Origin: a virus
Length of the DNA stretch: 41,858 bases
Direction: 5' to 3' (one strand)
IMG/VR virus record: IMGVR_UViG_3300012984_000003
Span: 1-41,858 of that record
Below the pieces are notes generated by a model that did not search any database, was not told where the DNA came from, and worked only from the letters and a program-made list of their open reading frames with translations. This document shows positions 1-41,858 of the stretch, piece by piece. The stretch's first letter is position 1; every line of letters begins with the position of its first letter. A program made the translations under genes and the position numbers.

Positions 1-123
1 GATCGCCGGGATCTTATTGCAGACGGCTGGCGGTGCCTGCCAGGTGCCAGTTGGATCCGCGTCCAGATAAACCACGTTACCCGCTGGCACCGCGCTGGTT
101 GCAGGATCCACGATCCGGGTGAA
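1..123. repeat. Terminal direct repeat, left copy
   Basis: Bases 1-123 are identical to 41736-41858. The repeat lies inside a coding sequence that becomes intact only when the two ends are joined, so it reflects the overlap left when a circular or circularly permuted genome is written linearly. Headful-packaging P22-type phages have circularly permuted DNA, which fits. The unique length is then 41,735 bp. Confidence 0.95.
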
Positions 124-174
124 CATCACGCCGCCCAGGTCGGGGCGGTCTTGTACGGTGAAGAAATTAGCCAT
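1..174 (-). CDS. N-terminal part of split small protein, paralogue of the Ig-like protein's head domain
   Basis: The start is the ATG at 174, with GAGGG seven bases upstream and 12 bases after the stop of the preceding gene. The first 58 codons run to base 1. Joining to base 41735 adds 14 codons and a TAA stop at 41691, giving a 72-aa protein. It shares the motif QDRPDLG, then a DPA, a YL and a DPTG, with the N-terminus of the upstream gene at 187-915. The two therefore look like paralogues, this one consisting of the small domain alone. Function is unknown; a virion surface or attachment domain is possible because its relative carries Ig-like domains. It is the last gene of the left minus-strand unit and faces the endolysin across a shared terminator. 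Confidence 0.85.
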   Translation of the reverse strand, partial: MANFFTVQDRPDLGGVMFTRIVDPATSAVPAGNVVYLDADPTGTWQAPPAVCNKIPAI

Positions 175-186
175 TCAAAAACCCTC

Positions 187-915
187 TTAAGTGATTGTTA
201 ACACGCAATTGTTGCTTTGCACTTGCTTGTTGTTGGCATCCTTGAAAATCAGGTAATACGTGCCAGCATCCCCAGCAACTGCCGCCGCTTTGGAATAGTT
301 CGCAGCCGTGGCCCCTGCGATCGGGTTCCCGTCTTTGTACCATTGGTAAGTCCGTGGCGCTTTGCTCGTCGTGGCCGGTGTGGTCGGGATCGAGATCGCG
401 GCACCGGTAGCCACTGACAACGTGGCAGGCGGCTGGGTAGTGAACGACGGCAAACGATAGGCCGTCACCGGCATAATGTTGGACGTGATCGAACTCCCCA
501 CGGAATCGGTAACGACGCATGACCAATTAAACGCCCCGTTAGACGGGAAAACGCTGTCAACGGTTGCCGGGCCAAACGTCGGGGAATTGCTGCCCACGTT
601 GGCCGCGCCTCGCTTCCACTGGTAAGAGTATGGCGGCACGCCGCCGGTAACGGCCACCGTAAGCGGGCCGAAAGTCTCACTATTGCCTAAATAAACATCT
701 GGCGCAGTGGTCGGCAGGTTGGTGGTAAACGCCATCGGTGGCGGTGCGCTGCCGTAGTCGATTTTTGCCACTCTCCCGCTGGCATCCAGCCCGGTGGGGT
801 CAGTCTCCAGATATAGGATCCCATCACCCGACGCGATACGCGCGGGATCCCGTGTCCTGATTAGCCAGACCTGCCCCAGATCTGGCCGATCCTGCGCTCG
901 CCAAAAGTCGCCCAT
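187..915 (-). CDS. Ig-like domain protein, predicted virion decoration
   Basis: 242 aa. The ATG at 915 is chosen over an upstream in-frame start near 990 because GAGGAG lies just before it and because the protein then aligns from residue 1 with the 72-aa neighbour. Residues about 1-50 are the shared domain (QDRPDLG, DPTG). About 75-155 form a first beta-sandwich with YSYQWKRG and a C-V-V-T strand. About 165-242 form a classical Ig-like repeat (TYQWYKDG, then DAGTYYL). Phage Ig-like domains usually decorate capsids or tails and bind host glycans weakly; that role here is inferred. No signal peptide is seen. The gene is late-positioned in a minus operon otherwise made of small regulatory and unknown proteins, which is unusual for a structural protein. 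Confidence 0.75.
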   Translation of the reverse strand: MGDFWRAQDRPDLGQVWLIRTRDPARIASGDGILYLETDPTGLDASGRVAKIDYGSAPPPMAFTTNLPTTAPDVYLGNSETFGPLTVAVTGGVPPYSYQWKRGAANVGSNSPTFGPATVDSVFPSNGAFNWSCVVTDSVGSSITSNIMPVTAYRLPSFTTQPPATLSVATGAAISIPTTPATTSKAPRTYQWYKDGNPIAGATAANYSKAAAVAGDAGTYYLIFKDANNKQVQSNNCVLTIT

Positions 916-990
916 CTTGATCGCTCCTCGGTTATCGGTTAATGTTGCCCCGCTTGCTTTTCTCACCTCGCCGGGTACGTTGGCAAGCAA

Positions 991-1010
991 AGGGGGCCGT
1001 TTGGCCCCCT
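991..1010 (-). terminator. GC hairpin with short T tract
   Basis: An eight-base stem (AGGGGGCC/GGCCCCCT) with a four-base loop lies between the genes at 1019 and 915. Read on the minus strand it is followed by TTTG, so it is at best a weak intrinsic terminator or an RNA-processing hairpin. Confidence 0.45.
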
Positions 1011-1018
1011 GATTCTAT

Positions 1019-1525
1019 CTATTCCCCGTGGCGTGGTAAAACGCCCTGTCGCCGTAGTGCCTCGATCTTGCTGTAAACACTCGCCCGGCTGCGCTCCAGC
1101 TTGTCGCCAATCTCCTGCGGTGTAAAGCCCGCTAACGTTAGCTCGGCAACGTATTTTTCATCGGTGCCGTTCCAGTGCTCGTAAATCCTCCCAGCCGCAG
1201 CCAGTGACACGCCCAACACGCAAGCGCGCACTTTTACGCTGGATTCGCTGCGGCCTAAATGCTGGCTCATTTCGCGGGCATCGCGCTGGCCGTCGTTGGT
1301 CAGCAGTTCCAGATCCTCGGCCACCGTGTAACTGGTGGTTTTGCGCTGCGGGCGTTCTAGCCGCCACTGCTGCACCGTCCAGCCCTTGCCGCTGATCCAC
1401 TTCTCGCCCTGCCAGATCGCCACCAGTTCGCGCGCCGGTTGCTCTGCGTGGGTAGCGATAACGACGTATTGCCCGCCGATCCCGGGCTGGCGCTCGGTGA
1501 TGTTAATAAACGTTGCTTTGGTCAT
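1019..1525 (-). CDS. DNA-binding protein with two helix-turn-helix-like repeats
   Basis: 168 aa, starting at an ATG preceded by AAGGG. The N-terminal 60 residues (GQYVVIATHAEQ, then W-x-W spacing) recall short DUF551-type phage domains. Two Myb/SANT-like or HTH segments follow. Residues about 66-107 contain YTVAEDLELL and LGRSESSVKVRACVLG; about 122-163 contain FTPQEIGDKLERSRASVYSK. Both have the pattern of a helix, a turn with RS, and a recognition helix beginning SV. It probably binds DNA and could control phage transcription. It follows the gene at 1528 with only two bases between them. I do not recognise a specific named family. Confidence 0.75.
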   Translation of the reverse strand: MTKATFINITERQPGIGGQYVVIATHAEQPARELVAIWQGEKWISGKGWTVQQWRLERPQRKTTSYTVAEDLELLTNDGQRDAREMSQHLGRSESSVKVRACVLGVSLAAAGRIYEHWNGTDEKYVAELTLAGFTPQEIGDKLERSRASVYSKIEALRRQGVLPRHGE

Positions 1526-1527
1526 GA

Positions 1528-1785
1528 TTAGCCCTTTAGGTGCTTGTTTGGTTTCTTGTGCTCGGCCAGCAAGGCTTTGCGCTCGTCTTTCGTGGCCGTC
1601 ACTCCTGGGAGGACGCGATCCACCTCGTCGGGATCCCGCTTAAGGTAGATCCACCCCTCCCCGTCGCCAGCGTCGATCGCCACATCGTCAACGCCGAAAA
1701 TAGCGGCCACTTTGCTGATCGATTCATCCAGCCCGGTGGCCTGCGCGATCTCCCAGATCGTGCGGCGGTCTGCTTGCCTGCTCAT
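1528..1785 (-). CDS. Hypothetical 85-aa protein
   Basis: Its ATG overlaps the stop codon of the preceding gene in an ATGA arrangement, so the two are translationally coupled. Residues about 8-32 (IWEIAQATGLDESISKVAAI) look like a short helical, possibly HTH-like segment. The middle is acidic (DVAIDAGDGEG) and the end is lysine-rich (KKPNKHLKG). No family is recognised. It sits in the tightly packed minus operon 2659-187 and is presumably expressed early from the promoter near 2710-2738. Confidence 0.7.
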   Translation of the reverse strand: MSRQADRRTIWEIAQATGLDESISKVAAIFGVDDVAIDAGDGEGWIYLKRDPDEVDRVLPGVTATKDERKALLAEHKKPNKHLKG

Positions 1786-2072
1786 TCGTCATAACCCAGA
1801 TAAGCGGCCATAAGGTTTTCATTTGCGCGCTGCATCTGCGCGTGCGCTTCGCTTAACGCTCGTTTGCGTGCTGCCGGGCTGGCGGCATACATCGCCACCC
1901 GGTTGCGGATTGCCTGCGCGTTGTCGAAATTGACGCGGGCCAGCGCCAGCGCCAGGGGGTTGCAGATCTCCACCGGCTCGGCGCTCGCCTTGCGGGTGAA
2001 TACCAGCGCCTTTTTGGCCTGCGGGTTGTTGCTCCAGTAGCGTGCGCGTAATTCTTTGATAGTCAGTTTCAT
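1782..2072 (-). CDS. Hypothetical 96-aa helical protein
   Basis: The ATG at 2072 has a strong GGAGG eight bases upstream. The protein is predominantly helical and rich in Ala, Arg and Asn, with the N-terminus MKLTIKELRARYW and an acidic LGYDE end. No catalytic motif or membrane segment is visible. Its stop overlaps the start of the next gene. The function is not recognised. The reading frame is supported by the coupling on its downstream side and by a good ribosome-binding site. Confidence 0.7.
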   Translation of the reverse strand: MKLTIKELRARYWSNNPQAKKALVFTRKASAEPVEICNPLALALARVNFDNAQAIRNRVAMYAASPAARKRALSEAHAQMQRANENLMAAYLGYDE

Positions 2073-2086
2073 GGTGGTGCCTCCAG

Positions 2087-2107
2087 CGGTGGGGGCTTTC
2101 GCCCCCT
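2087..2107. other. GC hairpin between genes
   Basis: A GGGGGC/GCCCCC stem with a four-base loop (about 2090-2105) sits in the 41-base gap between the genes at 2114 and 2072. No T tract follows on either strand, so I read it as an RNA-stability or processing element and not a terminator. Confidence 0.4.
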
Positions 2108-2113
2108 GGGTTA

Positions 2114-2659
2114 TCAGAATGGGATTTCGTAGCCTGGGATTGAACCGTTAGCCGGGGCACGTGCGATCATTTCGGCCATTGCCTCGCGGTGCGCTTTCCC
2201 TGCTGCTTCCCCCAGTACCCAAACCCGACGGATAAGGCGCAGGGTGTCGCGTGGCTTCCATCCATTTGACGCGGTAGCGTGAACAATGGCGCTATGCGAT
2301 GCGTTTTTAACGTTGATCACCGCCTGGAAGTGGTCAGATCCATATTTAAATTTCATCACCGCAGTTTCTACAACCGCGTCCACTTCCACCGCCTCGGCGT
2401 GCGCTGCATCGATCACGCGGTTGATTTCGGTAATTGCTGCCTGAATGCAGTTAGCAACACCTGCGAAAGTGCGGCGCTTGTCTGCGGCTTCGTTCAGCAG
2501 GTCTTTGGCGTAAGCAAAAGCTGGGTGATTCAGTTCAAGAAACGCGATGTTAGAAACGTGCGCCTGGATTTTAGCCATTTTCATTTTTTTGTTGTTGCAG
2601 TAAGAGATCAGGCCAGCCAGTGCGCCCAGTGTTACTTTCATGGTGATTGCTATAGTCAT
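2114..2659 (-). CDS. First gene of promoter-led early unit, hypothetical 181 aa
   Basis: The start at 2659 is supported by the AAGGA in a leader closely matching the one before the plus-strand gene at 40034. The protein is alpha-helical and lysine/alanine-rich. It has no membrane segment, despite a mildly hydrophobic start (LGALAGLISY). The C-terminus ends EIPF, echoing the xIPF tip of single-stranded-DNA-binding proteins, though without the acidic run. It is the first product of a strong-looking promoter, a position typical of host-takeover proteins; that role is inference. No homologous family is recognised. Confidence 0.7.
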   Translation of the reverse strand: MTIAITMKVTLGALAGLISYCNNKKMKMAKIQAHVSNIAFLELNHPAFAYAKDLLNEAADKRRTFAGVANCIQAAITEINRVIDAAHAEAVEVDAVVETAVMKFKYGSDHFQAVINVKNASHSAIVHATASNGWKPRDTLRLIRRVWVLGEAAGKAHREAMAEMIARAPANGSIPGYEIPF

Positions 2660-2709
2660 TTTCTCGTTTCCTTCTGGTTTTGTTGTCCGGCGTTGCCGGG
2701 TGAGATATG

Positions 2710-2738
2710 AATATACTTAATCTTGAGAATATGCGCAA
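2710..2738 (-). promoter_or_regulatory. Promoter for the 2659-187 unit
   Basis: On the minus strand TTGCGC (2738-2733) is separated by exactly 17 bases from TATATT (2715-2710). The -35 lies inside the 17-bp repeated operator-like motif. The promoter and leader are nearly duplicated at 39957-40033. Confidence 0.75.
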
Positions 2739-2747
2739 GTAGTTAAC
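2731..2747. promoter_or_regulatory. Operator-like motif, site a
   Basis: ATGCGCAAGTAGTTAAC matches the consensus TTGCGCAnnTAGTTAAC at all but the first base. It overlaps the -35 of the promoter for the gene at 2659. Confidence 0.65.
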
Positions 2748-2760
2748 AATAAAAAAGGCA

Positions 2761-2783
2761 AAAAAAAAGCCCCCGTAGGGGCT
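2761..2783 (-). terminator. Intrinsic terminator of the early operon
   Basis: On the minus strand the stem AGCCCC/GGGGCT with a four-base loop is followed by eight T. It lies just downstream of the stop at 2789 and upstream of promoter a. It therefore separates the 8115-2789 operon from the 2659-187 unit. Confidence 0.85.
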
Positions 2784-2788
2784 GGCGG

Positions 2789-3154
2789 TCATTCTGGCCG
2801 GGTTTCTGCTGCTGCCTCATAGGCGATCATCATTTCTTCGGCGTCGTTCAGGTCTACCCCGTCGCGGGTGAACTCCCGTTCTAATGCCGTTTCCATTTTA
2901 GCCAGGCAGTTTTTGAGATAAACAAGGCTCGTATCTGGAAAGATCGATCGGCTCATTGTCTCCAGCGTAGCGCGCAGGCTCTTATTGAGGATCCCCCCAG
3001 CAAGGCGGGCACGGGCACAACCTCGCATTGCCTCGGACACTTTGCGGCGGTCAACCGTGGCGCACGCTCTCGCTAACTCCAGGTGCTGGATCGTCGTGAT
3101 AAATTCACCGTATCGGCTCGCTAAAATCACCTGCTGGATCGGGGTCAGTTGCAT
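2789..3154 (-). CDS. Hypothetical 121-aa helical protein
   Basis: The ATG at 3154 is preceded by AAGG and overlaps the end of the upstream methyltransferase-like gene by 10 bases. The sequence is helical, with several Arg-rich stretches (DRRKVSEAMRGCARARL) and an acidic C-terminal third (NDAEEMMIAYEAAAE). It has three Cys but no zinc-binding spacing. It is the last gene of the early operon before the terminator at 2761-2783. I do not recognise it. Confidence 0.7.
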   Translation of the reverse strand: MQLTPIQQVILASRYGEFITTIQHLELARACATVDRRKVSEAMRGCARARLAGGILNKSLRATLETMSRSIFPDTSLVYLKNCLAKMETALEREFTRDGVDLNDAEEMMIAYEAAAETRPE

Positions 3155-3918
3155 GGTCTTACCTTCATGTTGAATTGCGCCACGGCTTCGGCAAAGCCGC
3201 GCGGGGTCATTGATCGGATCTCTTTGGTGCGGTTGCTTCTGCCGCCGGTAGCGTACCAGCCAGGATTAACCGGCTTTCCGTCTTTGAAGAATGCAAAGGG
3301 TACGGGCACCTTTGTGGGCATCACAAAGCCGTTGCCGCACCATATGCCCGTTTTCTTCGGGTACGCGTCGCGCGGTGGGTACACCTGCGGAAACTTCGGG
3401 TGAACGTCGTCAACCGGCAAATACCCGCCGTACTCGTTCGGGTTGAATGAGTGATCAGCTGATCGCCATACCGTTGCCAGGTGGTTGCTGTGCGGATTCT
3501 CCAGCATCCACGGGCACCCGTCGCAAAGGATCGCCAGACGTTCAACCATGCGCGCCAGGATCACGGCACGGGCCTGATCGGCTTTGCGGTTCGGGTAGCG
3601 CGGGTGTGGCCTGCGCAGGTAAACGGGCAGGTGTTTATCATCCGGGTGATAAAACCACTTCGCGCCGGTGGTGGTTAAGAAAGTGCATTCCGCAAAGCTG
3701 GCGATAAACTCCACCCCGGGGCCAACCATCTGCGCGATCGTCAATTCGTGTTTGGCGCTGTGCTCGGCATGAAACCACATTCCAACTTTGACGTAGTTCC
3801 CCTCGCGCGTGATGCCCTCCGGGTGTTTTCCGTCAAAACTCCAGCACTCATAACCAGCGCGCAGCCACGGCCCGGGCATTACGTCAGAATGATTAAACAG
3901 GAAAATGGCCTTTTTCAT
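3145..3918 (-). CDS. Cytosine-C5 DNA methyltransferase-like protein
   Basis: 257 aa. The start at 3918 is chosen because GGTGAAG precedes it and the ATG overlaps the stop of the small membrane gene upstream. Features recalling the phage Dcm-like family are a Cys in AECTFLT (residues 76-82, motif IV position, usually PPC), the ENP motif at 140-142, the segment KKTGIWCGNGF, and a terminal MTPRGFAEAVAQFN helix. Such enzymes methylate or otherwise modify cytosine in DNA. The protein is shorter than cellular Dcm (over 400 aa) and lacks an obvious target-recognition domain, so sequence specificity is unclear. The Ala-Glu in place of Pro-Pro before the catalytic Cys is atypical. It lies in an operon with an adenine methyltransferase and dUTPase, consistent with protecting or marking phage DNA. 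Confidence 0.65.
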   Translation of the reverse strand: MKKAIFLFNHSDVMPGPWLRAGYECWSFDGKHPEGITREGNYVKVGMWFHAEHSAKHELTIAQMVGPGVEFIASFAECTFLTTTGAKWFYHPDDKHLPVYLRRPHPRYPNRKADQARAVILARMVERLAILCDGCPWMLENPHSNHLATVWRSADHSFNPNEYGGYLPVDDVHPKFPQVYPPRDAYPKKTGIWCGNGFVMPTKVPVPFAFFKDGKPVNPGWYATGGRSNRTKEIRSMTPRGFAEAVAQFNMKVRPCN

Positions 3919-4085
3919 TTCTTCACCAGTGCTTTGATAACCAACCACATGGAACCGATCACGGTGTACGGCCAAAACGCGATCGTGGCGTAGGCTTTCG
4001 CGTCGATCTCGCAGTCTGTTTCCTTCATGAAACCGAACATCAGGAACGCACCGCAAACGTAAAGGATCAGGGCAATAATAAACAT
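3915..4085 (-). CDS. Small two-segment membrane protein, 56 aa
   Basis: This short gene starts at the ATG at 4085 and ends with a TGA that overlaps the ATG of the next gene (ATGA). It encodes two hydrophobic segments, residues 1-20 (FIIALILYVCGAFLMFGF) and about 36-53 (IAFWPYTVIGSMWLVIKAL), separated by a short charged loop and ending in KK. An inner-membrane location is expected. No function is recognised. Coupling to the methyltransferase-like gene supports its being real. Confidence 0.7.
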   Translation of the reverse strand: MFIIALILYVCGAFLMFGFMKETDCEIDAKAYATIAFWPYTVIGSMWLVIKALVKK

Positions 4086-4104
4086 TGTGAACACTCCAGA
4101 AAGT

Positions 4105-4120
4105 GGGGGCCGCAGCCCCC
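4105..4120. other. GGGGGC-CGCA-GCCCCC hairpin
   Basis: A perfect six-base stem with loop CGCA lies in the gap between the clamp-like gene (stop 4126) and the small membrane gene. The identical 16-mer occurs at 6097-6112 and 25858-25873. Only the last has a T tract, so here it is probably an mRNA-stability or processing hairpin. Confidence 0.5.
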
Positions 4121-4125
4121 TGGGA

Positions 4126-4722
4126 TTACATGCGAACCGGCATTACAACCAACTGGTGGGTGTTGCCGTTTGGCTCGGTCAACGTGAACGTGGCCGCTTT
4201 GGTGTTGTCACCCTGGAACGCGATCGCCGTGGTTTTGTACTTCATGCCCAGCGCCTTGCCGATAGCCTGCGGCAATGCCAGATATTCAGCGTTAAACGAG
4301 ATAAGCGGCACGCCTGCGGGCTGGCTCTGCGCTGGTGGGTAGACACGATCCAGATCCGGGAAATTGCCGTCTATCACTTCCACGGTGGCGACGTCCAGGC
4401 GGGTGGCCTTATAGTCGATTTCTTCCAGATCTTTGCGTTTCTCGATCACCTGCGGAATGTAGTAAACGATCCCCGCGTCGGTATCGATCACGGCGGTTTC
4501 AATGCCGCGCACCGTGGACAATCTGCCGATGTTCAGAATGATCCGGGTGCTGCGATCGATCTCCGGGTTCAGCAGGTTGCTGGAACGCAGCGCAACGTGC
4601 CCGCTGGTGCTCCAGATCTCGTCTTTGACGAACGCGATCCCGTTCAGGTAATAACGCACGTCGTTTTTTGCTTTGGTCAGGTTGTGCGCCTTAAGCGCGC
4701 CCATTGGTGCCAGTAAAATCAT
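4126..4722 (-). CDS. Half-size DNA polymerase III beta-clamp-like protein
   Basis: 198 aa, with GAGGTGAG before the ATG at 4722. DVRYYLNG (residues 21-28), followed by a GH-x-AL segment, matches the start of domain 2 of bacterial DnaN (there followed by a TDGHRLA motif). DGNFPD (118-123) matches the DGRFPDY that begins DnaN domain 3. FNAEYL (143-148) and the final VVMPVRM match FNVSYL and VVMPMRL. Domain 1 is absent and domain 3 is shortened to about 80 residues. Bacterial clamps are 366-aa dimers with six domains; a two-domain protein would need a trimer to make a ring, or may act as a decoy or clamp partner. No phage DNA polymerase is encoded, so it may interact with the host replisome. The homology is read by eye from conserved motifs. 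Confidence 0.7.
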   Translation of the reverse strand: MILLAPMGALKAHNLTKAKNDVRYYLNGIAFVKDEIWSTSGHVALRSSNLLNPEIDRSTRIILNIGRLSTVRGIETAVIDTDAGIVYYIPQVIEKRKDLEEIDYKATRLDVATVEVIDGNFPDLDRVYPPAQSQPAGVPLISFNAEYLALPQAIGKALGMKYKTTAIAFQGDNTKAATFTLTEPNGNTHQLVVMPVRM

Positions 4723-4739
4723 TTTCTCACCTCGCCGTA

Positions 4740-5396
4740 TTACAGAAGTTTCGCGCCGATCGTTTCCATGTCTAAGCGGCTCAAATACTCTGTTTTGATG
4801 CCGCCGCGTTTCTTCGGCTTAATCTCAAAAATAACGCTGCCTTTCGGGTTTTTGCTGCCCTCCTCGCCGGTGCGGGCATCCACGAAAGCGACGCGGCCAG
4901 ATTTAAACTTGCCGGTGGCCTTGTCGGTGTACCCGATGAAATTGATCACCGTCTGGGCACCCTGCAACGCCTTTAAAAACCAGGCGGTGGACGGGTCATT
5001 ATTCACCAGCATGATCGTGGTTACGCCGCGCTGTTTTGCCTGCTCGATCGCCTTTTCCACCCACGGAAGTGGATCCTCATAAGGTGGGTTACACCATGCG
5101 ATCCCGCCCTCGTCGCCCCAGTTGTTGCCGTCGGCCAGGCCGTTGGTTACTTCGGTGTAATACTGGGCCGCTTTGGCGTTCAGTTCGGTGGCGCATACGT
5201 CGATCGAGATAAACCCGAACTTTGCGGCCACAAAGTCAATAATCCACTGCGGTGTTGCCCAACTCTGGCGCGCCACGTCTGGCGTAACGCTGCCTTTAAA
5301 GCGACGGCCAGAAACAACGGCAGGATCCTGCGTGCCGCCATACTGCTGCGCATCTTCCCACGCGTCTGCGGTTACTTTGTCGTGTTCGTCTTTCAT
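4740..5396 (-). CDS. dam: DNA N6-adenine methyltransferase
   Basis: 218 aa of the phage Dam family (DNA_N-6-adenine-Mtase). WATPQ at 46-50 and the catalytic NPPY at 103-106 (WCNPPYEDPLPWV) are clear. IDVCATELNAKA at about 65-76 is the probable AdoMet-binding segment. It transfers a methyl group to adenine N6 in duplex DNA, usually at GATC for this family. Its start overlaps the dUTPase stop (ATGA). The genome is strongly enriched in GATC, so this enzyme may mark most of the phage DNA, giving protection from restriction or acting on replication or packaging. Specificity is inferred from family and composition. Confidence 0.9.
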   Translation of the reverse strand: MKDEHDKVTADAWEDAQQYGGTQDPAVVSGRRFKGSVTPDVARQSWATPQWIIDFVAAKFGFISIDVCATELNAKAAQYYTEVTNGLADGNNWGDEGGIAWCNPPYEDPLPWVEKAIEQAKQRGVTTIMLVNNDPSTAWFLKALQGAQTVINFIGYTDKATGKFKSGRVAFVDARTGEEGSKNPKGSVIFEIKPKKRGGIKTEYLSRLDMETIGAKLL

Positions 5397-5875
5397 GCGC
5401 CAGTGCTCCCGAAACCATTTTCACCGCGATCGGTAGCGTCCAGATCCTGCACCGGTTCAAACGGCAGGTTAAACGCTGGCACGATCATGAATTGCGCCAC
5501 TTTGTCGCCCACTTTGACGTTGCGCAGTTCGCTGCCGTCTTTGACCTGCGGCAGATAGCCCGGCTTATCGTTGACCAACTTCACCATGATTTCGCCGCGA
5601 TAGTCGCTATCGATCACGCCTACGCAGTTCACCAGACGCGTGGAGGCGTTAAAGCCCATTCCGCTGCGGCTGTAGATCAGCATTGCCCAACCGGCTGGGA
5701 TAGCTGCACGCAGGCCGGTGTTGCAAATGGCCGTGCCGTCTGGGAGGAACTCCACGCCAGTGGCGATCAGGTCAAAACATGCCGCGCCCTGGCTGGAACG
5801 CTGCGGCAGGATCGTGCCGTCGGTTAACTGAAATTGTACGGTTGGTAAGGTGATTTCTTTCGGAATTGCGCCCAT
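5393..5875 (-). CDS. dut: dUTPase
   Basis: 160 aa. The ATG at 5875 follows the upstream stop by one base and has GAGGG upstream. An alternative GTG nine codons earlier lies inside the previous gene. All five motifs of trimeric dUTPases are present: AACFDL (31-36), IYSRSGMG (67-74), GVIDSDYRGEI (86-96), GDKVAQFMI (123-131) and the C-terminal RGENGFGSTG (150-159). It hydrolyses dUTP to dUMP and pyrophosphate, lowering uracil incorporation and supplying dUMP for dTMP synthesis. No thymidylate synthase is encoded. It is coupled to the adenine methyltransferase gene downstream. Confidence 0.97.
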   Translation of the reverse strand: MGAIPKEITLPTVQFQLTDGTILPQRSSQGAACFDLIATGVEFLPDGTAICNTGLRAAIPAGWAMLIYSRSGMGFNASTRLVNCVGVIDSDYRGEIMVKLVNDKPGYLPQVKDGSELRNVKVGDKVAQFMIVPAFNLPFEPVQDLDATDRGENGFGSTGA

Positions 5876-5876
5876 C

Positions 5877-6077
5877 TTAAAAGCCCTCTTTCTTGCGGTC
5901 ACGGATAGCCTGATCTTTCTCGGCCAGTTTTGCTAATACCTCGGCGCGCATGTCGTCGGGCATGTCGCCAAAGATTGAATAAATAACGCCCTTAGCGGTG
6001 CCGTTTAATTCCATCGTGTAGGACGGAAACCAGATTTTAGCTTTTGCGCTGTATGGGGCTTTTTTTGTTGATGCCAT
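5877..6077 (-). CDS. Hypothetical 66-aa protein
   Basis: The ATG at 6077 is preceded by AAGGA. The protein begins with a basic MASTKKAPYSAKAKIW segment, then an amphipathic middle (GVIYSIFGDMPDDMRAEVLAKLAEK) and a charged tail (DRKKEGF). Its stop is one base before the dUTPase start, so it is almost certainly co-translated. No family is recognised. Confidence 0.7.
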   Translation of the reverse strand: MASTKKAPYSAKAKIWFPSYTMELNGTAKGVIYSIFGDMPDDMRAEVLAKLAEKDQAIRDRKKEGF

Positions 6078-6096
6078 GATCGGGATCCTTCTGAAA

Positions 6097-6112
6097 GGGG
6101 GCCGCAGCCCCC
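6097..6112. other. GGGGGC-CGCA-GCCCCC hairpin
   Basis: Identical to the hairpins at 4105-4120 and 25858-25873. It lies between the SPFH gene stop (6119) and the gene at 6077. There is no T tract on the minus strand. Confidence 0.5.
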
Positions 6113-6118
6113 AGGTAA

Positions 6119-6970
6119 TTATTTAACGTTGATAAACGGAACGGTGGCACCTGGCACCATTGTGGCCGGTAATTTACCATCCCAGTTAATGGCTTTGGTG
6201 TACTCGACCAACTGCGGGTTGGCTTGCAGGGCTTCGGACTTCGCTTTAATCGCTTTCGCTTCTGCTTCACCGGCCAACACCACGGCTTTGGCGTTTGCAG
6301 TCGCAACGGCCAGGCGGCTATCTGCTTCACCGTTGGCGCGGGTTACTGCGATCTGTGCGTCGATCTGCTCTTTCTCCAGGTTCTGGCGACGGGTGCGAAT
6401 ATCGATCTCGGCTTTCATGCTTTCTTCGATCTTCTCGTTGTACGCTTCACTAAACTGGACGTTTTCGATCTGCACGCTCTCAATGGTCACGATCCCTTTG
6501 GTGGTTTTGGTCAGGCTTTCCAGCACTGCCGCCGCCAGATCGTCACGCTTGGTTACGGTTTCCGCTGCGGTGAATTTACCAAAGGCAGATTGCAGGGCCG
6601 CAGGCGTCTGGCGATCGATAACGCGTGAAACTAAATTTTCCTCGTTGCGGTATTCGCTGTAGACCTCGCCAACCTTAGCAGGTGGGATCGTGTAGGTTAC
6701 GGAATAGCTGATCGCTGCATACTGCTGATCGCGGCTGTTACCGTGGCCCTTTGCGTAAACGCGGCTCTTACTCTGCACGCTAATGCGTTCAACGCTATCC
6801 ATGAACGGCATTTTAAAATGCAGGCCGGGATCCGCAGTGCCAACCACCGAACCGTTGCGAACAATTACGCCGCGCTCGCCCTGATCGATAATGTACCAGG
6901 AACCGAAAACAGCAGATAAGATCAGCAGAACAACGGCGACGAATGCGCCCAGAATTACACCAGCTTTCAT
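6119..6970 (-). CDS. SPFH/Band 7 (prohibitin-like) membrane protein
   Basis: 283 aa, with GAGGTAACACGTT before the ATG. One N-terminal membrane segment (residues about 5-28, ILGAFVAVVLLILSAVFG) is followed by an SPFH domain: IIDQGERGVIVRNG at 27-40, DPGLHFKMPF at 47-56, then GIVTIESVQIENVQF. A long charged coiled coil (about 165-245, EKEQIDAQIAVTRANGEADS and Ala/Lys/Glu repeats) completes it, as in prohibitin, stomatin and HflK/HflC. These proteins form cage-like oligomers in membranes and regulate proteases such as FtsH. In a phage it may protect phage proteins from FtsH, alter the membrane, or exclude superinfection; all are inference. Its own upstream region carries operator-like site h. 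Confidence 0.9.
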   Translation of the reverse strand: MKAGVILGAFVAVVLLILSAVFGSWYIIDQGERGVIVRNGSVVGTADPGLHFKMPFMDSVERISVQSKSRVYAKGHGNSRDQQYAAISYSVTYTIPPAKVGEVYSEYRNEENLVSRVIDRQTPAALQSAFGKFTAAETVTKRDDLAAAVLESLTKTTKGIVTIESVQIENVQFSEAYNEKIEESMKAEIDIRTRRQNLEKEQIDAQIAVTRANGEADSRLAVATANAKAVVLAGEAEAKAIKAKSEALQANPQLVEYTKAINWDGKLPATMVPGATVPFINVK

Positions 6971-6992
6971 AACGTGTTACCTCGTTTAAAAT

Positions 6993-7005
6993 CGGGCACC
7001 ATGCC
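6993..7005. other. Leader hairpin before the SPFH gene
   Basis: GGGCACCATGCCC can fold with a five-base stem about 23-35 bases upstream of the SPFH start. This may affect translation or mRNA stability. Confidence 0.35.
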
Positions 7006-7018
7006 CGGGGGAATTGCA

Positions 7019-7035
7019 GTTAACTACAAAGGCAG
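7019..7035. promoter_or_regulatory. Operator-like motif, site h (weak)
   Basis: Read on the minus strand, CTGCCTTTGTAGTTAAC matches TTGCGCAnnTAGTTAAC well in its GTAGTTAAC half and poorly in its other half. It lies in the intergenic region upstream of the SPFH gene. Confidence 0.4.
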
Positions 7036-7036
7036 G

Positions 7037-7065
7037 TTGTAAGCAAGCATTATTTTCGCTATTTT
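7037..7065 (+). promoter_or_regulatory. Candidate promoter for a small RNA
   Basis: TTGTAA (7037-7042) and TATTTT (7060-7065) are separated by exactly 17 bases. The match to sigma-70 elements is moderate. No plus-strand gene follows before the terminator at 7141-7166. Confidence 0.35.
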
Positions 7066-7071
7066 TACAAC

Positions 7072-7166
7072 TGCACGATGATCGGGGGTTGGCTTCCATG
7101 TAAGCCATGATTTTGCGTTGCTCGGTACTACTTCCAGTTTGGCCCACTTCGGTGGGCCTTTTTTTT
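7072..7166 (+). ncRNA. Candidate small RNA with intrinsic terminator
   Basis: Between the SPFH and primase genes, both on the minus strand, lies a plus-strand segment of about 95 bases. It has a hairpin near 7091-7106 (GGCTT...AAGCC) and a strong terminator (GGCCCAC-TTCG-GTGGGCC plus eight T). A terminator on the plus strand has no other plus-strand gene to serve. The RNA 3' end would be antisense to the extreme 3' end of the primase gene. It is supported only by signals, not by a known family. Confidence 0.4.
7141..7166 (+). terminator. Strong intrinsic terminator on the plus strand
   Basis: The stem GGCCCAC/GTGGGCC closes a TTCG tetraloop-like sequence and is followed by eight T on the plus strand. 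Read on the minus strand it has no T tract. Its A run overlaps the stop codon of the primase-like gene. Confidence 0.8.
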
Positions 7167-8115
7167 ACTTCTGCAAAGCGTCCAGCAGATCGCCAGCCCG
7201 CTGCGGTTCACGATTAAGCCCCATTGCCCAGTTGCCATAACGCGGCGTGAATACCGGTAACTGGTTCTCCTCGGCATAGCAAAGGCTGTGAAAATCTTCG
7301 GGCAGGGTGACGAAATTCAACCGCCGATCCTGGCGCGCCCAGCGCCGTGCCACGTGGTCAATGTTGCTGGATAGCCAGCAGATCCAGACCTCGCGCCCGG
7401 TGGCCGCAGCCGCCAGGCACCCGCTGATATAATCCACGGCCAGAAATATCGGGCCGCTCTCCTGCTGGTTTATCCGTGAAACGCTGCCCCACGTCAGATC
7501 GCCCGCGAAAAAATCGAACTCGCCGGCACCGTGAATTTTTACGACGTTGCAGGGGTCAGACTCCACCCCCTCGCCCTGCACCATGTAAAGCGGCTCGCAA
7601 ATGTAATGATCCTCGGCCAGATCTGGCACGTCGCCCCGGTAGCGCACCTTAATGGCTCGATCCGGTAAACCCTCCTCCCAGGTAAAGGGCGTTCCCACTT
7701 CGTCGTAACAGAGATCCAGCAGTGCCCGGCAACGTTCTGGCGTGGCCTGCTTCCCGTAGTTGTACACGGGCGCATTGGCGACGGCCTTTTGTGCTGCCTG
7801 CCGTTTCTCCACCGGGATCGCGTTGGCCCAATCTCCTAACACGTTCACGCAGACGTTGAACGGCTCGCCATAAAGGCGCTGGAATAGCTTTAGGCCGTCC
7901 ATAGCGCCGCAGCCGTTGCACCAGCTCCACCCGTGGCCGCGCTCGTCTTTTCCCTTGCTGTCCGTCCATCGCCAGCGATCCTTACCACCGCAGACCGGGC
8001 ACGATTGATGCCGCTTGTTAAACTGGCGATCGTCCATGCCGACAAGCTGGCGTAATGCCTGCTCCCATTGCCCGATCATGGCTTCGCGCACTTCGGCTAT
8101 TTTGTAAATTGCCAT
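7165..8115 (-). CDS. Primase-like protein with P4-type zinc ribbon
   Basis: 316 aa, with GAGGTAACGC before the ATG. Residues 39-69 form a zinc ribbon, CPVCGGKDRWRW followed by CNGCG (Cys 39, 42, 66, 69), typical of the P4 alpha/phage primase zinc-binding domain that recognises primer start sites. The remainder includes GPIFLAVDYISGCLAAAATG (about 220-239), which sits where a Toprim-like fold would be, though the canonical catalytic acid pattern is not clear. The gene lies head to head with the helicase gene at 8193, sharing a 77-base control region with an operator-like motif. A separate primase polymerase domain is not obvious, so it may act with the helicase or host primase. Confidence 0.75.
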   Translation of the reverse strand: MAIYKIAEVREAMIGQWEQALRQLVGMDDRQFNKRHQSCPVCGGKDRWRWTDSKGKDERGHGWSWCNGCGAMDGLKLFQRLYGEPFNVCVNVLGDWANAIPVEKRQAAQKAVANAPVYNYGKQATPERCRALLDLCYDEVGTPFTWEEGLPDRAIKVRYRGDVPDLAEDHYICEPLYMVQGEGVESDPCNVVKIHGAGEFDFFAGDLTWGSVSRINQQESGPIFLAVDYISGCLAAAATGREVWICWLSSNIDHVARRWARQDRRLNFVTLPEDFHSLCYAEENQLPVFTPRYGNWAMGLNREPQRAGDLLDALQK

Positions 8116-8151
8116 TGCGTTACCTCGTTTTTATGTTTAACCTTCGCTGGT

Positions 8152-8179
8152 ATTATATGCGCAGTTAGTTAACAAGCAA
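8152..8179 (-). promoter_or_regulatory. Promoter of the primase/early minus operon
   Basis: On the minus strand TTGCTT (8179-8174) is separated by 16 bases from a perfect TATAAT (8157-8152). The 16-base spacer lies wholly within operator-like site c. Confidence 0.75.
8157..8173. promoter_or_regulatory. Operator-like motif, site c
   Basis: ATGCGCAGTTAGTTAAC fits TTGCGCAnnTAGTTAAC. It lies between the -35 and -10 of the minus promoter and about 20 bases before the helicase start, so one bound protein could control both divergent operons. Confidence 0.65.
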
Positions 8180-8192
8180 GGAATAATAAAAG

Positions 8193-10136
8193 ATGCTCAT
8201 TCCCCCGATTGAAGATCAGATCGCGGCCTGCGATATCGACGCGATCAACGCGGTGCTGGGTGAAATGCCGTTCCCCCCGTACCCGTACCAGTACGCGGTT
8301 TACGACGTGACGGCGCAGGCCATTAAGCACTACAAAGGCCCGTTTGTGGTTAAGGCGTCAGTTTCCGCAGGCAAAACGGTGATGATATCCATGATCGCCA
8401 AACGGATCATGCAAATGACCATTGCAGGGCACCAGGCGCAAGCGCTGGTTATCGCCCGGCAGGCTGAGATCGTGGAACAAGATCACAAGGAAATGCGCAA
8501 TTTTGCGGTGCCGAACTCGGTTTACTGCGCAGGCCTGGGCCTTAAGTCCTCGTTTTATCCGGTTGTTACCGGCTCGGTGGGCACCGTCGTGAACGCGTTA
8601 ACCGACAAGCTGGCCGACTTCGCGCCGCTGTTTCTGCTGATCGATGAATGCCACCAGGTCAACGTTGACGATCTGATCGCCAGCGAATTGGCAGGGGAGG
8701 AAACGATCGAGGATATGAAAGAGGCAGGACGCGCCGACTATACGATCATCATCCGTGAATTGCAGCGCCGGGCGCTGGCAAAGTACGGCACCAAACTGCG
8801 GATCATTGGCTACACGGGCACCGACTACCGCAGCACGCAACCGATCATTAACCCGGATTACTCCACGCCTGGATTCTGGCGCGCAGCCGTCTGCGATATC
8901 AGCATGGACTATCTGGAAAAGGTAGGCAGTATCGTGCCGACTACCTTCGGGATCTCAAAGCTCAAATATAACCTTGAGCAATTCAAAGCGATCGGGGGTG
9001 ACGGCTGCGCGGAGTTTTCCGGGGCCGATATGGACGCCATGCAGGAGGCGATCGAGGCGCAGAACACGTTAACCGCCCAGATCATGCAGGAAGTCTACGA
9101 ATTAACGTTAGACCGCAACGGCGTGCTGGTTACGTGCGCAGGCGTGGAACACTGCAAACAAGCGGCCCGGGCGCTGCCGCCTGGCGTGAGTTATGCGATC
9201 ATCACCGACGACACAAACGCCCGCCAGCGTCGCAAGATCCTGAAAGATGCCAACCACGGCAAAATAAAATTCATCTTCCAGATCGGATGTTTAACCACCG
9301 GCGTAAACGTGCCTTTCTGGGACACGTCCGTAATTCTGCGTAAGATCGGCTCGCTTACCCTGCTGGTGCAATTGCTGGGCCGTGGCGTGCGAATCCTTAA
9401 GGATTTTCATCACGATCTTGGCTTCGTCAAAGAGGATCATTTAGTGCTCGATTACGGCGGCGCTATGGACGATCTCGGCGCTATGTATTTCAATCCAATC
9501 CTTGAGGCTTACACCTACAGCCGCGATAAAGAAAACGCCGAAACAAAGCACTGTCCACACGGCCACGAAAATGGCAAACACGCCCGCCGGTGCATCTGGG
9601 AGGATCCCCACACTGGTGCCCGCTGCGGCCACTGGTTTATTTCGCGCACGTGCGGCGTTAAGAAGGATCACGCCGGGCGGGTACTGTCGGAAGGGTGCGG
9701 GGCCAAAAACGACGTGGCGGCGCGTTTCTGCTCGGTCTGCGGCGATACGCTGATCGATCCCAATGAGGCGTTGAGTAATAAACACTACACCGTTGATGAT
9801 TATTGCAAGGTGGTAAGTTTTGAAGTGGAACCGGCGCGCGGTGACGGCGCGATCGGGTTTAAGTACATGCTGGAACAAGACGGCACCCAGTTTAAAGCGT
9901 GGGAAATTTTTCACCCTGGCAGCAAATCCCCCCAGGCGCGTAAGGCTTGGTTACATCACGGCATCTTAAAACACTGCGTCGATCCAGAAGGGATTAAGGC
10001 GCTTAAAAAGGCGCATACGGCGCTTGATGTTATGGACGCTGCCGCGTATATCCTGCCGCCGATCAAAGTCACCCACCGCAAGCGTGGCGGCAAAGACGTG
10101 ATCACCCGTAAGGTGTTTTTTGAGGATCTGGAATAA
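8193..10136 (+). CDS. Superfamily 2 DNA helicase with C-terminal zinc-rich region
   Basis: 647 aa. The helicase core has Walker A SAGKT at 58-62, DECH box at 151-154, a motif III-like YTGT near 207-210 and motif VI QLLGRGVR at 393-400. Residues about 450-520 hold seven or more Cys (454, 467, 478, 487, 502, 513, 516), including CSVCG, suggesting one or two zinc ribbons of the kind used for DNA binding. It couples ATP hydrolysis to DNA unwinding or remodelling in phage replication or recombination. It leads the plus-strand replication operon, and the next gene overlaps its stop by one base (TAATG). The layout recalls DEAD/DEAH helicases of T7-sized phages paired with a VRR-NUC nuclease. Confidence 0.92.
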   Translation: MLIPPIEDQIAACDIDAINAVLGEMPFPPYPYQYAVYDVTAQAIKHYKGPFVVKASVSAGKTVMISMIAKRIMQMTIAGHQAQALVIARQAEIVEQDHKEMRNFAVPNSVYCAGLGLKSSFYPVVTGSVGTVVNALTDKLADFAPLFLLIDECHQVNVDDLIASELAGEETIEDMKEAGRADYTIIIRELQRRALAKYGTKLRIIGYTGTDYRSTQPIINPDYSTPGFWRAAVCDISMDYLEKVGSIVPTTFGISKLKYNLEQFKAIGGDGCAEFSGADMDAMQEAIEAQNTLTAQIMQEVYELTLDRNGVLVTCAGVEHCKQAARALPPGVSYAIITDDTNARQRRKILKDANHGKIKFIFQIGCLTTGVNVPFWDTSVILRKIGSLTLLVQLLGRGVRILKDFHHDLGFVKEDHLVLDYGGAMDDLGAMYFNPILEAYTYSRDKENAETKHCPHGHENGKHARRCIWEDPHTGARCGHWFISRTCGVKKDHAGRVLSEGCGAKNDVAARFCSVCGDTLIDPNEALSNKHYTVDDYCKVVSFEVEPARGDGAIGFKYMLEQDGTQFKAWEIFHPGSKSPQARKAWLHHGILKHCVDPEGIKALKKAHTALDVMDAAAYILPPIKVTHRKRGGKDVITRKVFFEDLE

Positions 10137-10594
10137 TGGCGTTTGACGTTGAAAACATCGTAATGGAGGAGGGGCCGCACGGCCTCTACTTCTACCCCAA
10201 AGAGGACGCAAAAAAGCCGCGTCTGGAATCATCCGATCAAGAGGATTCAGCAACGTGGATCAACTACTGGCACCCTGAGTTTAAGGCGTTCCACGTGGTC
10301 AATGAATCGGGCAGCAAAAGCGATCAGAAGTATGGCGCATTGCTTAACAGGCTGGGCCGACGGAAGGGCGTCACCGACTGGGTGATCCCGCGCCGGTTCG
10401 GGAAGTGGCCGATCGCCTTTATCGAATTGAAACGCGATAGCCGCAGGGCTGGCCGTTTGACCGCCGAACAAAAGGAAAACTTAGACCACTACCGCGCCCA
10501 GGGTTACTTTGTGGCCGTTTGCTGGGGTGTCTCTGCGTTTATCGCTTGCGTTAACTACTTAAACAAGTTAGATTGTAGTTCCCCGCAACATTGA
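10136..10594 (+). CDS. VRR-NUC-like nuclease
   Basis: 152 aa, translationally coupled to the helicase (TAATG). The signature RRKGVTDWVIP (about 78-88), FIELKRDS (about 97-104) and LTAEQKENLDHYRAQGY (about 111-127) fits the VRR-NUC branch of PD-(D/E)xK nucleases: catalytic Asp in GVTD, Glu-x-Lys in ELK, then a Q-x-x-x-L-x-x-Y helix. Stand-alone VRR-NUC proteins of phages cleave branched DNA such as Holliday junctions. With the helicase it probably resolves replication or recombination intermediates before packaging. Confidence 0.85.
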   Translation: MAFDVENIVMEEGPHGLYFYPKEDAKKPRLESSDQEDSATWINYWHPEFKAFHVVNESGSKSDQKYGALLNRLGRRKGVTDWVIPRRFGKWPIAFIELKRDSRRAGRLTAEQKENLDHYRAQGYFVAVCWGVSAFIACVNYLNKLDCSSPQH

Positions 10595-10606
10595 GGCTAA
10601 AAACTC

Positions 10607-11620
10607 ATGACTGACAACAAAGAAACATATTTCGAGCGTGCTTACACGGCTGAGGAACTATCAAACGACGATTATCACGCGGAAACCGAACACGTAACAG
10701 GATCAAACCTGTTTGATATCCTCCAGAACTCCCCAGCCGGGTGGCGTTTCAAAGAGCAAGAAGAACGCCAGAAAGCGATCAGCGCGCGGCAGGAAAAACA
10801 AAAGCCGCTTTCTTTCGGTACAACCGGCCATTGCGTCATGCTGGAACCGTCGCGCTTTGAGCAAGAGTTTTTCCGTATGCCGACGCAAGAGGAATTTAAA
10901 GATCTGCTTACCAGCGATCAGGCAATGCGCAGTTGGCTGAAAGAGCGCGGGATCAAGGGTTACACCACCATGAAAACCGCAGACCTGATCAAAGAGATCC
11001 GCAGCACTGGCGAACCGGTAAACATCTGGGCCGAAATTTTCGAAAACGCCCAGAAACAAGCTGGCGATCGTGAACAAGTGCCCGGCGGCGATTACGACAA
11101 AGTTTTGCGTATGCGTGAAGTTATCATGTCAAATGGTGACTATGCAGACGTGATCCAAAACGGTGAACCTGAGATCTCTTTGTTCTGCGTGATCGACGGT
11201 GTGCCCGTCAAAGTGCGCCTGGACTATGTAACGCCACTCGGCGGGATCAAGGATTACAAAACCACAAGATCCGCCCAGCCGGAAGCGTTCGGGCGTCACG
11301 CCTACGATCTCGGCTACTGGCTCAAAATGGCGTTGCAGCATGATTGTTTTTGCCTGGCGTATGGGGCCAGACCGACAAGCGTTAGCCTACTGGCGCAGGA
11401 AAAGGAACCGCCATTTTTAGCGCTGGATCATAAGCTCACCCCGCCACAACTGGCCGTTGGCCGTATGCAGTACAAAACCGCGATCCAGCTTTTCGCCGCG
11501 TGCAAAAAGGCCGACGTTTGGCCGTCCTATGCCAACGGGAAAAGCCAGATCGACTTAGACACGCCGCCTTATATCAAAGCGCGGTTTAAACACATCTTTG
11601 ATCAGTTTGAGGGCCAGTAA
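10607..11620 (+). CDS. RecE-like (PD-(D/E)xK) exonuclease
   Basis: 337 aa. It resembles the DUF3799/PDDEXK_12 exonucleases at the C-terminus of RecE. An early HVTGSNLFDILQNSPAGWRF segment (about 29-48) precedes a G-T-x-x-H motif (FGTTGHCVMLEP, about 70-81). A later catalytic stretch VPVKVRLDYV...GGIKDYKTT (about 198-221) provides Asp and Asp-x-Lys. Such enzymes digest one strand of duplex DNA 5' to 3' to make single-stranded tails. The ERF annealing protein and SSB that follow complete a phage homologous recombination module. Confidence 0.85.
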   Translation: MTDNKETYFERAYTAEELSNDDYHAETEHVTGSNLFDILQNSPAGWRFKEQEERQKAISARQEKQKPLSFGTTGHCVMLEPSRFEQEFFRMPTQEEFKDLLTSDQAMRSWLKERGIKGYTTMKTADLIKEIRSTGEPVNIWAEIFENAQKQAGDREQVPGGDYDKVLRMREVIMSNGDYADVIQNGEPEISLFCVIDGVPVKVRLDYVTPLGGIKDYKTTRSAQPEAFGRHAYDLGYWLKMALQHDCFCLAYGARPTSVSLLAQEKEPPFLALDHKLTPPQLAVGRMQYKTAIQLFAACKKADVWPSYANGKSQIDLDTPPYIKARFKHIFDQFEGQ

Positions 11621-11621
11621 T

Positions 11622-12293
11622 ATGCAAATGTCACAACCTTGCGATCTCGTTGTCGCCGCGTTTATCGCGGCACGTGAAGCGATGGGGAACGTTAAAAAGA
11701 ACGCGCAAAACCCGCACCTTAAAAACAACTACGCCAACCTTGAGGCGTTTTTAGCGGCTATCCGTCCATCACTGGAAGCGCAAGATCTGGTTATCGTTCA
11801 GACTCCGCAGACCAACACGGCCAACACTGATCTGATTCTGGAAACCATTATTTTGCACAAGTCGGGCCAGTTTATTTCTGGCGATCTCCAGATCCCGATC
11901 GCCAAACGTGACGCGCAGGGCTACGGGTCAACGCTCACCTATGCGCGCCGTTATCATATTTCGTCTATGTTCGGCATCGCCCAGGCAGACGACGACGGCA
12001 ACGCGGCCAGACTGTCGGCCAAAGCCGCGATCGCCCAGCTTGAGGCTGAGGACTTCACCGACGTGGACGGCCTGAAAGCTGCGGCCCGTGAACTTTATAA
12101 ACGCATGGATAAACCAGCCCAGGCAGTGCTAACCAACTGGATCACCAAAAAAGAAGCGGAGTTGACGATCTCCACTGCAAAAGGGTTTAATCCGTCGGCA
12201 CCGGTACAGCGCCAGCGGCAGGACGCGCCGCAGCAGGCAGCGCCGCAGGCACCGCAACAAGGCGGTAAAACCAATTCGATCGAGGACTTTTAA
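11622..12293 (+). CDS. erf: ERF-family single-strand annealing protein
   Basis: 223 aa. The ATG at 11622 is just after the exonuclease stop with GAGGG upstream; a second ATG two codons later is possible. Residues about 28-48 ([20 protein letters not shown]), [18 protein letters not shown] (about 87-104) and [21 protein letters not shown] (about 106-126) are the ERF signature of P22-type phages. The C-terminal quarter is Gln/Ala/Pro-rich and probably disordered, ending SIEDF. The protein anneals complementary strands and can circularise terminally redundant phage DNA. It is three bases from ssb. Confidence 0.93.
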
Positions 12294-12295
12294 GC

Positions 12296-12826
12296 ATGGC
12301 GACACGTGGCGTTAACAAGGTGATCATTGTGGGCAATCTGGGCCAGGATCCAGAAGTCAAATATATGCCCAGCGGGCAAGCGGTTTGCAACATTACCGTG
12401 GCAACGTCGGAAAGCTGGAACGATAAGAACACCGGCGAAAAGAAAGAAGTAACGGAGTGGCACCGGATCGTTTTGTTCGGAAAGATCGCGGAAGTCTGCG
12501 GGGAGTATTGCCGCAAGGGGTCGCAGGTCTACGTTGAGGGGTCACTTAAAACGCGCAAGTGGACGGATCAGGCCGGTGTTGAGAAGTACAGCACGGAGAT
12601 CCATTTAGGCTTTAACGGCTCTTTCCAAATGCTGGGCGGCAAAACCCAGCCGGGTAACAGTACCGCAGCGGGCACCGCCTGGGGCCAACCGCAGCAACCC
12701 AGTGGCCCGGCTCAATCTGGCCCGCGCTCTGGGGGGAATCGCCAGCAACGCCAGCCGCAGCAGAATAGCCAGCAGGGCGCGCCGCAGGATCCACCGATGG
12801 ACTTTGACGACGATATCCCATTCTAA
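12296..12826 (+). CDS. ssb: Single-stranded DNA-binding protein
   Basis: 176 aa, close to the 178 aa of E. coli SSB. Residues 1-110 form the OB fold ([50 protein letters not shown]). About 118-165 form a Gln/Gly/Pro-rich linker, and the end is the acidic tip DFDDDIPF that recruits partner enzymes in bacterial SSB. Expected role: coating single-stranded DNA in replication and in the RecE-like/ERF pathway encoded just upstream. Confidence 0.98.
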
Positions 12827-12831
12827 CCACC

Positions 12832-12850
12832 ACGGCCCCCACGGGGGCCA
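12832..12850. other. GC hairpin after ssb
   Basis: GGCCCCC-ACG-GGGGCC can fold between ssb and the DUF4406 gene, followed on the plus strand by AATTTG and not a T tract. It probably modulates mRNA level rather than ending transcription. Confidence 0.45.
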
Positions 12851-12865
12851 ATTTGAGGCACCCCA

Positions 12866-13228
12866 ATGATCGAGCAAATCAAAGATAAAAACGTTTATAT
12901 CGCCGGGCCTATGACCGGGATCGAGGACTACAACCGCCGCGCCTTTTACAAGGCCCACTTTGCGATCGGGTTCTACTGCAAAGGCGTGCTTAACCCGGCC
13001 AGCCTGCCCACCACTTTAGCCGATCATGGCATGTATATGGCGATCTGCCTGCCTATGGTGGACGCCGCCGACGCGCTGATCCTGCTGGAAGGTTGGGAAA
13101 ACTCGCGCGGGGCCACCACTGAGAAGGAACGCGCCGACGCACGCGGGATCCCGGTTTACACGTTCGCCCACGGCAAAAAAGGCAAACCACCGATTTTAAA
13201 TCTTTTACCCGGCTTGAGTGTCAATTAA
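12866..13228 (+). CDS. DUF4406 nucleoside 2-deoxyribosyltransferase-like protein
   Basis: 120 aa, with GAGGCACCCCA before the ATG. VYIAGPMTGIEDYNRRAF (about 10-27) is the hallmark N-terminal motif of DUF4406 and of the nucleoside deoxyribosyltransferase fold. LPMVDAADALILLEGWENSRGA (about 64-85) is the second conserved strand-helix block, followed by ERADARGIPVYTF. Relatives bind or process nucleotides, but activity is unproven for the short phage members. It may act in nucleotide salvage during infection. It overlaps the next gene by one base (TAATG). Confidence 0.85.
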   Translation: MIEQIKDKNVYIAGPMTGIEDYNRRAFYKAHFAIGFYCKGVLNPASLPTTLADHGMYMAICLPMVDAADALILLEGWENSRGATTEKERADARGIPVYTFAHGKKGKPPILNLLPGLSVN

Positions 13229-13419
13229 TGAATAAGTTAACATGCCGTTGTTGCGGGAAAGATAAACCCGCTAATCATTTCAGGGAACGCAAGCCAGGCC
13301 AGCGCGATTTATCCCGCTGCAAAGAATGCCGCCGCGATTATCAGCGCGCCTACCGTGGCGTTGGTATCGGGAACGGGCCAGCGGTTAAGCGTCGCCCCTT
13401 CGTCACTTATGAGGGTTAA
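13228..13419 (+). CDS. Small zinc-ribbon protein
   Basis: 63 aa, starting inside the stop of the previous gene (TAATG). CRCCGKDKPANHF (residues 6-18) and RCKECRRDYQRAYR (about 30-43) supply four Cys in two CxxC pairs, a common short phage zinc-ribbon pattern. The region between and after is strongly basic. It probably binds nucleic acid. It resembles the zinc-binding half of some HNH proteins, but no His-Asn-His catalytic residues are visible, so I do not call a nuclease. Confidence 0.7.
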   Translation: MNKLTCRCCGKDKPANHFRERKPGQRDLSRCKECRRDYQRAYRGVGIGNGPAVKRRPFVTYEG

Positions 13420-13423
13420 GACA

Positions 13424-13627
13424 ATGGCTATCACTACAAAGATTAAGGCAGTGCGCGAATTAACAGGCGTCACCCAGCGTTACGTTGCAGAACAAACGGG
13501 CGTTGATGTTCACCAGTTAAGCCGCTATGAAAACGGGCACCAAATGCCCAGCGTTGAAAGTCTCCAGAAGATCGCCCGCGCTCTGGGCGTGGCAATGGAA
13601 GATCTGATCGTACCAGCAGAGGAATAA
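13424..13627 (+). CDS. XRE-family HTH regulator
   Basis: 67 aa, all one lambda-Cro/CI-type helix-turn-helix domain. IKAVRELTGVTQRYVAEQTG (about 6-25) is followed by VDVHQLSRYENGHQMPSVES and LQKIARALGVAMEDLIVPAEE. The ATG at 13424 has GAGG ten bases upstream; an upstream in-frame ATG lies within the previous gene. No oligomerisation or protease-sensitive domain is present, so it is Cro-like in size. It is the best phage-encoded candidate for binding the repeated TTGCGCAnnTAGTTAAC motif, but that link is inference. Confidence 0.9.
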   Translation: MAITTKIKAVRELTGVTQRYVAEQTGVDVHQLSRYENGHQMPSVESLQKIARALGVAMEDLIVPAEE

Positions 13628-13632
13628 AAACC

Positions 13633-14142
13633 ATGAAAAAACTGATCATCGTTGCAATCGTTGCCGCCTCCCTCGTTGGCTGCGACGACAAAGAAACCAC
13701 CACGGCGTTGCAGCCGCAGGATCAACCGGCGCAAATGGCAGGCGATCAGCAGTCTGCGCCCGCGCAGGTTTCCCCCCAGAACGGTGGGCCGTCCGATTCT
13801 CAAACCGTCGTTGTGAACGGTGGCGGGGGTGGGAACGGCGGCGGCGTGGGTGACTTCGCCACCGGCATGTTGCTGGGCCATATGATGGGGAACGCGGGGA
13901 ATAACGGCGGCTCGAATACCCGTGAAGTTATCCGGGAACGCACGATCGTGCAAAAACCGTCTGTAACGCGTTCTGCGCCGCGCAAAGAGTATTACGGCAC
14001 AACCACAACGGCAGCGCCTAAAAAGTCGTACAGCGCCCCGCGCTCGTCGTTCTCCAGCCGTTCTTATAGCTCGTCTAAGTCATACAGCGCGCCGCGCTCG
14101 TCTTATCGATCGTCTTTCTCGTCGTCATACCGTCGCCGGTAA
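13633..14142 (+). CDS. Outer-envelope lipoprotein with Ser/Tyr/Arg-rich tail
   Basis: 169 aa, five bases after the regulator stop. MKKLIIVAIVAASLVGC is a lipoprotein signal peptide with lipobox LVGC, Cys17 becoming the lipidated residue. Asp-Asp follows the Cys, which in enterobacteria can favour retention at the inner membrane. Low-complexity regions come next: Gln/Pro-rich (about 27-52), a Gly/Asn run (about 63-73), a short GMLLGHMMGN helix, then repeats of S-Y-S-A-P-R-S-S to the end. Phage lipoproteins expressed early often block superinfection by masking a receptor; that role is inferred. It is the last gene of the plus operon. Confidence 0.8.
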   Translation: MKKLIIVAIVAASLVGCDDKETTTALQPQDQPAQMAGDQQSAPAQVSPQNGGPSDSQTVVVNGGGGGNGGGVGDFATGMLLGHMMGNAGNNGGSNTREVIRERTIVQKPSVTRSAPRKEYYGTTTTAAPKKSYSAPRSSFSSRSYSSSKSYSAPRSSYRSSFSSSYRRR

Positions 14143-14160
14143 CGGCAGCAGGAAAAGCAA

Positions 14161-14187
14161 AGGGGCCATAACGGCCCCTTTTTTTTA
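14161..14187. terminator. Bidirectional terminator between lipoprotein and tailspike genes
   Basis: AAGGGGCC-ATAAC-GGCCCCTT is followed by eight T on the plus strand and by TTTGCTTTT on the minus strand. It separates convergent genes and overlaps the tailspike stop. Confidence 0.85.
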
Positions 14188-16512
14188 TGGTGAGTTGGCC
14201 GGGATTGTCGGCCTTGTGGCGATCACCTTCGCCATTGTGATTTTGGCACCTTCGGCCACTGCGCCGGTAAGCGCTGGCGCAATATCGATCGTGATCGGCG
14301 CGCCCGGGTTGCTCGGTGGCGTCTGGTACGGTGAACGCATCACGGTGACGGTTTGCGTGCCGCCTGCGGCCAGTGGAACGACGATCCGGGTGCCCGGGCT
14401 TAACTGCGTTGTGTAAAGCCACGGTGAACCGGTGGACGTGCCCGACGGGGTAAGCCACTGCACCAACTGCGTGGCCCCCGCCGCAGCCGCGTGAACACGT
14501 GATCGATCATCCGTCGGGAAGTAAGCCCCGGCGGTGGTCACAATGTACGGGGTCAGCGTGCTGGTGCCCACAAAGATCAGATCGCCCTGATCGAACTCTT
14601 TACCGCAAGGGAAAAACGAGGCGTCGCCGCCGTGCTCCCACGTCTGCGGATAGAAGATCTTACCCGCCGGGGAAACCAGCGCGCCCAGCAGACCGGTGAT
14701 CGTCACGGTAGGCTGTGCAATGATATTCCCGCCCACCTGGTTAACGTTCGAATAGCGGCAGCGGTTCCAGACCTGCCCGCCCTGCATGTTGACGTCATAG
14801 GCGTTACAGTTGATCAGATCAAGCACTGACTTGCTGAAAATGGTCAGGCCAGAAGATGCCCCGTGACCACCTGCCGACAAGTCGCCCCAGCAATCCAGCA
14901 GACGGCAGTTAAGATCCGTAACGCTTAAGTGAGTGGCGATCCCCAGCGCGGCGAAAGTGTCACATTTAACATTTTCAACCACCACGCGGTTTTCTTGCGC
15001 TGGCACCGAACCAAAGCCCGGGTAGGCGTCAACGGATAACTCAACCATCCCCGTTTTGCTGTAGACGTTGCGCAGCGCGTAGTTGCGGCTGGCAGGGATT
15101 AAACGCACGTCCGTGGCGCTGGTGCCCCACTTGATTTCTACGATCGGCAGCGTGTTGGCCGGTACGGTTGCAGATCCCACCGGTTCGCCGCTCACCCCGT
15201 CAACTACAAAATCTTTGGAACCGGCAATATAAACCCCTGCGGTGGTTAAGCCGGTGCCGTTGGACTTGTTCACGTCCGGGATAAGGCGCACGTTTTCGAT
15301 CGAGAAGTTGCGGCCAACCTCCACGTGTACCACCTGCCGCACGCCCAGCGCGTGAACGTTGCGGATCGTGAAGTCGTGGCAATAGTTCTCGTCCGGTGCA
15401 TCCCACGCGTATGGGCCTTTCCCGGCGATACCGATCCCGATCCCCCAGTTGGAATTAGCCAGCGTTGCGTTGATGTTGTTGATCAGGATGTTCTCGATCA
15501 CCAGCCCTTCTTTGTAAGTGCTGTTTACAACGTTCAATTCGATCGCGTCGCCCTTCATGTCAAAGAATGAAAGGTTTCGGTAAATGCCCCGGGTCATGTC
15601 TGCGTTACCGCCCTGGTGCAAGATCCCGTTAAGGCCGTTAGTGAATACAACGCCGTCAACCTCGATCGTGCCTAATGGGTTCTCCTGCCCTGCCTGCGCG
15701 CCCTGAATGACGATCGACGTTACGTTACTGCCTGCAACCTCGCCATTAAATCGCCCGTCCAGGATCCGCACGTCGCCGCCGTCATGGCGCACGCGGCATT
15801 TTTCTAACCAGCACTCGCGGATCGTGGTGTTCTTCGTCCAGATAGATCGGTTTTCCCAGCGCCCGCCCACCAGTTCGCAGTTGGTGAAGCGCGGATCGTT
15901 ACCAGCCAGGATCCACGTGCCGCCGACAATCTTCACATTGCTGCCGGTCAAAATGCCGTTGGTGTGAAGCGTGTAACCTACGCACCAAACCAGCTTATTG
16001 TTGGCGCTGGCATAGTCTAACATCGCCTGGATCGCGTCGTGCTCGTTCGCATAAGGCGCTTTGCCGATGAAATTCCACGGCGTCACGTAGCCGTTTAGCT
16101 GCTCCTGAATCGTGCCCACCGGCGTGCCGATAAAGTCAGCGCCAAATTGCGACGCCAGAACGGCCCACATCTGGGAGGAATCGTATTCGAAAAGGTTCGG
16201 CCAGTACCATTGTTGCACGCCGTTGCGATCCAGCACTTTCATGCTGGCGGCGGTCTGGGTAATAAATTTACCCTCTTTCCCGTTATATTGTGGATAACCC
16301 GACACACTGATCCCGATAGGTTGGCTAACCTGCACTAACGTGCCATCCTCTTGCTGGAAATAAACCGGGATCTGGTTGGCCGGGTTTAGTGGGTCGCTGT
16401 CCGTTTTGCCGATATAGATTTCACCACCGGCGATCGGTTCAAACCGATCACGGCGTAGAAATTCCGGGCTGGGCATCGCCACTTTACTGAAAATTTGCGT
16501 CATGTCTGCCAT
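14185..16512 (-). CDS. Tailspike: P22 gp9-like head-binding domain plus WcaM-like beta-helix
   Basis: 775 aa, with GGGGGCC before the ATG. Residues about 1-115 match the P22 tailspike head-binding domain (IAGGEIYIGKTDSDPLNPANQ, then IPVYFQQEDGT and QPIGISVSGYPQYNGKEG). Residues about 170-600 form a right-handed parallel beta-helix. Within it MKGDAIELNV, NWGIGIGIAGKG, FTIRNVHALGVRQVVHVEVG and FSIENVRL closely follow the order and wording of WcaM from the colanic acid cluster (GDAIEWNV, NWGIGIGLAGS, RQLIHVENGKHFVIRNI). The spike should bind, and perhaps cleave or deacetylate, a capsular polysaccharide related to colanic acid. Catalytic residues cannot be assigned by eye. The C-terminal 150 residues are a separate trimerisation or binding region. 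Confidence 0.9.
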   Translation of the reverse strand: MADMTQIFSKVAMPSPEFLRRDRFEPIAGGEIYIGKTDSDPLNPANQIPVYFQQEDGTLVQVSQPIGISVSGYPQYNGKEGKFITQTAASMKVLDRNGVQQWYWPNLFEYDSSQMWAVLASQFGADFIGTPVGTIQEQLNGYVTPWNFIGKAPYANEHDAIQAMLDYASANNKLVWCVGYTLHTNGILTGSNVKIVGGTWILAGNDPRFTNCELVGGRWENRSIWTKNTTIRECWLEKCRVRHDGGDVRILDGRFNGEVAGSNVTSIVIQGAQAGQENPLGTIEVDGVVFTNGLNGILHQGGNADMTRGIYRNLSFFDMKGDAIELNVVNSTYKEGLVIENILINNINATLANSNWGIGIGIAGKGPYAWDAPDENYCHDFTIRNVHALGVRQVVHVEVGRNFSIENVRLIPDVNKSNGTGLTTAGVYIAGSKDFVVDGVSGEPVGSATVPANTLPIVEIKWGTSATDVRLIPASRNYALRNVYSKTGMVELSVDAYPGFGSVPAQENRVVVENVKCDTFAALGIATHLSVTDLNCRLLDCWGDLSAGGHGASSGLTIFSKSVLDLINCNAYDVNMQGGQVWNRCRYSNVNQVGGNIIAQPTVTITGLLGALVSPAGKIFYPQTWEHGGDASFFPCGKEFDQGDLIFVGTSTLTPYIVTTAGAYFPTDDRSRVHAAAAGATQLVQWLTPSGTSTGSPWLYTTQLSPGTRIVVPLAAGGTQTVTVMRSPYQTPPSNPGAPITIDIAPALTGAVAEGAKITMAKVIATRPTIPANSP

Positions 16513-16567
16513 GTTGGCCCCCTGTGGTTAACGCATGGATTTTAACCCCGCACCGGTTAAAAAACAC

Positions 16568-16584
16568 TTGCGCATTTAGTTAAC
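16568..16584. promoter_or_regulatory. Operator-like motif, site d
   Basis: TTGCGCATTTAGTTAAC is a perfect match to TTGCGCAnnTAGTTAAC. It lies in the divergent region between the tailspike and the envelope cassette. Confidence 0.65.
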
Positions 16585-16597
16585 TATGATCTATGCT
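16568..16597 (+). promoter_or_regulatory. Candidate promoter of the envelope cassette
   Basis: TTGCGC (16568-16573) and TATGCT (16592-16597) are separated by 18 bases, about 40 bases before the start of the gene at 16636. Both elements are imperfect. Confidence 0.45.
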
Positions 16598-16635
16598 CTT
16601 TTTAGTTACTTAACGAAACTTAACGAGGCACGAAA

Positions 16636-17028
16636 ATGAAAGTAAAAAAATCATCTGTCGGAAACATCACCAAAACCGCGATCGGCGTTCTGGCTATTGC
16701 TGCCACCTTATGGGTGGGTAAGGCAGACGCTCAAACTTATAACATGAATTGCGGCGACGGTGTGCAAGCAACTGCCACGCTTACAGATATCGGATTTACC
16801 GCAGCGGTGGGCGTTGATTCTTTCGCCACTCCGTTGCCGTCGGACGTTCGCACCCTGCAAAACGGTGAATCGCTGGCACTGCAAAACGCGGTCAGTGAGT
16901 CGGGCACCGTGGCGACGTTTGCGGCCACCGACGAAATGGCCCGGCAAGGTGTCTTTAACGTCACGATCATGGACGGCACCCGCGTGCGGTTCGCTGCCAC
17001 CTGCGTGGCTTATAAGGTGACGGCGTGA
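16636..17028 (+). CDS. Secreted (periplasmic) small protein
   Basis: 130 aa, with GAGGCACG before the ATG. Residues 1-32 are a Sec signal peptide: basic start KVKKSSVGNITK, hydrophobic AIGVLAIAATLWVG, and cleavage after ADA. The mature part has one Cys near each end (YNMNCGDG and AATCVAY), which could form a disulphide, and a beta-rich composition. The gene stands between the ejection protein and tailspike genes, the position of immI/sieA in P22, with its own promoter signals and a terminator downstream. A superinfection-exclusion or host-conversion role is plausible but unproven. No family is recognised. Confidence 0.7.
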   Translation: MKVKKSSVGNITKTAIGVLAIAATLWVGKADAQTYNMNCGDGVQATATLTDIGFTAAVGVDSFATPLPSDVRTLQNGESLALQNAVSESGTVATFAATDEMARQGVFNVTIMDGTRVRFAATCVAYKVTA

Positions 17029-17291
17029 TCTGGTTCGCGCTCCTGATCTTTCTCTGCCTCCCCTTCGTGGTTCAGGTCAGGGCGTTGATCCTCCCAGTGG
17101 TGGCGGTGGTTTTCGTCCTGTCCGGTGCGGGTGACTGGCTGATAGCAAAGATTGACGGCCCAGATCCAGCCGTTCAGCAGGTGACGCCACCACCAGCCCC
17201 GACGGAATGGGATCAGATCAAGGGGAGTTACCACGGGCCAGACCACCAGCCGCAAACGGGTAACATGTTCAAAGAGTACGCCAAAAATTAA
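17025..17291 (+). CDS. Small inner-membrane protein
   Basis: 88 aa. It starts with GTG overlapping the stop of the previous gene (GTGA), so the pair is coupled. Residues 2-20 (IWFALLIFLCLPFVVQV) and 21-42 (ALILPVVAVVFVLSGAGDWLI) form one or two membrane segments. The rest is a Pro-rich linker (VTPPPAPTEWD) and polar tail. It probably works with the secreted neighbour in the cell envelope, perhaps blocking DNA entry of competing phages. This is inferred from position only. Confidence 0.65.
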   Translation: MIWFALLIFLCLPFVVQVRALILPVVAVVFVLSGAGDWLIAKIDGPDPAVQQVTPPPAPTEWDQIKGSYHGPDHQPQTGNMFKEYAKN

Positions 17292-17310
17292 GGGGCCATT
17301 TCGGCCCCTT
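17290..17310. terminator. Bidirectional terminator
   Basis: AAGGGGCC-ATTTC-GGCCCCTT separates the convergent envelope cassette and ejection-protein gene. T tracts are short on both sides. Confidence 0.65.
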
Positions 17311-17314
17311 CGCT

Positions 17315-20300
17315 TTACTCCTCGCTTTCGCCACTCTGGCGCGCTGCCTCGCTTTTCCCGTACCCTGCCAGCCAACCGGCTGGGCCGTATTTGCTGATCA
17401 GCGCTCGCTCTGCTTTCGGCAACGTGGCGCGCAGTTTCTGCCATGCTGGCAGGCCATTGATCTGGCGCTCCGCTTTCTTGATCGCCTGCTCTGCGGCCAA
17501 CTGCTCAGGCGTCGCAGTGCCAGCCCGGATCGCGTCCTGAATGCTGGTTCGGTTGGCATCACGGAACGCGGCACCCTTCACCAGATCCAGGAACTTAGGA
17601 TCGCTTAACAGGGCGTCGGCTGCATCCACCCGGGCAGTGCGCGCACGTTTGGCCGCTTCTGCCGCCTGCACGCCCATATGCGCCACCACGGCACCACCAG
17701 GCAGGACACTGGCAGCGCCCACCAGCGACGAACCAAAGATCCGGCCTAATGGCCCATCGGCATCATTAAAACGCTTAATAAAGCCGTTTAGCTTGCCGGT
17801 GGATAGATTGAACTCGTTACCCCTGCGGATCCCGTTCGCCACCGTGGCAATATTTACCAGGCGCTGGCGCTCCTCTTTGGGTAATTCCTTCATGACTTTG
17901 CCCAGCGTGCCAGACTGCCGCGCGCCGTTGTACCAATCCACAAAGCCGGGAACGTGTAAGCTCCCCTCTTTCTGGCTGCGTTTGGTGAACACGTCACCCA
18001 GCGCACTGGCAACCATTTTTTGGCGCATGTCTTTGGGCGTGTCGGCCAGTAACTGATCCCAGGCTTTGCTATCACCCGTTTGCAGTTTCTGGATCGCGCT
18101 GCCGTACTTAACCGCCGCTTGTTCTGCGCCGCTCTGGCCCATTACGCGGGTAAAACTGTCCTCCAGCGCTTTACGCTGCGCCACCAGCTTTTTGCCCACG
18201 TTCCAGATACTTTCCGCGCCGAAACCGGCGGCGGCTTCCTCCTGATCCTGGCTCAGTTGCTTATAAAGCTGGCTTAAGCGGCCCTGGCCCGCGTTCTGGA
18301 AAGGCCCGGTATTTTTATAAAGCGCCTCGCCCACGTCTTTGCGCATCTGATCCAGCAGGGCATAAGATGCCGGTTTAGGCGCTGCAAAAGTGCCGTCTGG
18401 CAGTTTTTCGCCTTTCGGGTTCAGGGCGTCTAATACTTTGCGCTCGATCGGGTGCAAATTCTCGGTGCCGCGCATGTCGTCGGCTTTCTGTAACAGATAG
18501 TCCACCGTGTTGTTGGCCTGCACGTCGGCACCCTTCGGGATCTTCTCCGCGATCGAGGAATAGACTTTCTCGGCCTGATCTGCCAGTTCGTCGATCTTTT
18601 TCTGCGCCGTGTTTTTGAACTCCTCAGACAACGCCACTTTGTTTTTGGTGCCCCCGGAAATATTGATCAGGTCGTCGGCCTCGTCGGCCAGCCTGCTGAT
18701 CTGCTTCGCGTTCTGCGCGCTCATTTCCGAACCGGTTACAGACTGCAACGCCCCCAGCACTTCGCGGGTTTGGCGGTTCTGCGTGTAGCTGCTCGGCGCT
18801 AACTGATCCTCCATGCCCAGACGGCGCGCGGCTGCTAACACCTTCTGATCCGGGTCGATCTCGTCTGCGATCGCGGCCTGTGAACGCGTGCCGGTGGCGG
18901 TGCCGCCTTGCAGGTCGGTGGGTAACGTAACCTCGCCGCCTTTGGCTGCTTTGCCTGCCTGCTCTGCGATCTTCTCCTCGGCGCTGCCGGTTTTCGCACC
19001 AAAGCCCAGCATTGTTTTGCTACCTTCCCATACTGGCTTAAGCACTTTCCCCAGCGCTTTAAACGCGGTGTCACCTGCCAGCCCCAGCCCTTCGTTTTTC
19101 GCAAACTGGGTTAACGCGTCGTCGGTTTTGGCCGCTTCGGCTGCACTGCCCACGGCATTGCGTAACAGGCTGTTAACGACAAAACGAGCGGCCCCGGGTA
19201 CGCGCTCCAGCGCCTTGATCTCGCCCGGCCCGACAAAGTACGGCAGGATCTGCGCGGCCACTTCCTCGCCCACGCCCTGGGTGTGCAAGCTACCCGGCTG
19301 CGCGCCGATCATGTTCTCCAGGCTGCTGATCGCCTTGTCCTGATTCTTATCAATACGCGGCAGAACGGTGCGCGGCACGCCCTGCGGCAACGCGCTGTTG
19401 GCCTGCGACTCTGCGCTATCTGCTGCCCAGTTCCAGATCGGGCGCGCAATGTCCACGCCTGCGTTGATAATGGCGCGGCCCGCTTTCGCGGCACCCTCGC
19501 CCGCAGCGTTGAAAGTATCCGCGATCGTGTCGGCAATGCCGCCAGCGCTTACCTGGTCATACATGCCACCGCGCTGCGGCTCCTGTGCGGCGTTCTGCTG
19601 CGTTGCAGGCGCTTGCCCTTGTGGTTGGGTTGCCTGCGGTGCTGCGGCCTGCTGCTGGCCTGCTGGCGTCGCCTGCGGGGCCGTGAAGTAACCCGGCATA
19701 ACTGCGGCCCACGCTGCTGCCTGATCGCCCTGTGCTGGGCCACCACTCGCGGCGCTTGCTTGTTCAACTGTCGGCTGCGGCGCTGCTGCTGGCTGCGTTG
19801 GCTGGGCTGGCTGTGCGGCTGGCTGCTGGGGGGAACTTTCACCGGTGGCGTATTGGCCGAACATGTTACCCGCCGAAACCTTGCGCGCGGCCTGCGCCCG
19901 CTGCTGCGGTTCACCGGCTGGCTGGTTGCCCTGCGTCCACTGGTTGAAACGCTCGTCAACATACTGCTGGCCCTCCGGGCCTGGCGTGTACTGGCCTTTT
20001 AACGCGGCGTCAGTGTTGCCCGGGCCGTCGTGGTAAGCCTGCAACGCGGTGCCCCAATCGCCATAACGATCGTACATCTGGCGCAGATAGCGCGCGCTGG
20101 CATCTGCCTGCATCTGCGGATCGTTGGCAAGCTGCTGCGGGTCGTAGCCCATTTCTTGGGCTGTGGCTGGCATAACCTGCCCCAAACCCAGCGCGCCTTT
20201 GCTGGACACTGCCGACGGGTTGCCGCTGGACTCCTTGCCCATTAATTGAGTCATAAGGCCAGACGGGATCCCGTGGGTTGCCCCTGCGTTTTCCATGATC

Positions 20301-20383
20301 TGGCCGTAGTCGTTCCCCCCAGAAGTCGGGGCGGTGTTCTGCCCCTGCTCTGGCGTAACATACTTTGCGAACATGTTAGCCAT
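17315..20383 (-). CDS. P22 gp16-like ejection protein with N-terminal lytic transglycosylase
   Basis: 1022 aa, far longer than P22 gp16 (609 aa). Residues about 27-125 are an SLT domain: catalytic Glu51 in MGKESSGNP, GLGQVMPATA (66-75), and ALQAYHDGPG (114-123). Residues about 140-275 are Gln/Ala/Pro-rich. A helical body with GIADTIADTFNAAGEGAAKAG (about 280-300) and long coiled coils follows. In this family the protein leaves the virion with DNA and forms part of the trans-periplasmic channel. The added transglycosylase would open peptidoglycan. The start is three bases after the upstream gene. It is the last gene of the structural operon. Confidence 0.88.
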   Translation of the reverse strand: MANMFAKYVTPEQGQNTAPTSGGNDYGQIMENAGATHGIPSGLMTQLMGKESSGNPSAVSSKGALGLGQVMPATAQEMGYDPQQLANDPQMQADASARYLRQMYDRYGDWGTALQAYHDGPGNTDAALKGQYTPGPEGQQYVDERFNQWTQGNQPAGEPQQRAQAARKVSAGNMFGQYATGESSPQQPAAQPAQPTQPAAAPQPTVEQASAASGGPAQGDQAAAWAAVMPGYFTAPQATPAGQQQAAAPQATQPQGQAPATQQNAAQEPQRGGMYDQVSAGGIADTIADTFNAAGEGAAKAGRAIINAGVDIARPIWNWAADSAESQANSALPQGVPRTVLPRIDKNQDKAISSLENMIGAQPGSLHTQGVGEEVAAQILPYFVGPGEIKALERVPGAARFVVNSLLRNAVGSAAEAAKTDDALTQFAKNEGLGLAGDTAFKALGKVLKPVWEGSKTMLGFGAKTGSAEEKIAEQAGKAAKGGEVTLPTDLQGGTATGTRSQAAIADEIDPDQKVLAAARRLGMEDQLAPSSYTQNRQTREVLGALQSVTGSEMSAQNAKQISRLADEADDLINISGGTKNKVALSEEFKNTAQKKIDELADQAEKVYSSIAEKIPKGADVQANNTVDYLLQKADDMRGTENLHPIERKVLDALNPKGEKLPDGTFAAPKPASYALLDQMRKDVGEALYKNTGPFQNAGQGRLSQLYKQLSQDQEEAAAGFGAESIWNVGKKLVAQRKALEDSFTRVMGQSGAEQAAVKYGSAIQKLQTGDSKAWDQLLADTPKDMRQKMVASALGDVFTKRSQKEGSLHVPGFVDWYNGARQSGTLGKVMKELPKEERQRLVNIATVANGIRRGNEFNLSTGKLNGFIKRFNDADGPLGRIFGSSLVGAASVLPGGAVVAHMGVQAAEAAKRARTARVDAADALLSDPKFLDLVKGAAFRDANRTSIQDAIRAGTATPEQLAAEQAIKKAERQINGLPAWQKLRATLPKAERALISKYGPAGWLAGYGKSEAARQSGESEE

Positions 20384-20386
20384 TAT

Positions 20387-21703
20387 TTAAAAATCCCCCG
20401 GCTGTGGTGGCTGCGTGCCCGGGAACGCTTCGGCCCAGTCTGCTTGTGCTTTCTGCGCCTCGTTCCCGCCCTTGCTCAGTGCCTGAATATACAGTTTCGC
20501 CGCCCCCTCGTCGATCCCGCGCTGGATCGCCCAGTTGCTTACCTTGTAATCACTTACACGGCGTAACGCGCTCGGGCTGGTTAAGCTCTGCTGGGCTTTG
20601 TTCAGGGTGCCCAGATAGCGGTTTAGCGCCTTAGTGGCCTGCGCGGCGTTGGTGTCCGGTGTAATGGACAATAACGCGGCCTGCGCTGCTGCGGCGTCGG
20701 CGTCGGAAACTGCGCCCATACCCTTAAGCGCCTGCACGCCGGTCTGTCGGGCGTTCGCCTGCAACGCCTGAATATCGGCCCACGTCGCTGCCGTTTCAGT
20801 GCCCGGGATCTTGCGCAGCCCTGCCGCAGTGATACCGAAAGCGCTAGTAAGGCGTTTATATTGATCGCTGCTGGTGTCGATCGTGCCGTCTTTGGTCAGC
20901 GGCCCAACAAGATCCTGCGCAGCCTGTAGGCTGTTTTGGGTCGTGTTCACCTTGTTGGTGTAGTCGCCCAGCAACCCGGTTTGATCTTCAAACTGCTTGC
21001 GCTTCGCCTCCTGTAGCCCCTGCTGCATCTGCTCGCGTTTCACCACGTTGGTTTCCCGCGTGATCTGCTGGCCCTCGCGCTGGATCTGCTGCCCGGATCG
21101 CTGCACGTCGCGGTTGGCCTCCTGGCTCGCAAAGTCCATATTCTGGCCCCGGATCGTCGCGTCGGTGCGGTAGTTCTGCGCCTGTAGCTCTTTCTGCTTC
21201 TGAAACGGAACCGTAGCCAGCCCGGCGGCGTTCACAACACTGGAAAACTGCTGCGGGTTCTGCTTCCACATCTGGAACAACTCTTGCCCGCTGCTGCCCA
21301 TTTGCGCGATCAAGTCGCGGTGTTTGCTGATCGCTGCGGCCATTGCCTGATCAGTGCCCACCTGGCTGGCAAGGTTCAGATCCCCCACCGCCTGGTTTAG
21401 CTGCGTGGCGTGGGCCTCAGACTGCACGCCCAGCGCCTTGCCGATGTTTTCAGCCTGCCCCGGGTATTTCAGCGCCAGCGCCTGCAATTTCGCAGGATCG
21501 CCACCAGCCTGCGCCAGTTCAGCGCCAAACTGCTTTTGCGTTTCTGCGGCCTGCTGGGCCTGCTGTAGCTGAAACTGGCCCATTTGGTAGTTTTGCGCGT
21601 TCTGCATGTTGCGCGAAACGTTATCCGCACCCTGCTGCGCGATCGCCAGGTTTTGCGCAAAGCTGCCGATGTTAAGATCAGTTGCCTGCCCGATTTCTGC
21701 CAT
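20387..21703 (-). CDS. P22 gp20-position ejection protein
   Basis: 438 aa, against 471 for P22 gp20. It is highly Gln/Ala-rich and helical (FQLQQAQQAAETQKQFGAEL at about 47-66; coiled coil at about 195-240 with many Gln-Arg-Glu). No membrane segments are seen. Position between the gp7-like and gp16-like genes and composition make it the middle ejection protein delivered into the cell with DNA. Sequence identity to P22 is not obvious by eye. Confidence 0.75.
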   Translation of the reverse strand: MAEIGQATDLNIGSFAQNLAIAQQGADNVSRNMQNAQNYQMGQFQLQQAQQAAETQKQFGAELAQAGGDPAKLQALALKYPGQAENIGKALGVQSEAHATQLNQAVGDLNLASQVGTDQAMAAAISKHRDLIAQMGSSGQELFQMWKQNPQQFSSVVNAAGLATVPFQKQKELQAQNYRTDATIRGQNMDFASQEANRDVQRSGQQIQREGQQITRETNVVKREQMQQGLQEAKRKQFEDQTGLLGDYTNKVNTTQNSLQAAQDLVGPLTKDGTIDTSSDQYKRLTSAFGITAAGLRKIPGTETAATWADIQALQANARQTGVQALKGMGAVSDADAAAAQAALLSITPDTNAAQATKALNRYLGTLNKAQQSLTSPSALRRVSDYKVSNWAIQRGIDEGAAKLYIQALSKGGNEAQKAQADWAEAFPGTQPPQPGDF

Positions 21704-21705
21704 GA

Positions 21706-22365
21706 TTAGACGCCCCCAAACATGCCGCCAAACATCGACGTAAAGCTATTCACATCATTAGCCGCGCCCTGGCTCATGCTGGCGTTTGCGTTGGCAGCAA
21801 CCTGCCACGGCAGCGCAGCGCGGGCCGCGTTAATGTTCCCCTTCTGGCCCTGCAACGCCGTAAGGCTGTTAGTCGTCGCGGCGCTTGCTGCGGATTGACC
21901 GCCGGCACCACTCAAACCAACGTTAACAAGGCCCATTAACTGGTTGTACATGTCTTGCTGTTGCGCGGTCATTTGGGTTAAGTAGTTCTGGCCCAACTGC
22001 GGGGCAATAGCTGCCAGCGCGTTGTTGGTGGAAGAACTACCCAGCCCGCCAGTGGCCGCAGACGCTGCCAACTGCTGGCGGCGTGCTGCCTCTGAATCCT
22101 GCGCAAACTCCTGCCCGCCGTAATACTCTTTTAACGCCGCATCACGATCGATCGGTTGCCCGGCGATCTTCTGCACGCTACCCAGCGCGGTGGTGCCCGC
22201 ATTAACGTAAGGCTCCATTAATGCGCGCTGCTCCTCCAGTAGCTGGCGCTGCATGTCCATCTGTTTATCTGTTGATTTCGCCTGCTGTTTCGCTGCCTTG
22301 CTGGCACCGATACCGCCGATGATCCCGGAAACTGCGCCACCGATCCCGCTAATTGCGCCACCCAT
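21706..22365 (-). CDS. P22 gp7-position ejection protein
   Basis: 219 aa (P22 gp7 is 229), with GAGGAGG before the ATG. The Gly/Ile-rich amphipathic start GGAISGIGGAVSGIIGGIGA, a Lys/Gln helix, and Ala/Gln-rich segments follow the style of DNA-transfer proteins. The C-terminus repeats FGGMFGG. It should exit the virion at infection and help form the DNA conduit. It overlaps the preceding gene by 17 bases. Confidence 0.75.
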   Translation of the reverse strand: MGGAISGIGGAVSGIIGGIGASKAAKQQAKSTDKQMDMQRQLLEEQRALMEPYVNAGTTALGSVQKIAGQPIDRDAALKEYYGGQEFAQDSEAARRQQLAASAATGGLGSSSTNNALAAIAPQLGQNYLTQMTAQQQDMYNQLMGLVNVGLSGAGGQSAASAATTNSLTALQGQKGNINAARAALPWQVAANANASMSQGAANDVNSFTSMFGGMFGGV

Positions 22366-22738
22366 AAGCTGGCCTCCTCAGAAAAATAACGTCTACCACC
22401 TCGCCGGTTAGCAATTCTACACGCTCCGGGGGATATTCCACAAAGCCGACTTTTTTCACCACGTTTTTGGCATGGCTGTGGGTGCCCAGTACAGGCACCC
22501 GGATCGGCAAGTGGCCCCAGTGATCGAGAAACGCCAGGCACGCGGCCCGGCTCTTTCTGCGCGCGGCGGGAAACATGGCCATATGCCCATCTATCCCCCC
22601 TTCTGCGTTCGCCATAATGGCAAACACGCAGCAACGATCCCAAAGAAAATAACGCGCCTCGGCCTCTGCGGGCCACTCTGGCAAGCCCCAGCGGTGCAAA
22701 AGCCGGATCCCGGTTTCGGGGTGTAATTCTTCCATCAT
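22349..22738 (-). CDS. GNAT-fold protein at the P22 gp14 position
   Basis: 129 aa. The ATG at 22738, with GAGGTG upstream, is preferred over a TTG eight codons earlier. Motifs fit an acetyltransferase fold: a strand with IDGHMAMFPAARRKSRAACLAF (about 49-70, CoA pyrophosphate loop position) and SHAKNVVKKVGFVEYP (about 88-103, the N-x-x-A...K-x-GF block). In P22 the gene after needle gp26 is gp14, a head-assembly protein of this kind. Whether it acetylates anything is unknown. Confidence 0.75.
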   Translation of the reverse strand: MMEELHPETGIRLLHRWGLPEWPAEAEARYFLWDRCCVFAIMANAEGGIDGHMAMFPAARRKSRAACLAFLDHWGHLPIRVPVLGTHSHAKNVVKKVGFVEYPPERVELLTGEVVDVIFLRRPAYGWRN

Positions 22739-22748
22739 GCCGGGCACC

Positions 22749-23492
22749 TCACTGCGTCGCAATTAACTTGATCTCGGTGGCCGTGAACGCGCCGCCGTTG
22801 GCCGTCGCCGTCATAGTCACCCCGGGGCTGGTGATGTTGTCGCCCTCCTCCACCGAAAAGAACGTATTAAACAAAACATCGTCCACGGTGGTGGCCGCGT
22901 TTCGGCTAACTACTAAAGTGTCTGGCACCGTTGTGTTGAAAACCAGTTGCATGGAACGGTTGCCAGTGCCACCGGCAAACGTGCCCCGGATCGAGATCTT
23001 AATATACAGGTTTAAATTTTTGTTCAACGCCTTAAGCAAGCCCGACGCCGTGTTAAAAAACGGTGCCAGCGTGCCGCTGGTCGGCGTCAGGCCATTAAGC
23101 AACGTTAACAGGTTCACGCCCGTGGTGGGGATCACGACGCTGATCCCACTGTAAACAACCTCGGATTTTTGGCGCGTGGCATACGTGCGCCAATCCTCCA
23201 GCGTATCGATCCGCGTGTCCAGCGCACCGATCTGCGCCGTGTGGTTGTCCACGTCCGTGCGCAGCGCAGCCAACTGGCTGGCGTGGTTGGTTAAAACAAT
23301 GTCCTGGGCATCGTTTCGCACGCGCTGGGCTTCTGCGACGGTCTGCGCACCGTCTGCGGTGTCTTTCGCGTCGTCTGCCGTCTGCCCGGCAAGGTTCTGC
23401 GAATCGTTGATCCTTACCATTGCGTCGATAAATTCCCGGCTACTGCCTGGGGGGAATGATCGAGCGTTCAATAAGATTTTGGTTACAGCCAT
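22749..23492 (-). CDS. Tail needle (gp26-like) with C-terminal knob
   Basis: 247 aa (P22 gp26 is 233). Residues about 1-25 are the N-terminal plug that binds gp10. About 45-110 form a trimeric coiled coil with RNDAQDIVLTNHASQLAALR and DVDNHTAQIGAL, matching the P22 pattern KNDEQDVELADHEARIKQLR. From about 115 to the end the sequence is beta-rich (VNLLTLLNGLTP, YIKISIRGTFAGGTGNRSMQ), as in needles of Sf6 type that carry a jelly-roll knob in place of the P22 coiled tip. The needle seals the tail channel and probes the outer membrane. Confidence 0.88.
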   Translation of the reverse strand: MAVTKILLNARSFPPGSSREFIDAMVRINDSQNLAGQTADDAKDTADGAQTVAEAQRVRNDAQDIVLTNHASQLAALRTDVDNHTAQIGALDTRIDTLEDWRTYATRQKSEVVYSGISVVIPTTGVNLLTLLNGLTPTSGTLAPFFNTASGLLKALNKNLNLYIKISIRGTFAGGTGNRSMQLVFNTTVPDTLVVSRNAATTVDDVLFNTFFSVEEGDNITSPGVTMTATANGGAFTATEIKLIATQ

Positions 23493-23495
23493 TTA

Positions 23496-23519
23496 AGGGA
23501 TCCTCCCAGTGTGGTGGGC
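23496..23519. repeat. GGATCC...CCCAGTGTGGTGGGC element, copy 1
   Basis: GGGATCCTCCCAGTGTGGTGGGCC fills the gap between gp10 and the needle gene. On the minus strand it gives a small stem (GCCCA/TGGGA) whose 3' side is the needle's ribosome-binding site. Related copies are at 28217-28240 and 37190-37201. Confidence 0.55.
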
Positions 23520-23521
23520 CA

Positions 23522-24961
23522 TTAACTCACTCGGACACGTGCGCGCGCCAGTGTCGCCGGTGTGGCACCCACGCCCCGAACCTTAAACGCCAGCGCCGTG
23601 CGGATCCTGCCGATCTTGCGCAGCAATACGCGTTTAAGCCACTGGTTTGGCGTGTTGTAGTCGATCATGATCTCCTGGCTCCAGTTCGCGCCGTCCTCGG
23701 TACAGCTGATCCACAACCGGGAAACCACTGAATCACCGCCTACGCTCGCGTCTAACTCAAAGTCATTGACCATTGCATTTTCAAGCGCCAGGAACGTGGT
23801 AAACAAGATAAATTCCTGATCCTCGCCCAACTGGCCGCTGGTCGTTTCGTCCAGTTGTGCCAGCACGCCTTTGGTTTTGTTGCCGCAGGTGACGATCGGC
23901 CCCTCGTTGATAAAGTCAATCCCCTGGTGCGCTGCCTGCGTCGGGTAGCCAGTGCGCAGGATAGACCAAACCGGCAAGCCGTTGGCCTGGCTGGCGTTGT
24001 AGTCAAAGGCCAGCGTATGGCGTTGCAGGTGGACAATAAACAGCTTGTGCGCGCGGAAGGTTAGCGACTCGCAACGGGTCTTTAAAAGCTCGTCCACGGT
24101 GTAGGTTTCCAGAATCTTTTTGATCTGGTTGCTGCCGATATCGTCATAACCGCCGCCACCGCTGCGCATCACGCCGACGGTAACAACGCCGCAGGACGGT
24201 GACGTAACAAAGCCGAACGAATCCGCAAATTCTGCCACGGCTTCACGCCCGCAGATCCCCACGGTGGCCGTGTAGCTCGGCTGCTGCGCGTAAATGGGAT
24301 CGGTGCCGCCGGTAAGGCCAAAGAACTCGATCGAGGCGCTGCCAAACGTCACAATGTAATCGTGCCACGCCCTGATCGCGCGGATCCCGTCTGGCATCGA
24401 CTCAGCACGATATGCCGGGCTGATCTTGTCCGGGTGGCTCTCGTCCTCCAGATCCGTAACCCAGAAAGTGTCCGTGTCCACGGTGCTGAATACATAGCGC
24501 CCACGGTGCCAGGTCACATCTGCAATTTGGCCCCAGTTGTATTGTGGGTTTGGTGGGGTGCCGCCGGTGGGCCAGTTCGCAAAGGTTTTCCGGGTGCCGT
24601 CATAGTACACCTGGATCATGGTGCCGTTGGTGACGATCGCCACGCTGTTGCGGCTGTGGCTCATGCTGGTACGGTCTACCCCGGCGATCGCCTCGCCAGT
24701 GTCCACGCTCCCCAAATACAGTTTGCCGCCCATCACGCGGTAAGGCTGTTGTTTTACGGTGTTCCAGTTCACCCCACGGCTGGCCCCGTCAACTGCTGCC
24801 AGTTGCTTAAGGCCGGGAAACATCCTCATGTAACCGTCAGCGCCTTTTAACGGCTTCATGACCGGTAACATGTTGTGCGGCAGTGTGGTGGTGTAGTCGT
24901 AATCGATCGGATCTCGCCCGTCACCGAAAAGTAACGGGATCTGCATAACTTGACCGCGCAT
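23522..24961 (-). CDS. Tail accessory factor / DNA stabilisation protein (P22 gp10-like)
   Basis: 479 aa (P22 gp10 is 472). Diagnostic stretches are LPHNMLPVMKPLKGADGYMR, FPGLKQL, VNWNTVKQQPYRVMGGKLY, VTDLEDESHPDKISPAYRAE and FGSASIEFFGLTGGTDP, all colinear with P22 gp10. It forms the hexameric part of the tail below gp4 that holds packaged DNA in and carries the needle. The ATG at 24961 follows seven T of a terminator-like hairpin whose 3' arm AGGGGG would be the ribosome-binding site; an ATG at 24946 is an alternative. Confidence 0.95.
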   Translation of the reverse strand: MRGQVMQIPLLFGDGRDPIDYDYTTTLPHNMLPVMKPLKGADGYMRMFPGLKQLAAVDGASRGVNWNTVKQQPYRVMGGKLYLGSVDTGEAIAGVDRTSMSHSRNSVAIVTNGTMIQVYYDGTRKTFANWPTGGTPPNPQYNWGQIADVTWHRGRYVFSTVDTDTFWVTDLEDESHPDKISPAYRAESMPDGIRAIRAWHDYIVTFGSASIEFFGLTGGTDPIYAQQPSYTATVGICGREAVAEFADSFGFVTSPSCGVVTVGVMRSGGGGYDDIGSNQIKKILETYTVDELLKTRCESLTFRAHKLFIVHLQRHTLAFDYNASQANGLPVWSILRTGYPTQAAHQGIDFINEGPIVTCGNKTKGVLAQLDETTSGQLGEDQEFILFTTFLALENAMVNDFELDASVGGDSVVSRLWISCTEDGANWSQEIMIDYNTPNQWLKRVLLRKIGRIRTALAFKVRGVGATPATLARARVRVS

Positions 24962-24990
24962 AAAAAAACCCCCTGTTGGTTAACAGGGGG
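24962..24990 (-). terminator. Terminator-like hairpin abutting the gp10 start
   Basis: On the minus strand CCCCCTGTT-AACC-AACAGGGGG is followed by seven T and immediately by the gp10 ATG. The nine-base stem and T tract make a strong intrinsic terminator, and the 3' arm doubles as the gp10 ribosome-binding site. Confidence 0.8.
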
Positions 24991-25021
24991 ATTATAAGCA
25001 CGTCGGGGGGTCGCCGTCGAA

Positions 25022-25483
25022 TTATGCGCCGCCGCCCTCCTCGGTGGTGTTCTGGTGGTAAAAGCGGTTCCACTCTGCCGACTTGTTGTTACCTGCGCCG
25101 GTGGGCATGTCATTGCGTCGTTGCAGATAAACCGGCTCATAAAACGCCGCACGCAACTGCAAAAGCGTGCTGTGCGCCTGGTTCGCCAGTTCGTCGGGAA
25201 TGTCGCGCTGGTTATCGATCAGCGTCTGCCGGGCCAGTTGCAGGGCAACGGCCAGATAATGATCGGCGTCGATCCCGCTGTCCTGCGTCAGTGACGCGGT
25301 GGCCGGGTCGAACAAATAACCGATATCAAAGCCGGTGCCTTTCCACTGGCCTAACATGGCCTCCAGATCTTCCAGCGCATCTAACTGCATCTGCGGATCC
25401 GCAGTGTTCAGCGTTGTGACCGATGCCAGCCCCGCTTTTCGCAGGGCTAGGGCCACGATCTTACCCTTTGTTACCGTCGCCAT
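25022..25483 (-). CDS. Head completion / DNA stabilisation protein (P22 gp4-like)
   Basis: 153 aa (P22 gp4 is 166). The start ATG at 25483 has AAGG upstream; longer upstream frames are Arg/Lys-rich translations of the previous gene. VTKGKIVALALRKAGLAS (about 4-21), then QLDALEDLEAMLGQWKGTGFD and GIDADHYLAVALQLARQTLI, match the gp4 helical fold that forms a 12-mer ring under the portal. The C-terminal region is Asn/Gly-rich. It overlaps the preceding gene by 23 bases. Confidence 0.92.
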   Translation of the reverse strand: MATVTKGKIVALALRKAGLASVTTLNTADPQMQLDALEDLEAMLGQWKGTGFDIGYLFDPATASLTQDSGIDADHYLAVALQLARQTLIDNQRDIPDELANQAHSTLLQLRAAFYEPVYLQRRNDMPTGAGNNKSAEWNRFYHQNTTEEGGGA

Positions 25484-25832
25484 TATCAGCCGCCTTTTTA
25501 TCAGCTTTTGGGGCTTTGTCGGCCTTTTCCGCTTTCGCTTTCGCGTCGGCTTCTGCTTTCGCTGCTGCCTCGGCCTCGGCCACTTCTGCCGCGTGGTCAA
25601 CGCCCGGAATACAGGTTAAAAAGCCCAGGCCCGCCGGTTTCTCGCACTTCTCTTTTTCATCTTCGGGAAGTGCCACAAATTTAGCCTTTTCCGGGTGATC
25701 CTCCCAGACGTCGCCGCGAATTAAATCTTTCGCCTTGTCGGCTGTGGTTACGATGGTGTCAAAGAGATCCAGACCACAACGGATCTTTGTGCCCACCTTG
25801 TAAAGCATTACTACGATTTCGCCTAAATTCAT
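25461..25832 (-). CDS. Hypothetical protein between coat and gp4
   Basis: 123 aa. The ATG at 25832 has GAGGG upstream. Residues 9-75 form a compact polar domain (LYKVGTKIRCGLDLFDTIV, GDVWEDHPEKAKFVAL), and about 80-123 are an Ala/Lys/Glu/Asp-rich helix-like tail (AEAEAAAKAEADAKAKAEKA), probably coiled or disordered. P22 has no gene here between 5 and 4. A minor capsid or assembly role is possible. It follows the coat terminator at 25852-25873, so expression should be lower than that of coat protein. Confidence 0.7.
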   Translation of the reverse strand: MNLGEIVVMLYKVGTKIRCGLDLFDTIVTTADKAKDLIRGDVWEDHPEKAKFVALPEDEKEKCEKPAGLGFLTCIPGVDHAAEVAEAEAAAKAEADAKAKAEKADKAPKADKKAADNGDGNKG

Positions 25833-25851
25833 GATCTCGCCCTCATGTTAG

Positions 25852-25873
25852 AAAAAAGGGGGCCGCAGCCCCC
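25852..25873 (-). terminator. Intrinsic terminator after the coat gene
   Basis: On the minus strand GGGGGC-TGCG-GCCCCC is followed by six T. It lies 19 bases past the coat stop, and the stem equals the hairpins at 4105 and 6097. Partial termination here would give the high coat to tail-gene ratio that assembly needs. Confidence 0.8.
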
Positions 25874-25891
25874 GTTAACTATATCACCACA

Positions 25892-27151
25892 TTACTGGCC
25901 GGGGATAATGATCCCGGTGTATTCAGGCACCAGCACGTTGGTGCCGTACAGGGTGGTGAAACGAGCGGTCATTTTCGCGGTCAGGATATCGAATTGATAA
26001 GCCATGATCAGCGTCGCGCCCTGTTTGGTGGTTGCGGTCATTACCTGCGCACCCTGGCCGGTAGGGAATGCCAGTTTACCCAGCATAAGCTCTACGGAAC
26101 CGTCTGCCCACAAGGCGTTAACCTGGGACGGGTTCTGGTTCAGGATGGTGATCGCGGCGTTCGCTGCCGGGTTGGCCGTTACGTTGGCGTAAGGCTGGCT
26201 CGGCGCGTCGGCGTTGTTCACCGGCAGGATTTTAGGGCTGATCGTTGCAGTGGTGCCAGACGCGGCCAGAACGCGGAACACCTGCGGCTTGCCGGTGTCG
26301 GTTTTGGTGATCTGGTGAACACTGTTTACACCCGCCAGGGTGAACGCATCGCCCACTTTCAGACCGGCAGCGGAAACCGTGATCGTGCCCTGGCGGTTAT
26401 CGCTCGGCACGCCGTTGGCGTCCTGAATGTCGATCTTGTGCGCTGGTGCTGCGCCCAGGGTAAGGGCAGTTGCTACGCCGTCAGGCACAACGCCCGCCAC
26501 GTCCACTTCCCACGATTTAAAGCCCGCAACGTCAGGGATCTGCGCTGCTTCATACGCGGAAATGGTAGCGCCCTGGTAAGTCTGGCGGTGGCCCAGTTCC
26601 TGCGCCAGATCCTTGTAAGAATCCGCGTTCCAGAACGCTTGACGGCCCAGGCCAGCAGGCACGCCGGTGTTGGTCATCATTGCTTTGATGCCCGCTGCGG
26701 CGTTCCACAAGTCGCGGCCCATAGTGCCCGCACCGGCAGACGCTGCACCGATCGTTACCACGTTGGTGGCGCGTAACGCTACCTCAGAGGAAAGATCCTG
26801 ATCGATCTTCGCGGCCAGACGCTGGCCCGCTGCGCGGCCCGCTTCGGTTTTGTGTTCTTCGTCGCGCATTTCTTTGGCGTCCAGAACATAAACGATGTTC
26901 TGCGGCGCTTTAAACACGCTCGGCACCTGGCGTTGCAGCAGGTCGGTGGCGTCAGACTGTTGCAGGCTCAGACCTTCGACGATCTTCATATGGTAGTGCT
27001 GTGGACGGTAGACCACATCGCCCGCGCGCTGCATTTCGGTGTCACCAGGACGGAAAATTTTTGCGCGTTTGGAAAGTACGCAAGAGGCTTCAAAGCCGTT
27101 CACGTAGTTTTCGAAAAGGATTTCTAGATCCTTCGTAAATTGGTTAGCCAT
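25892..27151 (-). CDS. Major coat protein (P22 gp5-like)
   Basis: 419 aa (P22 gp5 is 430), with GGGGGCAGT before the ATG. Order and motifs fit the P22 branch of the HK97 fold. An N-arm is followed by AKIFRPGDTEMQRAGDVVYR (about 29-48, compare P22 AKKYTPPAASMQRSSN). LSSEVALRATN, DLWNAAAGIKAMM, the I-domain region with TITVSAAGLKVGDAFTLAGV, then PYANVTANPAANAAITILNQ and NALWADGSVELM follow. It builds the T=7-type procapsid around the scaffold and portal. Confidence 0.95.
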   Translation of the reverse strand: MANQFTKDLEILFENYVNGFEASCVLSKRAKIFRPGDTEMQRAGDVVYRPQHYHMKIVEGLSLQQSDATDLLQRQVPSVFKAPQNIVYVLDAKEMRDEEHKTEAGRAAGQRLAAKIDQDLSSEVALRATNVVTIGAASAGAGTMGRDLWNAAAGIKAMMTNTGVPAGLGRQAFWNADSYKDLAQELGHRQTYQGATISAYEAAQIPDVAGFKSWEVDVAGVVPDGVATALTLGAAPAHKIDIQDANGVPSDNRQGTITVSAAGLKVGDAFTLAGVNSVHQITKTDTGKPQVFRVLAASGTTATISPKILPVNNADAPSQPYANVTANPAANAAITILNQNPSQVNALWADGSVELMLGKLAFPTGQGAQVMTATTKQGATLIMAYQFDILTAKMTARFTTLYGTNVLVPEYTGIIIPGQ

Positions 27152-27173
27152 TACTGCCCCCGATTATGGTTAA

Positions 27174-28109
27174 TTACTGTTTGCGTGCTCGTTCAGCGCG
27201 CTGGTTTTTAAGCTGAATTACTCGGGTGTAGTCGCCACCCTGGCGGGCTTTCTCGATCTCGCGATCCAGATCAGCCAACTGCGCCCCGCCTTGTGCTTTC
27301 ACGTCTGGAACATCGCCCAGATCTGCGGAAGGTTTACGCGGTGCCAGTTTTGCTTTGGCGTCGATTTCACCAATTAGACGGCCTAACGCAACGGGATCTT
27401 TTGCGGCCATCACTTGATCGCGTAACTGCTTATTACGGCCCAGCGCCAACACCAGCATGGTGGGGTTTTGGGAGTGAAGCAAAAGTGTGGCTTGTAACAT
27501 CTGCGGCAGCGTTTCCAACACAACCTTTTCGGCTTTGTCGAAAGTCGGCACGCGTTTAACAAGCTCGGCTTTTTGCTCGTAATACGCTTTTTGCTTCCCG
27601 ATCAGCGTCTGCTGTAACTCCTGCGCCTGCGTGGCCTGCTTAGTCACTGCGGCTTCGTGATCGCCCTTGCGGGTGTTCCACGCTTTCCAGGCCTCGGTAT
27701 ACTTGGCCGGGTCAAAGTCGATCCCCTCGTCTTGCAACTGCGGCTCTGCTTCGGTGAACTCACCGGAAACGAGCGGCGCAGGTGCGGCGGCTGGGGCTGC
27801 TTGCTGCAATTCCTTAAGCTGGCGCTTGTAGTCGCGCATTTTGTTGCGCATCTGCTTGATCGCTGGCGTGTCGTCGTCGCGATCCTGGTCGTCGTCGTCG
27901 GTAGGCGAATCCGCTAACACTTCCTCACCGAACACAAGATCAACCGGCAGATCGTCGGTGTTCTCGTTACCTTCGCCACCCTGCTGGCCGTTGTTCTGGC
28001 TTTCGCCAGCCAGCGCCAGGTAAGTGGCATCGTCTGGAACGCCGCCCATCTGGGAGGATCCCGCGTCCTGATCGTTAGTGTTTACTGCCTGATTTTCGGT
28101 GACGTCCAT
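27174..28109 (-). CDS. Scaffolding protein (P22 gp8-like)
   Basis: 311 aa (P22 gp8 is 303), with AAGGGG before the ATG. It is acidic and disordered at the N-terminus (GGEGNENTDDLPVDLVFGEE, DDDDQDRDDD). The middle is helical and coiled, with KQMRNKMRDYKRQLKELQQA at about 86-105. The C-terminus is a basic helix-turn-helix (LKNQRAERARKQ), as in the P22 coat-binding domain. It directs coat assembly and leaves before DNA packaging. It lies directly upstream of the coat gene, 22 bases away. Confidence 0.92.
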   Translation of the reverse strand: MDVTENQAVNTNDQDAGSSQMGGVPDDATYLALAGESQNNGQQGGEGNENTDDLPVDLVFGEEVLADSPTDDDDQDRDDDTPAIKQMRNKMRDYKRQLKELQQAAPAAAPAPLVSGEFTEAEPQLQDEGIDFDPAKYTEAWKAWNTRKGDHEAAVTKQATQAQELQQTLIGKQKAYYEQKAELVKRVPTFDKAEKVVLETLPQMLQATLLLHSQNPTMLVLALGRNKQLRDQVMAAKDPVALGRLIGEIDAKAKLAPRKPSADLGDVPDVKAQGGAQLADLDREIEKARQGGDYTRVIQLKNQRAERARKQ

Positions 28110-28195
28110 ACTATAAACCCCTTATTTACGCGTTGTTTATGCCCAACGGAGGCATGGCAGGGGCAATAATAGCCACTGGCTGGCAGGGTGCGCAA

Positions 28196-28212
28196 TTGGC
28201 GGGGGAGTTAAC
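28196..28212. promoter_or_regulatory. Operator-like motif, weak site i
   Basis: TTGGCGGGGGAGTTAAC matches the consensus mainly in TTG, C and AGTTAAC. It sits 87 bases before the scaffold start. Confidence 0.3.
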
Positions 28213-28216
28213 AGGC

Positions 28217-28240
28217 AAGGATCCGCCCAGTGTGGTGGGC
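28217..28240. repeat. GGATCC...CCCAGTGTGGTGGGC element, copy 2
   Basis: AAGGATCCGCCCAGTGTGGTGGGC is nearly identical to 23496-23519 and lies in the scaffold control region. Confidence 0.55.
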
Positions 28241-28297
28241 GCTTTTGGGGGTGTGGTTAGTGGTTAAAAACGGCGGTTATGGTTGGATAGATAATAT

Positions 28298-28318
28298 AAA
28301 CCCCCTAAAGGGGGTTTT
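28298..28318 (-). terminator. Terminator after the portal-scaffold cassette
   Basis: AAACCCCC-TAAA-GGGGGTTTT is nearly self-complementary and has T-rich sequence on both sides (TTTATATTAT on the minus strand). It lies 17 bases past the stop of the gene at 28335 and closes the three-gene cassette. Confidence 0.75.
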
Positions 28319-28334
28319 ATATATATCCTATCCT

Positions 28335-28754
28335 CTAACCTCTTAACGGGTTGTTGTCGATAGCGATCCCGTGCTGCCTGGCTACCATCGCCACCAGCCC
28401 CGGGTAAGCCTGATCGATATGCTTTGCAAGATCCGCTAATGCGTCCTGATACCGGCAAAGCTCGCGCGCTACAAAGTACGTTTCACGGTGCGGCGGGCAC
28501 TCGTCCGGGATCACAAAGTACGTCGCCACCTGCTGGATCATATCCCCTTCGCAATAGGATTCGATCACGCGGTACTGTGGCAGGCTCTGCGGCTCAAAGT
28601 CGGCGGGGTTCACTTTGGTAACATCCACCGGCTCGCTCATTACGGGAACCGGAAAGGCAACAAATCCGTGTTGGTCGTGAACCGCTACCGGAAAGGCGAA
28701 ATTCTGGCGCGCCAGCGGCCCGCCAATGCACTTATAAACGTGTCGGTGCTTCAT
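28335..28754 (-). CDS. Hypothetical protein, cassette gene 3
   Basis: 139 aa, with CGAGGTAATACC before the ATG. A basic start MKHRHVYKCIGGPLARQ leads to a beta-rich middle (FVAFPVPVMSEPVDVTKV, QYRVIESYCEGDMIQQVATY) and a helical end (CRYQDALADLAKHIDQAYPG). Three Cys lack a metal-binding spacing. It is the last gene of the cassette between portal and scaffold, ended by the terminator at 28298-28318. No family is recognised. Confidence 0.65.
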   Translation of the reverse strand: MKHRHVYKCIGGPLARQNFAFPVAVHDQHGFVAFPVPVMSEPVDVTKVNPADFEPQSLPQYRVIESYCEGDMIQQVATYFVIPDECPPHRETYFVARELCRYQDALADLAKHIDQAYPGLVAMVARQHGIAIDNNPLRG

Positions 28755-28765
28755 GGTATTACCTC

Positions 28766-28791
28766 GAAAGAAAAGCCCGCATAGGCGGGCT
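28766..28791 (-). terminator. Possible attenuator between cassette genes 2 and 3
   Basis: On the minus strand AGCCCGC-CTAT-GCGGGCT is followed by TTTTCTTTC, a plausible weak intrinsic terminator just before the gene at 28754. Confidence 0.55.
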
Positions 28792-28799
28792 GGGGTGGC

Positions 28800-29222
28800 T
28801 TAAAATGGAACGTCTAACGCGTCGTCGTCTTTGCGCGGCGCTGGCGGTGGCGGCGTGATATCGCTCGCCGGGATAAAATCACCCTCCAGCGGGGCGGCAA
28901 GCGTGCGGAATTTGGCGATATCGGCCAGTAACTTTTGCTCCTCCAGATAGAACTTGGCGCGCATGGCTTTTAACGCCTCCTCCATGTGCGGCATCGCCAG
29001 TTCTGCGATCTCGCTCGGGTCGGGCATTTTGTAATCAAAGCTGATTTCCTGCTTAGTCAGCAGAATATAACCGGCCTCGCCTTTCTCTTTCGCGGTTTCC
29101 ACCGGGTACAGGGTGGAATAGTCGAACATGTTGATCTCAACGTGCCCGGCCTGGCGATACTTTCCAGCGATCACGCTCATGCAAACGTAAATTGTAGCGG
29201 TGGCGGTTTGGGTAGTGCTCAT
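28800..29222 (-). CDS. Hypothetical protein with SSB-like acidic C-terminal tip, cassette gene 2
   Basis: 140 aa. The ATG at 29222 is favoured by GGAGAT upstream; a longer frame upstream lacks a good site. The body is an N-terminal beta region (ATIYVCMSVIAGKYRQAGHV, FDYSTLYPVET) and a long helix (MEEALKAMRAKFYLEEQKLL). A Pro-rich linker (TPPPPAPRK) leads to the end DDDALDVPF. That end mimics the DDDIPF tip by which SSB recruits repair and replication proteins. It may compete with or join the SSB interactome of host or phage. The fold is not recognised. Confidence 0.65.
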   Translation of the reverse strand: MSTTQTATATIYVCMSVIAGKYRQAGHVEINMFDYSTLYPVETAKEKGEAGYILLTKQEISFDYKMPDPSEIAELAMPHMEEALKAMRAKFYLEEQKLLADIAKFRTLAAPLEGDFIPASDITPPPPAPRKDDDALDVPF

Positions 29223-29254
29223 TTGGTCTATCTCCAGCAAAAGGGGGTTAAAAC

Positions 29255-29272
29255 GGGCCACCAGCGTGGCCC
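29255..29272. other. GC hairpin between cassette genes 1 and 2
   Basis: GGGCCAC-CAGC-GTGGCCC forms a seven-base perfect stem just past the stop of the gene at 29280. No T tract is present. Confidence 0.45.
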
Positions 29273-29279
29273 AAAGTGA

Positions 29280-29738
29280 TTAACGCAGCAGTGAGGCCAG
29301 CAGTTCGCCCAGGTCGGTAGGCTTGCCCGGGCGGTTTGGTTTGACTTCACGGAAACCGGCGATCTCGGCCTCTGCGGCTTCCTCGTCGAACTCTGCGATC
29401 ATGGCAACGATCACCTCGTCACCCAGATCCTGCACGCGCTGCCAGTTATAATTTTCATAGTTCGCGGTATCGTCCAGATCCATGCCCTCGCGCGCTGCTG
29501 CCACATAAAGGCGCTGGCGGGCCGCGTTGAAATTGCCGCCGATAGCGTAACCAGACTTGATCCCGTCCTCGTCTGGCTCCGCGTTGCCTGGGTTGTTGGT
29601 GTCGATCACCTGGAATTGAACGCCCGGGCCAGCTTTCGGGTGGACGCCACGGGAAACGATCAGCGTGGCACCGTCAAAGGTGAAGATCTTCACGTCTTTG
29701 GCTTCGTGGGTCATTACTGCTTTGGTTTGTTCGGTCAT
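29280..29738 (-). CDS. Hypothetical protein, cassette gene 1
   Basis: 152 aa, with AAGGATC before the ATG. It is acidic, with a beta-rich N-terminal half (VKIFTFDGATLIVSRGVHP, FQVIDTNNPG) and a helical, Glu-rich C-terminal half (VIVAMIAEFDEEAAEAEIAG), ending LGELLASLLR. It opens the cassette and follows operator-like site e. No family is recognised. P22 has no gene between portal and scaffold, so the cassette is an addition relative to P22. Confidence 0.65.
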   Translation of the reverse strand: MTEQTKAVMTHEAKDVKIFTFDGATLIVSRGVHPKAGPGVQFQVIDTNNPGNAEPDEDGIKSGYAIGGNFNAARQRLYVAAAREGMDLDDTANYENYNWQRVQDLGDEVIVAMIAEFDEEAAEAEIAGFREVKPNRPGKPTDLGELLASLLR

Positions 29739-29797
29739 TTTGATGATCCTTGTGTAAATTTGGGGGTTTGTTGTCGCTGTCGTTAACCAGCCAGATA

Positions 29798-29827
29798 ATA
29801 ATAAGCCCCAGTTAAGGGGCTTTGCAA
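29798..29827 (-). promoter_or_regulatory. Candidate promoter of the portal-scaffold cassette
   Basis: On the minus strand TTGCAA (29827-29822) and TATTAT (29803-29798) are 18 bases apart, just downstream of operator-like site e. The spacer is the hairpin at 29804-29821, so the assignment is tentative. Confidence 0.35.
29804..29822. terminator. Hairpin after the portal gene
   Basis: AGCCCC-AGTTAA-GGGGCT lies 25 bases past the portal stop. On the minus strand it is followed by TATTATTATC, a weak T tract, so termination may be partial. Confidence 0.5.
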
Positions 29828-29834
29828 GATTAAT

Positions 29835-29851
29835 TTGCGTATTTAGTTAAC
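29835..29851. promoter_or_regulatory. Operator-like motif, site e
   Basis: TTGCGTATTTAGTTAAC matches TTGCGCAnnTAGTTAAC except at one base of the TTGCGCA half. It overlaps the portal stop codon and lies upstream of the cassette gene at 29738. Confidence 0.6.
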
Positions 29852-32165
29852 TTTCTTGTGCGGCCTGCGCAATACGCTGCGCCATGTCGTTGCTGTATGC
29901 CTGCAAATCGCCAGGATCCTGCGGCTGCTGCGGGGCATTTTGCGACGGTGCCGGCGGCTGGCCTTGTGGGCCACCCTGGGCGCTCTGGTCTACCGCTGCG
30001 GCGTTGGCGTTCACGGTGCCGGTGGCCTGTTGGGCCGCGTCTGCCGCGTTCGCCTGCTGCTGGCTGTTGACCATGTTCAGCAGGTCGAGGATCTGCGCGT
30101 GGTTCATGCTGTCCACTTTCGCCAATGTCTCGATCACCTGCGCCTGGGTTAGTTTCCCGTTCTGATAGGCCGAATAGGTATCTAACCAAAGTTTCATACG
30201 CTTGGTTTCCTGATCGATCCGCTTGTTCTCCTCGCCCGCGATCGCCGCCTGGCCTTTCATCTGCTCCGCTTTCGCCAGTTCCATCGCTGGATCCTGCTGC
30301 TGCGCTGCCGCCTGCTCTGCCTGCTCTTTCGCGCGCTCCTCCTCCTGGGTGCGTGGTTTCAATACGCCCATTTGGATCAGCTTGTTGCGGTTCCACTCTT
30401 TCACATCTTCCAGCCCTTCCCCGTCGGTGTTCTCCAGGATCAGGCCCAGAATGATCTGGTAAGTGTCGCTGGCCGGGTCAGTGGTCTGCAACAAGGCCGT
30501 AAGGTTCCTTACAACCTGCTGGCGTCGCGTCTGGGAGGACTCGCCCACGTCGGCCACAACCTCATATTTGCCGCGTTTCAGGTCATTAAGCCCCACCACT
30601 TCGCCGGTGTCCTTGTTCACCACGCTGGCGCTCATAAGGCCCATTGAGTCGTTGCCCTGCTCGTCCACCAGCCTAACAGGCGTTTCCGTGCCGTACACCT
30701 CGCGGGCCATTGAAAGCCAGATCCGCCCAGCGTGGCGCAGGCTTTTGGCTAGGTTGTCCATATACAGCGCGCTGGTGCCGTCGATCCTGCTGAAAATGGC
30801 CTCCACGGTTTCAGTAGCCAGGTTGCTGGGCAAGCTCTCCATATTGCTGGCCCCGGTGATCTGCTGGATAGCCTGCCCGGTGTAGTCCAGCAGGCCAGCC
30901 GCGCCAGCACTTAACGGGGTGGGCTGCGTGTAGCCGCTCACCTGCGCCGGTGCGATCACGTTGCCTTTGGCGTCGCGCATGGACTGCATAGGCAGGTAAG
31001 CCGGGCGGTTTTTGTTGCGGAACTCCCACGCCTGCGCCAGCTTGCCGGGCAAAAACTCCACGTCAATGATCGGGATGTTATCGCCACCGGCCTGCGTGGC
31101 GTTGTCGGCCAGCATACTGATCAGCAGGTTTTCAAGGCGCTGGGCGTCCATTGCCTGGGTAGCGTGGCCGGTAACGCGCTCTTGGCCGTCGATAAACGTG
31201 CGGCGGCAGTAGAACGGCACAACCGGGATCCACTCGCCTGCGATGCGCTCCGGTTCGGTGATCCACTCGCCGCCACTCATGACGCCGCAGTAAACTTTAC
31301 GGCGCTTGATCTTGCGGCTCTTGCCCTTTTCGAAACCGTCACGGGCCAGTTGTTCGGCCACGTCCTCGATCTCGTCCTCGTCGTAGATCTCCTGCTCCTG
31401 CGTCACCGGGTTGGTGTACGCGGTTACGGTCACGTCCTCGATCTTAACCTCGTAATAACGCGCCAGGTAAACGCAATCATCCGTTACCCAATCAAACATT
31501 TTGCCGCTGTCGATCGTCTGGATGCTGGACGGGTTCAGGTTGTTGGGGTATTTGCGTTCGTACTTGTCGCGGGTCATGCTGAAAACTTCGGCGCACCAGT
31601 TGGCGTCTGCGCGATCGTACATCTTCGCATCAGGATCGAAAAACACCGACGTGATCGGGTCATAGATCGGGTGAAAGCGGATCTGTCGGCTCTCGTTCTC
31701 CGGGTCGCACTCGTCGTACAGGTCAGCAGACAAGCGGAACGCCCCGAAACCACCGGCGATCCCGTCGTCGTAGCAGTTATCGATCGCCTCGCCGCCGTTG
31801 GACTCCTGGAAGTCGGCGCGAAACTTGCCGTTTAACTTCTCGGCCAGGCCGTCGCTGGCTGCGGTGTCTTTTGGCCTAAACGTCACGTTTACGCGGTTCA
31901 TGCGGTAATCGGTGATGATTCGATCGATCTCGCGCCCGATCTTGTTCAGTTCAAAGCGCGGGTATTTCTCAAAGCGATCGCTTGAGAAGTCAAAGCCCGC
32001 GTTTGTGCTGCCCTCCCACTGCGCCCCGGGGATTCGCACAAAGCGGATCGTTTCCAGTAGCTTTTTGCGCATAGGCTCGGCGGTGCCGATCGCGTCGCCT
32101 ACATCGCAAACGGCACGCTTGTGCCATTTTTTCAAGTCGTTTTTCTCTTTGCGGCTGCGTGCCAT
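29847..32165 (-). CDS. Portal protein (P22 gp1-like)
   Basis: 772 aa (P22 gp1 is 725). The ATG at 32165 has GAGGGG nine bases upstream; a start five codons earlier is possible but less well placed. Matching features are the early AVCDVGDAIGTAEPMR and PGAQWEG, DRFEKYPRFELNKIGREIDRI, RMNRVNVTFRPKD, and DDGIAGGFGAFRLSADLYDE. The long C-terminal Gln/Ala-rich helix (about 650-770) corresponds to the P22 barrel. Twelve copies form the DNA channel at the capsid vertex and bind terminase, then gp4. P22-type family assignment is secure. Confidence 0.95.
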   Translation of the reverse strand: MARSRKEKNDLKKWHKRAVCDVGDAIGTAEPMRKKLLETIRFVRIPGAQWEGSTNAGFDFSSDRFEKYPRFELNKIGREIDRIITDYRMNRVNVTFRPKDTAASDGLAEKLNGKFRADFQESNGGEAIDNCYDDGIAGGFGAFRLSADLYDECDPENESRQIRFHPIYDPITSVFFDPDAKMYDRADANWCAEVFSMTRDKYERKYPNNLNPSSIQTIDSGKMFDWVTDDCVYLARYYEVKIEDVTVTAYTNPVTQEQEIYDEDEIEDVAEQLARDGFEKGKSRKIKRRKVYCGVMSGGEWITEPERIAGEWIPVVPFYCRRTFIDGQERVTGHATQAMDAQRLENLLISMLADNATQAGGDNIPIIDVEFLPGKLAQAWEFRNKNRPAYLPMQSMRDAKGNVIAPAQVSGYTQPTPLSAGAAGLLDYTGQAIQQITGASNMESLPSNLATETVEAIFSRIDGTSALYMDNLAKSLRHAGRIWLSMAREVYGTETPVRLVDEQGNDSMGLMSASVVNKDTGEVVGLNDLKRGKYEVVADVGESSQTRRQQVVRNLTALLQTTDPASDTYQIILGLILENTDGEGLEDVKEWNRNKLIQMGVLKPRTQEEERAKEQAEQAAAQQQDPAMELAKAEQMKGQAAIAGEENKRIDQETKRMKLWLDTYSAYQNGKLTQAQVIETLAKVDSMNHAQILDLLNMVNSQQQANAADAAQQATGTVNANAAAVDQSAQGGPQGQPPAPSQNAPQQPQDPGDLQAYSNDMAQRIAQAAQES

Positions 32166-32205
32166 AGTGCTGCCCCTCATTGGCTGGTTAACGGGTGCCA
32201 GTGTA

Positions 32206-33870
32206 TCAGTAATTGCTACCCGGTAAAGAATCGCTGTAATCGCGCGGCGTCCAATCAGGCTCTGGCGGCTGCTCCAGCATTAACAGGCAGTCGAACAACC
32301 CCGGGCTGGGGATCTTTAACTTCTGTTTCATCTGTGGCTTGGGCATCACCTGGAACTTACCAGCCTGATTATATACCCGGGGAACGCGGCAGACCTCGGA
32401 ACGCATACGCGTGATCACGTCCTGCGGGATCGCCTCGGTGTCGATGCTCAAAAGCTCGTCCGGGTGGTATGGGTTTTCGCCGCCTGCCTCCACGGCCCTG
32501 CGTGCAAGGAATGTCTTTTCAAGCCTGCGGCGCAGATAGTAGGCATCCTGCGCGCGTCGGTTGAAAAACAGATCCTTGTTGGTTTTCACGTTGTCGCCGG
32601 TGGTTTCCTTCCCCTTGTTTAACCAGTTATCCATTTCTACAGGGTCGTCCGGGTTGGCTACGCCCTCGCCGCCGTTATACGCGGCCACCGTCCTGCCCTT
32701 CATGCCCTCAGTAAGCTGGCGGCGCAGGCCAGCGCCCAGCCCCGACACATCCCACGCGAACAACTCCACGCCGTTGGCGTGAACTTCTGCGATCGCCTTG
32801 TCGCCTGCGTCGTTGGCGTCGCCCTCATACCAGCTTAAGGCGTTGCAGACGATCGGCCCGTGGCGCTCAATGTATGCCTTGTTATCGTTGCCCACGTCTG
32901 CGGGGTCGAGCGCGCCAGAACGTGCGCCGGTGCCCTCAAAGCCAATGACGCGGTGCGCATCGATCGCCGCGTCGAACCATGCCGCCGGGATGATCGCATC
33001 TTCCACGGTGTCGTTGTAAGCGCCCTCCCAAACATGATCATACATGGCCGCAGATAGATAACCCTTATCGAAATTCCTTTCATCCTCCAGCGGCTTGGGA
33101 AAAAACGGGTTATCGGCATGGTTAAGCATTACGATCAGGTGTAAATCATCCTCGTAAATGCCATCGATCATCTTGTTCAGGTAAGGCGTGATAAAGCGCA
33201 CCGAAAAGGGATCCGCGCTGCTGCCCGGGTTGGCCGTGAAGAACATCACGCCCCCATCTTTTCGCATGGTCGGCGTAAGGTTCTTTAAGCTCTTTTCGCT
33301 GATCGTCTGGGCCTCGTCGGTGGCGAACACGTCAAAGCCTGCCCAGCCCTTGATCGATTCAGGGTTACGCGCCAGCCCTTTGAAGCGGGCCAGCCCGCCA
33401 CTATTGTGCCCGATCTCTTTCTTGCCGATACGGAAACCCTTAAGGCCCAGGCGTTCCACCTCGTCGGCAATCAGCGGGTGGGTGGAGTCCTCGATCGAGT
33501 TTTGGAACTCGCGGAAGAAACCGCACTTTGCGGATCGCTCCATTTTGTCGGCGCAAATGTCCACCACCGTGTTGGACTTGCCCGAACCACGGCCACCGAT
33601 CACGATGATGAAACGTTTACGTGACTTGATCACGCGCTCCAGCTTAATGGGGGCCGTGATCGTGTATGGCTCGTCGGTTTCCTCCCAGCCGTCGGGCGTC
33701 AACTTGATGGACTTAACGAACACCGGCAAGGTGCGGTAAATGCCGCTCGGATCTGGCTCGGTGCCCGGCTTAAACAGGCCGAACACCTCAGACGTAAAGC
33801 CCTCACTGGCACCGATCTGCATAAACTCGATATTGTCCAGCCTGCCCCACTTCGCTGCGCTGATCGCCAT
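32206..33870 (-). CDS. terL: Terminase large subunit
   Basis: 554 aa, with GAGGAGTAAGG before the ATG. The ATPase domain has Walker A GGRGSGKS at 92-99, an FREFQNSIEDS adenine-side motif near 119-129, Walker B with FATDEAQT at 182-189, and motif III FTANPGSS near 211-218. The nuclease domain begins with GALDPADVGNDN (319-330), carrying candidate metal-binding Asp322 and Asp325. It pumps DNA into the procapsid and cuts it by a headful mechanism in P22 relatives. It lies between terS and the portal gene as in P22. Confidence 0.96.
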   Translation of the reverse strand: MAISAAKWGRLDNIEFMQIGASEGFTSEVFGLFKPGTEPDPSGIYRTLPVFVKSIKLTPDGWEETDEPYTITAPIKLERVIKSRKRFIIVIGGRGSGKSNTVVDICADKMERSAKCGFFREFQNSIEDSTHPLIADEVERLGLKGFRIGKKEIGHNSGGLARFKGLARNPESIKGWAGFDVFATDEAQTISEKSLKNLTPTMRKDGGVMFFTANPGSSADPFSVRFITPYLNKMIDGIYEDDLHLIVMLNHADNPFFPKPLEDERNFDKGYLSAAMYDHVWEGAYNDTVEDAIIPAAWFDAAIDAHRVIGFEGTGARSGALDPADVGNDNKAYIERHGPIVCNALSWYEGDANDAGDKAIAEVHANGVELFAWDVSGLGAGLRRQLTEGMKGRTVAAYNGGEGVANPDDPVEMDNWLNKGKETTGDNVKTNKDLFFNRRAQDAYYLRRRLEKTFLARRAVEAGGENPYHPDELLSIDTEAIPQDVITRMRSEVCRVPRVYNQAGKFQVMPKPQMKQKLKIPSPGLFDCLLMLEQPPEPDWTPRDYSDSLPGSNY

Positions 33871-33876
33871 GCTGCC

Positions 33877-34365
33877 TTACTCCTCGCTGTTGCCAATCTT
33901 CTGCTGGGCGGCTTCCAGTGCGGCTAATCGCTGCTCGAACTCGGTGATCTCTTTCAGTTTGCCGCCGCTCAGGATCATATCACTAACGATCTTCGCGCTG
34001 TCCGGGCTGATCGAACCGTCGGCAACGGCTGCTAACACCTTATCAAGCCGCTGGTTTGGCGTGTCCTTGTCGTCAAAGTTAAACGTGACGGCAGGGGCCA
34101 CCGAACGATCGCGGGGGAAAAGCGTTGTTAACATGGTGATCAAGATGCCGGTTTCCTTCGGCGCGTTCTGCGCGATCTGCTCCATGAGTAGATCCACCGT
34201 CCACGGCACAAGGATATGCTTTCGCGGGAAGTCGTCAGGGCACGACGGATCGGGCACCTTCACGCGGATCCGCTCCATTGCCTCGATCAGTCTGGTGGCG
34301 TTGTCCTTCGCCTTGCCGCGTGGCTTGCGGTTGGTCGGTTGGTTGTCACTGCTAAACTTGCCCAT
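33877..34365 (-). CDS. terS: Probable terminase small subunit
   Basis: 162 aa, the same length as P22 gp3, though I do not see clear sequence identity. It sits six bases upstream of terL. The basic start (NQPTNRKPRGKAKDNATRLI) suits DNA binding, and the C-terminal helix (LKEITEFEQRLAALEAAQQK) suits oligomerisation. It should recognise the packaging site and regulate TerL. The start ATG at 34365 directly follows the seven-T tract of a terminator-like hairpin. The assignment rests mainly on position and composition. Confidence 0.75.
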   Translation of the reverse strand: MGKFSSDNQPTNRKPRGKAKDNATRLIEAMERIRVKVPDPSCPDDFPRKHILVPWTVDLLMEQIAQNAPKETGILITMLTTLFPRDRSVAPAVTFNFDDKDTPNQRLDKVLAAVADGSISPDSAKIVSDMILSGGKLKEITEFEQRLAALEAAQQKIGNSEE

Positions 34366-34403
34366 AAAAAAATCCCCGTCTGGTTATTCCATCAGGGGAT
34401 TTT
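34366..34403 (-). terminator. Terminator-like hairpin abutting the terS start
   Basis: On the minus strand AAAATCCCC pairs with GGGGATTTT across a 17-base loop. The T run continues to seven and meets the terS ATG. GGGGA in the 3' arm would be the terS ribosome-binding site. The layout equals that at gp10 (24962-24990). Confidence 0.75.
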
Positions 34404-34429
34404 ATGGGGTTGGCAGCAGGCTGGCAAGG

Positions 34430-34579
34430 TTAGCCGGTGATAAGCCCGGCCTTGCGCTGGCGCTCAAAGTCATTGACAAGGATCCGGGCCAGTTTGCGGG
34501 CGGTTGTCCTGTCGTGGCCTTTGTCGCGGAAGTGCTCGCGGGCCTTGTCCAGCATTCTGCGGCGTTCGGTGGTGGTCAT
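34430..34579 (-). CDS. Small basic helical protein, 49 aa
   Basis: It starts at the ATG at 34579, two bases after the stop of the Acb2-like gene, with AGGA upstream. It is rich in Arg and Lys (MTTTERRRMLDKAREHFRDK, then RTTARKLARILVNDFERQRK), with net positive charge and helical pattern, and is likely to bind nucleic acid or protein. Function is not recognised. Confidence 0.65.
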   Translation of the reverse strand: MTTTERRRMLDKAREHFRDKGHDRTTARKLARILVNDFERQRKAGLITG

Positions 34580-34581
34580 GC

Positions 34582-34881
34582 TTAGTTGTCCTCACTCGGG
34601 CGGGTTACGGCACGGCACGCGGCCATGCAAGCGGTTTGCATATCGGTGCGGGCAATGGCAAGCCAGCGGCGATCGGCTTCGGGCAGGTGGGTGGCTACGG
34701 CTTCCAGTTCAGCCAGAAACGCGCGGCTGGCCTGCTTAAGCTGATTCATCGCCAGGATCTCGGCGTTGCTCAGTTCACGATAGCCGATCACGGTCTTGCC
34801 GGTCTGCGGCGCGGCCTGCTGCTGGGCCTCATGCGCCAGCTTTTGGCGCAGTGCTTCGGGTTGGGTCAGTTTATCGGTCAT
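34582..34881 (-). CDS. acb2: Probable Acb2-family anti-CBASS protein
   Basis: 99 aa, with GAGAGGATC before the ATG. After a Gln-rich lead of about 30 residues comes GYRELSNAEILAMNQLKQ (33-50). The segment DRRWLAIARTDMQTACMAAC (70-89) and RAVTRP follow. This is the layout of the small helical Acb2 family (T4 Vs.4 and relatives), which traps cyclic oligonucleotide signals made by CBASS and related defences. Tyr34 and Lys49 have the 15-residue spacing of the ligand-contacting Tyr11 and Lys26 of the Pseudomonas phage protein, and Arg90 falls at the same offset as its Arg67. The family call is by recognition of this pattern; binding is not shown here. Confidence 0.75.
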   Translation of the reverse strand: MTDKLTQPEALRQKLAHEAQQQAAPQTGKTVIGYRELSNAEILAMNQLKQASRAFLAELEAVATHLPEADRRWLAIARTDMQTACMAACRAVTRPSEDN

Positions 34882-34930
34882 GATCCGATCCTCTCAGGTG
34901 TGGCGGGCTTTTACACCCGCCGGTTGTTGG

Positions 34931-36082
34931 TTAGTCTGCTTTCGCCGCGTGCTCTGCGTCAACACCGGGATCGCGCTGAATAATCCGATATTGCGCCACC
35001 TGTGACCAATCGATCACGCTCGCTTCCAGAATGTTGGTGCGGTTGTCGCGGGTCTTGATCTCCACGATCGCGGTGGCTGGCATGTCGCCCGGCTGATAAT
35101 CCCACTCCCACACGATCCAGTTGCCACGCTTCTGCTGTAGGACTGCAAAAGCCTGCGCGGGTTCATCGAACAACGCAGGGTTGGCGCGGATCAATTTCTG
35201 CTCCTCCAGGCTGTTGCGCTCGGCGTAGTTCATCAGCCAGGTGTTGCGCCCGTCGTGGTCGGTGGGTAGCTGCATGATCAGGCCGGTGGCGTGCTTAAGT
35301 CGGTTGTAGCCGCTCTGCGTTTCGTGCGGCGTTTCGTGGCCCAGTATCGGGTAAGCCTGGCAATCGCACGGCTGATCCTCAATCTTGCGCACGCGGGTGG
35401 CCGCTCGTCTTATGTCCTGCTCGATCTCGATCGCCCACGCCTGCCACTCGTCTGGCATACCGCCCAGGCTCCCGGCCATATGGTTGGCGATGCCGATCAA
35501 CTCCTCGGCCTCAACCTCGCCGCTGGTTGGGTCAACCTGCTGCGCGCCAACGTGGCACTGCGCTGGGTCTGTGCATGGCCCGGTGTCGGTGAAGCATGGC
35601 ACGCAGGCATGATCCGGCAGCGGCTTGCTGTCCTGCTCTGCCTCCCACTCGCGTGCGGCTTTGGCGATAGCCTGCAACGTGTCGGTGTCGTGTCGCCACC
35701 ACTTCGCGCAGCCGTCGAAAGGCTCCATTCTGTAACCACGGCTCAACGCGTCCATGATGTCGCTAAACGCATCACAACGGGCCTCTGCGCGTAACACGTC
35801 CTGATAATTCTGATCGTACTCAGCGCGCCAGTGGTCACGCTCGATCGACGTCAATTTAACCTCGTTACCCAGGCCGGTAACGTCGTGTTGAGCAATGCGC
35901 AACTGGTCGGCCAGGCTTCTGGCCTTTTTGTGCCAACTCATGGCGGTTTCTCGCCAGAAGTCGATCCCGTCGTCACGCTCCACAAACATGCGCTTGTCGT
36001 GCTGCGCCTGCGCTGCGTGCTGCTGATCTGCCTGCGCCTGCTGGATCCTGGCGCGTAATTGTTTCTCGCTGATTTGGCTCAT
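34931..36082 (-). CDS. Large hypothetical coiled-coil protein
   Basis: 383 aa, with GGAGCACGACAG before the ATG. The N-terminal 100 residues are Gln/Arg/Ala-rich and helical (LRARIQQAQADQQHAAQAQH, DHWRAEYDQNYQDVLRAEAR), probably a coiled coil. The middle contains several Cys (ACVPCFTDTGPCTDP, QPCDCQAYP) that could bind metal. The C-terminal part is Trp-rich (GNWIVWEWDYQPGDMP). No enzyme family is recognised. It is the largest gene of the pre-packaging block and could be an early host-interacting or recombination-related factor, but nothing specific supports this. Confidence 0.7.
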   Translation of the reverse strand: MSQISEKQLRARIQQAQADQQHAAQAQHDKRMFVERDDGIDFWRETAMSWHKKARSLADQLRIAQHDVTGLGNEVKLTSIERDHWRAEYDQNYQDVLRAEARCDAFSDIMDALSRGYRMEPFDGCAKWWRHDTDTLQAIAKAAREWEAEQDSKPLPDHACVPCFTDTGPCTDPAQCHVGAQQVDPTSGEVEAEELIGIANHMAGSLGGMPDEWQAWAIEIEQDIRRAATRVRKIEDQPCDCQAYPILGHETPHETQSGYNRLKHATGLIMQLPTDHDGRNTWLMNYAERNSLEEQKLIRANPALFDEPAQAFAVLQQKRGNWIVWEWDYQPGDMPATAIVEIKTRDNRTNILEASVIDWSQVAQYRIIQRDPGVDAEHAAKAD

Positions 36083-36126
36083 TCTGTCGTGCTCCGATGA
36101 TTAAAGCCCCTTGCGGGGCTGGGGGA

Positions 36127-36270
36127 TTAATGCCAATCGTCGCGCCACTTGGCTGCGTGTCGGCGGGTGCGCTCGTTGTACTCGGCGCGGGTGGTGTCGT
36201 CGTCGATCCACCAGTCTGGATCTAATCCATTCTCCTGCTCGTCGTCGTGGTCGTGCTGCTGCTTGTCCAT
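36127..36270 (-). CDS. Small acidic His/Asp-rich protein, 47 aa
   Basis: It starts at the ATG at 36270 behind AATGAGGGGCAGCAC, the same 15 bases that precede the portal start. The composition is striking: KQQHDHDDEQE, then DWWIDDD, ending KWRDDWH. It is strongly acidic with many His, resembling small DNA-mimic or metal-binding phage proteins. Function is unknown. A different frame across the same bases is a shadow. Confidence 0.65.
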   Translation of the reverse strand: MDKQQHDHDDEQENGLDPDWWIDDDTTRAEYNERTRRHAAKWRDDWH

Positions 36271-36330
36271 CGTGCTGCCCCTCATTGGTTAACTTGAGCG
36301 TTAACAATAGCACTGGTTAACGATGGTTGC
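36256..36330. other. Short control region with three GTTAAC sites
   Basis: The 63-base gap upstream of the acidic gene contains GTTAAC three times within about 30 bases (36297-36326), without the TTGCGCA half of the 17-bp motif. It may be a degenerate regulatory site. Confidence 0.3.
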
Positions 36331-36333
36331 AAG

Positions 36334-36618
36334 TCAAAACTCTGGCGGCTCGGCAAGGATGGACACGATCACGTTGCCCGCTTTGGTCACGCCTGCGATC
36401 TCGAAATACTTCGCCCAGCCCTGGATCGCGTGCTGCACCTTCTGCATCAGTTCGCTGGGTGCCTCCAGTGCGCCTTTGCCGTTGTTGTACCGCTTGCGCT
36501 TCACGATCAGGGTGTGCGCCCCGGGTTCGCGTGCTGCGGCGATAAGCTGGGCGCGCAATGCGCCTTTGGTGTCTCGATCGGTACGCTTAACCATGTTGTG
36601 CCCCTGGTAGGTGGTCAT
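36334..36618 (-). CDS. Hypothetical basic 94-aa protein
   Basis: It has GGGGCAAACT before the ATG at 36618, and its start overlaps the stop of the membrane gene upstream. Basic N-terminal half (KRTDRDTKGALRAQLIAAAR, LIVKRKRYNNGKG) and a mixed C-terminal half (AIQGWAKYFEIAGVTKAGNV). A nucleic-acid-binding role is possible. No family is recognised. Confidence 0.65.
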   Translation of the reverse strand: MTTYQGHNMVKRTDRDTKGALRAQLIAAAREPGAHTLIVKRKRYNNGKGALEAPSELMQKVQHAIQGWAKYFEIAGVTKAGNVIVSILAEPPEF

Positions 36619-36860
36619 AGTTTGCCCCTTGCTTTCTGGATCTCGTCATACACGCCCCACGGCCACAACGCTGCCATGATCGCCAGGCTGCAAAGGATGC
36701 CCCCGACGATGATCAGCGCCAGCAGTGGCAGAAGCACGGGCGGGGTGGGTGGTGTCTCCTCGCGCACCAGTTCCATGATCTGGCCCGCAAAGCCCCGGAT
36801 TAACAGCGCGGCCACCAGGGCCACGCCGATCAGGTAGTAATACGCCAGGATCTCGATCAT
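36615..36860 (-). CDS. Two-segment membrane protein, 81 aa
   Basis: Hydrophobic segments at about 4-24 (ILAYYYLIGVALVAALLIRG) and about 43-68 (LLPLLALIIVGGILCSLAIM) are joined by an acidic/Pro loop (ELVREETPPTPPV). It overlaps both neighbours by one to four bases. The size and topology are holin-like, but a clear holin already lies beside the endolysin, so I leave the function open. Confidence 0.65.
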   Translation of the reverse strand: MIEILAYYYLIGVALVAALLIRGFAGQIMELVREETPPTPPVLLPLLALIIVGGILCSLAIMAALWPWGVYDEIQKARGKL

Positions 36861-37177
36861 CAGTAGATCCCGTTAGTCAGCAGGAACAAGCGCCCGTTTT
36901 CCATCAGCTTGATCATGTTGCTGGTGCCGTGGCCCTGCGGCACCGGGTAAAGCTGCCCATCAGTGCCGCGCAGGTAAAGCCGGTTGCGGTCACGCCAGCC
37001 GCGCAGGGTGTGCCCGCGTCGGCCATATCGATCGCGCTTGATGTTGGTCAGCCTGCAAAATATTTGCCGCTCGTTGATCGGCTGGCTGTATTGGTGAACC
37101 ATGCGGCCAAAGGCGCGGCTTAACGCCTCCTGCTCGGTGGTCTTGCGTAGCTGCTCAATTGCTCCCCCTGCGATCAT
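36860..37177 (-). CDS. Hypothetical basic 105-aa protein
   Basis: It starts at 37177, overlapping the previous stop by four bases, with a GGGGGGAAA site. It is Arg-rich (NIKRDRYGRRGHTLRGWRDR) with a repeated strand pattern (NRLYLRGTDGQLYPVPQ), suggesting a small beta domain that may bind nucleic acid. No family is recognised. Confidence 0.6.
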   Translation of the reverse strand: MIAGGAIEQLRKTTEQEALSRAFGRMVHQYSQPINERQIFCRLTNIKRDRYGRRGHTLRGWRDRNRLYLRGTDGQLYPVPQGHGTSNMIKLMENGRLFLLTNGIY

Positions 37178-37431
37178 TCTGATTTCCCCCCAGTGTGGTG
37201 GCTCTCGGCTACCTTCTCAGCGGCTTTGACGGCGGCGCGCATCGGTTCGATCACGCGCTTTTCGTATGCGCTGAAAATAGCCAGCACAACGCCGCCAGCG
37301 ACGGCACCGGCCACCAGGCCAGCGCTGTAAACCATTTCGGTGATCATGCTGTAGCGCCAGACGTTGGCCCCCAGCAGGACGCACAAAAGTGCGCCCAGGA
37401 TCGCCGCGATAACGTAAGCGGCCATATTCAT
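37174..37431 (-). CDS. Two-segment membrane protein, 85 aa
   Basis: Segments at about 4-25 (AYVIAAILGALLCVLLGANV) and about 34-54 (VYSAGLVAGAVAGGVVLAIF), then a basic/Ala helix (KRVIEPMRAAVKAAEKVAES). It overlaps both neighbours. It is likely an inner-membrane protein with the charged tail in the cytoplasm. Function is unknown. Confidence 0.65.
   Translation of the reverse strand: MNMAAYVIAAILGALLCVLLGANVWRYSMITEMVYSAGLVAGAVAGGVVLAIFSAYEKRVIEPMRAAVKAAEKVAESHHTGGKSE
37190..37201. repeat. CCCAGTGTGGTGG element, partial copy 3
   Basis: CCCAGTGTGGTGG within 37188-37201 repeats the core of the elements at 23496 and 28217. As at 23496 it lies just upstream of a ribosome-binding site read on the minus strand. 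Confidence 0.4.
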
Positions 37432-37541
37432 GATTTACGGCCCCGCGCTTTCTTGTTCAGGTCGGTGATCATCTGCCAGCCGCAGGCGATGCAAACGCCG
37501 GTCAGCACGCCGAAAATAAACATTAAGATTAAACCCGCCAT
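37428..37541 (-). CDS. Single-segment membrane microprotein, 37 aa
   Basis: ATG at 37541 with AGAGGAG nine bases upstream; the TGA stop overlaps the next ATG. Residues 2-20 (AGLILMLIFGVLTGVCIAC) form one membrane segment with a basic tail (NKKARGRKS). It is the first gene after a well-formed promoter at 37572-37600 and so begins the long minus-strand unit running to the packaging genes. Confidence 0.7.
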   Translation of the reverse strand: MAGLILMFIFGVLTGVCIACGWQMITDLNKKARGRKS

Positions 37542-37571
37542 TGTGTTAACTCCTCTGTTAAGTGAACCATG

Positions 37572-37600
37572 ATTATGTAACTACTTGCGCAACCCGTCAA
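37572..37600 (-). promoter_or_regulatory. Promoter of the 37541 unit
   Basis: On the minus strand TTGACG (37600-37595) and CATAAT (37577-37572) are separated by exactly 17 bases, about 30 bases before the first ATG. Operator-like site f fills most of the spacer. Confidence 0.75.
37576..37592. promoter_or_regulatory. Operator-like motif, site f
   Basis: Read on the minus strand it begins TTGCGCAAGTAGTTAC and matches all but the last two bases of the consensus. It lies between the -35 and -10 of the promoter for the gene at 37541. Confidence 0.6.
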
Positions 37601-37623
37601 TAGACAAGCCGCCAGATCCCGAC

Positions 37624-37650
37624 AAAAAAACGGCAGGCCCAAAAACTGCC
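37624..37650 (-). terminator. Intrinsic terminator after the gene at 37709
   Basis: On the minus strand GGCAG-(nine-base loop)-CTGCC is followed by G and seven T. It lies about 60 bases past the stop and just upstream of the promoter at 37572-37600. Confidence 0.65.
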
Positions 37651-37708
37651 CACCGCTGCCCATCCTATCGCGCGCAGGCGCTGCAAATCGACACGCCCGG
37701 CGCTGCTC

Positions 37709-38011
37709 TCAATCGTTCAACCTTCCCGCTTTGTGAAGCGTGTAAGGATTCGCACCCATCTGGCGACGTGCAACGCCGTGAAGCGTCAACAAGTCGGCTG
37801 GATGCAGATCGACAAACTGGATCCCCTGCACGGGATTGAATAGCGATACACGCCAAAGGCTATCTGGTTCAGTCGTATGCCTTGCAACCACCGTTACCAC
37901 TTTGCCCACCAGACGGCGATCGATTGCTGATCGCGGATTCCATGAAATGATTGCTCTCATGTATGGCGCAAGGGGTCTAACTTCTGCGTGCTCGTAAGCT
38001 ATTGATTTCAT
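37709..38011 (-). CDS. Hypothetical 100-aa protein
   Basis: The ATG at 38011 has only a weak AGG upstream. RLVGKVVTVVARHTTEPDSL and WRVSLFNPVQGIQF suggest a small beta-barrel-like fold; the ends are polar. It is isolated between two terminators and downstream of an AT-rich palindromic region, so it has its own promoter there. No family is recognised. Confidence is lowered by the weak start site. Confidence 0.6.
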   Translation of the reverse strand: MKSIAYEHAEVRPLAPYMRAIISWNPRSAIDRRLVGKVVTVVARHTTEPDSLWRVSLFNPVQGIQFVDLHPADLLTLHGVARRQMGANPYTLHKAGRLND

Positions 38012-38178
38012 TATGGATATACCTATCTATTGAGTTATTTCGTAAGTCATTGATATATAAGCAGAACACTCTAAACAGCTATTAGATAATTATAGATAGA
38101 TATACACCCCCTTTAGGGGGTGTAATCTATATATCTATAACTTAGCTATTAGGTGTTGTTTGGTTGTAGTTATCTGGA
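38012..38178. other. AT-rich intergenic region with nested palindrome
   Basis: This region is far richer in A+T than the rest of the genome and contains repeated TATCTATTGAG/ATAGATA-type words around a GC-stem hairpin (38103-38124). It lies between the RepA-like ATPase gene and the gene at 37709. It must hold the promoter of the latter and is a reasonable place to look for a replication origin. Confidence 0.5.
38103..38124. terminator. Hairpin after the RepA-like ATPase gene
   Basis: TACACCCCC-TTTA-GGGGGTGTA is a nine-base perfect stem. Flanking TATAGATA and TATCTATA can extend the pairing. T content after the stem is moderate in both directions. Confidence 0.6.
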
Positions 38179-39849
38179 TCAGAAGTCGATCAGGATTTCG
38201 CCGTCGTTGCCAGTTGACTGCTGGGCATGTTCTGGCGCTTTCCAATCCGTCGGCAACGGGTGCATGGTCAACTTGCCTTTGGCGTAGTCCTTCGCCAGCG
38301 TAAGGTAAGATTTTGCGCCCTCACTCTGCACCACGGCCAGCCCCAGCCCGATCAGTGATTCCACCGCCGCGTTGAAGCTGCCGCCGGGCACCCGGTAAAA
38401 TTCATCGTCACTATCGATCGCCGTTTTGAGCATGGCGCGCGGGTAGCGGTTGCCCTCAAAGCGCTGATCCTCCTTGTGCGCTCGCATGAATGCCCAAAGT
38501 TTCCCGGCGTTGTTCAGCTTGCCACGGCTTACCAGTTCGGCAGGCAGTGACGCATAACGGCCACCCGGCTGCGGTTTCTGATCCTCCTCGTCGCCCTCGT
38601 CCTGCTTCGGACTGCCCACGGCGATCGGGTCAAGCTGTAGCGTCGATTTGCTGCCGCCCATATCCCAGCCGTTTGCCGTGGTCTGCGTCGGCTGGATCAT
38701 GCCCTGTAACGCGTCCTCCTCGGCTTTGATGAATCGCAGCGGTAACGGGATCTTGTCCAGCTTGAAAACGCGTGGCGGCAACTGCTGGCCGTTCTTCGCC
38801 TTGTCGTGGTGGATCGTCACCTGCCCCGGCTTTTTGCCCCGGGTTAACAGCAACTGAAAGCCCACGTTAGCGCGCCATGCAGATGCGCCGCGCGTGCCTT
38901 TGGTGGTGTCCTTGCCGCTGTGCGCCACGATCAGGACGGTGGCCCCGGATTCGCGCGCCAGCGTTTCGGCGTTCTTAAGCACAACCGCCACCTGGTCGTT
39001 GCTGTTTTCGCTGAATGGCTGATCGCCAATGACCGCGCCGCCCATGTTGGTGCTCAGGGTGTCGATAACCACCAGGCCCAGCGGCACGCCCTTGTTGCGG
39101 ATCCACGTGTCACGCAGCGCCCTGCCCAGAAGGTAACAGGCGTTATTATCCCAAAGCGGGATCGGCTGGTTGTCCACGACGAAATGATCCAGCCCGCTGC
39201 CGCGCTGCTCTTTCCACGCCTCGGCGCGCTGGTAAGCCCCTGCGGCGTCCTCCACCGCTGCGTAATAAACACCAGCCTGGCGCACTGCCAGCCCGTTGAA
39301 CGGCACGCCAGCGGCAACGCACTGGCAAAGGCCCAGCGCAACAAACGTTTTGTAGGTGCCCGACGGCGCGAACATGATCCCGGTGCTCTGGGCAGGGATC
39401 AGGGAGTGGATCAGGTGGCTGGCCGGGCGGGCTATCTCCTCGCCTCGCTGCGTCATGCGCTCGGTGAACGCGTCAACCTTCGCGGCCCATTCGTGATCGG
39501 TGATTGCCTCTCGCTCGTCGGTTTCGTCCACCGTGACCGTGTGGCCCTTGTCGTCCTGCACGATCTTGCGTTTCGGCTCCTGCGGCGCGTCGAACCAGTG
39601 GCCGTCCTCGTCCTGCTCCAGCCCCCTGCTGGTTGCCTCGGCCTCAATCTCGGCCCACTGCTCTGGGGGGATCATCATGTTGGCGTGCCACTCTGGTGCA
39701 TCGTCCAGCGCTGGGGCGTCGGGGATAGCGTTTTGTGCGGCGTGCTGCTCGCGTTCTGCGTCGCTTAACTGCGTGGGGTCTATGCCGTCGGCCTGCGTCT
39801 GGCCTGGCTTTGCGCCCGGTTGGAACTCGGGGAAGTCGTTAAAATTCAT
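38179..39849 (-). CDS. RepA-like AAA ATPase / replicative helicase
   Basis: 556 aa from the ATG at 39849, the most likely start (weak AGAAAG upstream; in-frame starts at 39894 and 39912 are possible). The N-terminal 140 residues are acidic and Gln-rich. The ATPase core follows: Walker A APSGTYKT (161-168), Walker B LVVIDTLSTNMGG (259-271), and VLIVAHSGKDTTKGTRGASA. This is the RecA-like fold of hexameric helicase RepA/AAA_25. The C-terminal 130 residues include a possible winged-helix (LVSRGKLNNAGKLWAFMRAH). It probably unwinds or loads at the phage origin with the zinc primase and SF2 helicase. Confidence 0.88.
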   Translation of the reverse strand: MNFNDFPEFQPGAKPGQTQADGIDPTQLSDAEREQHAAQNAIPDAPALDDAPEWHANMMIPPEQWAEIEAEATSRGLEQDEDGHWFDAPQEPKRKIVQDDKGHTVTVDETDEREAITDHEWAAKVDAFTERMTQRGEEIARPASHLIHSLIPAQSTGIMFAPSGTYKTFVALGLCQCVAAGVPFNGLAVRQAGVYYAAVEDAAGAYQRAEAWKEQRGSGLDHFVVDNQPIPLWDNNACYLLGRALRDTWIRNKGVPLGLVVIDTLSTNMGGAVIGDQPFSENSNDQVAVVLKNAETLARESGATVLIVAHSGKDTTKGTRGASAWRANVGFQLLLTRGKKPGQVTIHHDKAKNGQQLPPRVFKLDKIPLPLRFIKAEEDALQGMIQPTQTTANGWDMGGSKSTLQLDPIAVGSPKQDEGDEEDQKPQPGGRYASLPAELVSRGKLNNAGKLWAFMRAHKEDQRFEGNRYPRAMLKTAIDSDDEFYRVPGGSFNAAVESLIGLGLAVVQSEGAKSYLTLAKDYAKGKLTMHPLPTDWKAPEHAQQSTGNDGEILIDF

Positions 39850-39921
39850 CTTTCTGCACTCGGATAGATAACGGGAATCACTAAGATAAACCATGTATCT
39901 ATCCAACGGCAAGGAAAGAAA

Positions 39922-39938
39922 GTTAACTATTTCTGCAA
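39922..39938. promoter_or_regulatory. Operator-like motif, site g
   Basis: Read on the minus strand, TTGCAGAAATAGTTAAC keeps TTGC and TAGTTAAC of the consensus. It lies 26 bases from site b, so the divergent region has two tandem copies. Confidence 0.5.
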
Positions 39939-39947
39939 ATTATTTTT

Positions 39948-39964
39948 GTTAACCACTTGCGCAA
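39948..39964. promoter_or_regulatory. Operator-like motif, site b
   Basis: Read on the minus strand, TTGCGCAAGTGGTTAAC differs from the consensus at one base. It overlaps the -35 of the plus promoter. Confidence 0.65.
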
Positions 39965-39985
39965 GTTATCAAGATTAAGTATATT
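39957..39985 (+). promoter_or_regulatory. Promoter of the 40034 unit
   Basis: TTGCGC (39957-39962), 17 bases, TATATT (39980-39985). The boxes, spacing and following leader closely match the promoter of the gene at 2659. Confidence 0.75.
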
Positions 39986-40033
39986 TGAATCTCACCCGGC
40001 AAGACCGCCGGCACCGACGAAAGGAAAACGAAA

Positions 40034-40348
40034 ATGAAAGCACTTACCACCGCACAAAACGCATCACTGGCCCGCGTCTGCACCGCTCTGCGTATGGGGC
40101 TGAATAAAAACCACATCACCGTAAGCAACGCGATCCGCCTGCTGTCCGGTGATACCACCACCGCAGCCGGTGAGCTGGGCTTAACCCTCACCCGCCGCAA
40201 TGGAGTAACAACGCATGATCTTGATACCCCGGAAGTGGTGGAGTGGGCGTTAATGGCGCTTTCCCAGGGGTTCAAACGTGACGTGCTGGCCGCGCTGCTG
40301 GAATTGCGGGAGGAATGCCACGCAGCAGTTGACCGCGCAAAAGTGTAA
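40034..40348 (+). CDS. First gene of duplicated-promoter unit, hypothetical 104 aa
   Basis: AAGGAAAACG before the ATG. Helical and Thr/Leu-rich: TTAQNASLARVCTALRMGLN, LTRRNGVTTHDLDTPEVVEW, and DVLAALLELREECHAAVD. No membrane segment or metal motif. Because its promoter and leader match those of the gene at 2659, both are probably made early and strongly. No relation between the two proteins is visible. Function is unknown. Confidence 0.7.
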   Translation: MKALTTAQNASLARVCTALRMGLNKNHITVSNAIRLLSGDTTTAAGELGLTLTRRNGVTTHDLDTPEVVEWALMALSQGFKRDVLAALLELREECHAAVDRAKV

Positions 40349-40357
40349 ATTATTTAC

Positions 40358-40378
40358 CGGTGGGCACCGCGCCCACCG
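40358..40378. other. GC hairpin after the gene at 40034
   Basis: CGGTGGGC-ACCGC-GCCCACCG is an eight-base perfect stem with no T tract. It could limit read-through or protect the upstream mRNA end. Confidence 0.45.
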
Positions 40379-40405
40379 ATTAACCCAGTAACAGGAGGAT
40401 CGAAT

Positions 40406-40510
40406 ATGTTAACAATTTGTGCTGTTTTGGTTGTCTGGTTCGCGGTTGCTGCCGTGGTTGCTTTGGGCTTTGCACGTATGGCGGGATCCACCCAGGAAGG
40501 TGACGCGTGA
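40406..40510 (+). CDS. Single-segment membrane microprotein, 34 aa
   Basis: AGGAGG lies six bases before the ATG at 40406. Residues 2-23 (LTICAVLVVWFAVAAVVALG) form one membrane segment with a short polar tail (RMAGSTQEGDA). Its TGA overlaps the GTG start of the next gene. The strong ribosome-binding site and coupling support it. Function is unknown. Confidence 0.7.
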   Translation: MLTICAVLVVWFAVAAVVALGFARMAGSTQEGDA

Positions 40511-40725
40511 GCATTCCACACAAGATCGTCAGCAAGGCGTGCCACGTTGAGCAAAAGATCCGGGAAGGGCTGATCCACCCGCGCAAGATGCGGGAAAAGG
40601 GATTCTACAGCGCGGAAGTGGGCAGGCGTTACCGGCTGCTTTCGCGTGACGGTGGCAAAACCTGGGAACTCATGACGCATGAACGCTATAGCCGGATCTG
40701 CTCCCCTGGCGGGCAGTTAGCCTAA
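40507..40725 (+). CDS. Small basic phage protein, possibly ParE-toxin-like fold
   Basis: 72 aa, GTG start overlapping the previous stop. IPHKIVSKACHVEQKIREG, then HPRKMREKGFYSAEVGRRYR, LLSRDGGKTWELMTHERYSR. This pattern is common among small phage proteins, some labelled ParE-like because of the K-x-x-x-Y-S-x-x-V-x-x-R-Y-R-x-L-S core. No antitoxin partner is evident, so toxin activity is not claimed. It ends before a clear terminator. Confidence 0.65.
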   Translation: MSIPHKIVSKACHVEQKIREGLIHPRKMREKGFYSAEVGRRYRLLSRDGGKTWELMTHERYSRICSPGGQLA

Positions 40726-40736
40726 CCCCTCGATCG

Positions 40737-40762
40737 AGCGCCCACCGTGGCGCTTTTTTTTA
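40737..40762 (+). terminator. Intrinsic terminator
   Basis: AGCGCC-CACCGT-GGCGCT followed by nine T on the plus strand, 12 bases after the stop at 40725. It separates the small-gene unit from the lysis genes. Confidence 0.85.
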
Positions 40763-40812
40763 TTCTGCGTTATCGTTGCCCCGTTTTTTAATCTCATAAA
40801 TCGGGGGCCGTC

Positions 40813-41163
40813 ATGTCAGAACCAATTACGCTTTACCAGATGTTTCACCTTTACCGCCATGAACTTGGGTTTTCATTCATCGCGGCGCTGGTGGCCGTTT
40901 TCCGTCACTGGCAAATGAAACACCCCTTTCGTGATATCGTCACCAGCGGCTTTTTGTGCGCCGCGTTCGCCTTTGGGATCTCCACCGTTCTGGACTACTT
41001 CGGGATCGAGGGGCAGAAGTGGGGCTATCTCGCCAGCGTCTTTCTGGGTTATGTCGGCGTAGAAACCGCACTTGATGCGATTAGCGAAAAGCTGCCGTTT
41101 CTGGGCCGTGTAAAACGTGCATCACCAACGGAGGATCAGAACGATGCCAAACCAAACGCTTAA
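40813..41163 (+). CDS. Holin
   Basis: 116 aa, overlapping the endolysin start by 20 bases. Three membrane segments are predicted: about 18-31 (GFSFIAALVAVFRHW), about 42-63 (VTSGFLCAAFAFGISTVLDY) and about 70-90 (WGYLASVFLGYVGVETALDA). The KHPFRDIVTSGFLCA stretch is typical of lambda-type phage holins. The tail is polar (RASPTEDQNDAKPNA). It should form the timed membrane lesions that release the endolysin. No dual start like lambda S is obvious. Confidence 0.85.
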   Translation: MSEPITLYQMFHLYRHELGFSFIAALVAVFRHWQMKHPFRDIVTSGFLCAAFAFGISTVLDYFGIEGQKWGYLASVFLGYVGVETALDAISEKLPFLGRVKRASPTEDQNDAKPNA

Positions 41164-41644
41164 GGTGTCCAATAACGGCCTGGCCGTTACAACGTGGGCA
41201 GAAGGTTTTAAGGCCAAAGCCTACCCGGATCCGGGCAGCAAAAACGGCTACCCGTGGACAATCGGCAGGGGCCATACAAAGGGCGTTAAGCCCGGCGACG
41301 TTTGCACCGTGGCGCAGGCAGATGCCTGGCTGATCGAGGATATGGCCGACGCGGCCAGCATTGTAAAACGCCTCGTCACCGTGGATCTGACACAAGGCCA
41401 GTTTGATGCGCTTTGTGATTTCGTGTTTAACATCGGTGAACCGCAGTTCAAAGCGTCCACCCTGCTGCGCATGGTCAACCGGGGCCAGTTCGCGCAGGCC
41501 GGGCAGCAATTCGAACGATGGAAATTTAACGACGGCAAACCCATGCTTGGGCTGTTGCGTCGGCGCATTGCGTGTAAGGCGCTCTGGGAAGGCCGTAGCG
41601 GCCTCGACGCTGTAAAGCTGGGGGAAGGTATTAAGACACTGTAA
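41144..41644 (+). CDS. Endolysin (lysozyme, glycoside hydrolase 24)
   Basis: 166 aa. The ATG at 41144 has GGAGG nine bases upstream; a longer frame starts within the holin gene. Catalytic triad residues are Glu20 (WAEGFKAKAYPD), Asp29, and Thr39 in WTIGRGHT. FDALCDFVFNIGEPQFKAST and LGLLRRRIACKALWEG are conserved in T4-like lysozymes. There is no signal-anchor segment, so it depends on the holin to reach the peptidoglycan. No Rz/Rz1 spanin pair follows, unlike P22. Confidence 0.95.
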   Translation: MPNQTLKVSNNGLAVTTWAEGFKAKAYPDPGSKNGYPWTIGRGHTKGVKPGDVCTVAQADAWLIEDMADAASIVKRLVTVDLTQGQFDALCDFVFNIGEPQFKASTLLRMVNRGQFAQAGQQFERWKFNDGKPMLGLLRRRIACKALWEGRSGLDAVKLGEGIKTL

Positions 41645-41666
41645 AAAACGCGGCAGGCGTTGAAAT

Positions 41667-41687
41667 AGGGGCCAATTTGGCCCCTTT
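41667..41687. terminator. Bidirectional terminator after the endolysin
   Basis: AGGGGCC-AATTT-GGCCCCTTT lies between the convergent endolysin gene and the C-terminal end of the split gene. T tracts are short on both strands. Confidence 0.7.
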
Positions 41688-41690
41688 GTT

Positions 41691-41858
41691 TTATGGTGCT
41701 GGGGTGTAGGCAACCAAACATTGCAATTTAGACGTGATCGCCGGGATCTTATTGCAGACGGCTGGCGGTGCCTGCCAGGTGCCAGTTGGATCCGCGTCCA
41801 GATAAACCACGTTACCCGCTGGCACCGCGCTGGTTGCAGGATCCACGATCCGGGTGAA
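41691..41858 (-). CDS. C-terminal part of the split 72-aa protein
   Basis: The TAA stop is at 41691. Bases 41691-41735 encode the last 14 residues (TSKLQCLVAYTPAP), and 41736-41858 repeat bases 1-123 of the same gene. The N-terminus and start codon are at 174-124 in the left end of the window. See the entry at 1-174 for the full protein. Confidence 0.85.
   Translation of the reverse strand, partial: FTRIVDPATSAVPAGNVVYLDADPTGTWQAPPAVCNKIPAITSKLQCLVAYTPAP
41736..41858. repeat. Terminal direct repeat, right copy
   Basis: Identical to bases 1-123; see the left copy. Confidence 0.95.

Follow-up and report, generated by a model that had tools for sequence, protein, structure and literature searches.

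The residues that form the dimer interface and the peptide-binding (CBM) pocket of the bacterial clamp beta (DnaN; TIGR00663, PF02767/PF02768) have been listed, Q149 of beta is known to contact DNA, and delta has an about 50-fold preference for monomeric over dimeric beta, which it binds chiefly through subsite I while also touching a beta loop (PMC11139829). PCNA and T4 gp45 share the clamp fold and form rings from subunits of two complete domains each. Phage proteins that act on the clamp interactome are also known, e.g. the Staphylococcus aureus clamp inhibitor Twort Gp168, which binds the DNA channel of the clamp (PMC11139829). Closest to the protein described here are the phage proteins of PHROG 3007, variously annotated as 'beta clamp', 'DNA polymerase III beta subunit' or 'RusA-like', which come from Skatevirus, Dhillonvirus, Murrayvirus, Skarprettervirus and others. 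One genome paper calls such a gene product a conventional sliding clamp (PMC9825357), a likeness by description only, and mycobacteriophage Adephagia gp35, which is toxic to its host (PMC11373665), is comparable only through the name 'sliding clamp'. In our search of the open-access literature, no account of a shortened phage clamp serving as a decoy came up. The family is already known by annotation; its pocket-only anatomy and the consequence of that anatomy appear to be undescribed in the open-access papers covered by our search.

The gene that we analysed, here called the mini-clamp gene, lies in a 41.9-kb virus contig (41,858 nucleotides, referred to as the window) among genes of DNA replication and modification:

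3145..3921, minus strand: second DNA methyltransferase gene, downstream of the mini-clamp gene (phrog_757, 2e-58; start set at the ATG at 3921)
4126..4722, minus strand: mini-clamp gene, phrog_3007/DnaN-derived, an ORF of 198 aa with its ATG start at 4722
4727..4733, minus strand: GAGGTGA, Shine-Dalgarno sequence of the mini-clamp gene
4740..5396, minus strand: Dam-type N6-adenine methyltransferase gene, directly upstream and in the same orientation (PF05869, 4e-40)
5393..5902, minus strand: dUTPase gene, in the operon of the mini-clamp gene (homologue annotated in Kc166B; position conserved in relatives)
7165..8115, minus strand: DNA primase gene, upstream of the mini-clamp gene (phrog_510, 4e-53)

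Only 17 bp separate the Dam gene from the mini-clamp gene, and the Dam neighbour is present in 13 close-relative loci too. A small ORF lies between the mini-clamp gene and the second methyltransferase gene, whose copies in relatives are named 'Dcm methylase'. The operon of primase, dUTPase, Dam and second methyltransferase is conserved in close relatives of the window phage. It also holds a gene for a Band_7/SPFH membrane-associated protein (6119-6970, minus strand), as it does in Kosakonia phage Kc166B. For helicase and primase the phage has genes of its own. As a reading of the sequence without database searches (hereafter the sequence-only reading) had supposed, it seems to have no polymerase: families A, B and C (PF00476, PF00136, PF07733) gave no match in the window record, so that its replication presumably relies on the host polymerase.

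The mini-clamp is homologous to DnaN, far above chance level. The phrog_3007 profile matched the window protein over its full length (E = 9.4e-36; residues 5-197 to profile positions 6-186 of 190), and tblastn returned 266 matching phage records, 259 of which cover at least 80% of the protein; identities run from ~24 to 60%, and the window sequence is at most 60% identical to any phage record listed. Taken alone, the window protein had no match in Pfam and only a marginal one to TIGR00663 (E = 0.0023; 16.9 bits against a cut-off of 137.65), and as a single-sequence query it found no relatives among viral contigs; an alignment of the phage-record relatives, used as the query instead, succeeded. 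The resulting family alignment of 42 sequences gave a profile that matched the solved Escherichia coli and Enterobacter beta structures at E ~1e-21 in two segments (beta 136-296 and 315-366). TIGR00663 matched 39 of these 42 members (best E = 7e-24) and PF02767, beta domain 2, matched 36. Together with the fold (Z = 13.5, see below), these results uphold the bacterial-clamp ancestry that the sequence-only reading had deduced from the landmarks DVRYYLNG (residues 21-28), DGNFPD (118-123) and VVMPVRM (192-198), all three of which are present.

The family alignment also served as input for an AlphaFold2 model of the single chain, which was a clamp fold predicted with high confidence (mean pLDDT 92.6, pTM 0.89). 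The model superposed on E. coli beta 126-366 along its whole length (168 residues, Z = 13.5, rmsd 2.7 A), and that of a distant 170-aa member from Shigella phage EP23 agreed with it (pLDDT 94.1; 160 residues aligned to beta 126-366, Z = 13.9). Its two parts are as follows:

4339..4722, minus strand: domain 2-like part, residues 1-128 (model DSSP), aligned to E. coli beta 126-254
4129..4311, minus strand: half-domain, residues 138-198, corresponding mainly to the second half of beta domain 3 (~312-366; HMM domain 315-366)

About 73 residues within beta 126-366 lack a counterpart in the model. The structural aligner does not name them; by the sequence alignment, they belong to the first half of domain 3 (~255-312) and to the second helix of domain 2. 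Model DSSP agrees. The domain 2-like part keeps its first beta-alpha-beta-beta-beta half and one channel helix (7-16), and its second half consists of strands 61-65, 76-80, 85-89 and 110-117 with the channel helix missing. What follows is a single half-domain with helices 145-148 and 150-157 and strands 166-169, 177-182 and 188-193. Because an alternative HMM alignment carries the last segment into the first half of domain 3, the C-terminal segment may combine elements from the two halves of that domain. The mini-clamp is thus roughly 1.5 clamp domains, domain 1 and about half of domain 3 having been lost. The absence of domain 1 and of part of domain 3 had been recognized from the sequence; the accompanying description, 'domains 2 and 3 only', claims too much. 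Window-type members carry in addition an insertion of ~15-20 aa in the domain 2 part (KRKDLEEID region, residues ~90-105), which is missing from Skate- and EP23-type members and sets the window protein apart from other PHROG 3007 proteins, whose reduced architecture it otherwise shares.

The same model bears on the name that PHROG 3007 and RefSeq phage records give to this family, a RusA-like Holliday junction resolvase. That name is the one point in favour of a resolvase; the modelled clamp fold and its alignment take in all 198 residues, and no RusA family occurs among the Pfam and NCBIfam matches of the 42 members. We therefore rejected this identity, whose probability we regard as negligible. 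The label has spread from the clamp-fold phrog_3007 to RefSeq (NC_048112.1, NC_048067.1, NC_047862.1 and others), and the GenBank versions of those records often read hypothetical or beta clamp.

Could so small a clamp still form a ring? The mini-clamp lacks the beta dimer interface on either side, with I78, F106 and K74 missing from domain 1 and I272, L273 and E298-E304 from domain 3; the dimer-interface positions conserved in DnaN fall within the deleted parts. Of the residues that we take to line the channel of beta, R197 is retained in 0%, K198 in 19% and K235 in 6% of the family, and the DNA-contacting Q149 in 6%. One channel helix is gone, and the net charge of the window protein is near zero. 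A true processivity ring, PCNA-like or beta-like and built by the mini-clamp alone or with host DnaN, would agree with the clamp fold, with weak Foldseek matches to PCNA chains, and with the sliding clamp name used for such genes in one genome paper (PMC9825357) and many records. With its domains incomplete and both ring interface and channel residues lost, we nevertheless consider such a ring very improbable. The proposal that a two-domain subunit would mimic PCNA architecture (three subunits, six domains) was accordingly abandoned: PCNA and gp45 have two complete domains per subunit, whereas the mini-clamp has ~1.5 and no ring interface. The family's distribution points the same way in one case, since the T4-like Morganella phage vB_Mm5 encodes a mini-clamp in addition to a gp45-type clamp and a family B polymerase of its own, and a replacement clamp is not needed there.

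In contrast to the ring interface, the residues of the CBM pocket, as listed for beta in PMC11139829, are largely in place:

4639..4662, minus strand: DVRYYLNG, residues 21-28, equivalents of pocket R152 and L155
4591..4608, minus strand: TSGHVA, residues 39-44, T172, G174 and H175 equivalents kept; R176 changed to V and L177 to A
4342..4371, minus strand: DGNFPDLDRV, residues 118-127, interdomain linker with the P242, R246 and V247 equivalents
4282..4296, minus strand: FNAEY, residues 143-147, N320 and Y323 equivalents (subsite II)
4129..4149, minus strand: VVMPVRM C-terminus, residues 192-198, V360, M362, P363 and R365 kept; M364 changed to V

Compared with E. coli beta (sequence verified against 1mmi), the window protein retains 14 of the 18 residues of the pocket and 26 of 152 outside it. 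In a set of 31 family representatives less than 70% identical to one another, 72% of the pocket positions and 20% of all others match E. coli beta. As the pocket is conserved in cells as well, we used a cellular DnaN control of 31 representative sequences and considered the positions at least 80% conserved among them. The control came from a profile scan of genomes whose matches were for the most part cellular DnaN: an ORF of 340-400 aa was present at 78 of 80 loci, and the remaining two had cut ORFs that were also DnaN-like. At cell-conserved positions, the phages keep 74% of the residues within the pocket (n = 15) and 29% of those outside it (n = 34; rank test, P = 3e-5). Columns 150-158 were left out of this test, because relatives in viral contigs had been found through a DVRYYLNG-type motif. 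The signal persisted among 14 sequences found by tblastn only (65% versus 18%), and a permutation over 52 cell-conserved positions gave no value as high in 100,000 trials (~1e-5). The pocket residues are thus selectively retained in the phage family, although folding constraints at the interdomain seam could partly explain their retention. Changes at R176, L177, V344 and M364 in the window protein mean that affinity or specificity may differ from those of beta.

A ring lost and a pocket kept suggest a protein that probably disturbs or redirects host replication and repair proteins rather than a working clamp. Judging from the residues retained, we think it likely that the putative pocket binds CBM-like peptides and that no ring is formed. 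The sequence-only reading had offered a decoy or adaptor on the host clamp; that class of function still fits, but with the pocket for the clamp's partners being what remains, the likely targets are clamp-binding proteins and not the host clamp. In this respect the mini-clamp differs from Gp168: being itself clamp-derived, it should bind clamp partners. Phage proteins were rejected as ligands, since the replication and early-region proteins of the window that we scanned contain no CBM-like motif; short motifs of this kind are weak evidence in such scans, and the one match, in the portal, looked like chance. This leaves host proteins as the likely ligands. We infer that the mini-clamp is soluble, is not loaded on DNA as a ring and binds QxxLF-type host motifs. 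Predicted ligands would be the host proteins with such motifs: Pol III alpha or delta, Pol II/IV/V, Hda, MutS/MutL, ligase and RecB. During infection, the mini-clamp would pull a subset of CBM proteins off the host clamp. Our main reading is therefore a non-ring beta remnant, a pocket module that most likely acts as a competitive decoy for host CBM proteins, to which we assign a probability of about 0.5.

An adaptor would use the same pocket differently, capturing host Pol III (alpha or delta) or repair factors while another surface binds a phage protein and so brings them to the replication or modification machinery. This reading is kept alive by the conserved operon of the window phage, by its helicase and primase genes and by its presumed dependence on host Pol III, no polymerase of family A, B or C being found in the window record; it also agrees with Xanthomonas phage PhiXhv-5 (L017, 2986-5600), where the mini-clamp gene sits directly between the helicase and family A-like polymerase genes. 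A second conserved interaction surface was not identified, however, and a T4-like phage whose replisome is complete carries a mini-clamp too. Moreover, the neighbours change with the branch: Dam and the second methyltransferase in window-type podoviruses, a ParB-like gene with a 57-aa ORF in Skatevirus-type phages (ParB-like neighbours at ~20 of 98 loci), Nmad5 in EP23, and no partner at all where the family member is a solo gene. In Salmonella phage Skate (L003, 6538-8510), and likewise at L010, ParB-like gene, 57-aa ORF and mini-clamp gene form a divergent operon amid head and tail genes. The linkage to DNA-modifying genes that the sequence-only reading had noted is thus real in the window phage and its close relatives; as a theme of the whole family it was rejected, the Dam/methyltransferase neighbours being confined to the window-type branch. 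A survey of 31 genomes or records, some of them fragments, found a family A polymerase in two (EP23 and Xhv5), family B in Mm5 and Pol III alpha in none. Overall, we regard the adaptor as unlikely, though worth keeping in mind.

The decoy is favoured over the adaptor because the gene moves from one unrelated context to another and is found even where the phage has a complete replisome. If the protein is indeed a CBM binder that forms no ring, a decoy is the likelier of the two roles, with an adaptor having somewhat less than an even chance. Since the window phage presumably needs Pol III, a decoy that hits Pol III would be harmful, and selectivity or a low dose must be assumed.

Another way in which the pocket might act is as a clamp-loader trap, in which the mini-clamp mimics an open beta monomer, occupies delta and blocks host clamp loading. 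The preference of delta for the monomer and the large retention of subsite I residues are consistent with this. The beta loop touched by delta presumably falls in the half of domain 3 that the mini-clamp has lost, and the phage itself presumably requires clamp loading; a trap of this kind is therefore improbable.

Partial clamp folds also occur in many other phage proteins of 160-250 aa in BFVD, among them those of BcepNazgul, Seurat and Quinobequin-P09; clamps may have been reduced on more than one occasion.

Relative to DnaN, then, the mini-clamp shares sequence and fold over beta 126-366, the pocket residues and a VVMPMRL-type C-terminus, and lacks domain 1, the first half of domain 3, the second helix of domain 2 and the dimer interface; its channel residues are not kept and its score lies far under the DnaN cut-off. 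For the family as a whole we suggest, at slightly under even odds, that the 'pocket-only' clamps of hundreds of phages are soluble CBM receptors that draw on the host clamp interactome, either by competition or by redirecting it, with Pol IV, Hda, mismatch repair, delta and RecB as candidate targets. If so, a pocket-only clamp could serve host take-over or counter-defence, to which RecB, itself the carrier of a CBM (PMC13254535), is a possible link. The sliding clamp and resolvase labels on these genes would then be wrong, and the mini-clamp would be a natural example of a ring protein pared down to its interaction site. A widespread phage family would provide a natural means of competing with clamp-partner binding, a target of antibacterial research.
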